DNA of 64,000 nucleotides from Flavobacterium sp. SUN046 (lineage in GTDB: Bacteria; Bacteroidota; Bacteroidia; Flavobacteriales; Flavobacteriaceae). Numbering within the stretch: the first letter of the stretch is position 1; each line of letters opens with the position of its first letter. The notes beneath the pieces are model-generated. The model saw only the letters and a list, made by a program, of their open reading frames with translations, did no database searches and had not been told where the DNA came from. Both the position numbers and the translations under genes were made by a program. The stretch spans positions 1 through 64,000 of the forward strand of contig NZ_JAPQNT010000009.1 in NCBI RefSeq assembly GCF_028867965.1, given 5' to 3'. Positions 1 through 64,000 of the stretch are shown here, piece after piece.

Positions 1-812
1 TTGGTGAACCACTAAACAGTTCAAAAGACGATTTTGCATTCTTAATCAATGATAAAACAAGATTAGGATACGTAACATCCAACAGAGAAGGCGGACAAGG
101 TGGTGATGACATCTACAAATTCAGAGAAACCAAAAAACTAGAATGTGAACAATTCTTAAGTGGCGTTGTAACCGATAAAGAAAGTGGATTGCCACTTGCA
201 AATACTAAAGTGACTTTATCCGATGCAAACTATAAAATGCTAAAAGAAACCACTACCGATAAAGACGGAAAGTTTGATTTCGGACAAGTAGTATGCAGTT
301 CAAAATACTACATTAAAAGCGAAAAAGCAGAATACACCACAGTTGAAACGCCAACAATCACAGCAGACGAATCAGGTAAAACATTTGTGCCTGTGGAACT
401 AGAGAAAGCAGTTAAACCAGTTGCAGTTGGAGACGGATTAGAGAAACCATTCGGAATCAAATTAATCTATTTCGATTTAGATAAATCATTCATTCGTGAC
501 GATGCCGCAGTAGAATTGGCTAAAATATTAGATGTACTTGAACAATATCCAAACATGGAAATCGATATTCGTTCGCATACCGATTGCCGTCAAACCGCAA
601 AATACAACTTAGCATTGTCTGACAGAAGAGCCAAATCAACAATGGCATGGTTAATTTCAAAAGGAATTGATAAATCAAGATTGACTGCTAAAGGTTACGG
701 AGAATCACAATTAGTAAACAATTGTGGTTGCGAACCAACTAATAAATCTGATTGCTCAGAAGAACAACACCAAGCTAATAGAAGATCGGAATTTATTATC
801 ACCAAATTGTAA
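1..812 (+). CDS. OmpA family protein with PD40 and carboxypeptidase-regulatory-like domains (5' truncated)
   Basis: The reading frame is open from base 3 to the TAA at 810-812, so the gene begins outside the window. The visible part starts with a PD40/WD40-like beta-propeller repeat ending GGDDIYKF. A carboxypeptidase regulatory-like fold (starting LSGVVTDKESG) follows, then an OmpA peptidoglycan-binding domain with the IDIRSHTD and SDRRAKS motifs. This domain order is typical of flavobacterial OmpA/PorE-like proteins that link the outer membrane to peptidoglycan, often near PorP/SprF-like genes of type IX secretion. Whether this copy belongs to that machinery cannot be judged from the fragment. 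A hairpin terminator follows. Confidence 0.85.
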   Translation, partial: GEPLNSSKDDFAFLINDKTRLGYVTSNREGGQGGDDIYKFRETKKLECEQFLSGVVTDKESGLPLANTKVTLSDANYKMLKETTTDKDGKFDFGQVVCSSKYYIKSEKAEYTTVETPTITADESGKTFVPVELEKAVKPVAVGDGLEKPFGIKLIYFDLDKSFIRDDAAVELAKILDVLEQYPNMEIDIRSHTDCRQTAKYNLALSDRRAKSTMAWLISKGIDKSRLTAKGYGESQLVNNCGCEPTNKSDCSEEQHQANRRSEFIITKL

Positions 813-842
813 TATTCTTAATATAACAATTGTTTAAACCCT

Positions 843-874
843 GAAACGCCTAACTTATGTTGGGCGTTTCTATT
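843..874 (+). terminator. Rho-independent terminator after the OmpA-like gene
   Basis: A 12-bp stem (843-854 with 859-870, one T-G pair) closes a TTAT loop and is followed by a T-rich run. It lies 30 bases after the stop of the OmpA-like gene and just before the end of a converging gene. Confidence 0.7.
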
Positions 875-879
875 TTATA

Positions 880-1323
880 CTAAACTCCAAATTGTTTCAA
901 ATGATGGTCAACATGTTTCCACATTAATTTATCCCAATCTTCATAACTCATTTTTCCCCAAAAAGGATGATTTATTAATTTAATGGCAGTATGACCTTCT
1001 TTAAAACGGTTATAATTTTTGATTAATTCAATTTTAGAATTTTCGAAATCATAATTTTCGGTAAAAATAAATTCTTTAGCAGTTGGACTATTTTTTTGGA
1101 ATTCAGTGTTAAATACTTTGTTTTTAAGTAGTTTTCCTAAAATTTTCATGACAAAATTCACCTTAATACTATTTTCTCCAAAGGCAACAATTATCGCTTC
1201 ATTCGTGTGTTTGAACATTTGACTAACATTCATTTTACCCCAAAGTGCTTTACTTTCAGGAGTTAATTTGTTAATTCGAGCAATCATCTCATCATTTGAA
1301 GCAATATCGTAAATAGAATTCAT
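880..1323 (-). CDS. DUF1569 (DinB-like fold) protein
   Basis: About 147 residues. The sequence reads as the DUF1569 family, which has a DinB-like four-helix fold. The N-terminal part has the LTPESKALWGKM motif and the C-terminal part ends with HVDHHLKQFG, whose histidines fit a metal site of the DinB type. Function is unknown; relatives in the wider superfamily are metal-dependent thiol transferases or hydrolases. The start was placed at the ATG at 1321-1323 (MNSIYDIAS) because the family begins here; an in-frame start ten codons upstream, at 1353, is possible. It is transcribed divergently from the peptidyl-prolyl isomerase gene. Confidence 0.7.
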   Translation of the reverse strand: MNSIYDIASNDEMIARINKLTPESKALWGKMNVSQMFKHTNEAIIVAFGENSIKVNFVMKILGKLLKNKVFNTEFQKNSPTAKEFIFTENYDFENSKIELIKNYNRFKEGHTAIKLINHPFWGKMSYEDWDKLMWKHVDHHLKQFGV

Positions 1324-1382
1324 AGTTGTTAAATTAGTGTTATTCAAGTACACAATTTTACGTAAAATCTCTAATAAAATAG

Positions 1383-1390
1383 TAAATTTG
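1383..1390 (+). promoter_or_regulatory. Bacteroidota -7 promoter box (TAnnTTTG)
   Basis: TAAATTTG matches the TAnnTTTG -7 consensus and lies 25 bases before the start codon of the isomerase fusion gene. No convincing -33 TTG element was seen at the usual distance. Confidence 0.45.
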
Positions 1391-1415
1391 CATCAAATAT
1401 TTTAAAACAATAAGA

Positions 1416-2348
1416 ATGGAAAATGGAATATACGCTAAATTCAATACCACAAAAGGTTCGATTTTAGTAAAACTAACACACGATTTAACACCAGGAACTG
1501 TAGGTAACTTTGTTGCTTTGGCAGAAGGAAATCTTGAAAACAAAGCCAAACCACAAGGCGTTCCGTATTATAATGGATTAAAATTTCACAGAGTAATTCC
1601 AGATTTTATGATTCAAGGTGGTTGCCCACAAGGAATTGGTTCTGGCGGACCGGGATATAGTTTTGAAGATGAGTTTCATCCTAGTTTAAAACACGATAAG
1701 CCAGGAGTTTTATCTATGGCGAATTCTGGACCAGCAAGTAATGGATCGCAATTTTTTATTACGCATGTTCCCACAAATTGGTTGGATAATAAACATACTG
1801 TTTTCGGTCAAGTTATTGACGGACAAGATATTGTTGATGCAATTGCTCAAGGCGATATAATTGATGCTTTAGAAATTGTTAGAGTAGGTGAAGCCGCTGA
1901 AAAATGGAATGCTGTTGAAGCTTTCAGAACATTTGAAGGAAACCGTCAAAAAAAAATCGAAGACGCTAAAAGAGCTTCCGAAGAAAAAATGGAAGAATTA
2001 GCAGCTGGTTTTGATAAAACAGATAGCGGATTACGTTATAAAATGATTCAAAAAGGTTCAGGTAAAAATGCCGAAAACGGTAAAGTAGTAGCTGTTCATT
2101 ATACTGGTCAATTGGAAGATGGAAAAGTTTTTGATTCATCTTATCCACGTAAAAAGCCAATCGAATTTCCATTAGGTCAAGGAAACGTTATAGAAGGTTG
2201 GGATGAAGGTATTGCATTGCTTCAAGTTGGAGACAAAGCAAGATTTGTAATTCCGCCACATTTAGGTTACGGACCAAGTGGTGCTGGCGGAGTAATTCCT
2301 CCAAATGCGACATTGATTTTTGATGTTGAATTAATGGATGTTAAGTAG
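1416..2348 (+). CDS. Cyclophilin-FKBP fusion peptidyl-prolyl cis-trans isomerase
   Basis: 310 residues carrying two unrelated prolyl isomerase folds. Residues about 5-165 are a cyclophilin domain with the catalytic [13 protein letters not shown] segment and GSQFFIT. A charged helical linker (about 170-205) follows. Residues about 207-310 are an FKBP domain with [23 protein letters not shown] and the C-terminal [13 protein letters not shown]. There is no signal peptide, so the enzyme should be cytoplasmic and assist protein folding. Both active-site regions look intact. It starts at ATG 1416 after a TAnnTTTG box and ends in a UUCG-loop terminator, so it is probably transcribed alone. Confidence 0.9.
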
Positions 2349-2371
2349 TATAAATATTTGTTAAAGTATCT

Positions 2372-2398
2372 AAAAGCTGTCTTCGGATGGCTTTTTTT
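2372..2398 (+). terminator. Terminator with TTCG tetraloop
   Basis: AAAAGCTGTC, TTCG, GATGGCTTTT form a 10-bp stem (two G-T pairs) with a stable UUCG-type loop and a T tract, 24 bases after the isomerase stop. Confidence 0.75.
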
Positions 2399-2428
2399 GT
2401 TATTTTTACTTTACCAAAACTAATAAAT

Positions 2429-2731
2429 ATGAAAACAAAAATTACAACAGCTATTGTTTTAGTAGCAGTTTTTCTTTACTCTTGTGGAGGATCAAAATCG
2501 GTTGCAACAGCTACCACAGTTGAAACAGTTAAAAAAGTTGAACTTACTCCAGCTTTAGCCGAAGGAAAAGGATTGTATGAAAACAATTGTGCAAAATGTC
2601 ACAGATTATATGATCCAGCTGAATATACTGCCGAAAAATGGACCGGAATTTTAAAATGGATGCAACCAAAGGCGAAAATTACTGACGAACAAAGAACAAC
2701 TATTTATAATTATTTAGTTATGAATAAATAA
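2429..2731 (+). CDS. Small mono-heme cytochrome c lipoprotein
   Basis: 100 residues from the ATG at 2429. An upstream in-frame start lies in the preceding terminator and would spoil the signal peptide. The N-terminus is a lipoprotein signal with the lipid-accepting cysteine at residue 19 (LYSC-GG). A short Ala/Thr/Val linker leads to a single heme c site, CAKCH, at residues 54-58. KWMQPKAK downstream offers a likely axial methionine. It should be a membrane-tethered periplasmic or outer-membrane electron carrier; its partner is not visible. A strong terminator follows. Confidence 0.8.
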   Translation: MKTKITTAIVLVAVFLYSCGGSKSVATATTVETVKKVELTPALAEGKGLYENNCAKCHRLYDPAEYTAEKWTGILKWMQPKAKITDEQRTTIYNYLVMNK

Positions 2732-2733
2732 AT

Positions 2734-2766
2734 AAAAGGCTGTAAATTTTTACAGCCTTTTTTAAT
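2734..2766 (+). terminator. Terminator after the cytochrome lipoprotein gene
   Basis: AAAAGGCTGTAAA and TTACAGCCTTTT pair around a short T loop, followed by a T run. It begins three bases after the stop codon. Confidence 0.8.
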
Positions 2767-2883
2767 CTTTTTATGTATTCAAATTGAAAATTATCTATTT
2801 TTAACATAATATTTAAAACGATTTTATAAGTTATATTCAGCAGGTATATTTTATGAAATTAAAGTAAACTACTTTTATCAAAT

Positions 2884-3327
2884 TTATAAATAATCGAATT
2901 CTTTTTCTTCAAACTTAAAATAGGCAAATGTTCCTATTGTCAAAATTAATATACTTATTACCCAAAGATAATAACCTAATTGTAGCGATATAATTTTTGC
3001 TGGAGAACCACTTTCTGCTCCAAGCAATTCTTTCCAAAATGAAAATGAAATTGATAAAATTAAAGCTGATAAACTCAATTTAAAGGAACTTTTTTTATCC
3101 ATCAATAATAGAAAAATAGAAATTAAACATAACGGGTTTGCTAACCATATAACTTCTTCTAAAACTCCACCACCCAAGATAGCTATACTTCCCATGAAAA
3201 AATAATCTAACGATGGAACAGATTTTATCCCATGGTAATCTATTGTTACTGCATTTTTGCTAAGTGATAAAAAGAATAGTGATGTGCTAATAAGTATGGT
3301 AAAAATTTTAATAATCTTCAATTTCAT
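2884..3327 (-). CDS. Hypothetical four-helix membrane protein
   Basis: 147 residues of no recognised family. Hydrophobicity suggests four membrane-spanning helices: residues about 7-23, 60-80, 86-100 and 115-138. A polar loop after the first helix contains a YHGIK segment, and the tail is short and acidic (FEEKEFDYL). It stands alone between a cytochrome gene on the other strand and the glycogen pair. The composition is typical of flavobacterial orphan membrane proteins. Confidence 0.55.
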   Translation of the reverse strand: MKLKIIKIFTILISTSLFFLSLSKNAVTIDYHGIKSVPSLDYFFMGSIAILGGGVLEEVIWLANPLCLISIFLLLMDKKSSFKLSLSALILSISFSFWKELLGAESGSPAKIISLQLGYYLWVISILILTIGTFAYFKFEEKEFDYL

Positions 3328-3366
3328 ATTTTAAATTCAAAGTTCAGTAATATAACTGATTTTAAT

Positions 3367-4638
3367 TTATATAGTAAAACCATCAGGCAAAGTAGCTCCT
3401 TTTTTCACCACAATAATTCCGTCTTTTACGGTATATAAATTGGTGTTGGTATCTTCAAGATGCTTTCCACCATTCAAACTAACGTTATTTCCAATTCTAC
3501 AATTCTTATCTACAATCGTATTATTGATAATGCAATTTTCACCAATTCCAACATTCAGAATGTTTTTGTAATTGTTTGTGCCAATTTCTTCCAAATTTTG
3601 ATAGAAATCATTTCCCATTAAATACGAATTTGAAATTGTAGAACCAATACCAATTCTACTACGAATTCCAATAACAGAATGTTCAATTTTTGCACCATTA
3701 ATTATGCAACCTTCAGCAACTACCGATTTATCAATTGTAGAACCGCCAGTAATTTTAGATGGAGGCAAAACCCTTGCACGTGTGTAAATTTTGCTAGAAT
3801 TATCGAATAAATTGAACTTCGGAATATCATCTGTCAAACCTAAATTGGCTTCAAAAAATGAATCAATATTTCCAATATCAGTCCAATATCCTTCATATTG
3901 ATAACTCAATATTTTTTCTTTTCCAATGGCTTGCGGAATAATTTCTTTACCAAAATCTTTAGTATCTTGGTTTGACATTAATTCGATTAATAAATCTCGA
4001 TTAAAGATATAAATTCCCATAGAAGCCAAATAATGCTTGCCTTCAGACGCTGATTCTTCACTAACTTCAGAGGTCCATTCTGGCAATAAACTTGCATTTG
4101 GTTTTTCTATAAATGACGTAATAAAATTATCAGAATCGGTTTTTAAAATTCCAAATTCAGGTGCTTCTTTAGCATTTACAGGTAAGGTTGCAATAGAAAT
4201 TGTGGCACCACTTTTTTGATGCGCAGCAATCATTTCATTAAAATTCATTTGATACAATTGATCGCCGGATAGTATCAAAGCATAATCAAATTCATGATTT
4301 AAAAAATGATTCATACATTGTCTAACCGCATCGGCAGTTCCTTGAAACCAAGTAGGATTATCCGGAGTTTGCTCGGCAGCTAAAATATCAACAAAAGCGG
4401 TGCTAAAATGACTAAAATGATAAGTGTTTTTGATGTGTTGATTCAATGAAGCCGAATTAAACTGAGTTAAAACAAACATTCGTTTAATGTCAGAATTAAT
4501 ACAATTTGAAATCGGAATATCAACCAAACGGTATTTTCCAGCAATTGGAACCGCTGGTTTTGAGCGACTTTCTGTTAATGGAGATAATCTTGAACCTTGT
4601 CCGCCACCTAAAATAATGGCTAATGTACTTTTTTTCAT
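3367..4638 (-). CDS. glgC: Glucose-1-phosphate adenylyltransferase
   Basis: 423 residues, the normal length. It makes ADP-glucose from glucose 1-phosphate and ATP, the committed step of bacterial glycogen synthesis. The N-terminal nucleotidyltransferase domain has GGGQGSRLSPLTESRSKPA, then VDIPISNCINS, and SGDQLYQMNF as the metal-binding region. The C-terminal part (about 300-423) is a left-handed beta helix with repeated isoleucine-rich turns. It lies 44 bases downstream of glgA on the same strand, so the two are probably cotranscribed. The gap holds a small hairpin repeat. Confidence 0.92.
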   Translation of the reverse strand: MKKSTLAIILGGGQGSRLSPLTESRSKPAVPIAGKYRLVDIPISNCINSDIKRMFVLTQFNSASLNQHIKNTYHFSHFSTAFVDILAAEQTPDNPTWFQGTADAVRQCMNHFLNHEFDYALILSGDQLYQMNFNEMIAAHQKSGATISIATLPVNAKEAPEFGILKTDSDNFITSFIEKPNASLLPEWTSEVSEESASEGKHYLASMGIYIFNRDLLIELMSNQDTKDFGKEIIPQAIGKEKILSYQYEGYWTDIGNIDSFFEANLGLTDDIPKFNLFDNSSKIYTRARVLPPSKITGGSTIDKSVVAEGCIINGAKIEHSVIGIRSRIGIGSTISNSYLMGNDFYQNLEEIGTNNYKNILNVGIGENCIINNTIVDKNCRIGNNVSLNGGKHLEDTNTNLYTVKDGIIVVKKGATLPDGFTI

Positions 4639-4648
4639 GTTTTATGGC

Positions 4649-4674
4649 ATTGCGAGGAAAGCAATCTCATCCTC
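4649..4674. repeat. Short hairpin repeat of the ATTGCGAGGAA...GCAATCTC type
   Basis: Between glgA and glgC, ATTGC (4649-4653) and GCAAT (4661-4665) can pair around GAGGAAA, followed by CTCATCC. I recognise this as resembling a short dispersed element that recurs between genes in many flavobacterial genomes. Only one copy is in this window, so its repeat status rests on recall. Confidence 0.4.
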
Positions 4675-4682
4675 TATGTTAT

Positions 4683-5909
4683 TTAAGCTTTCTCTTTCTC
4701 AAATTTTGAAATTACTTCTTGATAATAATTGTATGTAGTTTTGGCAATCGATTCCCAACTAAATTTTTCTAAAACTTTTTCTCTTCCAGCTTTTCCCATT
4801 GCATTTGCAAGATTTTCATCGTTTAATAAAACATTAATTTTTGATGCAAATTCTTTTTGAAATTCTTCAGGATTCTTAGGACTAAAATCGGTTCTTGAAA
4901 TACTTTCTAACTTGATTAAATAACCTGTTTTTCCTTCAACAATAATCTCAGGAATTCCACCAACAGCGCTTCCTACAACTGGAGTTTCACACGACATGGC
5001 TTCTAGATTAATAATTCCGAATGGTTCATACAATGATGGACACGCAAAAACTCGTGCATGGCTGTAAAGTATTTTTATTTTTTCACGTGGTAACATTTCT
5101 GAAATTAATATTACTCCTTCGCGTTGTGATTTTAATTCATTTATTAATTCTTCTATTTCTTTAGCAATTTCTGGCGTATCTGGCGCACCTGCACAAAGAA
5201 CAATTTGACAATTTTGATTGAAATATTTGGCAGCCGAGATTAATTGTGAAATTCCTTTTTGACGTGTAATTCTTCCAACAAAAAGGACAAATGGAACTTC
5301 AGGATTAATGCCATATTGTTGCAATAATAGGTTATCAAATGTTGGTTTGTAAAATTCAGGATCAATTCCGTTGTGAATAACGGTTACTTTTTCTGGATTT
5401 ATTCCGTAAGCTTCAACTACATCAGTTTTCATTTGCTCGCTTACTGCAATTACACCATCCGAAGTGTTGTACGCATGATTTTCAATCCAACGCGATAAAA
5501 AATAGCCATTTCCGAGTTGCTCAACTTTCCAAGGTCGATGTGTTTCTAAACTATGAGTTGTTAAAATCAGTGGAATTTGAAGCAATTCACGAGTAAAAAT
5601 TCCTGCTAAATGAGTGTACCAAGTATGACAATGAACAACATCAGCATCTTGAGTGTGTTGTGACATTTCAACATTTTTACTCAAATTATGAAACATTTTT
5701 ATATGAGAATTTGATGCATCTTCCATTTTGGTCAATGAAGATTGAATTCCGATAATGTTCATAGAATTTAATTGTTCGTCTTGAGTTCCAAAACAACGCA
5801 CTTCAACTTCACTTAATTTGGCTAATTCTTGACTCAAAAAATCTATATGAACTCCAGCACCACCATAAATATTAGGAGGAAATTCATTTGTAAAAAGCGC
5901 TATTTTCAT
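4683..5909 (-). CDS. glgA: Glycogen synthase, GT4-like (corynebacterial GlgA type)
   Basis: 408 residues with a GT-B glycosyltransferase fold. The N-terminus, FTNEFPPNIYGGAGVHIDFL, carries the Gly-rich loop that contacts the acceptor and sugar nucleotide. VLFVGRITRQKG begins the C-terminal Rossmann domain, and EPFGIINLEAMSCETPVVGS is the nucleotide-sugar site with the ExxxxxxxE pattern. The sequence resembles the shorter glycogen synthase family first defined in Corynebacterium rather than E. coli GlgA (about 480 residues). It should extend alpha-1,4-glucan from ADP-glucose made by the adjacent glgC product. No branching enzyme or phosphorylase gene is nearby. Confidence 0.85.
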   Translation of the reverse strand: MKIALFTNEFPPNIYGGAGVHIDFLSQELAKLSEVEVRCFGTQDEQLNSMNIIGIQSSLTKMEDASNSHIKMFHNLSKNVEMSQHTQDADVVHCHTWYTHLAGIFTRELLQIPLILTTHSLETHRPWKVEQLGNGYFLSRWIENHAYNTSDGVIAVSEQMKTDVVEAYGINPEKVTVIHNGIDPEFYKPTFDNLLLQQYGINPEVPFVLFVGRITRQKGISQLISAAKYFNQNCQIVLCAGAPDTPEIAKEIEELINELKSQREGVILISEMLPREKIKILYSHARVFACPSLYEPFGIINLEAMSCETPVVGSAVGGIPEIIVEGKTGYLIKLESISRTDFSPKNPEEFQKEFASKINVLLNDENLANAMGKAGREKVLEKFSWESIAKTTYNYYQEVISKFEKEKA

Positions 5910-6055
5910 CGAATAAAAATATAGTTATGTTTTTGTATCTCATAAAAGTATGAAATTTTATTGATTCTATTAATTTTTAGTAGTATATTAAAAATAAATT
6001 ATTAAAAAATTTACAAAAAAATAAGATTTTTATAATTTTGAATACCAGTATTTAA

Positions 6056-6063
6056 TAAATTTG
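6056..6063 (+). promoter_or_regulatory. -7 promoter box before the Mpo1-like gene
   Basis: TAAATTTG fits the TAnnTTTG consensus 17 bases before the start codon. A TTTG at 6037-6040 sits 15 bases upstream, shorter than the usual spacer. Confidence 0.4.
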
Positions 6064-6080
6064 TAATTAAACTTAAAATT

Positions 6081-6545
6081 ATGCGAACTCTCAATCAATG
6101 GTTTGATGAATATGCAGTGAGTCATCAAAACCCAAAAAATAAAGCTATTCATTACGTTTGCGTACCTGCAATCTTTTTTTCAATTGTGGGATTGTTGATG
6201 AGTTTACCAACTGAATTTATTGCTAATTCTTTAAAATTAAACCAGCCTATTATTGAAAATTGGGCTGTAGTTGTATTGATTTTTGTACTCATTTTTTATA
6301 TCAGATTATCGGTAGCAATGGCATTTAAAATTGCTGTTTTTGCAGCACTTTGTTTGATTTTAAATTTTTATATCGCACAGATTTTGCCATTATGGGTTGT
6401 TTCAATTGCAATATTTGTAGTTGCTTGGATAGGACAATTTTATGGTCATAATATTGAAGGAAAAAAACCATCATTTTTAAAAGATCTACAGTTTTTAATG
6501 ATTGGACCAGCGTGGGTGTTGGATAATTTATTTTCTAAAAAATAA
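6081..6545 (+). CDS. Mpo1-like (DUF962) membrane protein
   Basis: 154 residues with about four membrane helices. It matches the DUF962/Mpo1 family by its N-terminal WFDEYAVSHQNPKNKAIHYV and its later GQFYGHNIEGKKPSF and GPAWVLDNL motifs, including the conserved histidines. Yeast Mpo1 is an iron-dependent dioxygenase acting in alpha-oxidation of 2-hydroxy fatty acids; bacterial members are largely uncharacterised, so a lipid-oxidation role is inference. The next gene starts only four bases after the stop, implying one transcript. Confidence 0.75.
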   Translation: MRTLNQWFDEYAVSHQNPKNKAIHYVCVPAIFFSIVGLLMSLPTEFIANSLKLNQPIIENWAVVVLIFVLIFYIRLSVAMAFKIAVFAALCLILNFYIAQILPLWVVSIAIFVVAWIGQFYGHNIEGKKPSFLKDLQFLMIGPAWVLDNLFSKK

Positions 6546-6549
6546 TAAT

Positions 6550-6879
6550 ATGATTTCTTGGAGCGATTTTGAAAAACTAGAAATGCGAGTGGGAACAATT
6601 CTACAAGTAAGTGATTTTCCCGAGGCAAGAAAACCAGCTTATCAATTGACAATTGATTTTGGACACAAAATTGGAATTAAAAAATCATCTGCTCAAATTA
6701 CAAACCGTTATTCTAAACAAGATTTAATAGGTAAACAAATTATTGCGGTTGTAAATTTTCCGAAGAAACAAATTGGAAAATTCATGAGTGAATGTCTGGT
6801 TTTAGGTTCTGTAAATGAGGATGATATTGTTTTATTAACTTCTGATATAAAAGTTGAAAACGGCTTAAGAATTGGATAA
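6550..6879 (+). CDS. csaA: tRNA-binding-domain protein, CsaA-like
   Basis: 109 residues from the ATG at 6550; a longer in-frame reading would run back into the upstream gene and lacks family similarity. The whole protein is one EMAP/Trbp111-type OB fold: MRVGTILQ at the front, KKSSAQIT in the middle and GKQIIAVVNFPKKQIGKFMS towards the end. CsaA proteins are homodimeric, bind tRNA-like RNA and have chaperone-like activity linked to protein export in Bacillus. It is cytoplasmic and coupled by a four-base gap to the Mpo1-like gene, an arrangement with no obvious functional logic. Confidence 0.8.
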   Translation: MISWSDFEKLEMRVGTILQVSDFPEARKPAYQLTIDFGHKIGIKKSSAQITNRYSKQDLIGKQIIAVVNFPKKQIGKFMSECLVLGSVNEDDIVLLTSDIKVENGLRIG

Positions 6880-6881
6880 AA

Positions 6882-7079
6882 TTATTTTTTCTTACCTTCT
6901 ATTATTGATTGATTTATATTGAACAATGTTAATAGAATAAAAAATATTGGAATTACTAGTCTAATAAATCTAAAATCACCTGATGTAAAGATATCATAGA
7001 TTGCATAAAACCAAAAAATAAGAAATACTATATTGAAGTACAATTTATATTTTTGAAAAAAAGTAAAAAAAGTATTCAT
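6882..7079 (-). CDS. Small two-helix membrane protein, unknown
   Basis: 65 residues from the ATG at 7077-7079 (MNTFFTFFQKY). Two predicted membrane helices (about 15-31 and 38-54) are joined by a short SGDFRFIR turn, with a basic tail. No family recognised. It converges tightly with csaA, two bases from its stop, and lies downstream of the DUF3276 terminator, so it would need its own promoter or read-through. Confidence 0.45.
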   Translation of the reverse strand: MNTFFTFFQKYKLYFNIVFLIFWFYAIYDIFTSGDFRFIRLVIPIFFILLTLFNINQSIIEGKKK

Positions 7080-7097
7080 GTTGTTCAATTATTTAGA

Positions 7098-7127
7098 TAA
7101 AAAAAAGCCCAAAATTATTTGGGCTTA
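7098..7127 (-). terminator. Terminator of the DUF3276 gene
   Basis: AAGCCCAAA (7105-7113) pairs with TTTGGGCTT (7118-7126). On the minus strand the hairpin is followed by a run of T residues, placing it directly after the DUF3276 gene. Confidence 0.75.
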
Positions 7128-7133
7128 ACTATT

Positions 7134-7511
7134 TTATATATCGTCAAAATCTATATCGGTAAAACTTTTTTCAGATTTTGTTGTTTCCTCTAAATTTTCA
7201 GATTGGTATTCTTTTTTGAAATCTTTTTGATGTCTTTCAGAAATTACTTCTTCACCTTTATTGTTTAAAACAAAAGAAGTCATTTCTTCCATAATTTCTT
7301 TAAAAGCAGTGAAATCTTCTTTGTATAAATAAATTTTATGCTTTTTAAAATGAAACGATCCATCTTCTTCAGTAAATTTTTTACTCTCGGTAATGGTAAT
7401 GTAGTAATCATCGGCTTTGGTTGCTCTTACATCAAAGAAATAGGTTCTTCTTCCAGCTCTAAGTACTTTAGAAAAAATTTCATCTTTTTCTAACATATCA
7501 TTTTCTCTCAT
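7134..7511 (-). CDS. DUF3276 family PUR-alpha-like nucleic-acid-binding protein
   Basis: 125 residues. The family is recognised by the N-terminal LRAGRRTYFFDVRATKADDYYITITESKK stretch (about 17-45), the following FKKHKIYLYKEDF and an acidic C-terminal tail ending TDIDFDDI. The fold is a PUR repeat like that of eukaryotic Pur-alpha and Borrelia BpuR, which bind single-stranded DNA and RNA. The role in Bacteroidota is not established. Two starts are possible, MREND at 7511 and MLEKDE at 7496; the longer one is given. A strong terminator follows. Confidence 0.8.
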   Translation of the reverse strand: MRENDMLEKDEIFSKVLRAGRRTYFFDVRATKADDYYITITESKKFTEEDGSFHFKKHKIYLYKEDFTAFKEIMEEMTSFVLNNKGEEVISERHQKDFKKEYQSENLEETTKSEKSFTDIDFDDI

Positions 7512-7577
7512 ATTCGTTCTATCAGTTTAGTAGTTTTCTGTTACGAAAGTGATAAAAAAAATGTTACAATGCAAGAA

Positions 7578-9335
7578 TTATTGCACTTCTTTTTCAGAAA
7601 GTTGTTTGTAATAAAGCTCTTTATAGTAGCCATTTTGGTTTACTAATTGATTATGAGAACCTTGTTGAATTATATTTCCGTCTTCTAAAATAATGATTTT
7701 ATCTGCATTTTTAGCCGATGAAACTCGATGACTAACAATAATTGTGGTTTTGTTTTGGCTAATTTGTAGTAAATTATTTAAAATTTGCTCTTCGGTTTCG
7801 GTATCAACTGCCGATAAACAATCGTCAAAAAGTAAAATTTCAGGATTTTTAATAATTGCTCTTGCAATAGAAACACGCTGTTTTTGTCCGCCAGAAAGCG
7901 TAATTCCTCTTTCGCCTAATATTGTTTCGTATTGATTGTTAAAATTTATAATGTTATCATGAACTACTGCTTTTTTTGCAGCCTCATAAACTTCATCATC
8001 GGTTGCTGTTTCTTTTCCGAATTTTATATTATTTTTTATAGAATCAGAAAATAAGAACGCATCTTGCGGTACAATGCCAATACTATTCCTTAAATCGGAT
8101 AAATTTACTTTTGAAATTGTAGTTTCATCTATCAAAATCGAACCTTCTTTTATATCATACAATCTAGTTATCAATGATAAAATACTGGATTTTCCGGAAC
8201 CGGTTTTTCCTAAAATTGCTAAAGTTTCACCTTTTTCAACTTTAAACGAAATGTTTTTTAGCGCTACAATATTAGTATCATCATATGTGAAACTCACATT
8301 TTTAAATTCAATTTCTCCTTTAATAATCGATTTTTCTTGGTTATTATTTTTTATTTCGGGTTCGATTTTCAAAAATTCATTGATACGTTTTTGCGATGCT
8401 TCGGCTTCTTGAATTAATGATGAAACCCAACCAATAGTTGCAACTGGCCAAGTTAACATGTTTACATATAAGATAAATTCAGCAATAGTTCCGATGCTTT
8501 TTATAGTACCATCAATATACATTTTTCCGCCAAAATAGATTACAACAAGATTGCTAACTCCAATTAATGTAACCATTAGCGGACCAAAAAAAGACTGAAC
8601 ATTGGCCAAATTCATACTTTTAGTCTTGCTTTCTTGAGCCAATTCTTCAATAGTTACTTGATTTTGTTTTTCTAAACCATACGCTTTAATCACTCTAATT
8701 CCCGAAAATACTTCTTGTGTATAACTAGAAACTTTTGACAAATATTGCTGAAAAATAGTACTTCGCTTGTTGATTTCAACACTTAATTTGAAAATTATAA
8801 ATGATAAAATTGGTAATGGCAGAAGCGTATATAAAGTCAATCTAGGTGAAACATTATACATATATATAATCACAATTGTAAATGTAATCAGTGTATTGAT
8901 TGTGTACATTACGGCTGGACCAACATACATACGTACTTTGGCTACATCTTCACTAATTCGATTCATTAAATCTCCGGTTCTATTTTTTTTGTAAAAATTT
9001 TGATCTAATACTTCATAATGTTTAAAAACCTCATTTTTTAAATCAAATTCAATGTGTCGTGACATTACAATTAATGTTTGACGCATTACAAAGAGTAAAA
9101 GTCCGGCAACTAAGCTAGCTCCAATTACAAGTAATGTATTTTCAATAAGTTGGCTTTTTATAAACTCGTTTCCAGCGTTACTTTTATGATAAGCTTCAAT
9201 TGCTTTGAATGATTTACTAATCAACTTCGGAATGAAAAGTTTGAAAATTTGTGCCACAATAGTTATGAAAATACCTAATAAAAATCGGTATTTGTATTTG
9301 ATAAAATATTTATTCAAATAATGTAATTCTTTCAT
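7578..9335 (-). CDS. ABC exporter half-transporter (MsbA/YheI-like)
   Basis: 585 residues, the standard size for a membrane-plus-ATPase half-transporter. Residues 1-320 form six membrane helices of the type I exporter fold. The ATPase domain has Walker A GKTGSGKSS, Q-loop VPQDAFLF, signature LSGGQKQR, Walker B ILLFDD and the switch region IIVSHR. The position after the Walker B aspartate is Asp instead of the catalytic Glu, as in degenerate sites of heterodimeric exporters. The substrate may be a lipid or drug. No partner gene is in the window, so it may pair with a distant subunit or work as a slow homodimer. Confidence 0.85.
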   Translation of the reverse strand: MKELHYLNKYFIKYKYRFLLGIFITIVAQIFKLFIPKLISKSFKAIEAYHKSNAGNEFIKSQLIENTLLVIGASLVAGLLLFVMRQTLIVMSRHIEFDLKNEVFKHYEVLDQNFYKKNRTGDLMNRISEDVAKVRMYVGPAVMYTINTLITFTIVIIYMYNVSPRLTLYTLLPLPILSFIIFKLSVEINKRSTIFQQYLSKVSSYTQEVFSGIRVIKAYGLEKQNQVTIEELAQESKTKSMNLANVQSFFGPLMVTLIGVSNLVVIYFGGKMYIDGTIKSIGTIAEFILYVNMLTWPVATIGWVSSLIQEAEASQKRINEFLKIEPEIKNNNQEKSIIKGEIEFKNVSFTYDDTNIVALKNISFKVEKGETLAILGKTGSGKSSILSLITRLYDIKEGSILIDETTISKVNLSDLRNSIGIVPQDAFLFSDSIKNNIKFGKETATDDEVYEAAKKAVVHDNIINFNNQYETILGERGITLSGGQKQRVSIARAIIKNPEILLFDDCLSAVDTETEEQILNNLLQISQNKTTIIVSHRVSSAKNADKIIILEDGNIIQQGSHNQLVNQNGYYKELYYKQLSEKEVQ

Positions 9336-9481
9336 TTAATTTCTTTAATTTCTTGTAGTAGTACTTCTAAATTTGTTAAAAAATTAGAAATAATGTAATT
9401 TTAAAATATTCAGTTAAAACTAATTTTATTAACAATATGCTAATTAAAACTAAATTTCGTGAATTATTTTGAATAAAACGT

Positions 9482-9489
9482 TAAATTTG
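9482..9489 (+). promoter_or_regulatory. -7 promoter box before the leucine dehydrogenase gene
   Basis: TAAATTTG fits TAnnTTTG and lies 39 bases upstream of the start codon, in a 190-base divergent region shared with the ABC exporter gene. Confidence 0.45.
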
Positions 9490-9528
9490 CTCTGACTTAT
9501 TGATAAAGTCGCAACCCAAATATTTTTT

Positions 9529-10635
9529 ATGACTACAGAAATCACAACCCCAAAAGAACTTCAAAAGATGGATCCTGTATTTGGACAATTATCATTTGAT
9601 AACCATGAACAAATTGTTTTTTGCAACGACAAAGATACTGGATTAAAAGCAATTATTGGTATTCATAACTCAGTTTTAGGACCAGCTTTAGGCGGAACCA
9701 GAATGTGGAAATACGCCAACGAATGGGAAGCACTAAACGATGTTTTAAGACTTTCTCGCGGAATGACCTACAAATCGGCCATTACAGGTTTAGATTTAGG
9801 TGGCGGAAAAGCAGTGATTATTGGTGATGCCAAAACCGATAAAACGCCCGAAATGATGCGCAAATTTGGTGAATTTGTAAATTCTTTATCAGGAAGATAT
9901 ATTACTGCCGAAGATGTTGGAATGGTAACTGCCGATATGGATACCGTACGAGATGTAACTCCGTATGTAACCGGAATTTCGGAATCACGTGGTGGTTCTG
10001 GTAATCCTTCGCCTGTAACCGCTTATGGTGTTTATATGGGAATGAAAGCTGCTACTAAATATCAATTTGGAACCGATAATTTAGACGGAAAACAAATTTT
10101 AGTTCAGGGAATTGGTCATGTTGGCGAAACTTTAGTTGATTATTTGACTAAAGAAGGCGCTTTGGTACAAATTACCGATATTAATGAAAGTCGTTTAGAA
10201 GAAGTTAGTAAAAAATACGGTGCTTCTATTTTTAGAGGTGCTAACTTGTATGCTGCTAATGTTGATATTTATGCTCCATGTGCGCTTGGTGCAACAATTA
10301 ATGATGAAACTGTTTATAAAATTCAAGCTAAAGTAATTGCTGGAGCGGCTAACAATCAATTGGCAAATGAAAATATTCACGGACCAATTCTTCAAGAAAG
10401 AGGCATTGTTTATGCACCAGATTTCTTAATTAATGCTGGTGGAATTATTAATGTTTATGCCGAAATTGCTAATTATGACAAAGCAGAATCAATGCGAAGA
10501 ACAGAAAATATCTATAATACCACTTTAGAAATTTTTGATTATGCTAAATTAAATAATTTAACTCCTCAAAAAGCGGCTATGGCAATTGCTGAACAAAGAA
10601 TTGCTCAAAGAAAAAAAGAAAACGCATCTAAATAG
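9529..10635 (+). CDS. Leucine (Leu/Val/Phe) dehydrogenase
   Basis: 368 residues of the Glu/Leu/Phe/Val dehydrogenase superfamily, short class. It oxidatively deaminates branched-chain amino acids with NAD+. The N-terminal catalytic domain has LGGTRMWKYANE, MTYKSAITGLDLGGGKAVI (two lysines for substrate binding and catalysis) and TAEDVGM. The Rossmann NAD site is GIGHVGETL at about 205-213. The C-terminal NAGGIINVYAE motif matches the family. With the HMG-CoA lyase gene 5 kb away it could act in leucine degradation, though they are not in one operon. The leucine preference is inferred from overall resemblance. Confidence 0.88.
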   Translation: MTTEITTPKELQKMDPVFGQLSFDNHEQIVFCNDKDTGLKAIIGIHNSVLGPALGGTRMWKYANEWEALNDVLRLSRGMTYKSAITGLDLGGGKAVIIGDAKTDKTPEMMRKFGEFVNSLSGRYITAEDVGMVTADMDTVRDVTPYVTGISESRGGSGNPSPVTAYGVYMGMKAATKYQFGTDNLDGKQILVQGIGHVGETLVDYLTKEGALVQITDINESRLEEVSKKYGASIFRGANLYAANVDIYAPCALGATINDETVYKIQAKVIAGAANNQLANENIHGPILQERGIVYAPDFLINAGGIINVYAEIANYDKAESMRRTENIYNTTLEIFDYAKLNNLTPQKAAMAIAEQRIAQRKKENASK

Positions 10636-10657
10636 TAAAGTGTTTAAAAAATAGTTT

Positions 10658-10665
10658 TATTTTTG
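10658..10665 (+). promoter_or_regulatory. -7 promoter box before nusB
   Basis: TATTTTTG fits the consensus 62 bases before the nusB start. It abuts the hairpin at 10666-10695, so if used, the transcript would begin inside that hairpin. Confidence 0.35.
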
Positions 10666-10697
10666 CAAAGCGAAAGAGCAATATCTTTCGCTTTGTT
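10666..10697 (+). terminator. Perfect 12-bp hairpin between the leucine dehydrogenase gene and nusB
   Basis: CAAAGCGAAAGA (10666-10677) pairs perfectly with TCTTTCGCTTTG (10684-10695) around GCAATA. It is 30 bases after the dehydrogenase stop. The following T tract is interrupted, so it may be a terminator or part of the nusB leader. Confidence 0.5.
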
Positions 10698-10727
10698 AAT
10701 TTTATCCAAAATCAAAAGTTCTTATCC

Positions 10728-11669
10728 GTGTTAAACAGAAGACATATCCGAGTTAAAGTCATGCAATCCATTTATGCAATGCATCAAAGTGGTACAGACG
10801 ATCTTGAAAAACAAGAGAAGTTTTTGCAAGCAAGTTTAGAAAACATCGTAGATTTATATCTAATTATGTTGTCTTCATTAGTAGAAATTCGTAAAAAAGA
10901 AATTGAATATCTTGATATAGCTCAAAAGAAGCATCTTGCCACTCCAGAAGAACGAAATCCAAACCAACGTTTTATTAATAATCCGATTTTGATCGCTTTA
11001 GACGAAAATAATTCGTTAAGTATTGCTCTTGAAAAAAGAAAAATTAACAATTGGCAAATTAATGATGATACTATTTTATTGCTTCTTCAAGATGTGAAAA
11101 ATAGTGAATTGTATGAAAAATATATGGCTAAAAGTGAAACTACTTTTGAAGAAGAACGTTTTTTTGTTGCCGATATGTTTTCAGAATTAATTGCGCCTAA
11201 TGATAAATTATACTCTTATTTAGAAGATTTTAAATTGACTTGGGTTGATGATATTCCGGTTGTGAATACTCAAATTTTGAAGCAATTAAAGCAAATTTCA
11301 GCCAATACAGAATTGTTTAGAGTTCCGGCATTATACAAAGATATTGAAGACAAAGAGTTTGGTGTGACTTTGTTTAGAAAAACGATTTTAAACGATTCCG
11401 AACTTACTAAAGAGTTTGTTGATAAAACTCCAAATTGGGATTTAGAACGTATTGCAGAATTGGATACTATTATTCTTAAAATGGCAATATGTGAGTTTTT
11501 GAAATTTCCTTCCATTCCAGTTAAAGTTACTATTAATGAGTATTTAGAACTTGCAAAAGAATATTCTACACCAAAAAGCAGTCTTTTTATTAACGGAATT
11601 TTAGATAATTTAGTTAAAGATTTTCAGGCAAAAGATAGAATTAAAAAAGTAGGTAGAGGTTTAATATAA
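10728..11669 (+). CDS. nusB: Transcription antitermination factor NusB (long Bacteroidota form)
   Basis: 313 residues, about twice the length of E. coli NusB. It starts at a GTG (10728), chosen because MLNRRHIRVKVMQSIYAM is the conserved NusB N-terminus. A long helical insertion (about 25-160) precedes the conserved C-terminal part, which has WDLERIAELDTIILKMAICEF, SIPVKVTINEYLELAKEYS and the FINGILDNL end motif. NusB joins NusE (S10) on boxA RNA to support rRNA transcription. The next gene starts 11 bases later, followed by yajC, giving a nusB-DUF1573-yajC operon that I recall as common in flavobacteria. Confidence 0.88.
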   Translation: MLNRRHIRVKVMQSIYAMHQSGTDDLEKQEKFLQASLENIVDLYLIMLSSLVEIRKKEIEYLDIAQKKHLATPEERNPNQRFINNPILIALDENNSLSIALEKRKINNWQINDDTILLLLQDVKNSELYEKYMAKSETTFEEERFFVADMFSELIAPNDKLYSYLEDFKLTWVDDIPVVNTQILKQLKQISANTELFRVPALYKDIEDKEFGVTLFRKTILNDSELTKEFVDKTPNWDLERIAELDTIILKMAICEFLKFPSIPVKVTINEYLELAKEYSTPKSSLFINGILDNLVKDFQAKDRIKKVGRGLI

Positions 11670-11680
11670 TACTATTTAAA

Positions 11681-12061
11681 ATGATAAAAAAATCAATTGT
11701 GTTTTGCTTTATTGCAATTTCAGTTTTAACTTCTTGTAAAAATAATTCGGGTTTTGCAACTATGGATTTTTCTGAAAACGAGTACGATTTTGGAACAATA
11801 AAAGAAGGTCAAAAAGTAGAAAAGGAATTTACTTTTAAAAATAATGGTGCTGTAGATTTACTTATTACTAACGTTCAAGGTTCTTGCGGTTGTACAGTTG
11901 GAGAATATCCAAAAGAAGCGGTAAAACCAAATGCAGAAAGTGTAATTAAAGTTTCTTTCAATTCAACAGGAAAACACGGTAAACAAGAAAAATCTGTAAC
12001 TATTACGGCGAATACTAAAGACAGACAAGAACTGTTAAAAATATATGCTGATGTTAAATAG
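11681..12061 (+). CDS. DUF1573 lipoprotein
   Basis: 126 residues. A lipoprotein signal ends at Cys19 (VLTSC). The rest is one DUF1573 domain, an immunoglobulin-like fold with EYDFGTIKEGQKVEKEFTF and the strongly conserved GSCGCTVGEYPKE segment, whose two cysteines are typical of the family. Function unknown; it should be anchored in the periplasm or outer membrane. It sits between nusB and yajC in the same operon. Confidence 0.82.
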   Translation: MIKKSIVFCFIAISVLTSCKNNSGFATMDFSENEYDFGTIKEGQKVEKEFTFKNNGAVDLLITNVQGSCGCTVGEYPKEAVKPNAESVIKVSFNSTGKHGKQEKSVTITANTKDRQELLKIYADVK

Positions 12062-12105
12062 ACTTTAAAAACGCTAAAAATTAATTAATAAAACAATAAA
12101 TAATT

Positions 12106-12381
12106 ATGGAACAATTAGGTAAGTTTTTACCCTTTATTTTAATGTTTGTGGTAATGTATATCTTTATGATCATGCCACAACAAAAAAGAGCAAAAAAAGA
12201 AAAAGAATTTGAAAAAGGATTGAAAGTTGGTGACAAAATAGTTACTAAAAGCGGAATTCACGGTAAAATATCTGAGTTAGCTGAAACTACTGTTGTAATT
12301 GAAACAATGTCAGGAAAATTAAAAATGGAACGTTCTTCAATTTCTAATGAAATGAGTGCTGCATTGAATAAGAAAGCATAA
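12106..12381 (+). CDS. yajC: Sec translocon accessory subunit YajC
   Basis: 91 residues with a single N-terminal membrane helix (about 8-25) followed by MPQQKRAKKEKEFEKGLKVG and the small cytoplasmic domain with GDKIVTKSGIHGKI. YajC associates with SecDF in the inner membrane and aids protein export. Size and motifs are normal. Last gene of the nusB operon; a terminator follows. Confidence 0.9.
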   Translation: MEQLGKFLPFILMFVVMYIFMIMPQQKRAKKEKEFEKGLKVGDKIVTKSGIHGKISELAETTVVIETMSGKLKMERSSISNEMSAALNKKA

Positions 12382-12399
12382 TTTCAAGACTATAATTTT

Positions 12400-12446
12400 A
12401 AAATCCCAAATTCCAATTAAAAATATTGCAGTTTGGGATTTTTTAT
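12400..12446. terminator. Bidirectional terminator between yajC and the YdeI-like gene
   Basis: AAAATCCCAAA (12400-12410) pairs with TTTGGGATTTT (12432-12442), with T runs on both strands. It separates two converging genes. Confidence 0.7.
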
Positions 12447-12457
12447 TTTATAAATTA

Positions 12458-13036
12458 TTAACGGTATTTATCATTCAAACCAATATTCTGAAGTATCATT
12501 TGTTTTATTTTTTCCATTCTCGAAATTTTAGTTTTCTCTTGTTTAGCAGTAGCAATATATTCTAAAAATTCTTTTTGTTTTGATAAAGAAAACGTTTCAA
12601 ATGCTTTATTAAATTTTATATCGTTATTCAATTCATTTTGAAAGAAATCACAAATTTCAATTTCTTTTTTCTCAGGTTTATGACGCAAACCTTTAGATTC
12701 ATTTTGTATTGCTTCTTTGATATAGCTCAATAACAATTTTTCGTTTATTTCGTTTTTGCTGTTAAAACGCCATTGACGTAATGCTTTAGTAATGCCTTCT
12801 TGTGCATTTACTAAAACATTAGCTTCATCTTTTAAGAAAACACCATTGATAAACCAAACACCAAAATAAGATTTGAAACCACCAATTCCCAGAACATTTT
12901 TATTGTTATGAGTATAAATAGAAGTTCCCCATTTAGTAGTTTCAACCAAATCAGTTTTATTAAGAATAGATTTTAAATAATCCAATTCTTCTTCCCATTG
13001 GCTGACTTTATCCCAAACGTGTTTTTTGTCTTCCAT
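12458..13036 (-). CDS. YdeI/OmpD-associated family protein with DUF1801 domain
   Basis: 192 residues. The N-terminal half is a DUF1801 (YdhG-like) domain with WEEELDYLKSIL, ETTKWGTSIYT and FGVWFINGVFLKD. The C-terminal half (about 125-190) is the YdeI/OmpD-associated helical domain with ETFSLSKQKEFLEYI and TKISRMEKIKQMI. Members have been linked to stress and antimicrobial peptide resistance in some bacteria, but the biochemical role is unknown. It is 15 bases downstream of pepT on the same strand and probably cotranscribed. Confidence 0.75.
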   Translation of the reverse strand: MEDKKHVWDKVSQWEEELDYLKSILNKTDLVETTKWGTSIYTHNNKNVLGIGGFKSYFGVWFINGVFLKDEANVLVNAQEGITKALRQWRFNSKNEINEKLLLSYIKEAIQNESKGLRHKPEKKEIEICDFFQNELNNDIKFNKAFETFSLSKQKEFLEYIATAKQEKTKISRMEKIKQMILQNIGLNDKYR

Positions 13037-13051
13037 AAAAACAAAACTTTT

Positions 13052-14305
13052 TTAGTTGTCTGAAAAATCGGTACTAGCCGTCAGTTCAGCAATTTTTACA
13101 ATTACATCAACCGCTTTTTGCATACTTTCTACTGGAACATATTCATATTTTCCGTGAAAATTGTGTCCACCAGCAAAGATATTCGGGCACGGCAATCCCA
13201 TATAAGATAAACGTGAACCATCAGTTCCGCCACGAATGGGTTTGATTAACGGTTCAATTCCTAATTCTTTCATTGCTTTTTCAGCCAAATCAACGATGAA
13301 CATCATTGGTTCAACTTTTTCGCGCATGTTGTAGTATTGGTCTTTTATCTCGGCAATGCAAATGTCTTCGCCAAATTGTTGAGCGAATTTAGCATTGATA
13401 GCAGCAGCAATTGCTACAATTTTATCTTTTCTATCTTGAAATAATGTAGCATCGTGGTCACGAATAATTAATTCTACCACACTTTCTTCAATACTTCCAG
13501 AAAGTCCAACTACATGAAAGAATCCTTCATAATCAGTGGTTTCTTGTGGAATTTCATGTTTAGGCAACTCATTAATAAAATCATTTGCAATCAACATTGA
13601 GTTAATCATTTTGCCTTTAGCATAACCTGGATGCACGCTTTTTCCTTTAAACGTAATTTTTGCACCAGCGGCATTAAAATTCTCGTATTCCAATTCGCCA
13701 ATTTGACTTCCGTCCATAGTGTAAGCCCATTGCGCACCGAATTTTTCTACATCAAAAATATCAGCACCGCGACCAATTTCTTCATCAGGTGTAAATCCTA
13801 CACGAATTTTTCCATGTTTAATTTCAGGATGTTGCATTAGATATTCCATTGCAGAAACAATCTCGGTTAAACCAGCTTTATCATCTGCGCCAAGCAATGT
13901 CAAACCGTTTGTTGTAATTAATGTTTGTCCTTTGTATAATAATAAATCTTGAAAATAATTTGGCGAAAGCACAATGTTTTTTTCTGCATTCAAAACAATA
14001 TCGCCACCATCATAATTTTTTACAATTTGTGGTTTCACATCTTTTCCTATAAAATCTGGCGAAGTATCATAATGTGATACAAAACCTATTGTTGGAACTT
14101 CATGATCAACATTACTAGGTAAAGTTCCCATTACGTAACCATTTTCATCAATGTTAACTTCGGTTAACCCAATTGTTTGAAGTTCTTTTACTAATAAATT
14201 AGCCAGAACTAATTGTTTTTTTGTACTTGGAGTTGTTGGTGAACTTGCGTCCGATTCGGTATCAATAACTACATAGCTAATGAAACGGTCAATAATATGT
14301 TGCAT
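13052..14305 (-). CDS. pepT: Peptidase T (tripeptide aminopeptidase)
   Basis: 417 residues, normal for PepT of family M20B. It removes the N-terminal residue from tripeptides in the cytoplasm. Zinc ligands and active site are visible: VSHYDTSPD (His and catalytic Asp), LLGADDKAG (bridging Asp), [12 protein letters not shown] (catalytic Glu pair), YTMDGS and a C-terminal [15 protein letters not shown] with the last His. [10 protein letters not shown] is also typical. First gene of a probable two-gene unit with the YdeI-like gene; it diverges from pyrD. Confidence 0.92.
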
Positions 14306-14390
14306 GAATTTAGTTTGTTTAATAAGAGCAAATATACGAATTGAATTTGCAGATTTTATTTTTTAAAGCAAATAACTAAATCCATTTTTC

Positions 14391-14398
14391 TATTTTTG
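14391..14398 (+). promoter_or_regulatory. -7 promoter box before pyrD
   Basis: TATTTTTG fits the TAnnTTTG consensus, 20 bases upstream of the pyrD start codon in the short divergent region with pepT. Confidence 0.45.
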
Positions 14399-14418
14399 CA
14401 AAACACAACTACAACAAA

Positions 14419-15441
14419 ATGTACAAACTACTAATTCGTCCGATACTTTTTCAATTTGATCCAGAAAAAGTGCATTATTTCACCTTTTCATTAATTCGAT
14501 TTTTATCTAAAATACCAGGATTTTCATCAATTTTCAAGTCACTTTATTTAGTAAACGATAAACGATTGGAAACCGAAGTTTTCGGATTAAAATTTCCAAA
14601 TCCGGTTGGATTAGCGGCTGGGTTTGATAAAAATGCCGTTTTATACAAAGAACTTTCCAATTTCGGATTCGGATTTATAGAAATAGGAACTTTAACGTCA
14701 GTTGGTCAAGAAGGAAATCCTAAAAAACGATTATTTCGTTTACGCGAAGATTCGGCAATTGTAAACAGAATGGGTTTCAATAATGGCGGAGTTCAAGAAG
14801 CAGTCGAAAAATTAAAGAAAAATAAAGGTGTTTTAATTGGCGGAAACATTGGTAAAAATAAGCTTACGCCAAATGAAAATGCTACGCAAGATTACGAAAT
14901 TTGCTTCGAAGCACTTTTTGATTATGTAGATTATTTTGTGGTAAATGTAAGTTCGCCAAACACACCAAATCTTCGTGAGTTACAAGATAAAAAACCGTTA
15001 ACTGAACTATTACAAACGCTTCAAAATAAAAATTTAACCAAACCAAAACAGAAACCAATTCTTCTTAAAATCGCACCAGATTTAACCAATGAACAGCTTT
15101 TAGATATTATTGATATTGTAAACGAAACAAAAATTGCTGGCGTAATTGCTACAAACACTACAATTTCAAGAGAAGGTTTACAGTCTGAAAATAAATTAGA
15201 AACTGGCGGATTATCTGGAAAACCATTAACTAATCGTTCGACAGAAGTTATTCGTTTTTTATCTCAAAAAAGCAATAAATCATTTCCAATTATTGGTGTT
15301 GGCGGAATCCATTCTGCCGAAGATGCACTAGAAAAATTAGAAGCTGGTGCAAGTTTGATACAATTATACACAGGGTTTATTTACGAAGGTCCGAATTTGG
15401 TAAAACAAATCAATAAAGCAATTCTCAAAAATCTTAAATAA
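14419..15441 (+). CDS. pyrD: Dihydroorotate dehydrogenase, quinone-dependent (class 2)
   Basis: 340 residues. It oxidises dihydroorotate to orotate in pyrimidine synthesis, passing electrons to menaquinone. The class 2 N-terminal helical extension (about 1-40) for membrane association is present. Catalytic and FMN sites include [46 protein letters not shown] (catalytic Ser about 177), ATNTTISRE and [11 protein letters not shown]. The length is normal. A row of CTTTGYG repeats begins directly after the stop and fills the gap to the HMG-CoA lyase gene. Confidence 0.95.
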
Positions 15442-15442
15442 A

Positions 15443-15490
15443 CTTTGTGTCTTTGCGACTTTGTGGCAAAAACTTTTTTTATCTTAGCGA
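15443..15490. repeat. Tandem CTTTGYG octamer repeat between pyrD and the HMG-CoA lyase gene
   Basis: CTTTGTGT, CTTTGCGA and CTTTGTGG run head to tail at 15443-15466 with an exact 8-base period, and a diverged CTTAGCGA lies at 15483-15490. A related cluster occurs at 19701-19741. I recall similar elements scattered between genes in flavobacterial genomes. Confidence 0.55.
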
Positions 15491-15495
15491 CTTAT

Positions 15496-16359
15496 ATGGA
15501 GAAAGTAAAAATAATCGAATGTCCGCGAGATGCAATGCAAGGAATTAAGCCATTTATTCCTACGCAGCGTAAAGTTGATTACATTCAGGCATTACTACGA
15601 GTAGGCTTTGATACTATTGATTTTGGAAGTTTCGTTTCGCCAAAAGCCATTCCGCAAATGGTTGATACTGCCGAGGTTTTAGCACAATTAGATTTATCGA
15701 AAACGTCAAGTAAATTACTGGCAATTATTGCAAATACGCAAGGTGCAGAAATGGCTTCCGTTTATAAAGAAATTCAATATTTAGGCTTTCCATTTTCAAT
15801 TTCAGAGAATTTCCAGATGCGAAATACGCATAAAACCATCGCCGAAAGTTTAATCACTTTGCAAGAAATTTTAAACATTGCAGATAAATCCAATAAAGAA
15901 GTTGTAACCTACATTTCTATGGGTTTCGGAAATCCGTATGGTGACATTTGGAACGTTGATGTAGTAGGCGAGTGGACCGAAAAATTAGCAAAATTGGGCG
16001 TCAAAATCCTATCACTTTCTGATACAGTTGGAAGCTCAACACCCGAAGTTATCGATTATTTATTTTCGAATTTAATTCCAAAATATCCCAACGTTGAGTT
16101 TGGCGCACATTTGCACACAACTCCAGACAAATGGCATGAAAAAGTCGATGCTGCTTACAAAGCTGGTTGCCGACGATTTGATGGCGCCATACAAGGTTTT
16201 GGTGGTTGTCCAATGGCAAAAGACGATTTAACAGGAAACATGCCAACCGAAAAAATGCTGTCGTATTTTACCGAGCAAAAAGCCAATACCAACACAAGTC
16301 CAATGAGTTTTGAAAGCGCTTATAATGTCGCTTCACGATTGTTTGGTGAGTTTCACTAG
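15496..16359 (+). CDS. Hydroxymethylglutaryl-CoA lyase
   Basis: 287 residues from the ATG at 15496; an earlier in-frame start would run through the repeat element. HMG-CoA lyase splits HMG-CoA to acetoacetate and acetyl-CoA, the last step of leucine breakdown. The TIM barrel starts with VKIIECPRDAMQG, in which the Arg-Asp pair binds metal and substrate. It continues with SLSDTVG and FGAHLHTTPDKW (metal histidines), and ends with GFGGCPMAKDDLTGN, containing the catalytic Cys loop. The sequence belongs to the divergent Bacteroidota branch. It probably shares a transcript with pyrD or has its own promoter; a hairpin follows. Confidence 0.85.
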   Translation: MEKVKIIECPRDAMQGIKPFIPTQRKVDYIQALLRVGFDTIDFGSFVSPKAIPQMVDTAEVLAQLDLSKTSSKLLAIIANTQGAEMASVYKEIQYLGFPFSISENFQMRNTHKTIAESLITLQEILNIADKSNKEVVTYISMGFGNPYGDIWNVDVVGEWTEKLAKLGVKILSLSDTVGSSTPEVIDYLFSNLIPKYPNVEFGAHLHTTPDKWHEKVDAAYKAGCRRFDGAIQGFGGCPMAKDDLTGNMPTEKMLSYFTEQKANTNTSPMSFESAYNVASRLFGEFH

Positions 16360-16414
16360 AAGCTATTTCCAGCTATTCATTTCAAGTTTACTCATTTCAA
16401 GTTGTTTTTCTAGA

Positions 16415-16450
16415 CTATAAAAAGAGCTTCCGTTGGTCGCTTTTTTATAG
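16415..16450 (+). terminator. Terminator after the HMG-CoA lyase gene
   Basis: CTATAAAAAGAGC (16415-16427) pairs imperfectly with GCTTTTTTATAG (16439-16450), with the T run inside the right arm. It is 56 bases after the stop. Confidence 0.5.
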
Positions 16451-16557
16451 TAAGAAAAACTAACTTTCAATTTCACAAAGCTTTTCATTGCTATCTGGGC
16501 TAAAAACGGTGCTTAATCTAAACATCGTTTCTGGAGAATTTCGATTAGTTTTTACAA

Positions 16558-17268
16558 TCAGAATTTCAATACCAAAATTCCGAGTAAAATGGCAATTCCA
16601 AAACTCAACATCGTTCCAATAAGAACATATTCTGTTTTTATCGTGTCAGTGTCTTTGTAGCGAAGAATCGATTTTGCAGCAATTAAAAAACCAATAACTT
16701 CCCATTTTCCAATTATTACAAAGGTTAGAACAAGAATTCGTTCTAGAATTCCAATTAACTTTCCAGCATTTTGTAATTCGTTTTTATTTTGCAGTTCATT
16801 TGAAGGATCAGAAATACTCTGAATTTTTCCGGCGACCAACGTTTCTCGTATAAAAATATTGGCTGGTTTAATGCAAATAATGTAACTCAAAATCATGAAT
16901 AACCATTTGTTACTCATAGTAATTTCTAAAATTGCATGTGATTCGAAATGTTTTTCAAAAATCCAAACAAATAAAAATAATACTACAATATGCAAAAACT
17001 GATCTATATAAAATGAAAATCTACTGGTGTTTAAGTTCTTCTTCAATCCGTCAATTAAGTAATGCAATACAGAAATTCCTAATGAGCAGAAAACAAAATT
17101 TATATCGAACGATAAAATCCAAGAACAAATAAAAGTGATAAAAGCGTGTTTAAGTAAAAATTTACTTTTAAAACCATTCACATTTTTCTCTTTTGCACTT
17201 TTATCGGTCTGAAAAAAGTAATCACTCATAACATGAGCTATCATTTGAAGTATAAGTAGTTTTACCAT
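16558..17268 (-). CDS. DUF3307 family membrane protein
   Basis: 236 residues with about six or seven membrane helices. The family is recognised by the N-terminus, LILQMIAHVMSDYFFQTDKSAKEK, and SVLHYLIDGLKK, with conserved His and Asp residues near the membrane face. A second conserved part, about 140-180, has the ETLVAGKIQ segment. Function unknown. Its start overlaps the end of the SatD-like gene by seven bases, so the two are translationally coupled; I recall this pairing in other Bacteroidota, which suggests a joint function. Confidence 0.75.
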   Translation of the reverse strand: MVKLLILQMIAHVMSDYFFQTDKSAKEKNVNGFKSKFLLKHAFITFICSWILSFDINFVFCSLGISVLHYLIDGLKKNLNTSRFSFYIDQFLHIVVLFLFVWIFEKHFESHAILEITMSNKWLFMILSYIICIKPANIFIRETLVAGKIQSISDPSNELQNKNELQNAGKLIGILERILVLTFVIIGKWEVIGFLIAAKSILRYKDTDTIKTEYVLIGTMLSFGIAILLGILVLKF

Positions 17269-17960
17269 ATTTTATGCAATGCTAAAAATGTTGATTTAAA
17301 ATAAGAAGTTGATCTTTCAATAGCATTCCAACCTACACTGCTTAATTGCTTGTTTACAGTTGGTTGTTTTATGTTTAAAGTATTAGCTATTTCTTTTTCA
17401 CTATTTCCCAATAAACGAAGATATAAAATTTCACATTGTTTTGCGGTAGCATTGTTTAATAAAACATCTAATAAAGCTAAAATACAATTTATGTTGTCGT
17501 TTAGTTTTTCATCTTTTGAATTAAAAAAAAGCGTGTTTTTTATCACAATACGTTCTTTGTTGTAAGTAGGTCGTTCTTCGCTAATTTTTCTTCCCGAATA
17601 ATAAATAGCTTCACCATCAATAACTTCATTTACTTTGTCATATCTGCTTAATTCACCATAACCAATTGCTAGTCTAATACCGTAATTTTTAAAATATTTA
17701 CTTCTTGAGGTTGAAATAGTTGTATTTAAAAATATAGATTTTATATAACATTTAATAATGATTGCAACTGTTAATGCGTTTTCTGGATTTTCTACAACCA
17801 TTTCTAAATAATCGCCTTTTATTATTCTTCCATAAATAGAAAAATTATTCTCTATCATTGAAATTAAAGTTTTTAATTCTAACTCTAAAACTGATTTTTC
17901 TTCATCTGTTAAGCTTGTAGAAGCAATGATGTCACCTGATAAGACTATTATATTTCTCAT
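17262..17960 (-). CDS. SatD-family regulatory protein with C-terminal helix-turn-helix
   Basis: 232 residues. The start is set at ATG 17960 (MRNIIVLSGDII), the canonical SatD-family opening; an in-frame start six codons upstream is possible. Residues about 1-150 form the SatD domain, with GDYLEMVVENPENAL and a conserved GIRLAIGYGELSRYD core and a nucleotide-cyclase-like flavour (GDII, then YGRIIKGDYLE). The C-terminal region (about 170-225) is a sigma-70-region-4/LuxR-like helix-turn-helix: AKQCEILYLRLLGNSEKEIA, then NIKQPTVNKQLS. The streptococcal satD gene sits in an acid-tolerance operon, but its action is unknown. The promoter region carries three TATAGCT boxes at 29-base spacing. Confidence 0.72.
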   Translation of the reverse strand: MRNIIVLSGDIIASTSLTDEEKSVLELELKTLISMIENNFSIYGRIIKGDYLEMVVENPENALTVAIIIKCYIKSIFLNTTISTSRSKYFKNYGIRLAIGYGELSRYDKVNEVIDGEAIYYSGRKISEERPTYNKERIVIKNTLFFNSKDEKLNDNINCILALLDVLLNNATAKQCEILYLRLLGNSEKEIANTLNIKQPTVNKQLSSVGWNAIERSTSYFKSTFLALHKIW

Positions 17961-17972
17961 TTGTATTCTGTT

Positions 17973-18088
17973 TAACAAAACAAATATATAGCTTTTTTTT
18001 GTTATAAATTAATTTTATAGCTAATTTATGGTATAAATATATTTTATAGCTTTTATAGGGTATAAAAAATAATTTTTATTACAATAAA
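17973..18088. promoter_or_regulatory. 29-base tandem repeats with TATAGCT boxes upstream of the SatD-like gene
   Basis: TATAGCT occurs at 17987-17993, 18016-18022 and 18045-18051, exactly 29 bases apart. The units 18002-18030 and 18031-18059 agree at 22 of 29 positions, and GGTATAAA recurs at 18030 and 18059. The row lies immediately upstream of the SatD-like gene, within the divergent region to guaB, and looks like an operator array. The region is very AT-rich, which raises chance matching, but exact spacing of three boxes is notable. Confidence 0.5.
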
Positions 18089-18142
18089 TCTGTGTTTAGA
18101 GAAAACTAAAAACTATTCACTAATTACTTGTTACTTTATTTG

Positions 18143-18150
18143 TATATTTG
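18143..18150 (+). promoter_or_regulatory. -7 promoter box before guaB
   Basis: TATATTTG fits TAnnTTTG and lies 30 bases upstream of the guaB start codon. Confidence 0.5.
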
Positions 18151-18180
18151 CACGCAATTTAACTACAACTACAAATTGCA

Positions 18181-19653
18181 ATGAAAGCACACACTACTAA
18201 AATCGTTGGAGAAGGTTTAACCTATGACGATGTACTGCTAATACCAAATTATTCCGAAGTTTTACCGCGCGAAGTCAATATTCAATCGAAAATATCTAGA
18301 AATATTACGTTGAATGTTCCTGTAGTTTCGGCTGCAATGGATACTGTAACCGAAAGTTCCATGGCAATTGCTATGGCTCAAGAAGGCGGAATTGGAGTCT
18401 TACATAAAAATATGACTATAGAACAACAAGCCGCTAAAGTAAGAAAAGTAAAACGTGCCGAAGCCGGAATGATTATAGATCCAGTAACGCTACCATTAAA
18501 TTCAACCGTTGGAGATGCTAAAATGTTGATGAAAGAACACGGAATTGGCGGAATTCCTGTAGTTGATGAAAACGGAACTTTAAAAGGAATTGTTACCAAT
18601 AGAGATTTGCGTTTTGAAAAAATCAATTCGCGTTCTATTCTAGAAGTAATGACCTCTGAAAATTTAGTAACTGCTGCCGAAGGAACAACTTTGCAAGAAG
18701 CAGAGGGCATTTTACAACAAAATAAAATCGAAAAACTTCCTGTAATTGATGCCAATTATAAATTAGTTGGATTAATTACTTTTAGAGATATTACCAAGTT
18801 GGCTCAAAAACCAGTTGCCAACAAAGATAAATTTGGACGCCTTCGAGTTGCTGCTGCGCTTGGAGTTACTGCCGATGCTCTTGAACGCGCAACTGCTTTA
18901 GTAAATGCAGGAGTTGATGCAGTAATTATTGATACCGCTCACGGACATACAAAAGGTGTTGTTGACGTATTAAAATTGGTTAAAGCTAAATTCCCAAATC
19001 TTGATGTTATTGTTGGAAATATCGCTACTGCCGAAGCTGCTTTGTATTTAGTTGAAAATGGTGCTGATGGTGTTAAAGTCGGAATTGGTCCAGGTTCAAT
19101 TTGTACAACACGTGTTGTTGCTGGAGTTGGTTTTCCACAATTTTCCGCAGTTTTAGAAGTGGCCGCTGCTTTAAGAGGAAGTGGAGTTCCAGTAATTGCA
19201 GATGGAGGCATTCGTTATACAGGTGATATTCCAAAAGCAATTGCTGCTGGAGCTGATTGCGTAATGCTTGGTTCACTTTTAGCAGGAACGAAAGAATCAC
19301 CTGGTGAAACTATCATATTTGAAGGAAGAAAATTCAAATCTTACCGCGGAATGGGTTCTGTTGAAGCAATGCAAGAAGGTTCAAAAGACAGGTATTTTCA
19401 AGATGTTGAAGATGATATTAAGAAATTAGTTCCTGAAGGAATTGTGGGTCGTGTACCCTACAAAGGTGAACTAAACGAAAGTATGCAGCAATTTGTAGGC
19501 GGACTTCGTGCCGGAATGGGCTATTGCGGAGCTAAAGATATTCCAACATTACAAGAAACAGGACGTTTTGTTAGAATTACAACTAGTGGAATTGGAGAAA
19601 GTCATCCGCATAATGTTACAATTACGAAAGAAGCTCCGAATTACTCTAGGTAA
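18181..19653 (+). CDS. guaB: IMP dehydrogenase
   Basis: 490 residues, full length. It oxidises IMP to XMP with NAD+, the committed step of GMP synthesis. The TIM barrel opens with [20 protein letters not shown] pair of CBS domains is inserted at about 95-205 and probably senses purine nucleotides. The catalytic loop is GPGSICTTR with Cys308. [20 protein letters not shown], then RGMGSVEAM and YKGEL, are the phosphate-binding and flap regions. Normal in all respects. A perfect terminator hairpin follows. Confidence 0.97.
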
Positions 19654-19676
19654 ATTAATTGAAAGTATTAAATAAA

Positions 19677-19713
19677 AAAGCGCAAAGTTTCTATCGTGAA
19701 CTTTGCGCTTTCT
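19677..19713 (+). terminator. Terminator after guaB
   Basis: AAAGCGCAAAGTT (19677-19689) pairs perfectly over 13 bp with AACTTTGCGCTTT (19699-19711). Its right arm is the first unit of the CTTTGCG repeat that continues downstream. Confidence 0.65.
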
Positions 19714-19741
19714 TTGCGTAAAAGCTTTGCGTGCTTTGCGG
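19701..19741. repeat. CTTTGCG repeat cluster between guaB and purB
   Basis: Four CTTTGCG units lie at 19701, 19712, 19725 and 19734, immediately downstream of purB on the minus strand. It resembles the octamer row at 15443-15490. Confidence 0.5.
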
Positions 19742-19748
19742 TTAAATT

Positions 19749-21092
19749 TTATATTCCCAAATAATTACTAGGAGAAATAGCCAACAATTCACTTTTAATT
19801 GTATTCGAAACTTCCAAAGTTCCAATGAATTCATGAATCGATTCTTTGGTAATTGCAGCATTAGTTCGAGTCAAACCTTTCAATGCTTCATATGGATTAG
19901 GATATCCTTCACGACGTAAAATCGTTTGAATTGCTTCTGCCACAACTGCCCAGTTTTTTTCTAAATCTTCAACAAATTTTGATTCGTTTAAAAGTAATTT
20001 ATTCAAACCTTTTAACGTTGCTTCAAATGCTATTAAAGTATGTCCCATTGGAACTCCGATATTTCTTAAAACTGTGCTATCAGTCAAATCACGTTGCAAT
20101 CTTGATAAAGGTAATTTAGCGGATAAATGTTCGAAAATCGCATTGGCAATTCCTAAGTTTCCTTCAGAATTTTCAAAATCAATCGGGTTAACTTTGTGCG
20201 GCATTGCTGATGAACCAATTTCTCCAGCTTTGATTTTTTGTTTGAAATAATCCATCGAAACATACGTCCAGATATCTCTATCTAAATCGATTACAATTGT
20301 GTTAATTCTTTTTAAAGCGTCAAAAAATGCCGCAAAATGATCGTAATGTTCTATTTGTGTTGTTGGAAATGAATGTTGCAAACCTAAAGTTGATTCTACA
20401 AAATCAGTTCCGAATTTCTTCCAATCAGTTGTTGGATAAGCAACATGATGTGCGTTGTAATTTCCGGTTGCACCACCAAATTTTGCTGCAAACGGAATAT
20501 TAAATAACAAACGCATTTGCTCTTCCAAACGTTCTACAAAAACCAAAATTTCTTTTCCTAATCGAGTAGGAGAAGCTGGTTGTCCGTGTGTTCTTGCTAA
20601 TAACGGAATGTCTTTCCATTCCATTGCTAACTCTTTTAATTTAGCAATTACGGCTATCAAACTTGGTAAATATACTTTTTCAAAAGCTTCTTTGGTAGAG
20701 AGTGGAATCGCTGTATTATTGATATCTTGAGAGGTTAATCCGAAGTGAATGAATTCTTTGAATTGCGATAATCCTAAAGTTTCAAATTTTTCTTTAATGA
20801 AATATTCAACGGCTTTTACATCGTGATTGGTTACTTTTTCAGTTTCTTTTATCCAAAGTGCATCTTCAGTTGAGAAATTTTTGTAAATGTTTCGTAATGA
20901 ATCAAATGTATTTGAATTTACGCCTGAAAGTTGAGGTAAATTGGCTTCGCAAAGTGCAATAAAATATTCAACTTCAACTAAAACTCTATATTTTATTAGT
21001 GCTTCTTCTGAAAAATAGGGTGATAATGAAATAGTTTTGCTTCTGTATCTTCCGTCAATTGGAGAAACTGCATTTAATTCTGATAATTGCAT
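19749..21092 (-). CDS. purB: Adenylosuccinate lyase
   Basis: 447 residues of the fumarase/aspartase superfamily. It catalyses two purine steps, cleavage of SAICAR and of adenylosuccinate. The lyase signature GSSAMPHKVNPIDFENSEGN is intact (catalytic Ser in the flexible loop). THGQPASPTRLGKE, HFGLTSQDINNTA and TVLRNIGV mark the other active-site segments. The length fits the E. coli-type enzyme. It converges with guaB, another purine gene, and lies downstream of the sirtuin gene on the same strand, separated by a long palindrome. Confidence 0.95.
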   Translation of the reverse strand: MQLSELNAVSPIDGRYRSKTISLSPYFSEEALIKYRVLVEVEYFIALCEANLPQLSGVNSNTFDSLRNIYKNFSTEDALWIKETEKVTNHDVKAVEYFIKEKFETLGLSQFKEFIHFGLTSQDINNTAIPLSTKEAFEKVYLPSLIAVIAKLKELAMEWKDIPLLARTHGQPASPTRLGKEILVFVERLEEQMRLLFNIPFAAKFGGATGNYNAHHVAYPTTDWKKFGTDFVESTLGLQHSFPTTQIEHYDHFAAFFDALKRINTIVIDLDRDIWTYVSMDYFKQKIKAGEIGSSAMPHKVNPIDFENSEGNLGIANAIFEHLSAKLPLSRLQRDLTDSTVLRNIGVPMGHTLIAFEATLKGLNKLLLNESKFVEDLEKNWAVVAEAIQTILRREGYPNPYEALKGLTRTNAAITKESIHEFIGTLEVSNTIKSELLAISPSNYLGI

Positions 21093-21170
21093 GTTGTTGT
21101 GTTGTTTATTCTGAATTTATTTCAGAATCGGTTGTTTAAGGATGCAAATTTAAGTATAAGTTTTGTTTTT

Positions 21171-21243
21171 TTGTCATTTCGACAAAGGAGAAATCTCATA
21201 AAGTGATGTAGATTATGTGATTTCTCCTTTGTCGAAATGACAA
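21171..21243. repeat. Long palindromic element (31-bp arms) of the GTCATTTCGACAAAGGAG type
   Basis: The arms 21171-21201 and 21213-21243 are inverted copies matching at 30 of 31 positions around an 11-base loop. The right arm ends two bases from the stop of the sirtuin gene (minus strand), so the RNA hairpin would cap that transcript and could act as terminator or 3' stabiliser. It resembles a palindromic repeat widely dispersed in flavobacterial genomes. Confidence 0.75.
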
Positions 21244-21245
21244 AT

Positions 21246-21935
21246 TCATTTTCTTAATAATTTTTCTCTCAAAAACGGAACGCCTTCAGTAGCATTCATC
21301 GGAATAACTTCTAAGGGATTAGCTAAATCAGTTATTGTAGCCGGATTTGGATCGATATAATAAATTGGCACATTTGGTTTTCCGTAATGTATCAATCCAG
21401 CAGCCGGATAAACTTGCATAGAAGTTCCGATGACAGCAATATAATCTGCATTTTGTACAGTATTTAGTGCTTCTTCTAATGCTGGAACATCTTCACCAAA
21501 CCATACAATATGCGGTCGAAGTTGAAAACCATTCGGATCAACATCGCCTTTTTTTAAATCGGTTTTCCAATCTAAAATATAATTTTCATCTCTAGTGCTT
21601 CTCACTTTTAATAATTCTCCGTGAAGATGTAAAACCTTAGTACTTCCAGCTTTTTCGTGTAAATTATCTACGTTTTGAGTGATAATATGTACATCAAAAT
21701 CGTTTTCCAAATCGGCTAATGTTTTATGACCAAGATTTGGTTTTACTTCATGAAGTTGTTTTCTGCGTTGGTTGTAAAAATCTAAAACCAACTCTTGATT
21801 TTTACGCCAACCTTCTGGAGTTGCAACATCCATAACGTTATGACCTTCCCAAAGTCCGTCAGCATCTCTAAAGGTTTTGATGCCACTTTCAGCAGAAATT
21901 CCTGCGCCTGTTAATACGACTAATTTCTTTTTCAT
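21246..21935 (-). CDS. Sir2-family NAD-dependent protein deacylase, zinc-free
   Basis: 229 residues. NAD-binding and catalytic motifs are clear: TGAGISAESGIKTFRDADGLW, TQNVDNLHEKAGS and LHLHGE with the catalytic histidine, then VWFGE and IGTSMQVYPAAGL. Tyr and Arg in DFYNQRRKQ match the class III (SIRT5/CobB) pair that favours succinyl or malonyl lysine. The protein has no cysteine at all, so the usual four-Cys zinc site is missing; the region after LHGELLKVRS is shortened. It probably removes acyl groups from metabolic enzymes. Confidence 0.85.
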   Translation of the reverse strand: MKKKLVVLTGAGISAESGIKTFRDADGLWEGHNVMDVATPEGWRKNQELVLDFYNQRRKQLHEVKPNLGHKTLADLENDFDVHIITQNVDNLHEKAGSTKVLHLHGELLKVRSTRDENYILDWKTDLKKGDVDPNGFQLRPHIVWFGEDVPALEEALNTVQNADYIAVIGTSMQVYPAAGLIHYGKPNVPIYYIDPNPATITDLANPLEVIPMNATEGVPFLREKLLRK

Positions 21936-21997
21936 TGTTTTTGAATTTCGATTTAAAGCTACAGTTTTTTAGTATTTTTACCAAAATTATTTTTACA

Positions 21998-22657
21998 ATG
22001 GTAGATTTAGATTACTTACATTTTTTAGAAAATATTCTTACCGATAATCGAAAAGAGCGTTTTTTACAAGTTTTAGAAAAACGAACTAATCATTTTACAA
22101 TTGCTATGGAAGATATTTTTCAGTTGCATAATACGAGTGCTGTAATGCGAAGTTGCGAGGTTTTTGGAATTCAGCAATTGAATGTTATTGAAGAACGATA
22201 TACCAAATCTATTGACAAGGAAATTGCAATGGGCGCACAAAAATGGGTTGATGTAAATAGGTTTAACTCTATTTCTGGTTGTATTTCTGATTTGAAAAGT
22301 AAAGGATATCAGATTATTGCTACAACTCCGCATGAAAATGACTGTGATTTAGATGATTTTGATATTTCTAAACCTAGTGCTTTATTTTTCGGAACCGAGC
22401 GCGACGGATTGAGCGAAGAAGTATTGCAAAATGCAGATGGATTTTTAAAAATTCCTATGACTGGATTTACAGAAAGTTTGAATATATCAGTGTCGGCTGC
22501 AATTATTATTCAGAATTTAATGAGCAGATTGCACAAATCTGATATTAATTGGAAATTATCTGATGAAGAAATTTTGGAAAAAAGATTAGAATGGGCTAAG
22601 AATACTATAAAAGATATCAAGCGCATTGAAGAACGATATTATTCAGAAGTAAAATAA
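21998..22657 (+). CDS. TrmH/SpoU family RNA 2'-O-methyltransferase
   Basis: 219 residues from the ATG at 21998; an upstream in-frame start overlaps the sirtuin start and adds no family sequence. The SPOUT knot motifs are present: NTSAVMRSCEVFGIQQLNVI (motif 1), ALFFGTERDGLSEEVL (motif 2) and IPMTGFTESLNISVSAAII (motif 3). The best guess is TrmH, tRNA Gm18 methyltransferase, but paralogues acting on rRNA cannot be excluded. It diverges from the sirtuin gene with a 62-base gap. Confidence 0.85.
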   Translation: MVDLDYLHFLENILTDNRKERFLQVLEKRTNHFTIAMEDIFQLHNTSAVMRSCEVFGIQQLNVIEERYTKSIDKEIAMGAQKWVDVNRFNSISGCISDLKSKGYQIIATTPHENDCDLDDFDISKPSALFFGTERDGLSEEVLQNADGFLKIPMTGFTESLNISVSAAIIIQNLMSRLHKSDINWKLSDEEILEKRLEWAKNTIKDIKRIEERYYSEVK

Positions 22658-22659
22658 TT

Positions 22660-23424
22660 TTATTTCTTCAAAACTTTATACTGTTCATAGCATTGACTAA
22701 TTGCATCCAAAATTTGTAAATCATTTGCAGTTTCGATAAACGCCTCTGAATAATTGCAATGTTGTAGAATTTCGGCAATTTCTTTTTTATCTATTCCTAA
22801 TAATACGGCTATCATTTCTCTATCGAATTTGGTTTCTAATAGATTTTTTACAGTATCATCTTTTTTCATTTCTTTTAATTTCTTCAATTCTTTAGGTTTT
22901 TTTCCGAAAAAATTATACAGCATGTCGGCCGGATTGAAGATGGAATTCATTACACGTGAAAACGCTTTTGGCGAAGAATCACCGGCTTCATAACCTTGTT
23001 GTAAGCCAGAAATACTGTATCGATAATTTTCTTGTTCAGGAATTAATTTAGTATCAACTTCAAGATAACCGGTAAGATTGTATTTTCTGATTTTTACTTC
23101 TTCTAGTGCGATGGCTTTTTCAGTAAGTTCAATTTTAGCATTTCCATTTTTAACCCAGTCATTGGTTACTCTCACACGAATAGATTGATATCCAATCATT
23201 GTAATATGTAGTGTGTCATTTACGTCGGCATCAATATCGAAAGTACCAATTACTCCAGAAATAGTCCCTCTTACTTTATTTACGTTGATAATATTTACGT
23301 TCGATAACGGCAACAAAGTTGAAGTACTAACTATGGTACCATGAATTTTCTTTTGAACTAAACTATTTTGAGAAAAGCCAATTGTTGAAATGAAAATAAA
23401 TAAAAAAGTTACAAAATACCTCAT
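22660..23424 (-). CDS. Secreted protein with carboxypeptidase-regulatory-like domain
   Basis: 254 residues with a signal peptide (about 1-18, ending GFSQ). Residues about 25-105 form a carboxypeptidase D regulatory-like beta sandwich: KIHGTIVSTSTLLPLSNVNI, then GTFDIDADVNDTLHITMIGY. The C-terminal half is helical and lysine-rich, with no recognised domain. Such proteins are common in Bacteroidota envelopes; no specific job can be assigned. It converges with the TrmH-like gene, two bases away. Confidence 0.65.
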   Translation of the reverse strand: MRYFVTFLFIFISTIGFSQNSLVQKKIHGTIVSTSTLLPLSNVNIINVNKVRGTISGVIGTFDIDADVNDTLHITMIGYQSIRVRVTNDWVKNGNAKIELTEKAIALEEVKIRKYNLTGYLEVDTKLIPEQENYRYSISGLQQGYEAGDSSPKAFSRVMNSIFNPADMLYNFFGKKPKELKKLKEMKKDDTVKNLLETKFDREMIAVLLGIDKKEIAEILQHCNYSEAFIETANDLQILDAISQCYEQYKVLKK

Positions 23425-23527
23425 GTGATTGTTTGAAGGTTTAAAAGTATAAAACTCTGAAAGATAATTACTAAGTTTGATTAAATTATTATAAGAAAAT
23501 TAACAAAATGAATTTATTTTAAAAAAG

Positions 23528-23572
23528 AATTCCAAATTTCAATAGTAATTAATTGAAATTTGGAATTTTTTA
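23528..23572 (-). terminator. Terminator of the DEAD-box helicase gene
   Basis: A 16-17 bp stem (23528-23544 with 23551-23567) contains AATTCCAAATTTCAAT and its complement and is flanked by T runs on both strands. It follows the helicase gene on the minus strand. Confidence 0.7.
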
Positions 23573-23590
23573 TATTAGAATTTTTGATTC

Positions 23591-25573
23591 TTAGCTTCTT
23601 CGTGGTCTTCTAACTTTAGCATCGTCAAATGAACGACTTGCTGGTCTATCAGAACCACCTTCAGAACGTCTTGGAGCTCTTTCTTCTCTTTGACTTGCAC
23701 CAGGTTCTCTTCTTGGAGCAGCATCTCTGTCGCTTCTGAATCCACCTTCTCTTGCAGGTCTATCTGATGAACTACCTTCTTTTCTTGGTCCAAAACTTCC
23801 TGAGCTTCTTGGTGCAGAATTTCTATCACCACCACTTCTGAATCCGCCTGAGCTTCTTTCGTTTCTATCATTTCCACCTCTAAATCCGCCTGAGCTTCTT
23901 CCGCCACCGAAACCGCCACCACTTCTTCCGTTGTGGTCACGTCTTTCGCGACTTCCGCCATCGTTTTTAGAAATTTCAACATTAATACGTCTTCCGTTCA
24001 TGTCAAATCCGTTAAGAACCGACATTACTTTTTCAGTATGTTCTCCGTCAGTATTAAAGAAAGAGAAACCTTCTTTTACATCAACTTTGAAAACATCATC
24101 ACGACCTAAATCAAGAGTTTCTTTTAAGAAATCTTTCAATTGCATCCAATCGAAATCGTCACGAGAACCAATATTTACGAAATATCTAACTGGATCACCA
24201 GCTCTAATTTCTCTTGGCTCTGAACTTCTTTCGCTTCTATCACTACCTTTTTCACCTGATAAATCACGTTTCTTTTTGTAGTAATTGATAAATCTGTTGA
24301 ATTCTACAGAAACCATTTTCTTGATTAACTCTTCTTTAGATAAACCATCAAGAACTTCATTGATTGCAGGTAAATAGCTGTCTATTTCGTGGTCAACTTC
24401 AGTATCTTTAATTTTATTAGCTAAGTGCAACAATTGAATTTCACAGATTTCAATTCCAGAAGGAATCGTTTTTTCTTGAAATTTTTGTTGAATAATTCTT
24501 TCAATTGAAGAAATTTTACGAATTTCACTTTTCGTGATAATTACGATAGAAGTTCCTAATTTTCCAGCTCTTCCAGTTCTACCTGAACGGTGATTGTAAG
24601 TTTCAATTTCGTCTGGCAATTGATAATTCACTACGTGAGTAATGTTATCAACGTCTATTCCACGAGCTGCAACGTCAGTAGCAACAAGCATTTGAATTTG
24701 ACGGCCTCTAAACGATTTCATAACGCCATCACGTTGCGCTTGAGATAAATCTCCGTGCAAAGCTGCTGCGCTATAACCATCTTCAATTAATTTTTCTGCA
24801 ACAGCTTGTGTATCACGTTTAGTTCTACAAAAAACTACAGAAAATATATCTGGATTAGCATCGGCTAAACGCTTTAAAGCTTCGTAACGGTCACGAGCAT
24901 TAACACAGTAAAATTCGTGAGAAACGGTAGCCGAACCTGAATTCTTATGTCCAACAGTAATTTCAACTGGTTCTGCCATGAATTTTTTAGCAATACGCGC
25001 TACTTCTGCAGGCATTGTTGCTGAAAATAACCATGTTTTTTTCTCGTCTGGAGTATCCGATAAAATGGATACGATGTCTTCATAAAAACCCATATTCAAC
25101 ATCTCATCTGCTTCATCAAGAATACAAAAATTGATGTTTTTAATGTTTACAAGACCACGATTAATCATGTCTTGCATTCTACCTGGAGTTGCCACAATAA
25201 TTTGTGCTCCACTTTTAATCTCTCGGGCTTGTTCTGTAATGCTTGCACCGCCATAAACTGCCACTGTATGTAAGCCTTTTACATATTTTGAGTATTGTTT
25301 AATCTCGTTGGTGATTTGTAAGCATAGCTCACGCGTTGGTGATAAAATTAACGCTTGTGTACTTCTGTCTTCAGCATCTAATTTTTGAATTAGCGGAAAA
25401 CCAAAAGCTGCTGTTTTCCCTGTTCCTGTTTGTGCTAATGCGACTAAGTCTGTGTTTTGTTCCAATAGTACTGGAATCGCTTTTTCTTGCACTTCTGACG
25501 GATTCTCAAATCCTAGATCTTTGATCGCCAGCAGTAACGATTCATTCAGACCTAATTGTTCAAATTTATTCAT
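23591..25573 (-). CDS. DEAD-box RNA helicase with DbpA-like RNA-binding domain and Arg/Gly/Ser-rich tail
   Basis: 660 residues from the ATG at 25573 (MNKFEQLGLNES, matching the Q-motif start of the family). Helicase motifs: AQTGTGKTAA (I), PTRELCLQ (Ia), DEADEM (II), SAT (III), ARGIDV (V) and HRSGRTGR (VI). A DbpA-type RNA-binding domain follows at about 455-535 (RYFVNIGSRDDFDWMQLKDF). The last 125 residues are low complexity, rich in Arg, Gly and Ser, typical of cold-shock helicases of the CsdA/DeaD type that assist ribosome assembly and mRNA decay. The gene stands alone with its own terminator. Confidence 0.9.
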   Translation of the reverse strand: MNKFEQLGLNESLLLAIKDLGFENPSEVQEKAIPVLLEQNTDLVALAQTGTGKTAAFGFPLIQKLDAEDRSTQALILSPTRELCLQITNEIKQYSKYVKGLHTVAVYGGASITEQAREIKSGAQIIVATPGRMQDMINRGLVNIKNINFCILDEADEMLNMGFYEDIVSILSDTPDEKKTWLFSATMPAEVARIAKKFMAEPVEITVGHKNSGSATVSHEFYCVNARDRYEALKRLADANPDIFSVVFCRTKRDTQAVAEKLIEDGYSAAALHGDLSQAQRDGVMKSFRGRQIQMLVATDVAARGIDVDNITHVVNYQLPDEIETYNHRSGRTGRAGKLGTSIVIITKSEIRKISSIERIIQQKFQEKTIPSGIEICEIQLLHLANKIKDTEVDHEIDSYLPAINEVLDGLSKEELIKKMVSVEFNRFINYYKKKRDLSGEKGSDRSERSSEPREIRAGDPVRYFVNIGSRDDFDWMQLKDFLKETLDLGRDDVFKVDVKEGFSFFNTDGEHTEKVMSVLNGFDMNGRRINVEISKNDGGSRERRDHNGRSGGGFGGGRSSGGFRGGNDRNERSSGGFRSGGDRNSAPRSSGSFGPRKEGSSSDRPAREGGFRSDRDAAPRREPGASQREERAPRRSEGGSDRPASRSFDDAKVRRPRRS

Positions 25574-25723
25574 AAAGTATTTTAAAATTTGGTGCAAAGG
25601 TAGTTTTTAAATACGATATAAACTAATTTGTTATTCATTGAAAATTAATAAGTTAGCGTTTTTAACTTATTGATAACAATTATAAAAAAGCAAATGAATT
25701 AAATTTTGTTCAAAAAAAATCAA

Positions 25724-26293
25724 TTATTTAAGAAAATCTATTAATTTTTTTACTGCTTTTCCTCGATGACTAATAGTCGATTTTTCTTCAATTGAAAGTT
25801 CTGCAAAGGTATTGGTGTAGCCGTCTGCAACGAAAATTGGATCATAACCAAATCCGTTAGTTCCAATTTTTTCTTCGATTATTTTACCGTTAATAATTCC
25901 AGTAAAAAGATGTTGTTCTCCGTTTATATTTAAACAAATAACGGTTTTAAAATTCGCTTTTCTGTTTGATTTATTCTTTAAATTTGATAACAATTTATTC
26001 ATGTTGTTATCATCATTCTTGGGTTCGCCAGCATATCTTGCTGAAAAAACTCCTGGTTCACCATTTAAAGCATCGACTTCTAAACCAGAATCGTCTGCAA
26101 AACAGTTTAAGCCGTATTTTTCAGTTATGAAATTCGCTTTTAAAATAGAATTTCCTTCAATTGTGTCAGCAGTTTCTAGAATATCATCATAACATCCAAT
26201 ATCTTCTAGACTTACAATTTCAATCGTTTTAGGAACTAAAAGCTGAATTTCTTTGATCTTATTTTTATTATTTGAAGCAAAAACTAATTTCAT
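25724..26293 (-). CDS. rdgB: dITP/XTP pyrophosphatase (RdgB/HAM1)
   Basis: 189 residues. It hydrolyses non-canonical purine triphosphates such as dITP and XTP and keeps them out of DNA. Family motifs are complete: FASNNKNKIKEI at the N-terminus, ADDSGLEVDALNGEPGVFSARYAG with the catalytic acids, TNGFGYDPIF, and a C-terminal SHRGKA. Normal length. It diverges from the hybrid sensor kinase gene across a 410-base region. Confidence 0.93.
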   Translation of the reverse strand: MKLVFASNNKNKIKEIQLLVPKTIEIVSLEDIGCYDDILETADTIEGNSILKANFITEKYGLNCFADDSGLEVDALNGEPGVFSARYAGEPKNDDNNMNKLLSNLKNKSNRKANFKTVICLNINGEQHLFTGIINGKIIEEKIGTNGFGYDPIFVADGYTNTFAELSIEEKSTISHRGKAVKKLIDFLK

Positions 26294-26389
26294 CTTTTTT
26301 TTAGCAAAGTTACTATCTTTTTACCATCATAAAAAAAATAAAAACACGTAAAACTACGCTATTCTATATCTAAATAACCGTTTACTTTT

Positions 26390-26640
26390 GTATTAAGTAG
26401 TTAGGTTAAATTTTGTTGTCGAAATGGCGAGAATACTAAACTTCATAGTATTTATTCACACTTTAATTCGTTATTCGATGCAAATCAATTTAATTATCAT
26501 CTTTTACCGATTTTACTATTATTGAATACTTCATTTATAGTTATAAATTGATTTGGGGCTTTTTATTAATCGGAAAATAAAAGAAGATTATTTTATTGAA
26601 AATTAAATGGAGCAATCTTAAGTGGTTGCTCTTTTTTTTA
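26390..26640 (+). ncRNA. Candidate small RNA or attenuated leader
   Basis: TACTTTTG at 26383-26390 could start a transcript near 26396, which would end at the hairpin GAGCAA/TTGCTC (26610-26631) followed by eight T residues: about 245 nt with no coding gene. It could be a free small RNA or a leader that controls the downstream sensor kinase by premature termination. No known RNA family was recognised. Evidence is limited to promoter box, terminator and lack of a gene. Confidence 0.3.
26610..26639 (+). terminator. Hairpin with T8 tract upstream of the hybrid kinase gene
   Basis: GAGCAA (26610-26615) pairs with TTGCTC (26626-26631), followed by TTTTTTTT. It stands 65 bases before the kinase start and has no gene upstream on this strand. 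Confidence 0.5.
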
Positions 26641-26703
26641 AATTTAAAACCTATTAATAATTTTTTTCGTATATTTAAAACCCGAACTTATTCAGATTTA
26701 CCA

Positions 26704-29064
26704 ATGAAAATCAACAAAATTATATTTGTATATTTATTAGTGCTTTTCTTTTTTTGTATTTCAAAAAGTTATTCTCAATTTTTAATTAGAGACAATCAAG
26801 ATTTTACTTTTAGTTCTTTACATAAAAATGCTAAGATACTTGATGTTGATGATCAGCAACTTACTATAAATCAGGTGCTCAAAATAAGTGATGATAAGTT
26901 TAAAACATTGCCAAATGATAACACTGATTTAGGTTTTACAACTTCTAATTATTGGCTTCATTTTAAAATAAAAAATGAAACTAACGATGATTTACAATAC
27001 TATATAGAAACTTCAAGACCTATTGTTGATGTAGCTGAATTTTACCAAATTAAATCCAATGGTGTAATTGAAAAGCAAGTTAGTGGTGATATTATTCCGT
27101 TTCATAAAAGATGTTTTCAACAAAGAAAAACAATTTTCAAACTTAATATACATCCACTTGAAACCGGAAATTATTATATACACTTAAAAAGTGATGGCGA
27201 AGTTATAAATGCGGCTGTTATTTTAAGATCGCCTGAAAATTTAGTCTCTATTACATCATTTGAGCAAATTATTTTCGGCTTTTTTTACGGAATTGTATTG
27301 ATTGCTTCCATTTTATATATATTCTTTTTTTATGCAATGAAAGAAAGAGTGTTTTTGTATTATAGTTTGTATGTAATTTTCATCGGATTATTGCAATTTT
27401 CTATTGATGGTTATTTTCATCAACTTGTGACTCCAAACGGCGGTTGGTTTTCACAGCACTCTGTTTTAATATTTGCAATGATTGCAGGTAGTCTTTTGGG
27501 TAAATATGGAGAAGTATTTTTAAAGATTAAACAATATAATTCTGTAATTTACATACTTTTTAATGTTGTGTATGCTTTAGCAATTGTTGTTATTGTCATT
27601 ATATTTTTTGTACCATCATTATTTGCTTACTGTTATCCTTTAGCTAATATTCTAGGTTTGATTATTTTAATACTAATTATTAGTTCGGTAATCTATTTAT
27701 ATTATGATAAAAAGCCAGTAGATGTATTTTTTAGTATTGGTGTTGTGTTTTTAATTTTAGGATTTGGTATTTTTATTTTGAATAATTTCGGAAAAGTTCC
27801 AAACAACTTTATAACCCAAAATAGTTCAAAATTAGGAACCGGATTAGAAATTATATTTCTATCACTTTCGATGGGAAATTTAATTAAAAAATTAAAAGAG
27901 GATAGAGAAAGCCTTCAAACATTAGCTCTAGAAAAATCGGAGGAAATGAATGAAATGAAATCTTATTTTTTATCTAATATTAGTCATGAATTGAGAACTC
28001 CACTAAATACAATTATGAATTTTATTGATTCAATTAATGGTGAAACTGATAGCAAAACAATACAAGAAAAATGTGAAGTTATTAAGAGTTCTTCTAACAG
28101 TTTATTGAGTTCTGTGAATGATATTTTAGATTTTTCGAAGATTGAAAAAGATGAAATCAAGCTTGAAGTATTTGAATTTAATGCACATAAATTGTTTAAT
28201 GAAGTTTACAGTAACATATTAATTAGAGCTCAAAATAAAGGTTTAGATTTTCAATATGTTCAATCTCCCAATTTACCAAAATTTTTAATTGGCGATGAAA
28301 ATAGAATCAGACAAATATTGATGAATTTACTCTATAATTCATTAAAATTTACAAATGAAGGAATCGTAAAATTTAAAGTTGATTGTGAAATTGTTGATGA
28401 TTTAGTGAAAATGACTTTTATAATTTCTGATTCAGGTGAAGGAATTGCAAAAGAAAAAATGAACAGTATTTTTGATTCTTTTTCTCAGCAAAGCATCAAT
28501 AATAAAAGAAAATATGGTGGACTTGGTTTAGGATTGTATATAGTTAAAGCTTTAGTTAATCTTCACGGCGGAAAAATTAATATTGAAAGTATTTTAAATC
28601 AAGGAACAATTTGTACAATAAATTTAGATTTGAAGAAAGTTGATGAAAAGTTAATTGCCAAAATTTTAGAACCATCAGATTATGATTTAAAAGGCAAACG
28701 CATTTTGGTTGTTGAAGATAATGCTATGAATCAAATTGTATTGAAAATGATTATAAAAAAATGGCTAAATACCGAGGTTGATTTTGCTAATAATGGCGAA
28801 GAAGGATTGGAGTCTTTAAAAAATTCTAAATACGATATTATTTTAATGGATTTACAAATGCCAATTATGGATGGCTATGAAGCTACTATTGAAATTAGAA
28901 AAGGAAATTCAGGCATCAATGATAAAAACATACCAATAATTGCGGTTACTGCCGATGTAATGGAATCAACCAAAATAAAAGTTATTGAGCTAGGAATGAA
29001 CCATTACATGTCAAAACCAATAGAAAAAACAGAATTATTTAACGCTATTTTGAATTTAGTTTAA
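26704..29064 (+). CDS. Hybrid sensor histidine kinase with 7TMR-DISM input domain
   Basis: 786 residues from the ATG at 26704, chosen because a signal peptide (ending KSYSQ) starts there; an upstream in-frame start exists at 26596. Order of parts: periplasmic 7TMR-DISM extracellular beta domain (about 25-165), seven membrane helices (about 186-405), short coiled coil, HisKA with His428 in NISHELRTPLN, ATPase with GDENRIRQILMNLLYNSLKF and GGLGLGLYIVK, then a receiver domain with VVEDNAMNQ and phospho-acceptor Asp716 in LMDLQMPIMDG. The DISM fold is thought to bind carbohydrate or other small ligands. No output regulator is adjacent, so it may signal through a phosphorelay. Confidence 0.9.
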   Translation: MKINKIIFVYLLVLFFFCISKSYSQFLIRDNQDFTFSSLHKNAKILDVDDQQLTINQVLKISDDKFKTLPNDNTDLGFTTSNYWLHFKIKNETNDDLQYYIETSRPIVDVAEFYQIKSNGVIEKQVSGDIIPFHKRCFQQRKTIFKLNIHPLETGNYYIHLKSDGEVINAAVILRSPENLVSITSFEQIIFGFFYGIVLIASILYIFFFYAMKERVFLYYSLYVIFIGLLQFSIDGYFHQLVTPNGGWFSQHSVLIFAMIAGSLLGKYGEVFLKIKQYNSVIYILFNVVYALAIVVIVIIFFVPSLFAYCYPLANILGLIILILIISSVIYLYYDKKPVDVFFSIGVVFLILGFGIFILNNFGKVPNNFITQNSSKLGTGLEIIFLSLSMGNLIKKLKEDRESLQTLALEKSEEMNEMKSYFLSNISHELRTPLNTIMNFIDSINGETDSKTIQEKCEVIKSSSNSLLSSVNDILDFSKIEKDEIKLEVFEFNAHKLFNEVYSNILIRAQNKGLDFQYVQSPNLPKFLIGDENRIRQILMNLLYNSLKFTNEGIVKFKVDCEIVDDLVKMTFIISDSGEGIAKEKMNSIFDSFSQQSINNKRKYGGLGLGLYIVKALVNLHGGKINIESILNQGTICTINLDLKKVDEKLIAKILEPSDYDLKGKRILVVEDNAMNQIVLKMIIKKWLNTEVDFANNGEEGLESLKNSKYDIILMDLQMPIMDGYEATIEIRKGNSGINDKNIPIIAVTADVMESTKIKVIELGMNHYMSKPIEKTELFNAILNLV

Positions 29065-29065
29065 A

Positions 29066-30331
29066 TTATTTGATATTAAATTTTAAACTTTTAGAACCTG
29101 AACCGTTTGCTATTTTGCAAATATACAACCCAGATTGTAAGTCATTTACATCAATACTTTGTTGGTTCAATCCTATTTTTAAATCATTTAATACAACTGT
29201 TTTTATTTGTCTTCCAAAAACATCAAATACAGTAACTGATATTTCTTGAACTTCATTGATTGAAAAAGACAAATGAATTTTGAAATCATCAATTGGGTTA
29301 GGAGCAATTACAAAACTTGATTCATTAAAAAGATTTTCAGTAGTGCTTAAATTAGGTGTCATTAACCAATCGGTGATATTCATGATTAATTTTTGATGAT
29401 TTCCAGCTGCGTCAGTTATATAACCATCATACAGTGTGTCACCAGTATCTCCGGTGCCATCATCTACAATAGAGCTGTCACCAACTGCTGCAACTTTTCC
29501 GTTTCCATAATTTGCGTAAGCACAAAGAACATTAGTAAAACCTGTTGTTGAAGCTCCAGTTTTGTAGGCTACACCTTTAACGCTTGAATTACTTGTTGTG
29601 TTTAAAGTCATTGTAGTACCGCCACTCCATTGAACTTTGGTAACATTTCCGTTAGAGCCATGCAATATTGGATCTGTTGGTAAATTTGCAACATTGGTGT
29701 AAGTTCCAGAAATATCAACATAGTCAAATGCTATTCCAAATGGGTCTTGAACTACGCTATTGTTTCCCAATAAATCATTCCAAATATGTGGTGAATCATA
29801 ACCATCATTATTTCTGTCTGAAACATCATGATCTGCAATCATAAATAATCCGCCACCAGCAGCAACAAAGTTTATAATTGCTGTTTTTTCAGAGGCAGAA
29901 AAAAGCATATTAGGTTCAGTTACCATAAAGGCTTTGTAGTTACTTAAATCTTGTGGATTGCTTGAAACACCATAAGTTATTGCAGCATTGTAAGGTAGTG
30001 ATTCTACAACATAACCTTTTTTAGCACAATCAACTGCCCAATATGAAAGCGCACCTTGCCAATAACCTTCAGTTGTAGTCGCAGTAATTCCTGATTGTGC
30101 TGGAGTTGGATATCTTTGCGGATTAGACGCACCAGTTGTTCCTGTACTTGCATAAGGTAAATGTGTAGTGCTATTAAAGTATATGTTGTGTGCGTCAGCA
30201 TCAATAATCCAATCTGCATTTCCGGCCATTTCGGCTTTAGTAGCATCAAATAGTATTTTGTTTTGAGCTACGGCTATAGAATTTATCGAGATTAAAATCA
30301 ATACTATTGCAATTTGTAATTTTATTTTCAT
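29066..30331 (-). CDS. T9SS-secreted protein with GATase1-like/DUF4350-type domain
   Basis: 421 residues. A signal peptide (about 1-22) precedes a large domain with FDATKAEMAGNADWIIDADAH at its start and a Rossmann-like core (YKAFMVTEPNMLFSASEKTA, FVAAGGGLFMIADHD, GKVAAVGDSSIVDDG) resembling glutamine-amidotransferase-like folds in secreted proteins. A type IX sorting domain ends the protein: APNPIDDFKI, VTVFDVFGRQI, GLYICKIANG. It should be exported to the cell surface or medium. No catalytic triad could be confirmed. Confidence 0.65.
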   Translation of the reverse strand: MKIKLQIAIVLILISINSIAVAQNKILFDATKAEMAGNADWIIDADAHNIYFNSTTHLPYASTGTTGASNPQRYPTPAQSGITATTTEGYWQGALSYWAVDCAKKGYVVESLPYNAAITYGVSSNPQDLSNYKAFMVTEPNMLFSASEKTAIINFVAAGGGLFMIADHDVSDRNNDGYDSPHIWNDLLGNNSVVQDPFGIAFDYVDISGTYTNVANLPTDPILHGSNGNVTKVQWSGGTTMTLNTTSNSSVKGVAYKTGASTTGFTNVLCAYANYGNGKVAAVGDSSIVDDGTGDTGDTLYDGYITDAAGNHQKLIMNITDWLMTPNLSTTENLFNESSFVIAPNPIDDFKIHLSFSINEVQEISVTVFDVFGRQIKTVVLNDLKIGLNQQSIDVNDLQSGLYICKIANGSGSKSLKFNIK

Positions 30332-30472
30332 GAAAAGGTTTTATTAAAAAATCAATCTACAAAATTAAACTATTTAAAATATTCTTTACTTAATTCTTAC
30401 TTAATTATTTGAATTATCAAAATTACTACAGATTATATATTAAAATAATTTCTGCAAAACTATTTTTATTAC

Positions 30473-30480
30473 TACTTTTG
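30473..30480 (+). promoter_or_regulatory. -7 promoter box before the oxoamine synthase gene
   Basis: TACTTTTG fits TAnnTTTG and lies 26 bases upstream of the start codon. Confidence 0.45.
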
Positions 30481-30506
30481 CATCGTTTTTTAACAACATA
30501 TTTATC

Positions 30507-31769
30507 ATGGTAAAAGATTTATTTGAAAGAATACAAAACAATAAAGGTCCATTAGGTAAATGGGCATCTCAAGCAGAAGGTTACTTTGTTTTTCCCAAAT
30601 TAGAAGGAGAATTAGGGCCAAGAATGCAATTTCAAGGAAAAGATATATTAAACTGGAGTTTGAATGATTATTTAGGTTTAGCCAATCATCCAGAAGTTCG
30701 TAAAGCCGATACTGACGCAGCAATTCAATATGGTGCAGCTTATCCGATGGGTGCAAGAATGATGAGTGGTCATACTAATGCTCACGAACAATTAGAAAAT
30801 GAATTAGCCGCTTTTGTAATGAAAGAATCTGCCTATTTATTAAATTTTGGTTACCAAGGAATTTTATCAACAATTGATGCTTTGGTTACTAAAAACGATG
30901 TAATAGTTTATGATGTTGATGCACATGCTTGTATTATTGATGGTGTTCGCTTGCACATGGGAAAACGCTTTACTTACCGTCATAACGACCTGGAAAGTAT
31001 GGAAAAAAACCTACAACGCGCCACTAAACTTGCAGAAGAAACTGGAGGTGGAATTTTATTCATTACCGAAGGTGTTTTTGGAATGCGTGGTCAACAAGGA
31101 AAATTGAAAGAAATTGTTGAAATGAAAAAGAAATACAATTTCCGTTTATTGGTTGATGATGCTCACGGTTTTGGAACACTAGGAAAAACTGGTGCTGGAG
31201 CAGGTGAAGAGCAAGGTTGTCAAGACGGAATTGATGTTTATTTTTCAACATTTGCAAAATCAATGGCGAGTATTGGAGCATTTATAGCTGCTGATAAAGA
31301 CATTATAGATTATTTAAAATACAATTTGCGTTCTCAAATGTTTGCTAAATCGTTACCAATGATTCAAACAGTTGGTGCGTTAAAGCGTCTAGAATTATTA
31401 AGAAATCACCCAGAACTTAAAGATAAACTTTGGGAAAACGTAAACGCATTACAATCAGGTTTACGAGCTAGAAATTTCAATATTGGCGATACTAATACTT
31501 GTGTAACACCAGTTTACCTTGAAGGAAGTGTGCCAGAAGCTATGGTTATGGTAAATGATTTAAGAGAAAACTACGGTATTTTCTTGTCAATTGTAATTTA
31601 TCCGGTGATTCCAAAAGGAATTATATTATTAAGAATGATTCCTACAACTACACATACATTATCTGATATTGATGAAACACTTACCGCTTTTGAGGCTATT
31701 CGTGAAAAATTAGTAAACGGAACTTACAAAAAAATTGCTGATGCTACTAAAGTAGATTTAGACGCTTAA
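30507..31769 (+). CDS. Alpha-oxoamine synthase family PLP enzyme
   Basis: 420 residues. The family condenses an amino acid with an acyl thioester and loses CO2; members include serine palmitoyltransferase, KBL and BioF. Visible motifs: NDYLGLANHPEV, GARMMSGHTNAHEQLENELA, DAHACIIDG, LVDDAHGFGTLG (PLP Asp and His) and STFAKSMASIGAFIA with the PLP lysine. Single gene, no bio or kbl neighbours, so the substrate is open. In flavobacteria a similar enzyme, cysteate-fatty acyl transferase, starts sulfonolipid synthesis; serine palmitoyltransferase is the other strong candidate. A terminator follows. Confidence 0.8.
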   Translation: MVKDLFERIQNNKGPLGKWASQAEGYFVFPKLEGELGPRMQFQGKDILNWSLNDYLGLANHPEVRKADTDAAIQYGAAYPMGARMMSGHTNAHEQLENELAAFVMKESAYLLNFGYQGILSTIDALVTKNDVIVYDVDAHACIIDGVRLHMGKRFTYRHNDLESMEKNLQRATKLAEETGGGILFITEGVFGMRGQQGKLKEIVEMKKKYNFRLLVDDAHGFGTLGKTGAGAGEEQGCQDGIDVYFSTFAKSMASIGAFIAADKDIIDYLKYNLRSQMFAKSLPMIQTVGALKRLELLRNHPELKDKLWENVNALQSGLRARNFNIGDTNTCVTPVYLEGSVPEAMVMVNDLRENYGIFLSIVIYPVIPKGIILLRMIPTTTHTLSDIDETLTAFEAIREKLVNGTYKKIADATKVDLDA

Positions 31770-31791
31770 AAATACTTTTTAATATAGGTAG

Positions 31792-31823
31792 AAAATCCAT
31801 TCATTAACGTGAATGGATTTTTT
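31792..31823 (+). terminator. Terminator after the oxoamine synthase gene
   Basis: AAAATCCATTCA (31792-31803) pairs with TGAATGGATTTT (31810-31821) around TTAACG, then a T run. Its stem recurs at 34536-34563. Confidence 0.8.
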
Positions 31824-31915
31824 GTTTTACTATTGTAAATTTAAAAAAAAATCAAGTAGAATAAATTCTACAGCGATAAGTAATTAATACTACATTTTTT
31901 TGATTTTGTAGTACC

Positions 31916-31923
31916 TATTTTTG
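31916..31923 (+). promoter_or_regulatory. -7 promoter box before the histidine kinase gene
   Basis: TATTTTTG fits TAnnTTTG, 78 bases upstream of the GTG start codon at 32002. Confidence 0.4.
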
Positions 31924-32001
31924 CATTGTTTTTGAAAGAGATAGTTTTGTTTTTATTTGTATATAAAGTTTAAAAACTTATTAAAACAGTAGTTAATTAA
32001 A

Positions 32002-33705
32002 GTGATAAAAAGTTTGGAGAAAAATAACAAAAGAAAAATATTTCATCAGTCTTTGTTGGTAATAATTATAATTTTACAATGTTTAGTTATTTTATTTTGG
32101 TGTTTTGAAACAAAAACCGATAACAAAGTAAAATCGTTAAATAATAGAATGCTACTTCTTAAAGAAGGGAATTTATACACAAGACAAGCATACAAATCAT
32201 TAGATGAAGCTCAAGTACATTACAAAAATTATATAAATAAAAATAATAAAAAAAAATCGTTACTTAAATATTTTTCTTCAATTAAAGAATTGAAAATGAA
32301 TTTGAGAATGTTAAATTCATTATTAGATAACTCTACAGAGATAAATTCTAAAAAAAGCCAATCTCAAAAAGTCAACCAAAAAATAGATTCTATTTTAAAT
32401 AATCAATCTGTTATACTAAATAACAATATTGACAAATTAAAATTTGAAACATTTGACTATAATAATATTTTAAAAAGCGTAAGTGTTGATTCAATAATAA
32501 CCAATGATAGTGTAGCTAGAAAAGGATTAATTTCAAGGATTTTGTTAGCAATATCTGGTAAATATGACATAAAAAAAGAAAAACTCAAAGTTATTTTAAG
32601 TTATAAATATCTTAACCAACTAAAATCAAATGATGTAAAGAAAACCATAGAAAATTTACTTAAGGAGTCGGATGCTTTTTACAAGAAAGAGATAAATAAA
32701 TCTCGAAGTACTTTTTTTATAACTAATAAAGACGAATTAAATCTTTATAGTTTAAATAATAATTTATTAGATGAAAGTCATAATCTATTAAATTCTTATA
32801 ATGATATGATTAATTCTCTTAAAGATGATGATCAAAAGAGACTCTATGTTATCTATAACAATTATGCTAAGAATCGTAATTATGTATTAATTTTTTTGGT
32901 GTTATTAATGTTAATATTTTCTGGAATTTTATTTTATTTTACACGTTTGGCATTTGATTTTGAGAAAAAAATATTGATCGCAAAAGCGCAAATTTTTAAA
33001 AGTCTAAATTATAAGAATAGAATTATTGGAATGATTAGTCACGAAATTAGATCACCATTAAATATATTAGCCATCTACAGTAGAAAAATTAGTTTGCAAA
33101 CACATGATAATGAAGTTAAAGAAGTTTTCACTTCTATAGAATCTACTATAGGTACTCTAATGTTATTGGTAAATCAGATTTTAGAATATTCCAAAAATGA
33201 AAGTAAAAAAATGGAATTGAAAAATAGTTCCTTTGATTTAAAACAAGAAATAGCCAAAATTGTTACTAATGTGAGATCATTAGCCGAAAATAAAACAAAT
33301 AAATTAATTGCAACAACAAACATTCCTGATGATTTTATTGTGAATTCAGATATTGTTAAGATTAATCAACTTTACTATAATATCATAGGGAATGCTATAA
33401 AGTTTACAGAAAACGGAACAATAATTGTTAATTCTATATTGACAAAAACTGTTTCAAATAATTTTACTCTTTCTGTTGATGTTACCGATGATGGAATAGG
33501 AATTCCAGATGTTGATTTAGATGCCATTTTCGAAGATTATTATCAAGGAAGTCCATCAAAAAACATAGATGATATTGGCGCAGGATTAGGCTTAAAACTT
33601 TGTAATGATATAATTAAATTATTTAATGGAACTATATCTGTAAAGAGTGATTTAAATGAAGGCACTAAAGTAAATTTTAAAATTATTATCGAAAAGAATG
33701 ATTAA
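32002..33705 (+). CDS. Sensor histidine kinase with large extracytoplasmic helical domain
   Basis: 567 residues starting with GTG. A first membrane helix (about 16-35) and a second (about 293-313) enclose roughly 255 residues that are rich in Lys, Asn and Ser and look alpha-helical; no known sensor domain was recognised. The kinase core has HisKA with His347 in MISHEIRSPLN, an N-box (INQLYYNIIGNAIKF), DDGIGIP and GAGLGLKLCND. No receiver domain is attached. A LuxR-type response regulator gene lies 43 bases downstream and is the likely partner. Composition is more AT-rich than the flanks. Confidence 0.88.
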   Translation: MIKSLEKNNKRKIFHQSLLVIIIILQCLVILFWCFETKTDNKVKSLNNRMLLLKEGNLYTRQAYKSLDEAQVHYKNYINKNNKKKSLLKYFSSIKELKMNLRMLNSLLDNSTEINSKKSQSQKVNQKIDSILNNQSVILNNNIDKLKFETFDYNNILKSVSVDSIITNDSVARKGLISRILLAISGKYDIKKEKLKVILSYKYLNQLKSNDVKKTIENLLKESDAFYKKEINKSRSTFFITNKDELNLYSLNNNLLDESHNLLNSYNDMINSLKDDDQKRLYVIYNNYAKNRNYVLIFLVLLMLIFSGILFYFTRLAFDFEKKILIAKAQIFKSLNYKNRIIGMISHEIRSPLNILAIYSRKISLQTHDNEVKEVFTSIESTIGTLMLLVNQILEYSKNESKKMELKNSSFDLKQEIAKIVTNVRSLAENKTNKLIATTNIPDDFIVNSDIVKINQLYYNIIGNAIKFTENGTIIVNSILTKTVSNNFTLSVDVTDDGIGIPDVDLDAIFEDYYQGSPSKNIDDIGAGLGLKLCNDIIKLFNGTISVKSDLNEGTKVNFKIIIEKND

Positions 33706-33748
33706 CTAATCAACATTTAGTTTAATAACTGGATTAAAAAAATATGGT

Positions 33749-34399
33749 ATGTTTATAAAAAAAAATTTAAATTTTTTACTTGCTGACGATCACACTATAG
33801 TACGAAAAGGGATGAGTTTGTTGATTGAGGAATTAATTGAAAATCCAATTATATATAATTCATCAACAATTTTTGAGACATTAAGCATACTTGAAAAAAA
33901 TAAAGTTGATGTTTTAATTTTAGACATTAATTTTCCAGAAGGAACTACTATTAGTTTTATACCTGAAATAAAAATTATCTATCCAAATGTTAAAATATTA
34001 ATTTTTTCAGCATTAGAAGAAGATATATATGCATTAAGATATATAAATGCTGGTGCAAATGGCTTTCTAAATAAGTTAAGTACTGAACAAGAAATGAAAT
34101 CAGCGCTATCTGAGTTTTTGTTAAAAGGAAAATATATTACTAAAAATATAAAAGATAAAATTTTAGATAAGTATATGTACAAAAAAATGCTTAACCCTTT
34201 GGATCAATTATCTGATAGAGAAAATGAAATTGCAAGACTTTTAGTCAAAGGTCATAGTAATTTTGAAATATGTTTGATGAAAAGAATTCAGCCAACAACA
34301 GTAAGCACTTATAAAAAAAGAATATTTGAAAAATTGAATATTGATAATTTAGTTTCTCTTATTGAAATTTTGAATTCTTATGATGATGATATAAATTAA
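33749..34399 (+). CDS. LuxR/NarL-family response regulator
   Basis: 216 residues. The receiver domain (about 1-125) has LLADDHTIVRKG, the phospho-acceptor Asp59 in LILDINFPEG, and AGANGFLNK with the conserved Lys. The C-terminal helix-turn-helix (about 150-210) reads LSDRENEIARLLVKGHSNFE, then PTTVSTYKKRIFEKL. It should be phosphorylated by the kinase encoded just upstream and bind DNA; its targets are not evident. A terminator follows. Confidence 0.9.
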   Translation: MFIKKNLNFLLADDHTIVRKGMSLLIEELIENPIIYNSSTIFETLSILEKNKVDVLILDINFPEGTTISFIPEIKIIYPNVKILIFSALEEDIYALRYINAGANGFLNKLSTEQEMKSALSEFLLKGKYITKNIKDKILDKYMYKKMLNPLDQLSDRENEIARLLVKGHSNFEICLMKRIQPTTVSTYKKRIFEKLNIDNLVSLIEILNSYDDDIN

Positions 34400-34535
34400 T
34401 TTTTTACTTCAAAATTGTAAATTGTTTTTTAGATTTAAATTATTTAATCTACTAATAACTCCTCGATATAATTTAATTCTTTTGAATAATAAAAATAGAT
34501 TTGGTACTCTAATATTGAGAGGAGTTTTAATAATT

Positions 34536-34568
34536 AAATCCATTCATTAATTTGAATGGATTTTTTTG
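34536..34568 (+). terminator. Terminator after the response regulator gene
   Basis: AAATCCATTCA (34536-34546) pairs with TGAATGGATTT (34553-34563) around TTAATT, followed by a T run. Nearly identical to the hairpin at 31792-31821. Confidence 0.8.
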
Positions 34569-35687
34569 TTATAAAAACTTTTTATAAGTTCTTCGTCGTC
34601 TAAAAGTAACTGGGTCAAAATGTTTCCACAATTGATGAATAGCAATGTTATCCTCTAATTCTGGAGTTCTAACACAATCTAAAATTCCTTTTTCAGTAAA
34701 AGTTTTATAATATTCATCAAAAATTATTGCCGTCACACCTTTGCTCTGGTATTCAGGAAGTACTCCAATTAAGTAAAATAAAACTTCTTTACTTTCTCTT
34801 TTAGCTTTTAATAAATGATAGAATCCAAACGGAAATAATTTCCCTTTTGCTTTTTGTAGTGCTCTTGAAAAACTTGGCATCACAATACTAAAAGCAACCA
34901 TAGTATCATCTTTATCCATTACAAATTTTATGTATTCAGGATTGATGAAACTAATGTATTTTTTCTTGAAATATTCTTTTTGAACATCAGTAATTGCCAC
35001 AAATGATGATAATTCAGCATAAGATGCATTGAATAAATCAAACATTTTATCAACATACGGCATGATGTCTTTAGTTTTGGTAAAATTCAATTCTCTTAAT
35101 TGGTATCTTTTTTTTATTAAAGGAACAATTTTTTCAAAAGATTCAGGTTTTACATTAGAAAAAGGAAATTTGTTTTCGAGATATTCTTTCTCTTTCACAT
35201 AGCCTAATTCTTCCAAGTGTGTTTTGTAATACGGATAATTGTACCAAGTAATCATCGAACCAATTTCGTCAAATCCTTCGGTTAAAACTCCAACTTTATC
35301 TAAATTTGAAAATCCCATCGGACCTTCAACATGTTCCAAATTATTTTTTCTACCTAATTCATTAACTTTTTCAAGCAATGCTTTAGTAACTTCAACATCA
35401 TCAATAACATCCCACCAACCAAATCTTACCTTTCTTTTACCTTGATTATTTACTTCATCCCAATTAATAATTGCTGTAATTCGCCCAACAACCTCATTGT
35501 TTTTATAAGCTAAATAAAAATAGGCTTCGGCACTTTCAAATGCAGGATTTTTAGTTTTATCAAATGTTTCCATATCATCCTGAATCAATGGCGGCACCCA
35601 ATAAGGATGTTTTTTATATAATGTAAACGGAAATTTCACGTATTCTTTTAATAACGCTTTGCTAGTAGCTTCTTTTATTGTAATCAT
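34569..35687 (-). CDS. GNAT-fold protein, probably tandem acyltransferase-like domains
   Basis: 372 residues. I recognise a conserved Bacteroidota family with an acyl-CoA N-acyltransferase fold. The N-terminal half has YKKHPYWVPPLIQDD, VGRITAIINWD and EGPMGFSNLDKVGVL. The C-terminal half has VLFYLIGVLPEYQSKGVTAI, the acetyl-CoA pyrophosphate-loop-like segment, ending in RRRRTYKKFL. Relatives are often named GTP cyclohydrolase in databases, which I consider an error. The substrate is unknown. It lies five bases downstream of the barrel gene on the same strand and is probably cotranscribed. Confidence 0.65.
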   Translation of the reverse strand: MITIKEATSKALLKEYVKFPFTLYKKHPYWVPPLIQDDMETFDKTKNPAFESAEAYFYLAYKNNEVVGRITAIINWDEVNNQGKRKVRFGWWDVIDDVEVTKALLEKVNELGRKNNLEHVEGPMGFSNLDKVGVLTEGFDEIGSMITWYNYPYYKTHLEELGYVKEKEYLENKFPFSNVKPESFEKIVPLIKKRYQLRELNFTKTKDIMPYVDKMFDLFNASYAELSSFVAITDVQKEYFKKKYISFINPEYIKFVMDKDDTMVAFSIVMPSFSRALQKAKGKLFPFGFYHLLKAKRESKEVLFYLIGVLPEYQSKGVTAIIFDEYYKTFTEKGILDCVRTPELEDNIAIHQLWKHFDPVTFRRRRTYKKFL

Positions 35688-35692
35688 TTTTG

Positions 35693-36664
35693 TTATGGCT
35701 TTTCAACTTGAACTTCGTCTAAACGTTTTTTTGCTTTTTCTTTCTCTTTTCCTTTTTTGCTTTTGGCTTTTTTCTTATCTTTTTTAGGAGCTCTAATCAT
35801 TACATCTTTATAATTAGTATCTGAACGCCATGAAACGCCAAATCCTGCATAAGTAAAAGCCGGAGTATCTTTATAGTTTTTAGTAAAATAGGCATCAACT
35901 TGAAAATTACTATTCACTAAATAAGCTGCGCCAAAAGAAAAAAGTCCGTCGGCATAATAATCACCTTTTACGCCTTTATTTTCTAAAAATCCTGACCATT
36001 GATCGCTAAATCCTTTTGTCAATGTAACAATGTAACCTAAAGTTTGATTGTTAGTTCCAATTTTATCTACAAATATATTGGTAACAAATACCCACGCACC
36101 TGGAAATAGATTTTGAGTAATGACCATCGCTTTAGGACTTAATCGGCTTAATTCCTCATTATTATAAAGAAATGGATTGGAGCTAAAATTCAAGTTAGCA
36201 CCAACATAAGCAGAAACTACTGGAACAAATTGATGCCATTTGAATTTATGATTTGCTTTCCAGCTATAAATATTTACAGGCTCTTCGTAATTTTTAAAAG
36301 GATCATAAACTAAATATTTAAAACCTAAAGTTGTAGCTTTTAAACCTTTTCTGTTTTTGGTAAAATCCTCTGTAACATAAGTGTCATTTTGATAATTGAT
36401 TTCTAAAATGGCTTCCAATTGCTCTTTGTAAAAACCATATCTTGTGTTGAAATCAAAACTTAAACCTTTGGCATCATAATCTAATAAATTGTGTTTTTCT
36501 TTAACATAACTCAATCCAGATTCAATTTGAATCACAGTTTTTCCTACCGCAAATGCTGACTGCGATTCGCCCGGACGATTAGAATTGATAACATCAGTAT
36601 GTTGCCCATAATTGTTTTGAAATAAAAATAAAGTGATAAAAAGTGCAAAAAGTTTCAATTTCAT
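35693..36664 (-). CDS. Outer-membrane beta-barrel protein, MetA-pathway/transporter-like
   Basis: 323 residues with a signal peptide (ending NYGQ at about residue 21). The body alternates polar and hydrophobic residues as in an outer-membrane barrel and starts with NRPGESQSAFAVGKTVIQIESG, typical of the family annotated as MetA-pathway-of-phenol-degradation transporter. The final 30 residues are an unusual lysine-rich tail (KKDKKKAKSKKGKEKEKAKK) probably facing the periplasm. Function unknown. Probably in one unit with the GNAT-like gene. Confidence 0.7.
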   Translation of the reverse strand: MKLKLFALFITLFLFQNNYGQHTDVINSNRPGESQSAFAVGKTVIQIESGLSYVKEKHNLLDYDAKGLSFDFNTRYGFYKEQLEAILEINYQNDTYVTEDFTKNRKGLKATTLGFKYLVYDPFKNYEEPVNIYSWKANHKFKWHQFVPVVSAYVGANLNFSSNPFLYNNEELSRLSPKAMVITQNLFPGAWVFVTNIFVDKIGTNNQTLGYIVTLTKGFSDQWSGFLENKGVKGDYYADGLFSFGAAYLVNSNFQVDAYFTKNYKDTPAFTYAGFGVSWRSDTNYKDVMIRAPKKDKKKAKSKKGKEKEKAKKRLDEVQVEKP

Positions 36665-36761
36665 GATACTAATATTAAGAATTCAATTTTTGGAAATTCA
36701 AATGTACTATATTTTATTATTTATTTAAGACAGAATCCTAAATTTGAACCTTGTAATTTAG

Positions 36762-36769
36762 TATTTTTG
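36762..36769 (+). promoter_or_regulatory. -7 promoter box before the DUF4834 gene
   Basis: TATTTTTG fits TAnnTTTG, 17 bases upstream of the start. A TTTG at 36743-36746 may serve as -33 element, with a short spacer. Confidence 0.4.
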
Positions 36770-36786
36770 ACAAAATTTTTTACATT

Positions 36787-37047
36787 ATGCAGCAAGCATC
36801 TTTAAGTGGTTTAATTGAAACTTTATTTTGGATATTTTTCGTTATATACGCTCTAAAATTTTTAGCACGTGTATTTTTGCCAGTCGTTGCAAAAAAAGTA
36901 GTCGAAAAAGCTACAGAGCAATTTCAACAACAACAAGCACAACGAAACAACCAAAATCAATACGATAATCCAACAACTTCTAAAAGCGATAAACCTCGTG
37001 AAACTAAAAAAGTTGGCGATTATATTGATTACGAAGAAGTTGACTAA
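36787..37047 (+). CDS. DUF4834-like small membrane protein
   Basis: 86 residues. One membrane helix (about 8-32) is followed by a charged, glutamine-rich region (FQQQQAQRNN) and an acidic end (DYIDYEEVD). It resembles DUF4834, a small protein family of unknown function common in Flavobacteriia. The YfhO-family gene follows 59 bases later on the same strand, and the two may be cotranscribed. Confidence 0.65.
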   Translation: MQQASLSGLIETLFWIFFVIYALKFLARVFLPVVAKKVVEKATEQFQQQQAQRNNQNQYDNPTTSKSDKPRETKKVGDYIDYEEVD

Positions 37048-37106
37048 TTAATATTCAATTATAATCCAATATTTAAAATCTTATCTTTAAAATTTAATAT
37101 AAAAAA

Positions 37107-39569
37107 ATGAAGCAACTTCAAAAATTATATCCTCATTTATTAGCCGTTCTAGGTTTTGTTTTTATAGCCATTATATATTTTTATCCTGTTATTCAAGGAA
37201 AAAAAATGATGCAATCAGATATTGTTCAATATACCGCTATGGCTAAGGAACAAAATGATTTTAGAATTTCAGATAATGCAGAACCATATTGGACAAATTC
37301 AGCTTTTGGAGGAATGCCAACCTATCAATTAGGAGCACATTATCCGAATGATTTTATTGGATATTTAGATGATGTTTTACGTTTTTTGCCGCGTCCAGCA
37401 GATTATTTGTTTTTATACTTATTAAGTTTTTATTGTTTGTTGTTGGTATTAAAAGTTGATTCGTTAAAAGCTTTTTTTGGTGCATTAGCCTTCGGATTTT
37501 CAACTTATTTAATAATAATTTTTGTTCCAGGTCATAATTCTAAAGCGCATGCTATCGCTTATTTGCCGTTGATTGTTGCTGGTGTTTTAATGGTTTTTAG
37601 AAAGAAATACGTTTGGGGTGGATTATTAACCTCGTTTGCAGTTGCATTAGAATTGAATGCCAACCACTTTCAAATGACTTATTATTCATTAATTATTCTA
37701 GTTTCTCTAGGTATTCATTACGGATACAAATTAATTAAAAACAAGGATTTTAAAGCTTTAGGAAAAATTGCAGCAACTTTTATGGTAGCATTAATTTTTG
37801 CGATAGCGTCTAATGCTACTGGTTTATTAGCGACTCAAGAATATTCAAAATTCAGCACAAGAGGAAAAAGCGAACTAAAATTAGATGAAAATGGAAAACC
37901 GAAAACTAGTGAATCAACGCTTAGTAAAGACTACATTTTACAATACAGTTACGGCATTGCCGAAAGTTTAAATTTAATTGCACCAAGGCTTTTTGGTGGT
38001 GGTAGTGGTGATGTTTTAAGCAAAGATTCAAGCGTGTATGATTACATGCTAAAATACGGCGCATCAGAATCGCAGGCAGAAGATTTTATGAAAGCTTATG
38101 CACCAACATATTGGGGTGCACAACCTGGCGTTGAAGCACCAGCCTATATTGGAGCAGTAGTTTTCTTCTTATTTGTACTCGGATTGTTTCATGACAAACG
38201 AAAAATTAAATATGCTTTTTTAGCTGGTGCAATTTTGTCGTTATTGCTTTCTTGGGGCAAAAATTTCTTAGTATTATCTGATTTTTTTATTGATTATATT
38301 CCGCTTTACGATAAGTTTAGAGCCATAACATCTATACAAGTGGTTTTAGAATTGTGTGTTCCTGTAATTGCAATTATGGGATTACAATCTTTCTTTTCTG
38401 AAAATAAAGAAAAACAATTTGATAGTTTATGGAAAGCTACTGCTGTAACATTAGGATTGATTGTCGTTTTGTTTGTATGCAAAGGAATGTTTGATTTTGT
38501 TGGTCCATTAGATGGTCAAATTCGTCAGATGCTAAGTCAAAGTCAAGATAAAACTTTCGGAGTTGGTTTTATAGATGCGCTTAGAGACGATAGAAGAAGC
38601 TTATATTCAGCTGATTTATTGCGTTCAGGATTTTTTATTACTTTGGCAGCATCTGCATTGTGGATGTTTATTAAAAATAAATTAGCCGCGTCAACAGCGG
38701 TTGTAGTAGTTGGTTTATTATTGTTTTTTGATTTGTTTTTTGTTGACAAACGTTATGTAAACGGAGATAATTTTGCTAGTGCTAGAGAAGTTGATGTACC
38801 ATTTGAAGCTACAACTACCGATTTACAAATTCTTCAAGACACAACCAATTACAGAGTTTTAGATGTAGACGGAAACATGTCAGATGCAAGACCATCTTAT
38901 TTTCATAAATCAATAGGAGGTTATAGTGCGGTTAAGCCGAGAGCTATGCAAGAATTATTTGATTATCAAATTGCTAAAAATAACAAAGAAGTAATTGATA
39001 TGTTGAATGTAAAATACATCATTCAAACCGATGATAAAGGCGAGGCCAAAGCCGTTGTTAATCCGGTTGCCAATGGAAATGCTTGGTTTGTTAAAGAATT
39101 GAAAATGGTTAAGGATGCTGATACTGAAATGAAGGCTTTAGATAAATTGGACACTAAAAATGTTGCTATTTTTAATAAAAGCATAGAAATATCAGGATTA
39201 TTCAAAAAAATGCCTTCAAAAGCTATTGAATTCCAAAAAGACTCGACGGCAACAATTAAATTAACAAGTTATAAACCAAATCACTTAAGTTACATTTCAA
39301 ATAATAAAAATGCTGGCTTTGCAGTTTTTTCTGAAATGTATTACAAAGACGGTTGGAATGCTTATATAGACAATAAAAAAGAAAATTATATTGAAGTAGA
39401 TTATGCTTTACGCGGAATGAATATTCCAGCAGGAAATCACAAAATAGAATTTAAGTTTGAACCTCAAGTTGTAAAAACTGGTAGCATTATAACATTAATA
39501 AGTTCTATTGGAATGTTTTTTTTATTAGTTGGCGGAATTTTTTATGAAAGAAAGAAGCAATTAAAATAG
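37107..39569 (+). CDS. YfhO-family membrane protein (GT-C-like)
   Basis: 820 residues with about 12 membrane helices in the first 570 residues and a C-terminal periplasmic beta-rich domain (about 580-790), then a last helix. The family is recognised by YFYPVIQGKKMMQSDIVQY, NSAFGGMPTYQLG and FVPGHNSKAHAIAYLPL near the N-terminus. YfhO proteins resemble GT-C glycosyltransferases that use lipid-linked sugars; Listeria and Bacillus members glycosylate lipoteichoic acid. In a flavobacterium the acceptor is unknown. It leads a run of envelope-glycan genes (glycosyltransferase, flippase). Confidence 0.85.
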   Translation: MKQLQKLYPHLLAVLGFVFIAIIYFYPVIQGKKMMQSDIVQYTAMAKEQNDFRISDNAEPYWTNSAFGGMPTYQLGAHYPNDFIGYLDDVLRFLPRPADYLFLYLLSFYCLLLVLKVDSLKAFFGALAFGFSTYLIIIFVPGHNSKAHAIAYLPLIVAGVLMVFRKKYVWGGLLTSFAVALELNANHFQMTYYSLIILVSLGIHYGYKLIKNKDFKALGKIAATFMVALIFAIASNATGLLATQEYSKFSTRGKSELKLDENGKPKTSESTLSKDYILQYSYGIAESLNLIAPRLFGGGSGDVLSKDSSVYDYMLKYGASESQAEDFMKAYAPTYWGAQPGVEAPAYIGAVVFFLFVLGLFHDKRKIKYAFLAGAILSLLLSWGKNFLVLSDFFIDYIPLYDKFRAITSIQVVLELCVPVIAIMGLQSFFSENKEKQFDSLWKATAVTLGLIVVLFVCKGMFDFVGPLDGQIRQMLSQSQDKTFGVGFIDALRDDRRSLYSADLLRSGFFITLAASALWMFIKNKLAASTAVVVVGLLLFFDLFFVDKRYVNGDNFASAREVDVPFEATTTDLQILQDTTNYRVLDVDGNMSDARPSYFHKSIGGYSAVKPRAMQELFDYQIAKNNKEVIDMLNVKYIIQTDDKGEAKAVVNPVANGNAWFVKELKMVKDADTEMKALDKLDTKNVAIFNKSIEISGLFKKMPSKAIEFQKDSTATIKLTSYKPNHLSYISNNKNAGFAVFSEMYYKDGWNAYIDNKKENYIEVDYALRGMNIPAGNHKIEFKFEPQVVKTGSIITLISSIGMFFLLVGGIFYERKKQLK

Positions 39570-39599
39570 TTTAAGTAAATTTGATTTAATATTTTAAAT

Positions 39600-39758
39600 A
39601 TGAAGACCAACAAATTAAATCATTATCATCCATCAAAAATGGAAATGCGCTACATTGAAGAGGTTAGACAAATGACACCTCAACAACGTTTTGAAAAATT
39701 GATGGCTATTATTGAAATTTCTTATCTTTTGAAAACTGCAAAAAAAATATCAAAGTAA
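39600..39758 (+). CDS. 52-residue protein upstream of a nucleotidyltransferase gene
   Basis: A short open frame from ATG 39600 to TAA 39758, translating to a basic, helical peptide (MKTNKLNHYHPSKME, then RQMTPQQRFEKLMAII). The core resembles small proteins with a P-[EQ]-x-R-[FL]-E-x-[LA] pattern often found just before AbiEii/DUF6036 nucleotidyltransferases. It ends four bases before such a gene, so the two form a coupled pair. It could be the antitoxin or a partner chain; this is inference from gene order. Confidence 0.55.
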   Translation: MKTNKLNHYHPSKMEMRYIEEVRQMTPQQRFEKLMAIIEISYLLKTAKKISK

Positions 39759-39762
39759 CTAA

Positions 39763-40236
39763 ATGAATAGTCAAATAATTGAAATTTGGAAACACTTTTT
39801 TTTGCATAAAGTAAAATATTTAACTATCGGTGGATTTGCCGTTAATATATATGGATATGGAAGAAATACAGGTGATATTGATATATTTATTGAAGATTCA
39901 ATAGAAAAGCGAGAAAATCTTAGAATAGCTCTTAAGGAACTTGGTATAGGAGATTTTAAAAATCTAAATACTATGCAATTTATTCCTGGTTGGACTGATA
40001 TAACCTTAAATTTTAATTTGCGCTTAGACATTATGACTTCTGTAAAAGGGCTAGAAAATTCTACTTTTGATGACCTTCTTGAGAAAGCTTACGTAGCAGA
40101 AATTAATGATATACCAGTTTATTTTATTGATTATGAGAATTTAATTATTGCAAAAAAAGCAACAAATAGCCCAAAAGATATTTTAGATATTGCAGAGTTA
40201 GAAAAAATCAATAAAAAATCTAATTCAGAAAATTGA
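39763..40236 (+). CDS. Nucleotidyltransferase of the AbiEii/DUF6036 type
   Basis: 157 residues. The fold is recognised by KYLTIGGFAVNIYGYGRNTG, then DIDIFIED (residues about 18-45), the GG...R.T.DID pattern of minimal pol-beta-like nucleotidyltransferases, and a third acidic motif in NLRLDIMTSVKG. Relatives include toxins that modify tRNA or protein targets and are held in check by a small partner. It lies between the YfhO-family and glycosyltransferase genes, whose TTG start overlaps its stop codon. A metabolic role is not excluded. Confidence 0.65.
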   Translation: MNSQIIEIWKHFFLHKVKYLTIGGFAVNIYGYGRNTGDIDIFIEDSIEKRENLRIALKELGIGDFKNLNTMQFIPGWTDITLNFNLRLDIMTSVKGLENSTFDDLLEKAYVAEINDIPVYFIDYENLIIAKKATNSPKDILDIAELEKINKKSNSEN

Positions 40237-41528
40237 AAACAGTACAAAAAAAACTTTTAATAATAACCTATTATTGGCCACCAGCAGGCGGTCCAGGCGT
40301 GCAACGTTGGTTAAAGTTTGTAAAATATTTACCCGATTATAATATTCAACCAATTGTATATATTCCTGAAAATCCAACGTATCCAATTATTGATAATGGT
40401 TTACTTGAGGAAGTTTCAGAGAAAGCTATTATTCTAAAAAATAGGATATTTGAACCCTATCAATTAGCTGGTTTTTTATCTAAAAATAAAACAAAAAAAA
40501 TAAGTTCGGGAATAATTCCAAATAAGAAAAAGCAATCGTTTTTAGAAAAAGCAATGCTTTGGATTCGAGGAAATTTATTCATTCCAGATGCTCGAAAATA
40601 TTGGGTAAATCCATCAGTAAAGTATTTAAAAAAGTACATTCAAGAAAATGATATTGACACAATTGTAACATCTGGACCACCACATTCTTTGCATTTAATT
40701 GGACTCAAATTGAAACAAGATTTGAATGTAAAATGGTTTGCTGATTTTCGTGATCCTTGGACAACGATTGGTTATCACAAACAATTGAAATTGTCTTCTT
40801 ATGCTAATAAAAAACACAAGAATCTCGAAAGTCAAATTTTAAATTCTGCCGATACTATAATAGTGACGAGCAAAACTACTAAAATAGAATTTCAAGCGTT
40901 AACATCTAAACCAATTGAAGTTATTACCAATGGTTATGATGTTGAAAAAGTTGAAAAACAAGTGTTGGATTCTAAATTTAGTTTGGCACATATTGGTTCG
41001 TTTTTATCCGAAAGAAATCCATTGATTTTATGGCAATCTTTGACTGAATTAGTTGAAGACGTTCCAAGTTTTATAAACGATTTAGAAATCAAATTAATTG
41101 GCGCTGTAAGTCAAGAAGTTTTGCAAGCAATTTCCGATTTTAAATTAGATTTGTATTTGAATAATTTAGGTTATGTTTCGCACAATGAAGCGGTTGTTCA
41201 TCAAAGAAAATCGCAAGTTTTATTATTAATCGAAATTGATTCTGAAGATACCAAAAGTATAATTCCAGGAAAATTATTTGAATACATGGTTTCAGAGCGA
41301 CCAATAATTGCTATTGGGCCAAAAGATTCTGATTTTGCAGAAATAATAAAATCAACAAATACTGGAGTTTTCTTTACATATGAAGAAAAAGAAGCTTTGA
41401 AAAAGACTATTCGGTCTCATTATAATCTATTTTTAGAACATAATTTAAAAGTTTCTCCAGTAGGACTGCAACAATATTCTAGAAAAAGTTTAACCAAAGA
41501 TTTGGTTGAAGTAATCTTTAAAAATTAA
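40233..41528 (+). CDS. Glycosyltransferase, GT4-like
   Basis: 431 residues starting with TTG at 40233, overlapping the upstream stop; no closer ATG fits and KKLLIITYYWPPAGGPGVQRW is the conserved N-terminus. GT-B fold: an N-terminal acceptor domain with TSGPPHSLHLIG and FADFRDPWTT, and a C-terminal donor domain with HIGSFLSERNP, SIIPGKLFEYMVSERPIIAI (nucleotide-sugar site) and a terminal helix. It probably adds a sugar to a surface polysaccharide or lipid-linked glycan. Sugar specificity unknown. Confidence 0.82.
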   Translation: MKTVQKKLLIITYYWPPAGGPGVQRWLKFVKYLPDYNIQPIVYIPENPTYPIIDNGLLEEVSEKAIILKNRIFEPYQLAGFLSKNKTKKISSGIIPNKKKQSFLEKAMLWIRGNLFIPDARKYWVNPSVKYLKKYIQENDIDTIVTSGPPHSLHLIGLKLKQDLNVKWFADFRDPWTTIGYHKQLKLSSYANKKHKNLESQILNSADTIIVTSKTTKIEFQALTSKPIEVITNGYDVEKVEKQVLDSKFSLAHIGSFLSERNPLILWQSLTELVEDVPSFINDLEIKLIGAVSQEVLQAISDFKLDLYLNNLGYVSHNEAVVHQRKSQVLLLIEIDSEDTKSIIPGKLFEYMVSERPIIAIGPKDSDFAEIIKSTNTGVFFTYEEKEALKKTIRSHYNLFLEHNLKVSPVGLQQYSRKSLTKDLVEVIFKN

Positions 41529-41546
41529 CATTAAAATAATTGAAAA

Positions 41547-41822
41547 ATGACAAGTGAAGGAGTAATCAATGAAGTAAAAATTCAATTTGAAAAAGTTTTA
41601 GTTTCAAATTTATCAAATGAATTAAAAGTAGATAAAATGATGGAAATAGCATTATTATATCAACAAAAAAGTGCTGAATTAAAATTGTATTCCAAATCGG
41701 AATTAAAAAAACGAAAAGCTTCAGAATATTTTCAAACTTATAAAAAGAAAAATATTGAGAAAATAAAAGAAAGAAGCAGGTTGTATTATTTAAGAAAAAA
41801 AGAAGCTGCTAATAATAAATAA
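41547..41822 (+). CDS. Small basic protein of unknown function
   Basis: 91 residues, very rich in lysine and glutamate, predicted to be helical throughout, possibly a coiled coil (MMEIALLYQQKSAELKLYSK, then KKKNIEKIKERSRLYYLRKK). No family recognised, no signal peptide or membrane segment. It lies 18 bases after the glycosyltransferase gene and 14 before the flippase gene on the same strand, so it is part of that transcript. The basic C-terminus could bind nucleic acid or membranes. Confidence 0.5.
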   Translation: MTSEGVINEVKIQFEKVLVSNLSNELKVDKMMEIALLYQQKSAELKLYSKSELKKRKASEYFQTYKKKNIEKIKERSRLYYLRKKEAANNK

Positions 41823-41836
41823 TAATATTTTCAACA

Positions 41837-43306
41837 ATGGGAATCGTACAATCACAATCCATCAAAAACACAATTATCACGTTCTTCGGATTTGGTATTG
41901 GTGCTATTAATGCGTTGTTTTTATATACTAATTTCCTAGGAAAAATGCACTACGGAATCGTAACAACAATTCTCTCGGGTGCAAATATCATGATGCCTTT
42001 AATGGCGTTTGGAGTTCAAAACACACTAATTAGATTTTTCTCTCATTACAAATCCGAAAAAGAAAAAGAAGAATTTCTAACGTTTATGTTAGTCTTACCT
42101 TTAGTGTTAATTATCCCAATCGCTTTTGTATTTTACTTTTTTTACGACTCAATTTCGTATTCTTGGATTGCAAAAAATCCTTCGTTAAAACCATTTTTTT
42201 GGCTAATTCCGGTTGTGGGTTTGTTCATGGCTTATTTTGAAGTTTTTTATGCTTGGGTAAAAGTCCACATGCAATCGGTAATTGGAAATTTCATCAGCGA
42301 AGTTTTTGTAAGATTGATTGTAATGGCATTGTTGATAAGTGTTCACTTTGATTGGATTTCCAAAAGCACTTGCGTGTACAGCATTGCTTTGGCTTATTTT
42401 GTACAACTTATCGGGATGAAATTATATGCAATTTCTGTAAAAAAACCAGTCTTGCGATTTGTAATTCCAGAAAACATAAAAGATTTAATTTACTATTCGT
42501 TATTCATAATCGTTTCAGGTGGAGTTGCCGTAATGCTGATTGATTTTGATAAAGTGATGATTGCAAAATATCTTGATGTAAGTCAGAACGCGTTGTATTC
42601 AGTAGCGATATTTATTTCGACAGTAATTGCTGTTCCAAGTCGTGCTATGACTCAAATTGTTGCGCCAATTACCGCTAAATTAATGGTGCAAAACAAACAT
42701 GATGAACTGAATGATTTGTATCAAAAAAGTGCTATAAATCTTCAAATTATTGGCGGATTTATAATGATGCTTATCTTTTTAAACATTAAAGAATTATATC
42801 ATTTAGTTCCGAAGGATTACAGCGGTGGCATTTGGGTGGTTTTTATGATAGGTTTATCAAAATTCTACGATGTATTGCTCGGAAATAATAATTCCATAAT
42901 TGTCAATACTAAACATTACCGAACCGTGTTGCTTTTTGGAATTTTCACAGTGGTTTTAATGATTGTTTTAAACATGATTTTTATTCCAATATTCGGCATT
43001 GAAGGTTCAGCATTTGCTACATTATTAACGGTTGTAATTTACAATACAATCAAACTTTTATTTGTGGTTAAGAAAATGAATTTGTATCCGTTTACCATCA
43101 AAACAGTTTATTCTTTAGGGATTTTAACGGTTTGTTTTTTGCTTTTTTATTTTTGGGATTTTCCGTTTCATTTTATAATCAACATCATTTTGAAATCAAT
43201 ATTAATTTCAATTTTCTATTTATTTGTAAATTATAAATTAAAAATTTCTCAAGAAGTAAATGATGTTATTGATAGTTTGTTGAAGAGATTTAAAATAATT
43301 TCATAA
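41837..43306 (+). CDS. Polysaccharide flippase (Wzx/MATE-like, MOP superfamily)
   Basis: 489 residues with about 14 membrane helices. The N-terminus (SQSIKNTIITFFGFGIGAIN) and the central DFDKVMIAKYLDVSQNALYS segment are typical of polysaccharide biosynthesis proteins that flip lipid-linked oligosaccharides across the inner membrane. It ends the surface-glycan cluster and is followed by a terminator. No O-antigen polymerase or ligase gene is adjacent. Confidence 0.85.
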   Translation: MGIVQSQSIKNTIITFFGFGIGAINALFLYTNFLGKMHYGIVTTILSGANIMMPLMAFGVQNTLIRFFSHYKSEKEKEEFLTFMLVLPLVLIIPIAFVFYFFYDSISYSWIAKNPSLKPFFWLIPVVGLFMAYFEVFYAWVKVHMQSVIGNFISEVFVRLIVMALLISVHFDWISKSTCVYSIALAYFVQLIGMKLYAISVKKPVLRFVIPENIKDLIYYSLFIIVSGGVAVMLIDFDKVMIAKYLDVSQNALYSVAIFISTVIAVPSRAMTQIVAPITAKLMVQNKHDELNDLYQKSAINLQIIGGFIMMLIFLNIKELYHLVPKDYSGGIWVVFMIGLSKFYDVLLGNNNSIIVNTKHYRTVLLFGIFTVVLMIVLNMIFIPIFGIEGSAFATLLTVVIYNTIKLLFVVKKMNLYPFTIKTVYSLGILTVCFLLFYFWDFPFHFIINIILKSILISIFYLFVNYKLKISQEVNDVIDSLLKRFKIIS

Positions 43307-43310
43307 AAAA

Positions 43311-43345
43311 TCCTGCTTCATCTTCCCAGAATTCGCAGGACTTTT
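43311..43345 (+). terminator. Terminator after the flippase gene
   Basis: TCCTGC (43311-43316) pairs with GCAGGA (43335-43340) around an 18-base loop, followed by CTTTT. Confidence 0.5.
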
Positions 43346-43368
43346 ACAAAACTAACTAACCAACCAAT

Positions 43369-44028
43369 TTATTTATTATCTTCTTTTTTGTTTTCTTCAA
43401 CTTTGGCACGAGTACCATCTGATTTATAATAGTAATAGTCATTGTTGTTGTAAGTTGAAGTGTTGTGGTAATTATCGTCATCATAGTTATTGTTGGCATA
43501 TCCACCATTAGAACCATAATTAGAATTTGTAAATCCGTTTCTACGTCCTTTTACTTGACCAAAAATATCTACAATTTCGCCTCTACGATTGTAAACAATT
43601 TGCAAACCCCCAACTTGAATCAAAGCAAAACGGTTGTATCGCATGTAAACACTACCAATTCTACTAACTCTATCTTGGTTGTCATAATTAATAAAGGTGT
43701 TTCCAACTCTACGAACTCTACCAAAACTGTCGTGTTCTATTAACACACCATAATTTTCAGGAGCACCGTTTCTTCTATCAGCTTCGGTAGATCTTCTACC
43801 AGCTTTTTTATATTGATAATCGCCTTGAGAATCATCTGGACGCGTATTGAAATCAAAGTCACCATTGGTGAACACAAAAAACTCAATGCCTCTTTCGGTA
43901 AATGATATTGGCTCATCACAGCTGTATCGTGTTACAAATCGTTCATCAGCAATTTTCATTGTTTCTGATGCTTTCGCAAAGTTTCCAAACAGTAAAACAC
44001 TTGCTACTAAAAGGGTAATTTTTTTCAT
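43369..44028 (-). CDS. Conserved secreted flavobacterial protein of unknown function
   Basis: 219 residues with a signal peptide (about 1-20). The middle part has short repeated strands, FGRVRRVGNTFINYDNQDRV, then SRIGSVYMRYNRFALIQVGG, reminiscent of beta repeats in which each unit holds a G-x-x-x-x-x-Y/N core. The C-terminal region is low complexity, rich in Asn, Tyr and Asp (about 165-205), followed by a Lys/Glu tail. I recall similar hypothetical proteins in other Flavobacterium genomes. Probably periplasmic or surface; no function assigned. Confidence 0.55.
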   Translation of the reverse strand: MKKITLLVASVLLFGNFAKASETMKIADERFVTRYSCDEPISFTERGIEFFVFTNGDFDFNTRPDDSQGDYQYKKAGRRSTEADRRNGAPENYGVLIEHDSFGRVRRVGNTFINYDNQDRVSRIGSVYMRYNRFALIQVGGLQIVYNRRGEIVDIFGQVKGRRNGFTNSNYGSNGGYANNNYDDDNYHNTSTYNNNDYYYYKSDGTRAKVEENKKEDNK

Positions 44029-44281
44029 AATAAATCGTATTAAGAGTTTGCTTACTCGTTCGATTTTCAGCTTCTTCGACCAGAATGTTTTTCTGATGTT
44101 TTGTATATTTCAAGATGTGTGCCAAAACCTATTAAACGAAATGTCAACGATTTGTTAATGAATTTTAACCTATTGAAAAGCAGATTTTTAGAATTTATAA
44201 AATACTTTTAAAAATTTTTATTAAGTAGTTATAATTTTATTATTTTTGATGCCAATATCTAAACAAACTATAATTTTAATT

Positions 44282-45481
44282 ATGAATTATACAAAAAAGA
44301 ATCTATTACTCATACTTTTCACTTTATTTACTATTGGCACTTCTTTTAGTCAAACATTTATTCAGGCGTATGCAAATGTTGTAAATCAATGTTCTCAAAC
44401 TAATATTAATGACGATTTAACTCAATTTGAATCTTTAGGATTGAAACGAAGAGGAACAGCTTCTTTACAAAACACATTAGATTGGTTAAAAAGCAAGTAT
44501 TCTAGTTACGGATATACAACTGCTCAAGTTCAAGAAGACTCTTATACTTATTCAGGTTCGACAGCAATATGTAAAAATTTGATAGTTACTAAAGTTGGAA
44601 CTTTATATCCTAATACTTATGTAATTGTTTGCGGACATTATGATTCTATTGGTGGAACTGGAACCAATGATAACGGAAGTGGTACTTCATGTATTCTTGA
44701 AACGGCTCGGTTACTTCAAAATATTCCAACAGATTATTCAATAAAATTTATAAATTTTAGTGGTGAAGAAGACGGATTGTACGGCAGTCAACATTATGTT
44801 TCATCTATTGTAAATGGAACTACTCCTAAAATGAATATTCGATTAGTAATAAATTTAGATGAAGTTGGTGGAGTTGCAGGACTAACCAACAATACAATTA
44901 CTTGTGAACGAGATACTAATAATTCGCCATCTACTAATAATGCAGTTTCATCTACAATGACTACTCAATTAATAAATTGCGTAACTTTATATTCGCCATT
45001 GCAAACTTTTTTATCTTATGCTTATGCTTCAGATTATATGTCGTTTCAAAGTAATAATGAAATTATCACAGGTTTATTTGAGAAAAATGAAACCACACAT
45101 AAACACACTAATACCGATTTATTGATTTATATGGATCCTGTTTACAATTACAATGTTGCTAAGGCAACGATTGGAGCTACAATGCATTTTGCCGTAGCGA
45201 GTACAACAGCATTAAATAACGAACAAGTTTCGTCTGATTTTAATGTTAGCTTTTTTCCAAATCCTACGAAAGATGTTCTGAATATTAATTTGGGTTCTTT
45301 AAATGAAACTAATTATACTTTTTCATTAATAGATATAAACGGTAAGGTTGTTTTGCAAAAATCTTTTGAAAACGCAAAATTAATAGAGTCAATTTCTGTA
45401 AATACTCTCGCTAAAGGTTTGTATTTAGCAATAATGGAAAGTGGTAATAATCGTATTACAAAGAAGATTGTAATAGAGTAA
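44282..45481 (+). CDS. T9SS-secreted M28 zinc metallopeptidase
   Basis: 399 residues from ATG 44282, where a signal peptide (ending GTSFSQ) begins; an in-frame start 12 codons upstream would precede it with polar residues. The M28 aminopeptidase domain shows the zinc ligands and catalytic acids: VCGHYDSIGG, TNDNGSGTSCILETARLL, NFSGEEDGLYGS and LDEVGG, with a final ETTHKHTNTD histidine. A type IX sorting domain follows at about 320-399 (FFPNPTKDVLNI, KGLYLAIMES). It should be exported and cleave peptides outside the cell. Confidence 0.85.
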   Translation: MNYTKKNLLLILFTLFTIGTSFSQTFIQAYANVVNQCSQTNINDDLTQFESLGLKRRGTASLQNTLDWLKSKYSSYGYTTAQVQEDSYTYSGSTAICKNLIVTKVGTLYPNTYVIVCGHYDSIGGTGTNDNGSGTSCILETARLLQNIPTDYSIKFINFSGEEDGLYGSQHYVSSIVNGTTPKMNIRLVINLDEVGGVAGLTNNTITCERDTNNSPSTNNAVSSTMTTQLINCVTLYSPLQTFLSYAYASDYMSFQSNNEIITGLFEKNETTHKHTNTDLLIYMDPVYNYNVAKATIGATMHFAVASTTALNNEQVSSDFNVSFFPNPTKDVLNINLGSLNETNYTFSLIDINGKVVLQKSFENAKLIESISVNTLAKGLYLAIMESGNNRITKKIVIE

Positions 45482-45490
45482 ATCTAAAAA

Positions 45491-45524
45491 AAAAAGGTTC
45501 AAATTTTGATTTGAACCTTTTTTT
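45491..45524. terminator. Bidirectional terminator between the M28 peptidase and barrel protein genes
   Basis: AAAAAGGTTCAAAT (45491-45504) and ATTTGAACCTTTTT (45509-45522) form a perfect 14-bp stem with a TTTG loop, flanked by T runs on both strands, between converging genes. Confidence 0.85.
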
Positions 45525-45538
45525 ATATGTAAAATTTA

Positions 45539-46138
45539 TTATCTAAAAGTGTAACCAACACTCAATGTTAGCCAATTTTTTTTGTACATTATAATATTAG
45601 AATTAGCTAAGTTAGTTGCACCAACATTATATTTTAAGTTCAAATCTAAATGTTCGAAAAAGATATATCCAGCTCCAAAAAAAATACTTCCATCAATTAA
45701 TTTAAAATTATCATGAAAAGCAAAATTATCACTAGTTGGTGTTTGTTGCACATCTTTTATAGGTAATTTTCCGAAAAAATTAGTTCCAATTTCACCACCA
45801 ATAAAGAATTGGTATTTCTCTTTTAATATGTAATGTACACTTAAAGGAACGTTTATAGAATGAATTACTAAAGGCGTATCATAATCTTTTATTTTGGCAC
45901 CAATATTATTATAAGAAACTCCGCTTCTAAAAGAAAAAGTTTCGCTAATTGGTTTAAATTGATAATATCCAGCATAAAAACCAGCTTTAGCAGAGGCATC
46001 ATCAAGTCCGTTGATAGAAGATATTAAACCTCCAATCTCAATACTTCCATAACAATCATCACAAACATTCATATAATATTGTGAATGTGCCGATTGAAAA
46101 CTCAATAGTAATACTAGTGCTGAAAATACTTTTTTCAT
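45539..46138 (-). CDS. Outer-membrane beta-barrel protein (porin-like)
   Basis: 199 residues with a signal peptide (ending SAHSQ at about 20). The remainder alternates in the pattern of an eight-stranded barrel, with GFYAGYYQFKPIS, FRSGVSYNNIG, YQFFIGGEIGTNFFG and a final LTLSVGYTFR ending in the aromatic signal recognised by the Bam machinery. It resembles the small outer-membrane beta-barrel family common in Bacteroidota. Function unknown. Confidence 0.7.
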   Translation of the reverse strand: MKKVFSALVLLLSFQSAHSQYYMNVCDDCYGSIEIGGLISSINGLDDASAKAGFYAGYYQFKPISETFSFRSGVSYNNIGAKIKDYDTPLVIHSINVPLSVHYILKEKYQFFIGGEIGTNFFGKLPIKDVQQTPTSDNFAFHDNFKLIDGSIFFGAGYIFFEHLDLNLKYNVGATNLANSNIIMYKKNWLTLSVGYTFR

Positions 46139-46302
46139 TGATTTATTAGATTTAGATTAAAATTTACCCAAAAAAATACTATTAAAGTCGGCTAAAATAG
46201 TATTTTTTTAAGAAATTTCTTCTATTGTAGAAAAAAGTTTTAGATTTTTAAATAATCATTAATGGATTTAGGATTTCATGGTTTACAACAGAAAATTTAA
46301 AG

Positions 46303-49122
46303 TTATAATTTCGCCTTCAAATATTTCCCAGTAATAGACTTCTTATTTTTAACAATATCTTCTGGAGTTCCAACGGCTAGTAATTGTCCGCCATTTTCTC
46401 CACCTTCGGGTCCTAAATCAATAATCCAATCGGCACATTTTATTAAATCTAAATTGTGTTCCACCACCATTATCGAATGCCCTTTATCAATTAATGCATC
46501 AAACGAAGCTAACAATTTTTTAATATCGTGAAAGTGCAAACCAGTTGTTGGTTCGTCAAATACAAATAACGCTTTGTCTTTGGTATTTCCTTTTACTAAA
46601 AACGATGCTAATTTTATACGTTGTGCCTCGCCACCAGAAAGTGTAGAAGACGATTGTCCTAATTGCACATAACCCAATCCAACATCTTGCAAAGGTTGTA
46701 GTTTTTGCATGATTTTAGTTTGTTTGTGTTCACTAAAAAACGAAATAGCATCGTCAATTGTCATTGTTAAAATATCGTCGATGTTTTTACCTTCAAAGTT
46801 TACTTCTAGAATTTCTTTCTTAAAACGTTTGCCATTACAAGTTTCGCAAGGCAATTCCACATCTGCCATAAAAACCATTTCTACGTTTATAGAACCATCG
46901 CCTTTGCAGGTTTCACAGCGTCCACCATCAACATTAAACGAAAAATGTTTGGGTAAATAACCTCGAATTTTAGACAGTTTTTCTTTGGCATATAAATCAC
47001 GAATATCATCATAAGCCTTGATATACGTCACAGGATTGGAACGCGAACTTCTTCCAATTGGGTTTTGATCAACATATTCAATGTGATGAATTCTATGATA
47101 ATGACCTTGCATATCGCTAAATTGACCTGCTTTTTCACCAACACCTTCCAAACGTTTTTGAATGGCTGGAAATAATATTTTTTTAACCAATGTGCTTTTT
47201 CCGCTACCCGAAACACCAGTAATAACTGTCAAACATTCCAATGGAAAACGAACGTCTAGATTTTGCAAATTATTTTCTCTTGCTCCAAGAATATCAATAT
47301 ATGTAGCCCATTTTCTGCGAATTCTTGGCGTTTTTATCTCCAATTCGCCATTCAAGTATTTTGCTGTTAGTGAATCGGATTTTAAGATTTCTTCAAATGT
47401 TCCTTGCGCGACTAAATTTCCGCCATGAGTTCCAGCTTCTGGACCAATATCAATAATCATATCGGCTTGTTTCATGATGTCTTCATCGTGTTCAACAACA
47501 ATTACTGTGTTTCCTAAATCGCGTAAATTTTTCAGAACTTCAATAAGTAATTCGGTATCTTTTGGATGCAAACCGATGCTTGGTTCGTCTAAAATATACA
47601 TTGAACCCACCAAACTACTTCCTAAAGAAGTTGCTAGATTAATACGTTGCGATTCACCACCAGAAAGCGTTGCCGAGTTTCTGTTAAGCGATAAATATTC
47701 CAAACCAACATTACTTAAAAATGCCAATCGGCTGTTGATTTCTATTAAAAGTCGTTTGGCAACCGTTTTATCATAATCAGATAATTTCAATTCTGCAAAA
47801 AACGAAATCAATCGTTTGATAGATAAATCCACCAAATCAGAAATCGTTTTCCCACCAACTTGAATGTAATTAGCTTCAATGCGAAGTCGTTTTCCTTTGC
47901 AAACATTGCATTTGGTTTTGCCACGATAACGCGAAAGCATCACACGATTTTGAATTTTATAATTCTTTTCTTCTAATTCTTTAAAGAAATCATTTAGTCC
48001 TTGAAAGTATTGATTTCCTTTCCAAACTAAGTCTTTTTGCTCGTCTGAAAGTTCAAAATAAGGTTTATGAATAGGGAAATCAAACTTATAAGCCTTATTA
48101 ACCAATTCATCGCGATACCAACCCATACTCTCACCACGCCATGGATAAATAGCGTTTTCAAAAATAGAAAGCGCTGTATTCGGAATCACTAAATCTTCAT
48201 CAATACCAATTATATTTCCGTAACCTTCGCAAGTTGGGCAAGCGCCATACGGATTATTAAAACTAAATAAATGTACGTTGGGTTCTAAAAAAGTCATTCC
48301 GTCCAACTCAAAGTTAGAACTAAATTCTAGTCGGTTATTTGATCCAACTTCTTGCAAATAACATTCGCCTTTTCCTTCAAAATAGGCCGTTTGAATAGCA
48401 TCAGATAATCTGTTATAAAAATCTTCTTCGTCTTTTACTACAATTCTATCGATTATTAAAAGCGTGTTTTTGGTTGTTAATTTCTTTGTATCACTTAGCG
48501 CAGTAGAATTGTCATTGTTAAACAAACTATCCAATCGAATCATTTCATCATCGACCAAAATTCTTGCAAAACCTTGTTGCAAAAGCACTTTGAGTTTGTC
48601 TTCAAGTTTTCGGTCTTTTTCTAAATGAATAGGAGCAAGGAGTAACAATTTGCTATCAATTTCAAATGTTTTTACTTTATTAACTACATCAGAAATAGTA
48701 TCTTTTTTAACTTCATTTCCAGAAATTGGCGAAATAGTTTTTCCAATTCTTGCAAAAAGAAGTTTTAAATAATCGTAAATTTCGGTTGAGGTTCCAACTG
48801 TTGAACGCGCATTGGTAGTATTTACTTTTTGTTCGATTGCTATTGCTGGAGCGATTCCTTTGATGTATTCTACTTTGGGTTTGTCCAATCTGCCAAGAAA
48901 TTGTCTTGCATAAGATGATAAACTTTCTACATAACGGCGTTGTCCTTCGGCATATAAAGTATCGAATGCTAAAGATGATTTTCCGGATCCAGAAAGACCA
49001 GTTATAACGACTAATTTATTCCTCGGGATAGCTACATCAAGATTTTTTAAATTATGAATAGCCGCACCTTTTATTAATATATTTTTCTTTGGTTCGAGTG
49101 TTGAAATGTCTTTTGGAATCAT
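46303..49122 (-). CDS. uvrA: UvrA-type excinuclease ATPase with degenerate first zinc site
   Basis: 939 residues, the normal UvrA length. Two ABC ATPase modules are complete: Walker A GLSGSGKSS and GVSGSGKST, signatures LSGGESQR and LSGGEAQR, Walker B followed by Glu in ILDEPSIGLH and VFDEPTTGLH. The second zinc module (GRCETCKGDG, then CETCNGK) is intact. In the first, the CPIC pair of E. coli is replaced by FELD in NFELDGMTF, while CPTCEGYG remains, so that zinc site is broken. Damage recognition in nucleotide excision repair is the expected role; it may be the second uvrA paralogue found in many flavobacteria. Confidence 0.9.
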   Translation of the reverse strand: MIPKDISTLEPKKNILIKGAAIHNLKNLDVAIPRNKLVVITGLSGSGKSSLAFDTLYAEGQRRYVESLSSYARQFLGRLDKPKVEYIKGIAPAIAIEQKVNTTNARSTVGTSTEIYDYLKLLFARIGKTISPISGNEVKKDTISDVVNKVKTFEIDSKLLLLAPIHLEKDRKLEDKLKVLLQQGFARILVDDEMIRLDSLFNNDNSTALSDTKKLTTKNTLLIIDRIVVKDEEDFYNRLSDAIQTAYFEGKGECYLQEVGSNNRLEFSSNFELDGMTFLEPNVHLFSFNNPYGACPTCEGYGNIIGIDEDLVIPNTALSIFENAIYPWRGESMGWYRDELVNKAYKFDFPIHKPYFELSDEQKDLVWKGNQYFQGLNDFFKELEEKNYKIQNRVMLSRYRGKTKCNVCKGKRLRIEANYIQVGGKTISDLVDLSIKRLISFFAELKLSDYDKTVAKRLLIEINSRLAFLSNVGLEYLSLNRNSATLSGGESQRINLATSLGSSLVGSMYILDEPSIGLHPKDTELLIEVLKNLRDLGNTVIVVEHDEDIMKQADMIIDIGPEAGTHGGNLVAQGTFEEILKSDSLTAKYLNGELEIKTPRIRRKWATYIDILGARENNLQNLDVRFPLECLTVITGVSGSGKSTLVKKILFPAIQKRLEGVGEKAGQFSDMQGHYHRIHHIEYVDQNPIGRSSRSNPVTYIKAYDDIRDLYAKEKLSKIRGYLPKHFSFNVDGGRCETCKGDGSINVEMVFMADVELPCETCNGKRFKKEILEVNFEGKNIDDILTMTIDDAISFFSEHKQTKIMQKLQPLQDVGLGYVQLGQSSSTLSGGEAQRIKLASFLVKGNTKDKALFVFDEPTTGLHFHDIKKLLASFDALIDKGHSIMVVEHNLDLIKCADWIIDLGPEGGENGGQLLAVGTPEDIVKNKKSITGKYLKAKL

Positions 49123-49580
49123 AGCAAGAAATCAATTTTTGCAAAGATAATCATTTCTGAAATTAGAAACGTGAATGAACGATTCACAATTTTTATATAA
49201 TTTGCTATTAATAAATTGAAAAATCACATTAAAATTACTTTGTATAAACCACTTTGAATTAGAGTTATAAAATATTCAAATTGTTAAATCATCAATTTTA
49301 ATGTAAATTAATTGTAAATCTATTTTTTAATAAATATTTATTATTAATTGTTCAAGTTTTTAAACTACTCAGAATATATTTTACCTATACATTACTACAA
49401 CATTTTGTAATTATCATTGATTTTATAAAATTATTTTTTTGATATAAATATCACTTAAAGCCTTATTTCAATCGATTTAGTTGATATTTTTTTTGTATAG
49501 TTTTTATATAGTTAAACAAAAAACCAAAAACTACATAATGTATTAAATTTGAATAATTAATAAAATCAAAAAACTAAAAA
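49123..49580. other. 458-base AT-rich regulatory region before the beta-glucan locus
   Basis: No coding frame or RNA gene was seen. It contains the first copy of the 26-bp shared element (49379-49404), 176 bases before the first gene of the locus. Otherwise it is long A/T runs. Confidence 0.6.
49379..49404 (+). promoter_or_regulatory. Candidate operator, copy 1 (ACCTATACA...ACTACAACATT)
   Basis: TTTTACCTATACA followed by TTACTACAACATT. It matches the copy at 54146-54171 at 24 of 26 positions, and both stand upstream of glycan-utilisation genes. Probably the binding site of the SusR-like regulator encoded between them. Confidence 0.6.
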
Positions 49581-51140
49581 ATGAAAAAAATTACTTTATT
49601 ACTTTTATTCAGTATCACATTGGGATACTCACAAATGCCTACAAGCGCTGCACCAACTCCGCCAGCAAGAAATGCAACCGATGTAATATCTATTTATGGG
49701 TCAGTTTACTCAAATATATCGGGAGTAAATACAAATCCAAATTGGGGACAAAGTACAGCAGTTACAGAAGTTTCTATTTCTGGAAATAATGCGCTTCAAT
49801 ATGCCAATTTTAATTATCAAGGTACTGATTGGGCTGGAAATGTTCAAAACATTTCAGGTTTTGAATATCTACATGTTGATGTTTGGACCAATTCTCAAGC
49901 GCCAAATGTATTTGCAATTAGCACCGGACCAGAAATTCCACATGCAATATCAAGTGTGCCAGGTTCATGGCAATCTCTTGATATTCCGGTTGCGGGACTT
50001 ACAGGAAATTCTAATAATGTTATTCAATTTAAATTTGACGGTGGAAACGGCGGTACAATTTACTTAGATAATTTATATTTTTGGAAAACTCCACCAGCAT
50101 CAGGATCAGATGCAACATTAAGTGATTTAAAAGTTGCTGGTACTACTGTTCCTGGTTTTAATTCAAGTGCTACATCTTATACATACGAATTAGTAGTAGG
50201 AACAACAACAGTTCCTCAAATTACATCGGCAACTCCTAATGATCCTGCTGCAACTTCTGTTACAATTAATCAAGCTCCATCAATACCTGGTAATGGTACC
50301 GTAGTTGTTGTTTCTCAAAACGGAAATGTAACGAAAACATACACAGTTTCTTTTGTTGCAACATTACCAAATCCATCTCCAACACCTTCAACTCCACCAT
50401 CTGAAGTTTTAAGTATTTATGGTGATACTGGTGGTTTTACAAATATTTGGGTACCAAATTATAATTTTGGTAGCAATGAAGGATATCCTGATTTAGACCC
50501 ATCTGCTGCTGTTAATCAAGCTATTAAAATGAATTTTGCTACAGCTGGTTATGGTGAAGGAACAAGTGGTGTTACAGATATTACGGCTTACAATTGGTTG
50601 CATTTTGACTATTTTGCAGACTCTAATTCAACTCAAATAAGATTTATAGTTATAGGAAATAATGGTGGTGTTGTAGAATATCCATATGAATTAACTACTA
50701 CAGGAAGTAACGGTACACTTATTCAAGGTTCTTGGCAAAGTGTTAATGTGCCATTGAGTTTCTTTCAAGGTTCAGGATTCAATAAAGCTACATTTTTTCA
50801 ATACAAACTGGGTACTACATCTGATTTAGTTTCGGATATTGTTTATTTTGATAATATTTATTTTTCTGCTAATCCAGGAACAATACTTGCTAATCAAAAC
50901 TTTAATCGCGACGTAGTTACTGCTTATCCAAACCCAACTCAAAATGAGTGGAATATTAATTTGAATCAAAATATTACTTCAATTCAATTGTTTGATTTAG
51001 TTGGAAAGAAAGTAAATGTATCAACAAATTTTGATGGTTCTAATGTTGTAATTAATGCTTCTGAATTATCTAATGGTATTTATTTTGCAAATATTGTAAC
51101 TGATAAAGGAACTAGTGTTGTAAAATTAATTAAAAACTAA
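49581..51140 (+). CDS. T9SS-secreted glycan-binding protein with CBM-like and cadherin-like domains
   Basis: 519 residues. A signal peptide (ending GYSQ) precedes a beta-sandwich module (about 30-170; NPNWGQSTAVTEVSISGNN, then YLDNLYFWK) also present in the lipoprotein at 57595-59466. A cadherin-like beta-sandwich domain follows (about 178-260, DATLSDLKVAGTTV), then a second carbohydrate-binding-like module (about 275-430) and a type IX sorting domain (AYPNPTQNEWNI, NGIYFANIVTDKG). No catalytic motif seen, so it likely binds glucan at the surface. A 26-bp candidate operator lies 176 bases upstream. Confidence 0.75.
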   Translation: MKKITLLLLFSITLGYSQMPTSAAPTPPARNATDVISIYGSVYSNISGVNTNPNWGQSTAVTEVSISGNNALQYANFNYQGTDWAGNVQNISGFEYLHVDVWTNSQAPNVFAISTGPEIPHAISSVPGSWQSLDIPVAGLTGNSNNVIQFKFDGGNGGTIYLDNLYFWKTPPASGSDATLSDLKVAGTTVPGFNSSATSYTYELVVGTTTVPQITSATPNDPAATSVTINQAPSIPGNGTVVVVSQNGNVTKTYTVSFVATLPNPSPTPSTPPSEVLSIYGDTGGFTNIWVPNYNFGSNEGYPDLDPSAAVNQAIKMNFATAGYGEGTSGVTDITAYNWLHFDYFADSNSTQIRFIVIGNNGGVVEYPYELTTTGSNGTLIQGSWQSVNVPLSFFQGSGFNKATFFQYKLGTTSDLVSDIVYFDNIYFSANPGTILANQNFNRDVVTAYPNPTQNEWNINLNQNITSIQLFDLVGKKVNVSTNFDGSNVVINASELSNGIYFANIVTDKGTSVVKLIKN

Positions 51141-51156
51141 TCTTATAATTTTTTAA

Positions 51157-51190
51157 GAAAAAGACTGTCTGAAAAGGCAGTCTTTTTTGT
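51157..51190 (+). terminator. Terminator after the T9SS glycan-binding protein gene
   Basis: GAAAAAGACTG (51157-51167) and CAGTCTTTTTT (51178-51188) pair around TCTGAAAAGG; a T run ends the right arm. Confidence 0.75.
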
Positions 51191-51307
51191 TTACTTGTTT
51201 TTATGTTGTTGTCGAGAGTTGAAAATTTAAATATTTTTTTACTTTTATTTAAATAACATAAAATTGTATATCTTTATAATTATTCAAAACAAATTAAAAT
51301 TCGACCT

Positions 51308-54127
51308 ATGCAAAATGTAAATTGGGTAAAAAAATTATCTTTATTTATTTTGTTGATTTCACTTTTTGGCTACTCTCAAGAGCTTCCACCAATAATAAAA
51401 TATTCACCTTCTGTTTGCGGTGCAGGAAATCAAAACTGGACAATTTCTCAAGACAAAAATCGATTTGTTTATTTTGCTAATAATGATGGTTTGTTAGAAT
51501 TTGATGGTTCAACTTGGACGTTAAATCCGTCACCTAATGAAACTATTATTCGATCTGTTAAAGTTATAGATGATAAAATATACACAGGCTGTTACATGGA
51601 GTTTGGCTATTGGAAAAGACAAAGTAACGGTCAATTAAAATATGTTTCTTTAAGTAATTCAATAAATAGTAAAATTCTTTATGAAGAACAATTTTGGAAT
51701 ATAATTAACTACGATCAATGGGTTGTATTTCAGTCTTTAAGTAGAATTTACATCTATGATACTAAGACAAAAAAATTCAAAATTATTTCACCTAAAAACA
51801 GCATAACCAAAGCTTTTAGAACTCCTAATGCTATTTATTTTCAAGTGTTAAATGAAGGACTATTTGAAATTGAAAATGGAAAAAGTAAGTTGGTTTCAAA
51901 TAATGATTTATTTAAAAACAGTAAAATTGTTTCTATTTTTGGAAATGAAGGTGATTTATTGATTCAAACGCAATCTTTAGGATTATACAAATTAAAAGAC
52001 TCAAACTTAACGAGATTTACTACCGAAGCTGATTCACAATTATTATCAAATACGGTTTATAGTTGTCAACAATTATCAGATAAAAATCTTGCTATTGGCA
52101 CAGTTTCAAATGGAATTTATATTCTATCAGAAAATGGTACTATTAAATACCATATCACACAAAGTAAAGGATTGAGTAATAATACTGCCTTATCACTGTT
52201 TGAAGATTTAGATAAAAATCTTTGGGTTGGGTTGGATAACGGAATCAATTGTATCAATTTGCAATCACCTGTAAAAAGTTATTCCGACAATACCGGAATG
52301 TTAGGAACGGTTTACACTTCTATTTTGCATAACGGTTTTATTTACATTGGTACCAATCAAGGTTTATTTTATAAAAAATATGAATCTACCGATGAATTTA
52401 AGTTTATAAATGGCACAAAAGGTCAAGTTTGGTCATTATTTGAATACCAAAACACTCTTTTTTGTGGTCATGATTCTGGAACTTTTATTGTTGAAAATGA
52501 ATCGGTTAAATCTATATTTTCTCAATCGGGTACATGGAAATTTGAACCTGTTCCAAATAATAAAGATGAATTATTTCAAGGAAATTATTACGGAATTTCA
52601 ATTTTAGAAAAAATAGGCAATCAATGGGTTTTTAAAAATAAAATTTCTGGATTTGATTTTTCATCTCGGTATTTTGAACCATCTGGATCTAATGAAATAT
52701 TTATAAGCCACGAATATAAAGGAGTTTTTAGAATTAAAGTTAATCCAAGTTTGACTAAAGTAATTAAATTTACTACTTATAATTCGCCCAAAAAAGGAAA
52801 AAATTCCTCTTTAATAAAATTTAATAACTCAATTTACTACGCTTATAAAGAAGGTGTTTTTAAATTAAATCCAGCGACTAATAAATTTGATAAAGACCTA
52901 CAATTAAGTTCTGTTTTTGAAAATGATGAATATACTTCTGGAAAATTAATTACTGATAAGTCTAATAAAATATGGTTGTTTTCTAAAAATTATATCCATT
53001 ATTTTTCAATGAGTAAATTGGGAACTGAATTAAAACAGAATATTATTCCAATTCCGTCATCTTTAACCAATTCAATGTTAGGTTTTGAAAATATTTTTCA
53101 ATTGTCTAATTCTTTATATCTTATTGGAACTACAGATGGATATTACACTATAAATATTAACGATTTAAGTTTTAGAAATTATAGAGTTTCAATATCAAAT
53201 ATCAATATTAATAAATTAAATCAAAAGAATACTAATTGTTCAATTTCAACAAAAGGTGATTTTAAGTACGACGAAAATAACATCACTTTTAATTACACAG
53301 TTCCAGAATATAACAAATATATAAATGCCGAATATCAATATTCACTAGAAGGATTTCAAGATGAATGGAGCGAATGGAATGCCAAATCAACAGTGAATTT
53401 TAAAAATTTATCTTCTGGTGATTATACTTTTAAAGTACGCGCAAAAATTGCAAATTCCTCGCTTGAAAATATAGCTTCTTATTCATTTACCGTTTCTAAA
53501 CCATGGTATGCAACTAATTTAGCAATTATTTTATATTTTATTATCATATTAATTGTTGCCTACAGAATTAATAAAGCTTATAAAAACTATTACAAAGAAA
53601 AAGAACAAAATCTTATTGATGAAAATAATTTGTTGCTTGAAATTAAAGAACTTGAATCAGAACAACAATTGATGAAGTTACGTAATGAACAACTTTCACA
53701 AGATGTTGATAGTAAGAGTCGTGAATTAGCAGTTTCAACTATGAGTTTAATTAATAAAAATGAGCTACTTACCGTAATTAAAGAAGATTTAAAGAAGACA
53801 AACGATGATGGTGGAAACAGAAATATAAAATCTGTAATACTAGCAATTAATAAAAATATATCTGAAGAAGATACTTGGAGAGTTTTTAAAGAAGCCTTTG
53901 ATACAGCCGATAAAGACTTTTTGAAAAAAGTAAAACTAGCGCATCCGCTATTAACACCAAACGATTTAAGGCTTTGTGCTTACTTAAGATTAAATCTTTC
54001 GTCTAAAGAAATAGCTCCTTTATTAAATATTTCTGTTCGAAGTATTGAAATAAAACGATATCGTTTGCGTAAAAAGATGGAATTAACCCATGAACAAGGT
54101 TTAGTAGAATATATTTTAGGAATTTAA
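51308..54127 (+). CDS. SusR-like membrane-spanning transcription regulator with LuxR-type HTH
   Basis: 939 residues. After a signal peptide (ending GYSQ) come beta-propeller repeats of the two-component-regulator-propeller type (for example LFEDLDKNLWVGLDNGINCI at about 298-317), then a Y_Y_Y domain (about 660-730, EYQYSLEGFQDEWSEWN), one membrane helix (about 737-757), a coiled coil and a C-terminal helix-turn-helix (about 875-935, LTPNDLRLCAYLRLNLSSKE, then SVRSIEIKRYRLRKK). No kinase or receiver domain is present, so ligand binding in the periplasm must act directly on the cytoplasmic DNA-binding part, as proposed for SusR. It should control this locus. Confidence 0.85.
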   Translation: MQNVNWVKKLSLFILLISLFGYSQELPPIIKYSPSVCGAGNQNWTISQDKNRFVYFANNDGLLEFDGSTWTLNPSPNETIIRSVKVIDDKIYTGCYMEFGYWKRQSNGQLKYVSLSNSINSKILYEEQFWNIINYDQWVVFQSLSRIYIYDTKTKKFKIISPKNSITKAFRTPNAIYFQVLNEGLFEIENGKSKLVSNNDLFKNSKIVSIFGNEGDLLIQTQSLGLYKLKDSNLTRFTTEADSQLLSNTVYSCQQLSDKNLAIGTVSNGIYILSENGTIKYHITQSKGLSNNTALSLFEDLDKNLWVGLDNGINCINLQSPVKSYSDNTGMLGTVYTSILHNGFIYIGTNQGLFYKKYESTDEFKFINGTKGQVWSLFEYQNTLFCGHDSGTFIVENESVKSIFSQSGTWKFEPVPNNKDELFQGNYYGISILEKIGNQWVFKNKISGFDFSSRYFEPSGSNEIFISHEYKGVFRIKVNPSLTKVIKFTTYNSPKKGKNSSLIKFNNSIYYAYKEGVFKLNPATNKFDKDLQLSSVFENDEYTSGKLITDKSNKIWLFSKNYIHYFSMSKLGTELKQNIIPIPSSLTNSMLGFENIFQLSNSLYLIGTTDGYYTININDLSFRNYRVSISNININKLNQKNTNCSISTKGDFKYDENNITFNYTVPEYNKYINAEYQYSLEGFQDEWSEWNAKSTVNFKNLSSGDYTFKVRAKIANSSLENIASYSFTVSKPWYATNLAIILYFIIILIVAYRINKAYKNYYKEKEQNLIDENNLLLEIKELESEQQLMKLRNEQLSQDVDSKSRELAVSTMSLINKNELLTVIKEDLKKTNDDGGNRNIKSVILAINKNISEEDTWRVFKEAFDTADKDFLKKVKLAHPLLTPNDLRLCAYLRLNLSSKEIAPLLNISVRSIEIKRYRLRKKMELTHEQGLVEYILGI

Positions 54128-54456
54128 TACCTATTACATCATTCATTTTACCTATACAAAACTACAACATTGGTGTTTTTTGCAGCTTTTCTTTTTGTAT
54201 GTTTTTCTTTTTTATATTGTTTTTTTACTCTTTTAAACAAGGCTTTTTTATTAAAAACTTAAAAAAAAGCTATAAAAAGTGTGATGTATGTTTTTTGTTG
54301 AGGTCGTTTTTATAGTAGAAGTAGTATTTAAAACTATTTTTATAAAACGTTATAGTTAATATCTGTAAATTCATTTTTGTTTACCTCAATAATTAATTTA
54401 TAATTTTTTTTAACCCAAATAATTATTTTTTTAAATTTTAAAATCAAGAATATCTT
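54128..54456. other. 329-base AT-rich leader before the glycosidase-barrel gene
   Basis: Holds the second copy of the 26-bp element (54146-54171) near its start, then about 285 A/T-rich bases without a frame, RNA gene or clear terminator. A long 5' untranslated leader is possible. Confidence 0.55.
54146..54171 (+). promoter_or_regulatory. Candidate operator, copy 2 (ACCTATACA...ACTACAACATT)
   Basis: TTTTACCTATACA followed by AAACTACAACATT, starting 19 bases after the stop of the regulator gene and 285 bases before the glycosidase-barrel gene. It differs from copy 1 only at two adjacent positions (AA for TT). Confidence 0.6.
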
Positions 54457-57400
54457 ATGAAAAAATTAATTCTATTTCTATTTTTTTGTTGTTTTTCATT
54501 CCAAGTTCATGCCCAAGCTGATAAAGTATCAGTTGTAAACGAACAAAATAACTTTAAACTACTAGTTAACGGTAAGCCACTTTTCATAAACGGTATGAAT
54601 TGGAATTATGATCCTATTGGTACTAATTACAACTACAGTTTATGGAAACAATCTGATGAAGTAATTAAAGCGGCTCTTGACAACGAAATGAGTATGTTAA
54701 AAAATATGGGAGTTAATACAATCAGACAATATGTAGGAATTCAGCCCAAGTGGATAACTTATATTTATCAAAAATATGGTATTTACACTATGCTTAATCA
54801 TTCATTTGGGAGATACGGTCTGACTTTAAACGGTAATTGGGTTCCAAATACAGAATATTCAAATCCAGCAACTAGAGAATTATTGTTGAAAGAAACGCAA
54901 GACATGATTCAGGAATATAAAAACACACCAGGATTGTTATTATTCCTTTTAGGAAATGAAAACAATTACGGATTATTTTGGGATGGAGCCGAAACTGAAA
55001 ATATACCACTAGAAGATAGAAAATCAACCAAAAGGGCTAAAGATTTATATAATTTATTCAATGAAGCTGTTGTTGTAATGAAAAAAATCGATACATCACA
55101 TCCGATAGCTATTTGTAATGGTGATTTACTTTTTCTTGACATAATTGCTCAAGAATGTAAAGACATTGATATTCTTGGAACTAATATGTATCGCGGTGTT
55201 TCTTTTGGAAATGCTTTTCAACAAGTGAAAGAAAAACTTAATAAACCAGTTCTATTTTCAGAATTTGGTGCTGATGCTTACAATGAAATTGATAAAGCTG
55301 AAGATCAAAAATCGCAAGCCTATTACATGGTTAATAACTGGAAAGAGATTTATGAAAATGCTGCCAATTTAGGAAAAGCAGGAAATTCATTAGGTGGTTT
55401 TACTTTTCAATTTAGTGATGGTTGGTGGAAATATGCTCAAACAAAAAACTTAGATATTCACGATACTAATGCTTCATGGTCTAATGGTGGTTACACTAAT
55501 GACTTTGTTCAAGGACAAAATAATATGAACGAAGAATGGTTCGGAATATGTGCAAAAGGTCCAGTAAGTCCTAGAGGTTTATATGATTTATACCCAAGAG
55601 CAGCTTATTATGCTCTTAAACAAGCTCATAATATAAATCCGTATGAAAGCGGAACTACTTTAGAAGGAATTTCTACTTATTTCAATAACATTCAATTAAT
55701 GGATGCTGTATTAAAAGCAAGAGGAGATAAAGCTGCACTTGTTGGAAATAGTTCTGATAAATTGAGAATTAGTAATTTAAGAGCCGAGTTTACAACATTC
55801 AATACAGGAGGAAGTTTAATTACTACGCCAGATGTAGCCGATACAAGTGTGAAAAAATATCCGAATCAATTGGGATTTGACCACATGGAATCTTATTATT
55901 TTGGAGTTGAAGGAAATCCTACTTCTAACATGCAAGCCAATGTTAATGTAAATGTTTTAGGTAATGTTGCTAGTAATCCAATAAATGAAATTTTTTATGA
56001 AAATCGTGGTAGAACACAAACAGTAACTACACCAAGCGGAACAGTTGATTTAACTGATGCTAATAGAGTTCAAGTGTATAATGCATCTTACAATTGGAAT
56101 GCTAAAGAGTTTGATTTAAGAGGTTTTTACAGAACAGGTCATTATCATTGGGGATATGAAGGCGATTTCTTCGGATTGTATCCTGAAGCTAATTATGGAC
56201 CAAACCTAGATATATATAACGGAGAAACATTAGGTTTTGAAGTAGATGGTAAAAAAAGCTTAAACGGATTGAAAGCCGCTTTCGGACCTCAATTATGGTG
56301 GGGTGCAAATCCTGCAGTTTTATTAAAATACAATCACAAACTAGGAAAAATTGATGCTACAGCCGTTTATCACGAAGATATTGACAATGCAGCAGCAGCA
56401 ACAACATCAATAGCAATTCCTTTACCAAAAACGCGCAGAGTAACACTTCACTTGAAAACTAAATTGGATGCTTTCGGATTTGAATTAGGTGGAATTTGGG
56501 GTGGACAACCTTTAAATGGTCGAACTTTTCAATATGCAGAAGGAACGTCAGGCAATTACACAATTTATGATGATAAAGTAAATTCTAAAGACAATTGGGG
56601 TGGAAAAGCTAAAATTACTTTTTCTAAAGGTAAATTTAACATGTATTCACAAGGAGCAATAATGGGTTTAGTAGCGAATGGAGGTGCAGATAATACTAAA
56701 ACTTTTACAGGTTGGCGATTAAAAGACAGTGGAAGTGGTAACCAAGCTAATTTTTTAACAGGATTTACTTATAATTTTGGAAATTTTCAAGTAGCACCTA
56801 ACTTTTTATGGCAAAAACCACTTGTAGACGCAATGCCAAATGATGTAAATGCTCCAGGCAGATTAAGAAATATTCAAGCTGATCCATTTATAGTTAGAGT
56901 TAATAGAGAAACTATTGGTGGTGAATTGTTGTTAACTTATGACCCAACTCCAGCAACTTGGATGTATGAATGGGATAACGATATGACAGAAGATGCTAAA
57001 TTTGCAATAAGTACAGATTTTGTTTACCGTCATTTACCAACCACTCAAGATGCTGCAATAGGATTTTTAAGCAATCGTACTGCTTTTGCTTTTGCAAATT
57101 CTGCGCCAGCACATGACTTATGGGAATCCAATACAAGAATAGTTTCTAAATTATCACCTGATTTTGGATTAATAACCAATTTCTATTTTGGAAATGCACA
57201 AGCCAACGGTAGTGATACAAGATTGATAGAAAGAATCGGTGCCGATGTTAGAGTAATTTATAAAAAAATTAAGATTACAAGTATGGTAAAGGTTAATGAT
57301 TGGGGTCCGTATGATTATCACCGAGATTTCAATTTGACTTATCCACTTCAATTAATGTTAGATATCTCTACTTGTGTAGGAAAACCAGATTGGTTCATTT

Positions 57401-57582
57401 TACCAAATACCAAAATAGGAATAATGGGAACTTGGCGTTCTCTTGACCAATATTCACCAAGATATTCTCCTAATCAAACTGCAACTGCTTTTTCAACGGC
57501 ACCAATAATAAGTCCAGTTGGATTTAATAATGGTACAGAATGGGAAATTAGAACCTACATTCATATAAATATCGGAAAATAA
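54457..57582 (+). CDS. Clan GH-A glycosidase fused to an outer-membrane beta-barrel domain
   Basis: 1041 residues with a signal peptide (ending VHAQ, about 1-20). Residues about 30-400 are a TIM-barrel glycosidase of the GH2/GH5/GH17 clan: LFINGMNWNYDPIG, MLKNMGVNTIRQYV, LLGNENNYG with acid/base Glu168 and VLFSEFGADAY with nucleophile Glu269. The second half (about 430-1041) has no catalytic motifs but long amphipathic strands with aromatic girdles, such as RTGHYHWGYEGDFFGLYPEA and GADVRVIYKKIKITSMVKVN, and ends in RTYIHINIGK, which I read as an outer-membrane barrel. It has neither lipobox nor T9SS tail, fitting barrel insertion. Substrate inferred to be beta-1,3-glucan from neighbours. It heads the downstream operon. 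Confidence 0.75.
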   Translation: MKKLILFLFFCCFSFQVHAQADKVSVVNEQNNFKLLVNGKPLFINGMNWNYDPIGTNYNYSLWKQSDEVIKAALDNEMSMLKNMGVNTIRQYVGIQPKWITYIYQKYGIYTMLNHSFGRYGLTLNGNWVPNTEYSNPATRELLLKETQDMIQEYKNTPGLLLFLLGNENNYGLFWDGAETENIPLEDRKSTKRAKDLYNLFNEAVVVMKKIDTSHPIAICNGDLLFLDIIAQECKDIDILGTNMYRGVSFGNAFQQVKEKLNKPVLFSEFGADAYNEIDKAEDQKSQAYYMVNNWKEIYENAANLGKAGNSLGGFTFQFSDGWWKYAQTKNLDIHDTNASWSNGGYTNDFVQGQNNMNEEWFGICAKGPVSPRGLYDLYPRAAYYALKQAHNINPYESGTTLEGISTYFNNIQLMDAVLKARGDKAALVGNSSDKLRISNLRAEFTTFNTGGSLITTPDVADTSVKKYPNQLGFDHMESYYFGVEGNPTSNMQANVNVNVLGNVASNPINEIFYENRGRTQTVTTPSGTVDLTDANRVQVYNASYNWNAKEFDLRGFYRTGHYHWGYEGDFFGLYPEANYGPNLDIYNGETLGFEVDGKKSLNGLKAAFGPQLWWGANPAVLLKYNHKLGKIDATAVYHEDIDNAAAATTSIAIPLPKTRRVTLHLKTKLDAFGFELGGIWGGQPLNGRTFQYAEGTSGNYTIYDDKVNSKDNWGGKAKITFSKGKFNMYSQGAIMGLVANGGADNTKTFTGWRLKDSGSGNQANFLTGFTYNFGNFQVAPNFLWQKPLVDAMPNDVNAPGRLRNIQADPFIVRVNRETIGGELLLTYDPTPATWMYEWDNDMTEDAKFAISTDFVYRHLPTTQDAAIGFLSNRTAFAFANSAPAHDLWESNTRIVSKLSPDFGLITNFYFGNAQANGSDTRLIERIGADVRVIYKKIKITSMVKVNDWGPYDYHRDFNLTYPLQLMLDISTCVGKPDWFILPNTKIGIMGTWRSLDQYSPRYSPNQTATAFSTAPIISPVGFNNGTEWEIRTYIHINIGK

Positions 57583-57594
57583 TTTTAAAAAAAA

Positions 57595-59466
57595 ATGAAT
57601 ATGAAAAATAAAAAAATTAATTATTTAAAAATCACTTTCCTTATTGGACTGGCGCTTACAGCATGCATTAGTTGTCAGAGAGATTTATCAGATGATGCGG
57701 TATTGTCAACTTACTCTAAAAACGGAGATGTTTTTATTGATGCTTTTAGTGCTGGCCTAGGTTATGGAGCTTTTGGTGGCTCTAAATACACTGCATTTTC
57801 AGTTGACAATGAAGTGAAACATTTAGGAACAACTTCTATGCGATTTGACGTGCCTAATGTTGGAGACCCGCAAGGTGCGTATGCAGGCGGTGTATTTATT
57901 GATGCTTCAGGTAGAAATTTAACAGATTATGATGCCTTGACATTTTGGATTAAAAGTTCTCAAGGTGCCTCATTAAACGAAGTTGGATTCGGAACTGATT
58001 TTGCAGCAAATAAATATAATGTTGTGCTAAAGAATGTTAGTATTGCTACCAATTGGCAAAAAGTAATTATTCCTATTCCAGATGCTTCAAAACTACTTCA
58101 AGAAAAAGGAATGTTTTGGTATTCTGAAGGACCAGAAAACGGACTCGGATACACGTTTTGGATTGATGATGTAAAATTTGAAAAATTAGGTACAATTGCT
58201 TATCCAACACCTTCTATTCTTGATGGATTGGACAAAGTAGAACAAACATTTATAGGGTCTAATAGTACTTTGTCTGGCCTTTCTGAAACCTTTAATATGC
58301 CAACAGGCGCAAATCAAACAGTTTCATTAGCGCCAAGTTATTTCACATTTATATCATCAAACCCAAGTGTTGCAACAGTTGATGAACTCGGTAAAGTTTC
58401 AGTAATAGGAAGCGGTACAACAATTATAACGGCTAAATTAGCTGGTAAAGACGCATTAGGATCATTAACATTAACTTCTTTAGGCGTTTTTACTCCTGCG
58501 CCAACACCTACAAAAGATGCAGCTAATGTAATTTCTATTTTTAGTAATGCTTACACCAATGTACCTGTAGAATACTATAATGGTTTTTATCAACCTTATC
58601 AAACTACTTTAGGCGGAAATGATATTCATATTAATAACGATGATATCATTAGATATACAAATCTTAACTTTGTTGGAACACAGTTTTCTCAACCAACAGT
58701 TGATGCTTCACAAATGACATATCTTCATGTTGATATTCAAGTTCAAGAAGCAATGACAGCTGGTGATCACATTAAAGTTCAATTGGGTGATTTTGGTGCA
58801 AATGCAGTTTTTGGTGGCGGCGATGATACTAATGGTAGTGTAAATTTTACAAATACTAGTTTCACAACTGGAAGTTGGGTTGGGTTAGATATTCCGTTAT
58901 CAAGTTTTACAGGATTAACAAGCAAAAGCCATTTAGCACAAATATTATTTATTTCTGATGCTACTATTTCTAATATTTTAGTTGATAACATTTATTTTTA
59001 TAAAGTTCCTACAGCTCCAACTACAGCAGCTCCAACTCCTACAGTTCCATCTGCAAATGTTCTATCTGTTTTTAGCGATGCTTACACCAATGTTGCTTCT
59101 AATTTGAATCCTAATTGGGGTCAAACTACAGTTGTAACTCAAGTGGCAATTGCAGGAAATAATACATTAAAATATGCAGGTTTAAATTATCAAGGACTTC
59201 AATTTGCAAGCAGTCAAAATGTTTCAGCAATGACTTTTTTACATATTGATTATTACAGCGCTAATTCAACTTCATTAAAAACCTATTTAATTAGCACTGG
59301 TCCAGTTGAAAAGGCTAAAATTTTAACCGTGCCAACTTCTACCGGTTGGAATAGTATTGAAATTCCTTTGTCTAATTTTTCACCAGTGAATCTTGCTGAT
59401 ATAATCCAAATGAAGTTTGATGGAAATGGAGATATTTATTTAGATAATATTTATTTTCATAACTAA
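57595..59466 (+). CDS. Surface glycan-binding lipoprotein with repeated CBM-like domains
   Basis: 623 residues. A lipoprotein signal ends at the Cys of LALTAC (about residue 23), with a second Cys soon after. Four parts follow: a CBM-like sandwich (about 45-200, ending YTFWIDDVKFEKLG), a BIG2-type immunoglobulin-like domain (about 205-300, FISSNPSVATVDELGKVSVI), and two related sandwich modules (about 308-465 and 475-623), each opening ANVxSxFSxAYTNV and ending in DNIYF. The last two resemble the N-terminal module of the T9SS protein at 49581. Likely a SusE/SGBP-like capture protein. It begins 12 bases after the barrel-fusion gene. Confidence 0.75.
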   Translation: MNMKNKKINYLKITFLIGLALTACISCQRDLSDDAVLSTYSKNGDVFIDAFSAGLGYGAFGGSKYTAFSVDNEVKHLGTTSMRFDVPNVGDPQGAYAGGVFIDASGRNLTDYDALTFWIKSSQGASLNEVGFGTDFAANKYNVVLKNVSIATNWQKVIIPIPDASKLLQEKGMFWYSEGPENGLGYTFWIDDVKFEKLGTIAYPTPSILDGLDKVEQTFIGSNSTLSGLSETFNMPTGANQTVSLAPSYFTFISSNPSVATVDELGKVSVIGSGTTIITAKLAGKDALGSLTLTSLGVFTPAPTPTKDAANVISIFSNAYTNVPVEYYNGFYQPYQTTLGGNDIHINNDDIIRYTNLNFVGTQFSQPTVDASQMTYLHVDIQVQEAMTAGDHIKVQLGDFGANAVFGGGDDTNGSVNFTNTSFTTGSWVGLDIPLSSFTGLTSKSHLAQILFISDATISNILVDNIYFYKVPTAPTTAAPTPTVPSANVLSVFSDAYTNVASNLNPNWGQTTVVTQVAIAGNNTLKYAGLNYQGLQFASSQNVSAMTFLHIDYYSANSTSLKTYLISTGPVEKAKILTVPTSTGWNSIEIPLSNFSPVNLADIIQMKFDGNGDIYLDNIYFHN

Positions 59467-59501
59467 TAAACTAATTTAATTCAACTTTTAATAAAAAAAT
59501 C

Positions 59502-60317
59502 ATGAATATAAAGAATAATAGATTTTGGAATAACACAATCATAATTTGCTGTTTGTATTTGGTATCAGGTTGCTCTGTTGATGAAAAACAAAAAGTAACA
59601 AATTATACCAATTTGGTAATGCAAGACGAATTTAGTACAGACGGCGCATTAAGTAATTCATTATGGAATTATAATATCGGAACAGGTGCTAATGGCTGGG
59701 GAAATAACGAATTAGAATATTATACCGACCGACCTGAAAATGTTAAGATTGAAAACGGTATGCTGAAAATTACAGCTATAAAAGAGTCTTACATGGGTTC
59801 GGCTTATACTTCGGCAAGAATAACAACCAAAGGTAAGTTTACCCAAAAATATGGTCGATTTGAAGCTCGTATAAAAATGCCTTATGGTCAAGGAATGTGG
59901 CCAGCTTTCTGGTTATTAGGTGAAAATAGCGATGCCGTAGTTTGGCCTCAATGTGGTGAAATTGACATAATGGAATTTAGAGGTCAAGAACCATCTACAA
60001 CTAATGGAACTATTCACGGACCAGGATATTCTGGTGCATCAGCAATTACTAAATCATACACTTTACCTAATGATAGATTAGATACTGATTTTCATGTTTT
60101 CGGAATTGAATGGGGAGAAAATTATATTAATTTTTATGTTGATGATGTTTTGTACAACCAAATTACTCCAGAAAAAGCTAATGGTCAATGGGTATTTGAT
60201 CAACCTTTTTATATAATAATAAATCTAGCAGTTGGTGGAAATTTTGTAGGTGCACCAAATACGCAAACCGTTTTTCCTCAATCAATGTTAATTGATTATG
60301 TGAGAGTTTACAACTAA
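59502..60317 (+). CDS. GH16 endo-beta-1,3-glucanase (laminarinase) lipoprotein
   Basis: 271 residues. The signal ends in a lipobox (LVSGC), so the enzyme is lipid-anchored, probably on the outer membrane. The single domain is a GH16 jelly roll with the catalytic GEIDIMEF motif: nucleophile Glu153, Asp155 and acid/base Glu158. NNELEYYTDRPENVKIENG and RFEARIKMPYGQGMWPAFWL are typical of bacterial laminarinases, and the protein ends with MLIDYVRVYN. It should cut beta-1,3- (or mixed 1,3-1,4-) glucan into short oligosaccharides. It lies 35 bases after the binding lipoprotein gene. Confidence 0.92.
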   Translation: MNIKNNRFWNNTIIICCLYLVSGCSVDEKQKVTNYTNLVMQDEFSTDGALSNSLWNYNIGTGANGWGNNELEYYTDRPENVKIENGMLKITAIKESYMGSAYTSARITTKGKFTQKYGRFEARIKMPYGQGMWPAFWLLGENSDAVVWPQCGEIDIMEFRGQEPSTTNGTIHGPGYSGASAITKSYTLPNDRLDTDFHVFGIEWGENYINFYVDDVLYNQITPEKANGQWVFDQPFYIIINLAVGGNFVGAPNTQTVFPQSMLIDYVRVYN

Positions 60318-60414
60318 TATTTTAACTAAAATTAAATAACATGATTTGGCTTTCTTATAAAGTTAATTCATGTTATTTATTAATAAAATTACAAAAGAAT
60401 ACTACAATTAAATC

Positions 60415-63400
60415 ATGAGTAATAGTCAAACCTTATTTGCCGAAAATGAAACTAAGTCAATTGCAATGGAAATTGTTTCAATTAACGATGAAAAATATTA
60501 TAAAATAGCCAATAACGATGCTATGCGTCCGTTTTTCATGAGTATTGTGAGCGATTCCAATCATTGGATGTTTTTATCAAGTAATGGTGGATTAACAGCT
60601 GGTAGAAAAAATGCTGAGTTTGCACTTTTTCCTTATTATACAGATGATAAGATTACAGAATCCTATGATATTACCGGAAGCAAATCGATTTTTCAAATCC
60701 AGCATAATAATGAAATTCACATTTGGGAACCTTTCTCAGAACGGTTTTCGCATAATATGTTTAACGTTTCTCGAAATTTATATAAAAACCTTTACGGAAA
60801 TAAAGTAGTTTTTGAAGAAGTAAACCACGATTTAAAAATCACTTTTCGATATCATTGGAACTCAAGTAATAAATTTGGATTTGTCAGAAAATCAGAATTA
60901 ATTAATCAATCTGAAACTAATTATCAGATAAATGTACTTGATGGAATCCAAAACATTCTTCCTTTTGGTGTAACAAGTGATTTGCAAAACGCCGCAAGTA
61001 ATTTGGTCGATGCCTATAAAAGAAGTGAATTACACCAACAAAGCGGCTTAGGAATATTTGCTTTAAGTGCAATAATAGTTGACAAAGCCGAACCAAGTGA
61101 AGCATTAAAATCAAATATAGTTTGGTCTATCGGGATGAAAAATCCATCTTATTTAGTTTCATCATTACAACTTTCAAAATTCAGAAATAAACAAAAAGTA
61201 ACTTTAGAAGACGATATTAAAGGCGAAAAAGGAGCTTATTTTTTAAATTCTGAAATCATTTTAAATCAAAATTCAAAACAAGATTGGACAATTATTGCTA
61301 ATGTCAACCAAGATCATTCGGATATTGCTCAAATAATAAACACCATTCAAACTGAAAAAAATCTTGAAGAAGTAATTAATCAGGACATTGAGTTAGGAAC
61401 AAAAAAACTTATAGAACTCAATGCTTCGTCTGATGCTTTGCAACTTACAAATGATAATTTAAGAGATACACGACATTTTGCCAATACACTTTTCAATATT
61501 ATGCGTGGCGGAATTTTCGATTTTAATTATCAAATAGAAAAACAAGATTTCTTAAATTATATCGAGAAAGCAAACCATTTAGTTTATCAAAAATTAGAAA
61601 AAAGCTTAAACCAACTCACAGATTTATTTAGTTTAGAAACCATAAAAGAATTTGCATCTAAGCAAAATGATTCTGATTTTGAACGATTAAGTTTAGAATA
61701 TTTACCGTTAAAATTTAGTAGAAGACACGGCGATCCAAGCCGACCTTGGAACAAATTTTCAATCAATACACAAAGTGAAATTGACGGTTCTAAAATTTTA
61801 GATTATGAAGGTAACTGGCGTGATATTTTCCAAAATTGGGAAGCATTGGCACATTCGTTTCCAGATTTTATCGAAAATATGATTCATAAATTCCTAAACG
61901 CAACCACTTTTGATGGGTACAATCCGTATCGAGTTACCAAAGATGGTTTTGATTGGGAAACCGTCGAAGAAGACAATCCTTGGTCGTACATAGGATATTG
62001 GGGCGATCATCAAATAATTTATTTGTTGAAATTCTTAGAAATAATCGAAAAACACCAACCCAAAAAATTAGAAGAACTTTTTAATAAGGATATTTTTGTT
62101 TATGCCAACGTACCTTATGTTATAAAATCATACGATGATATTCTTAAAAATCCAAAAGATACAATTGAATTCAATCACGATTTAGACATAAAAATTCGTG
62201 AAGAAAGAACTAAAATTGGAGCCGATGGAACTTTATTAAAAGATGCTAACGGCGACATTTATAAAGTCAATTTAATTGAAAAATTGTTGGCTACCGTTTT
62301 AGCTAAAATGTCGAATTTTATTCCAGAAGGTGGAATTTGGTTGAACACACAACGTCCAGAATGGAACGATGCCAATAATGCTTTAGTTGGAAATGGAGTT
62401 TCGATGGTTACTTTATATTACTTGAGAAGATTTTTAAATTATTTCCAAAAATTAGTTGAAAATACTGAAGTTGAAAGCATCAAAATATCTAATGAAATGG
62501 TAGAATTTTATCATTCAATAAGAGAAAATTTAATCAAGTTTGAGCCTTCTTTAAAAGGAAAATTCAATGATTTCGAAAGAAAAACGATTTTAGATGTACT
62601 CGGAAATGCCGCTTCAGAATACCGAAATCAAGTATATCAAAATGGCTTTTGGGGTAATAAAAGAACACATTCAATGACTGGTTTAAAACAATTTATTGAA
62701 GTAAGTTTAAAATTTATCGACCATTCTATTGAGGCAAATAAAAGAGAAGACAATTTGTATCACGCTTATAATTTAATGACCGTTGAAAACGAAAAAGAAG
62801 TATCAATTTCTTATTTAAGCGAAATGCTCGAAGGTCAAGTTGCCGTTTTGAGTTCAGGATATTTATCTCCCAAAGAAGCTTTAAATGTTTTAGACGGTTT
62901 GAAAAACAGCAAACTTTTTAGGCAAGATCAATACAGTTATATTTTATATCCAAACAAAAATTTGTCAAAATTCCTTGAGAAAAATACAATTTCAAGTGAA
63001 GTTGTGTCTAAATCAGAATTATTAACCAATTTAATTGCCGCAAATAATACCCAAATAATTAAGAAAGACTGCAACGGAATTTACCATTTTAACGGAAATT
63101 TTAAAAATGCTGGCGATTTAGAAATTGCCTTAGAGTCACTTTCAAAAACATCTTTTGCTAAGCAAGCAGAAAAAGATAAAAAACAAGTATTACATGCATT
63201 TGAAACTATTTTTAATCACAAATCATTTACAGGTCGTTCGGGAACATTTTATGGTTATGAAGGTTTGGGTTCGATTTATTGGCACATGGTTTCCAAATTG
63301 CAATTGGCAGTTCAAGAATGTTGCTTAAAAGCCGTTGAAGAACAAGAATCAGATGAAGTAATAGGAAGATTATTAGAACATTATTACGAAATCAATGAAG

Positions 63401-63879
63401 GAATTGGCGTGCACAAATCACCTCAATTATACGGTGCTTTTCCAACCGATCCTTATTCGCATACACCAGCAGGAAAAGGCGCACAACAACCTGGAATGAC
63501 AGGTCAAGTCAAAGAAGACATTTTATCTCGTTTTGGAGAATTAGGTGTTTTTGTTACAAATGGAAAACTATATTTCAATCCGTGTTTGTTGCGAAAAGAT
63601 GAATTTCTTTCAGAAGCTAAATCATTCAATTATGTAGATGTAAATTTCAATTCAAGAACAATTGAAATGCAACCAAATTCTATTTGTTTTACTTATTGTC
63701 AAATTCCAGTTGTATACACAATTTCCAATCAAAAAAGGATTGAAGTTAGTTATAGCAATAACACAAATGTAAATTTTGACGGATTAATTATGGATGCTAA
63801 AACTAGTAAACAAGTTTTCGGTAGAACTGCTGAAATCAGTCAAATTAGAGTAGCTATTTTAGAAAGTGAATTGAAATAA
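60415..63879 (+). CDS. Putative GH149-like beta-1,3-oligoglucan phosphorylase
   Basis: 1154 residues, no signal peptide, so cytoplasmic. The N-terminal part (about 15-280) is a beta-sandwich of the GH94/GH149 phosphorylase type (SSNGGLTAGRKNAEFALFPY). A linker leads to an alpha/alpha barrel with RRHGDPSRPWNKF, SYIGYWGDHQ (Asp531 a likely general acid), TQRPEWNDANNALVGNGVSM and a C-terminal GRSGTFYGYEGLGSIYWHM with HTPAGKGAQQPGMTGQVK, probably the phosphate and substrate loops. The size and layout match GH149 enzymes, which split beta-1,3-oligoglucans with phosphate to give glucose 1-phosphate. A related GH94/GH161-type specificity is possible. The next gene begins four bases after the stop. 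Confidence 0.75.
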   Translation: MSNSQTLFAENETKSIAMEIVSINDEKYYKIANNDAMRPFFMSIVSDSNHWMFLSSNGGLTAGRKNAEFALFPYYTDDKITESYDITGSKSIFQIQHNNEIHIWEPFSERFSHNMFNVSRNLYKNLYGNKVVFEEVNHDLKITFRYHWNSSNKFGFVRKSELINQSETNYQINVLDGIQNILPFGVTSDLQNAASNLVDAYKRSELHQQSGLGIFALSAIIVDKAEPSEALKSNIVWSIGMKNPSYLVSSLQLSKFRNKQKVTLEDDIKGEKGAYFLNSEIILNQNSKQDWTIIANVNQDHSDIAQIINTIQTEKNLEEVINQDIELGTKKLIELNASSDALQLTNDNLRDTRHFANTLFNIMRGGIFDFNYQIEKQDFLNYIEKANHLVYQKLEKSLNQLTDLFSLETIKEFASKQNDSDFERLSLEYLPLKFSRRHGDPSRPWNKFSINTQSEIDGSKILDYEGNWRDIFQNWEALAHSFPDFIENMIHKFLNATTFDGYNPYRVTKDGFDWETVEEDNPWSYIGYWGDHQIIYLLKFLEIIEKHQPKKLEELFNKDIFVYANVPYVIKSYDDILKNPKDTIEFNHDLDIKIREERTKIGADGTLLKDANGDIYKVNLIEKLLATVLAKMSNFIPEGGIWLNTQRPEWNDANNALVGNGVSMVTLYYLRRFLNYFQKLVENTEVESIKISNEMVEFYHSIRENLIKFEPSLKGKFNDFERKTILDVLGNAASEYRNQVYQNGFWGNKRTHSMTGLKQFIEVSLKFIDHSIEANKREDNLYHAYNLMTVENEKEVSISYLSEMLEGQVAVLSSGYLSPKEALNVLDGLKNSKLFRQDQYSYILYPNKNLSKFLEKNTISSEVVSKSELLTNLIAANNTQIIKKDCNGIYHFNGNFKNAGDLEIALESLSKTSFAKQAEKDKKQVLHAFETIFNHKSFTGRSGTFYGYEGLGSIYWHMVSKLQLAVQECCLKAVEEQESDEVIGRLLEHYYEINEGIGVHKSPQLYGAFPTDPYSHTPAGKGAQQPGMTGQVKEDILSRFGELGVFVTNGKLYFNPCLLRKDEFLSEAKSFNYVDVNFNSRTIEMQPNSICFTYCQIPVVYTISNQKRIEVSYSNNTNVNFDGLIMDAKTSKQVFGRTAEISQIRVAILESELK

Positions 63880-63883
63880 AAAT

Positions 63884-64000
63884 ATGAAAATTAAAACTTT
63901 ATTTTATATAAAATCAGCGTTCAAATCATTTGCTCTAGTAGTATTGATTTTAATTGCATTTTCATTTAGAATGGAGGTTAAAAAGAATAATTACATACCA
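63884..64000 (+). CDS. Exported protein, 3' truncated by the window
   Basis: Open from ATG 63884 to the window edge (39 codons). The peptide is a signal sequence or membrane anchor: MKIKTLFYIKSAFKSF, then ALVVLILIAFSFRM, followed by polar VKKNNY. The four-base gap from the phosphorylase gene places it in the same operon, so another glycosidase (for example GH3 or GH30) would fit the context, but nothing in the visible part shows this. Confidence 0.6.
   Translation, partial: MKIKTLFYIKSAFKSFALVVLILIAFSFRMEVKKNNYIP

Follow-up and report, generated by a model that had tools for sequence, protein, structure and literature searches.

Whether a glycosidase can be built into the outer-membrane channel that delivers its substrate is the question raised by one gene in a 64,000-nucleotide stretch of DNA (the window) from Flavobacterium sp. 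SUN046 (NZ_JAPQNT010000009.1). The gene is organized as follows:

54457-57582, plus strand: fusion ORF of 1041 aa, start and end matching exactly
54457..54513, plus strand: signal peptide ending at 54513, residues 1-19, cleavage site placed by eye between VHA and QAD
54526..55632, plus strand: clan GH-A TIM-barrel enzyme domain, GH158-like, residues 24-392
54958..54960, plus strand: Glu168, putative acid/base, in the LGNE motif after beta4; invariant, pairs with a GH158 glutamate in alignment
55261..55263, plus strand: Glu269, putative nucleophile, in SEFG at the end of beta7; invariant, pairs with a GH158 glutamate in alignment
55633..55761, plus strand: linker, partly helical, residues 393-435; stand-alone relatives of the enzyme stop about here
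55762..57579, plus strand: predicted outer-membrane beta-barrel of about 24 strands, residues 436-1041, from AF2, fold comparison and strand statistics

The strand opposite the ORF has stops throughout. The initial annotation had noted a signal peptide with neither lipobox nor T9SS tail, and both absences were found again, the former by eye at the N-terminus, the latter among Pfam and NCBIfam matches at the C-terminus. The GH-A TIM barrel with Glu168 and Glu269 as catalytic pair was likewise borne out. The two residues are invariant in alignments of 17 and 57 full-length sequences (the window's included), and across 10 enzyme domains, some followed by a barrel and others not, and in the model of the fusion lie after beta4 and at the end of beta7, the same positions as E137/E220, the BuGH158 catalytic pair found after beta4 and at beta7 (PMC7157763). 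A TIM barrel, a glutamate after beta4 and a glutamate at beta7 place the modelled domain in clan GH-A. Conservation is 0.79 in the enzyme, 0.76 in the barrel and 0.64 in the linker. The fusion of enzyme and barrel is well supported by computation on models and sequence; the full-length AF2 model has a pTM of 0.56, too low to say firmly where the enzyme sits with respect to the pore.

GH158 endo-beta-1,3-glucanases (BuGH158, 6pal; GH158(Pro), 9p25) occupy Foldseek ranks 1-6 for the enzyme domain, and are at the top of the VIA-align matches listed, tied with a GH2 glucuronidase. The best PDB profile match is also GH158, a remote one (BuGH158, E 1.4e-7), identity to GH158 structures being 17-22% (22% over 291 residues to 9p25). 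BuGH158 ends in an Ig-like domain (PMC7157763), in place of which the fusion has a membrane barrel; in the model no Ig-like domain follows the enzyme, residues 393-435 being partly helical and running straight into the barrel. Named relatives are annotated as 'glycoside hydrolase family 2 TIM barrel-domain containing protein', 'glycosidase' or 'hypothetical protein', and the GH2 TIM-barrel domain PF02836 scores 37.6 bits in the fusion (cut-off 21). GH2 enzymes carry sugar-binding and Ig-like domains at the N-terminus, ahead of the TIM barrel, whereas the fusion is devoid of them, its TIM domain starting at about residue 24.

The C-terminal part, which had been read from the letters as a barrel of about 600 residues, is a barrel in both AF2 models (full-length and barrel alone). 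Modelled alone it is closed, with about 24 strands, a pLDDT of 82 and a pTM of 0.81; the strand count is from DSSP of the model, strands 592-598 and 605-612 being short. The structural matches listed in two comparisons (best 50 each) are recognisably outer-membrane barrels except for one mitochondrial TOM entry, and one row is titled merely 'membrane protein'. Hydrophobic alternation averages 2.67 in the barrel strands vs. 1.46 +/- 0.22 in shuffles, none of 2000 reaching 2.67, and is 1.39 for the strands of the TIM domain. Two strands of the C-terminal barrel, 1 and 4, alternate weakly (0.2 and 0.9). Residues pointing inward are more conserved (0.84 vs. 0.69). Turns are short on one side, two excepted (12 and 21 residues), and loops are long on the other. 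The aromatic girdles mentioned in the initial annotation are not clear: with the strands divided crosswise into five bins, aromatic residues number 12, 2, 11, 9 and 9. Sequence searches with the barrel gave no relative in the PDB and none in Pfam up to E 10. Signal peptide, closed antiparallel barrel, alternation, distribution of turns and loops and the C-terminal strand are, as far as model and sequence tell, those of an outer-membrane beta-barrel.

Compared with SusC, the barrel may have more strands (about 24 in the model, two of them short, vs. 22), is preceded by the enzyme, and has a CBM-like partner rather than SusD; neither the plug domain (PF07715) nor a SusC family matched the fusion, while the SusC gene at L120:387-3428 matches both. 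Autotransporter (type V) barrels have 12 strands, and no autotransporter barrel family matched the fusion C-terminus. The usher barrels of chaperone-usher systems (FimD, PapC) have 24 strands and match the fusion barrel end to end in the fold comparison, yet have no sequence match to it.

The initial annotation had proposed an enzyme sitting on its own, possibly sugar-delivering, barrel at the cell surface. The first part is supported; the surface placement is not. Outer-membrane barrels have long loops outward and both termini in the periplasm. In the modelled barrel, the start of strand 1 and the end of strand 24 are both on the short-turn side, so the enzyme domain, which comes before strand 1, should be periplasmic. 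In ushers, the domain preceding the barrel is periplasmic. Among ten stand-alone relatives of the enzyme, N-termini inspected by eye start with a plain signal peptide in five, a lipobox in four, and are ambiguous in one (L130); the lipobox pattern, a crude one applied to uncurated start codons, occurs in 3/118 fusions. Lipobox-bearing stand-alone copies could be surface-exposed, and the operon partners with lipoboxes (by eye) may be surface lipoproteins, which would suit an enzyme domain displayed outside and feeding its own channel. The topology of the barrel, and the lack of both an autotransporter family match and a T9SS tail, make such a display improbable; the enzyme domain of the fusion is likely periplasmic in this analysis.

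The genes surrounding the fusion in the window are the following:

51308..54127, plus strand: Y_Y_Y / LuxR-type regulator (Y_Y_Y above cut-off; GerE 22.2 bits, below the cut-off of 23.5)
57595..59466, plus strand: CBM11/CBM30-like lipoprotein, 12 bp after the fusion, LTAC lipobox by eye (CBM_11 28.1 bits, barely above the cut-off of 27; CBM30 below cut-off)
59502..60317, plus strand: GH16 laminarinase-like lipoprotein, VSGC lipobox by eye (PF00722 103.8 bits; E about 1e-72 to solved laminarinases)
60415..63879, plus strand: GH149 beta-1,3-glucan phosphorylase (NF058639 1816 bits, cut-off 1150), no signal peptide by eye

Past the window the predicted operon continues with GH17, GH30, a 782-aa MFS-GH17 protein, GH17, and a GH16 with T9SS tail, spacings downstream of the fusion being 12, 35, 97, 4, 4, 23, 3 and 20 bases. 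The set is laminarin-type (CBM-like lipoprotein, GH16, GH149, GH17, GH30, MFS-GH17). The first GH17 matches the solved GH17 6fcg, which we take to be a Formosa enzyme, at E 1e-167, and GH30 begins like a signal peptide (by eye). The upstream regulator, a relative of which was found in 60/81 loci, likely controls the operon. Predicted promoters (31 vs. 33.3 in shuffles) and terminators (3 vs. 2.5) are not in excess. The 519-aa protein encoded at 49581-51140 has a T9SS tail, shares a sequence cluster with the CBM-like lipoprotein, and is perhaps a secreted glycan-binding paralogue. Export of a polysaccharide through the barrel, as AlgE, BcsC and PgaA do alongside partner hydrolases, is hardly credible next to neighbours that look catabolic (GH149, GH16, GH17, GH30, MFS symporter); the likeness of barrel folds is not specific.

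Similar gene sets have been reported. In Formosa, FbGH17A, FbGH30 and FbGH17B were studied as a laminarin cascade, FbGH30 taking off beta-1,6 branches, and the laminarin cluster includes FORMB_24740 (FbGH17b), likewise a glycoside hydrolase joined to a membrane transporter; the latter differs from our fusion in residing in the inner membrane, in the transporter fold and in the enzyme family, and the MFS-GH17 fusion was termed not described before (PMC6246565). The 782-aa MFS_2 symporter-GH17 fusion (L119:6699-9047; G000:C36:66698-69046) lies just past the window and is the inner-membrane counterpart of our enzyme-barrel fusion, within one predicted operon. None of 15 complete MFS genes in fused loci reaches 700 aa, a count biased against long genes by the exclusion of end-cut ones; fusions at both membranes are unsupported as a general rule. 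In Muricauda laminarin PULs, a 'GH2 beta-glycosidase' gene lies beside GH16 and GH149, upstream of GH17A-GH30-MFS-GH17B (PMC13188888, from 2026). By the gene order described, not by sequence, it is apparently the fusion gene, and the strains listed include 2012CJ35-5, the strain of one of our fusion loci (L107). The gene is discussed as a beta-1,6-glucosidase, the barrel going unmentioned in the text consulted, and the Muricauda GH30 is predicted to be cytoplasmic, in contrast with the signal-peptide-like start of GH30 here (PMC13188888).

The architecture is not peculiar to the window. Of 7996 candidates scored in a protein search, 5512 match at E <= 1e-3, a figure that may take in remote TIM-barrel relatives. 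In genome contigs, at least 560 stretches encode an enzyme relative; the best 80, which lean toward full-length relatives because they were picked as best matches, are all stop-free, near full-length fusions, found in Flavobacterium, Saprospiraceae, Chitinophagales, Cytophagales, Bacteroidales and others. This search for the same architecture, suggested in the initial annotation, thus returned conserved fusions. In an even sample of the phylum the enzyme is found in 43/395 genomes, and in 33 of these its frame, with 1000 residues or more, has room for a barrel. Full-length relatives also reside in Cyclonatronum and Balneolales. A survey of 198 genomes gave 24 barrel matches. The 23 full ones come from frames no shorter than 1046 aa, and the other is a remnant of 63 residues that follows a stand-alone enzyme in G119. 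Candidate barrel-only genes (P0170, P0191, P0217) were rejected and are read as cut gene calls, because they start inside linker or barrel and lack a signal peptide. Frames of the fusion are split or interrupted in L125, L135, L137 and L140, through decay or assembly errors. L126 (G077) and L127 (G240) encode barrel-less proteins remotely related to the enzyme domain, at about 27% identity; in L126 the gene adjoins GH149, GH17 and an MFS transporter. A Bacteroides finegoldii record (L197, NZ_OY725931.1) features fusion, hypothetical gene, GH16, two genes and bglX, and no SusC/SusD is among the 15 features given for it in PLSDB, whose gene tables have gaps; this 'plasmid 29' carries rpsA together with the fusion-GH16-bglX module, and may be a chromosomal piece. 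The architecture is real and widespread, and no earlier description of a glycosidase-outer-membrane-barrel fusion was found among the titles and abstract openings listed in a literature search, mostly of non-subscription journals. The search likewise gave no assay of transport or enzyme activity for this protein.

Loci with and without barrel were compared, 117 complete fused loci vs. 10 complete loci carrying the same enzyme alone. Besides the best 80, the fused set draws on 38 other loci, 29 of the 33 from the even sample and 9 from the longer list; all barrel-less candidates but G591, at a contig end, were retrieved. Rows left out of the counts are 5/122 fused (L097, L135, L137, L138, L139) and 5/15 enzyme-only, namely L136, whose enzyme is fused to GH16, and the incomplete L125, L132, L134 and L140. 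A CBM-like gene comes next in 116/117 fused and 0/10 barrel-less loci (Fisher 5e-14, kinship ignored), the neighbour being defined by a downstream midpoint and at least 130 aa. By a stricter rule, skipping overlapping ORF starts, it is CBM-like in 101/117, with GH16 1.4-3.6 kb off in 14. L163 (G144:C41), in which an 816-aa ORF occupies the place, is the sole complete fused locus with no recognised CBM-like next gene. GH16 is second in 101/117 fused loci, with 10 contig ends. The lipobox pattern, crude and with start codons not curated, occurs in 68/110 CBM-like and 74/103 GH16 proteins. Stand-alone enzymes are directly followed by GH149 in 7/10 loci. In four of the ten (L120, L121, L122, L131) a CBM-like gene is still encoded at another place in the stretch, and the missing thing is therefore the neighbour behind the barrel, not always the CBM-like family. 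A midpoint-rooted FastTree of the enzyme domain, with 11 barrel-less tips and weak support at several nodes, gives 8 Fitch changes and a fused root. In L136 (G637:C16) the C-terminus of the enzyme is joined to a GH16-like domain (by eye), not to a barrel, directly before GH149. The CBM-like neighbour is missing where the barrel is missing; the two thus behave as a unit, in the way expected of a channel and its surface partner.

The claim that one polypeptide replaces both a surface hydrolase and SusC holds in part for SusC. In 94 fused loci the stretch extends 7 kb or more upstream; 82 of them show no SusC/SusD pair in it, and 12 do (5/58 in the best-80 set, 7/36 in the additional set). SusC and SusD accompany the stand-alone enzyme in 4/8 loci, neither being in the stretch in the other four (Fisher 0.02 for the difference, kinship ignored). 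SusD pieces shorter than 300 aa (L087, L134, L136) and the SusC/SusD by the broken gene of L140 were left uncounted. Strict replacement is ruled out as a rule by the 12 fused loci having both; nor are barrel and SusCD plain substitutes for each other, since half of the stand-alone loci lack the pair. The barrel often occurs without SusCD, and coexists with it in some lineages. The surface hydrolase is not replaced, since the GH16 lipoprotein sits two genes downstream. Bacteroidetes CAZyme clusters without susCD pairs are mentioned in a paper on GH149 (PMC5827456). In Formosa, selfish laminarin uptake was tied to SusCD-like transporters, and a separate porin is induced by laminarin and glucose (PMC6246565).

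The SusC/SusD pairs near some fusions, the laminarin-induced porin of Formosa and the lipoboxes, hence probable lipid anchors, of four stand-alone copies would all fit a barrel that is mainly an anchor, keeping its glucanase against the periplasmic face of the outer membrane while glucan enters via SusCD or other porins. Yet a lipid anchor would suffice with 600 residues fewer, residues facing the inside of the barrel are the more conserved, and the CBM-like neighbour is missing wherever the barrel is. The genome of the window (G000, 99.98% complete) has a single GH149 and two GH16 genes, all within the fusion operon. It has five SusC genes above cut-off, besides 7 weaker SusC matches and any other porins; in a BLAST confined to the surroundings of the five, no relative of the GH16, GH17, GH30 or GH149 of the operon was found, and one of the five has a GH3. 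We regard the anchor as unlikely. The operon has no SusCD alongside, and for glucan entry in this genome the fused barrel suggests itself.

The reading that we favour, and consider reasonably probable, is that the fusion forms a glucan channel in the outer membrane, carries its own beta-1,3-glucanase on the periplasmic side, and works with a glycan-binding partner at the surface. Fusion, barrel fold, catalytic residues, predicted operon and the joint absence of barrel and CBM-like neighbour are supported by computation. Beyond this, we infer the periplasmic side, the substrate, the place of each partner and transport itself. The GH16 lipoprotein would cut laminarin-type glucan shorter outside the cell, and the CBM-like lipoprotein would keep it close to the pore. 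Chains would go through the barrel of about 24 strands, to be cleaved on arrival by the GH158-like domain at its periplasmic mouth; finishing and debranching would fall to GH17A and GH30, the MFS-GH17 protein would carry oligosaccharides inward, and GH149 would yield glucose-1-phosphate. More speculatively, and with rather less likelihood, import might dispense with both SusCD and TonB, the fused glucanase trimming the arriving chain and blocking its back-slip, in a ratchet driven by hydrolysis; together with the MFS-GH17 protein, each membrane of this organism would then have a transporter-hydrolase fusion whose enzyme is on the arrival side.

As a carbon currency laminarin is of major importance in water, and SusC/SusD is the usual explanation of how Bacteroidota take it up. 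The fusion may be a second route of glucan uptake in many Bacteroidota. Should it prove to be a channel, a transporter would exist in some of the glucan clusters recorded as having none, and the gating or driving of polysaccharide import by hydrolysis would become directly testable.
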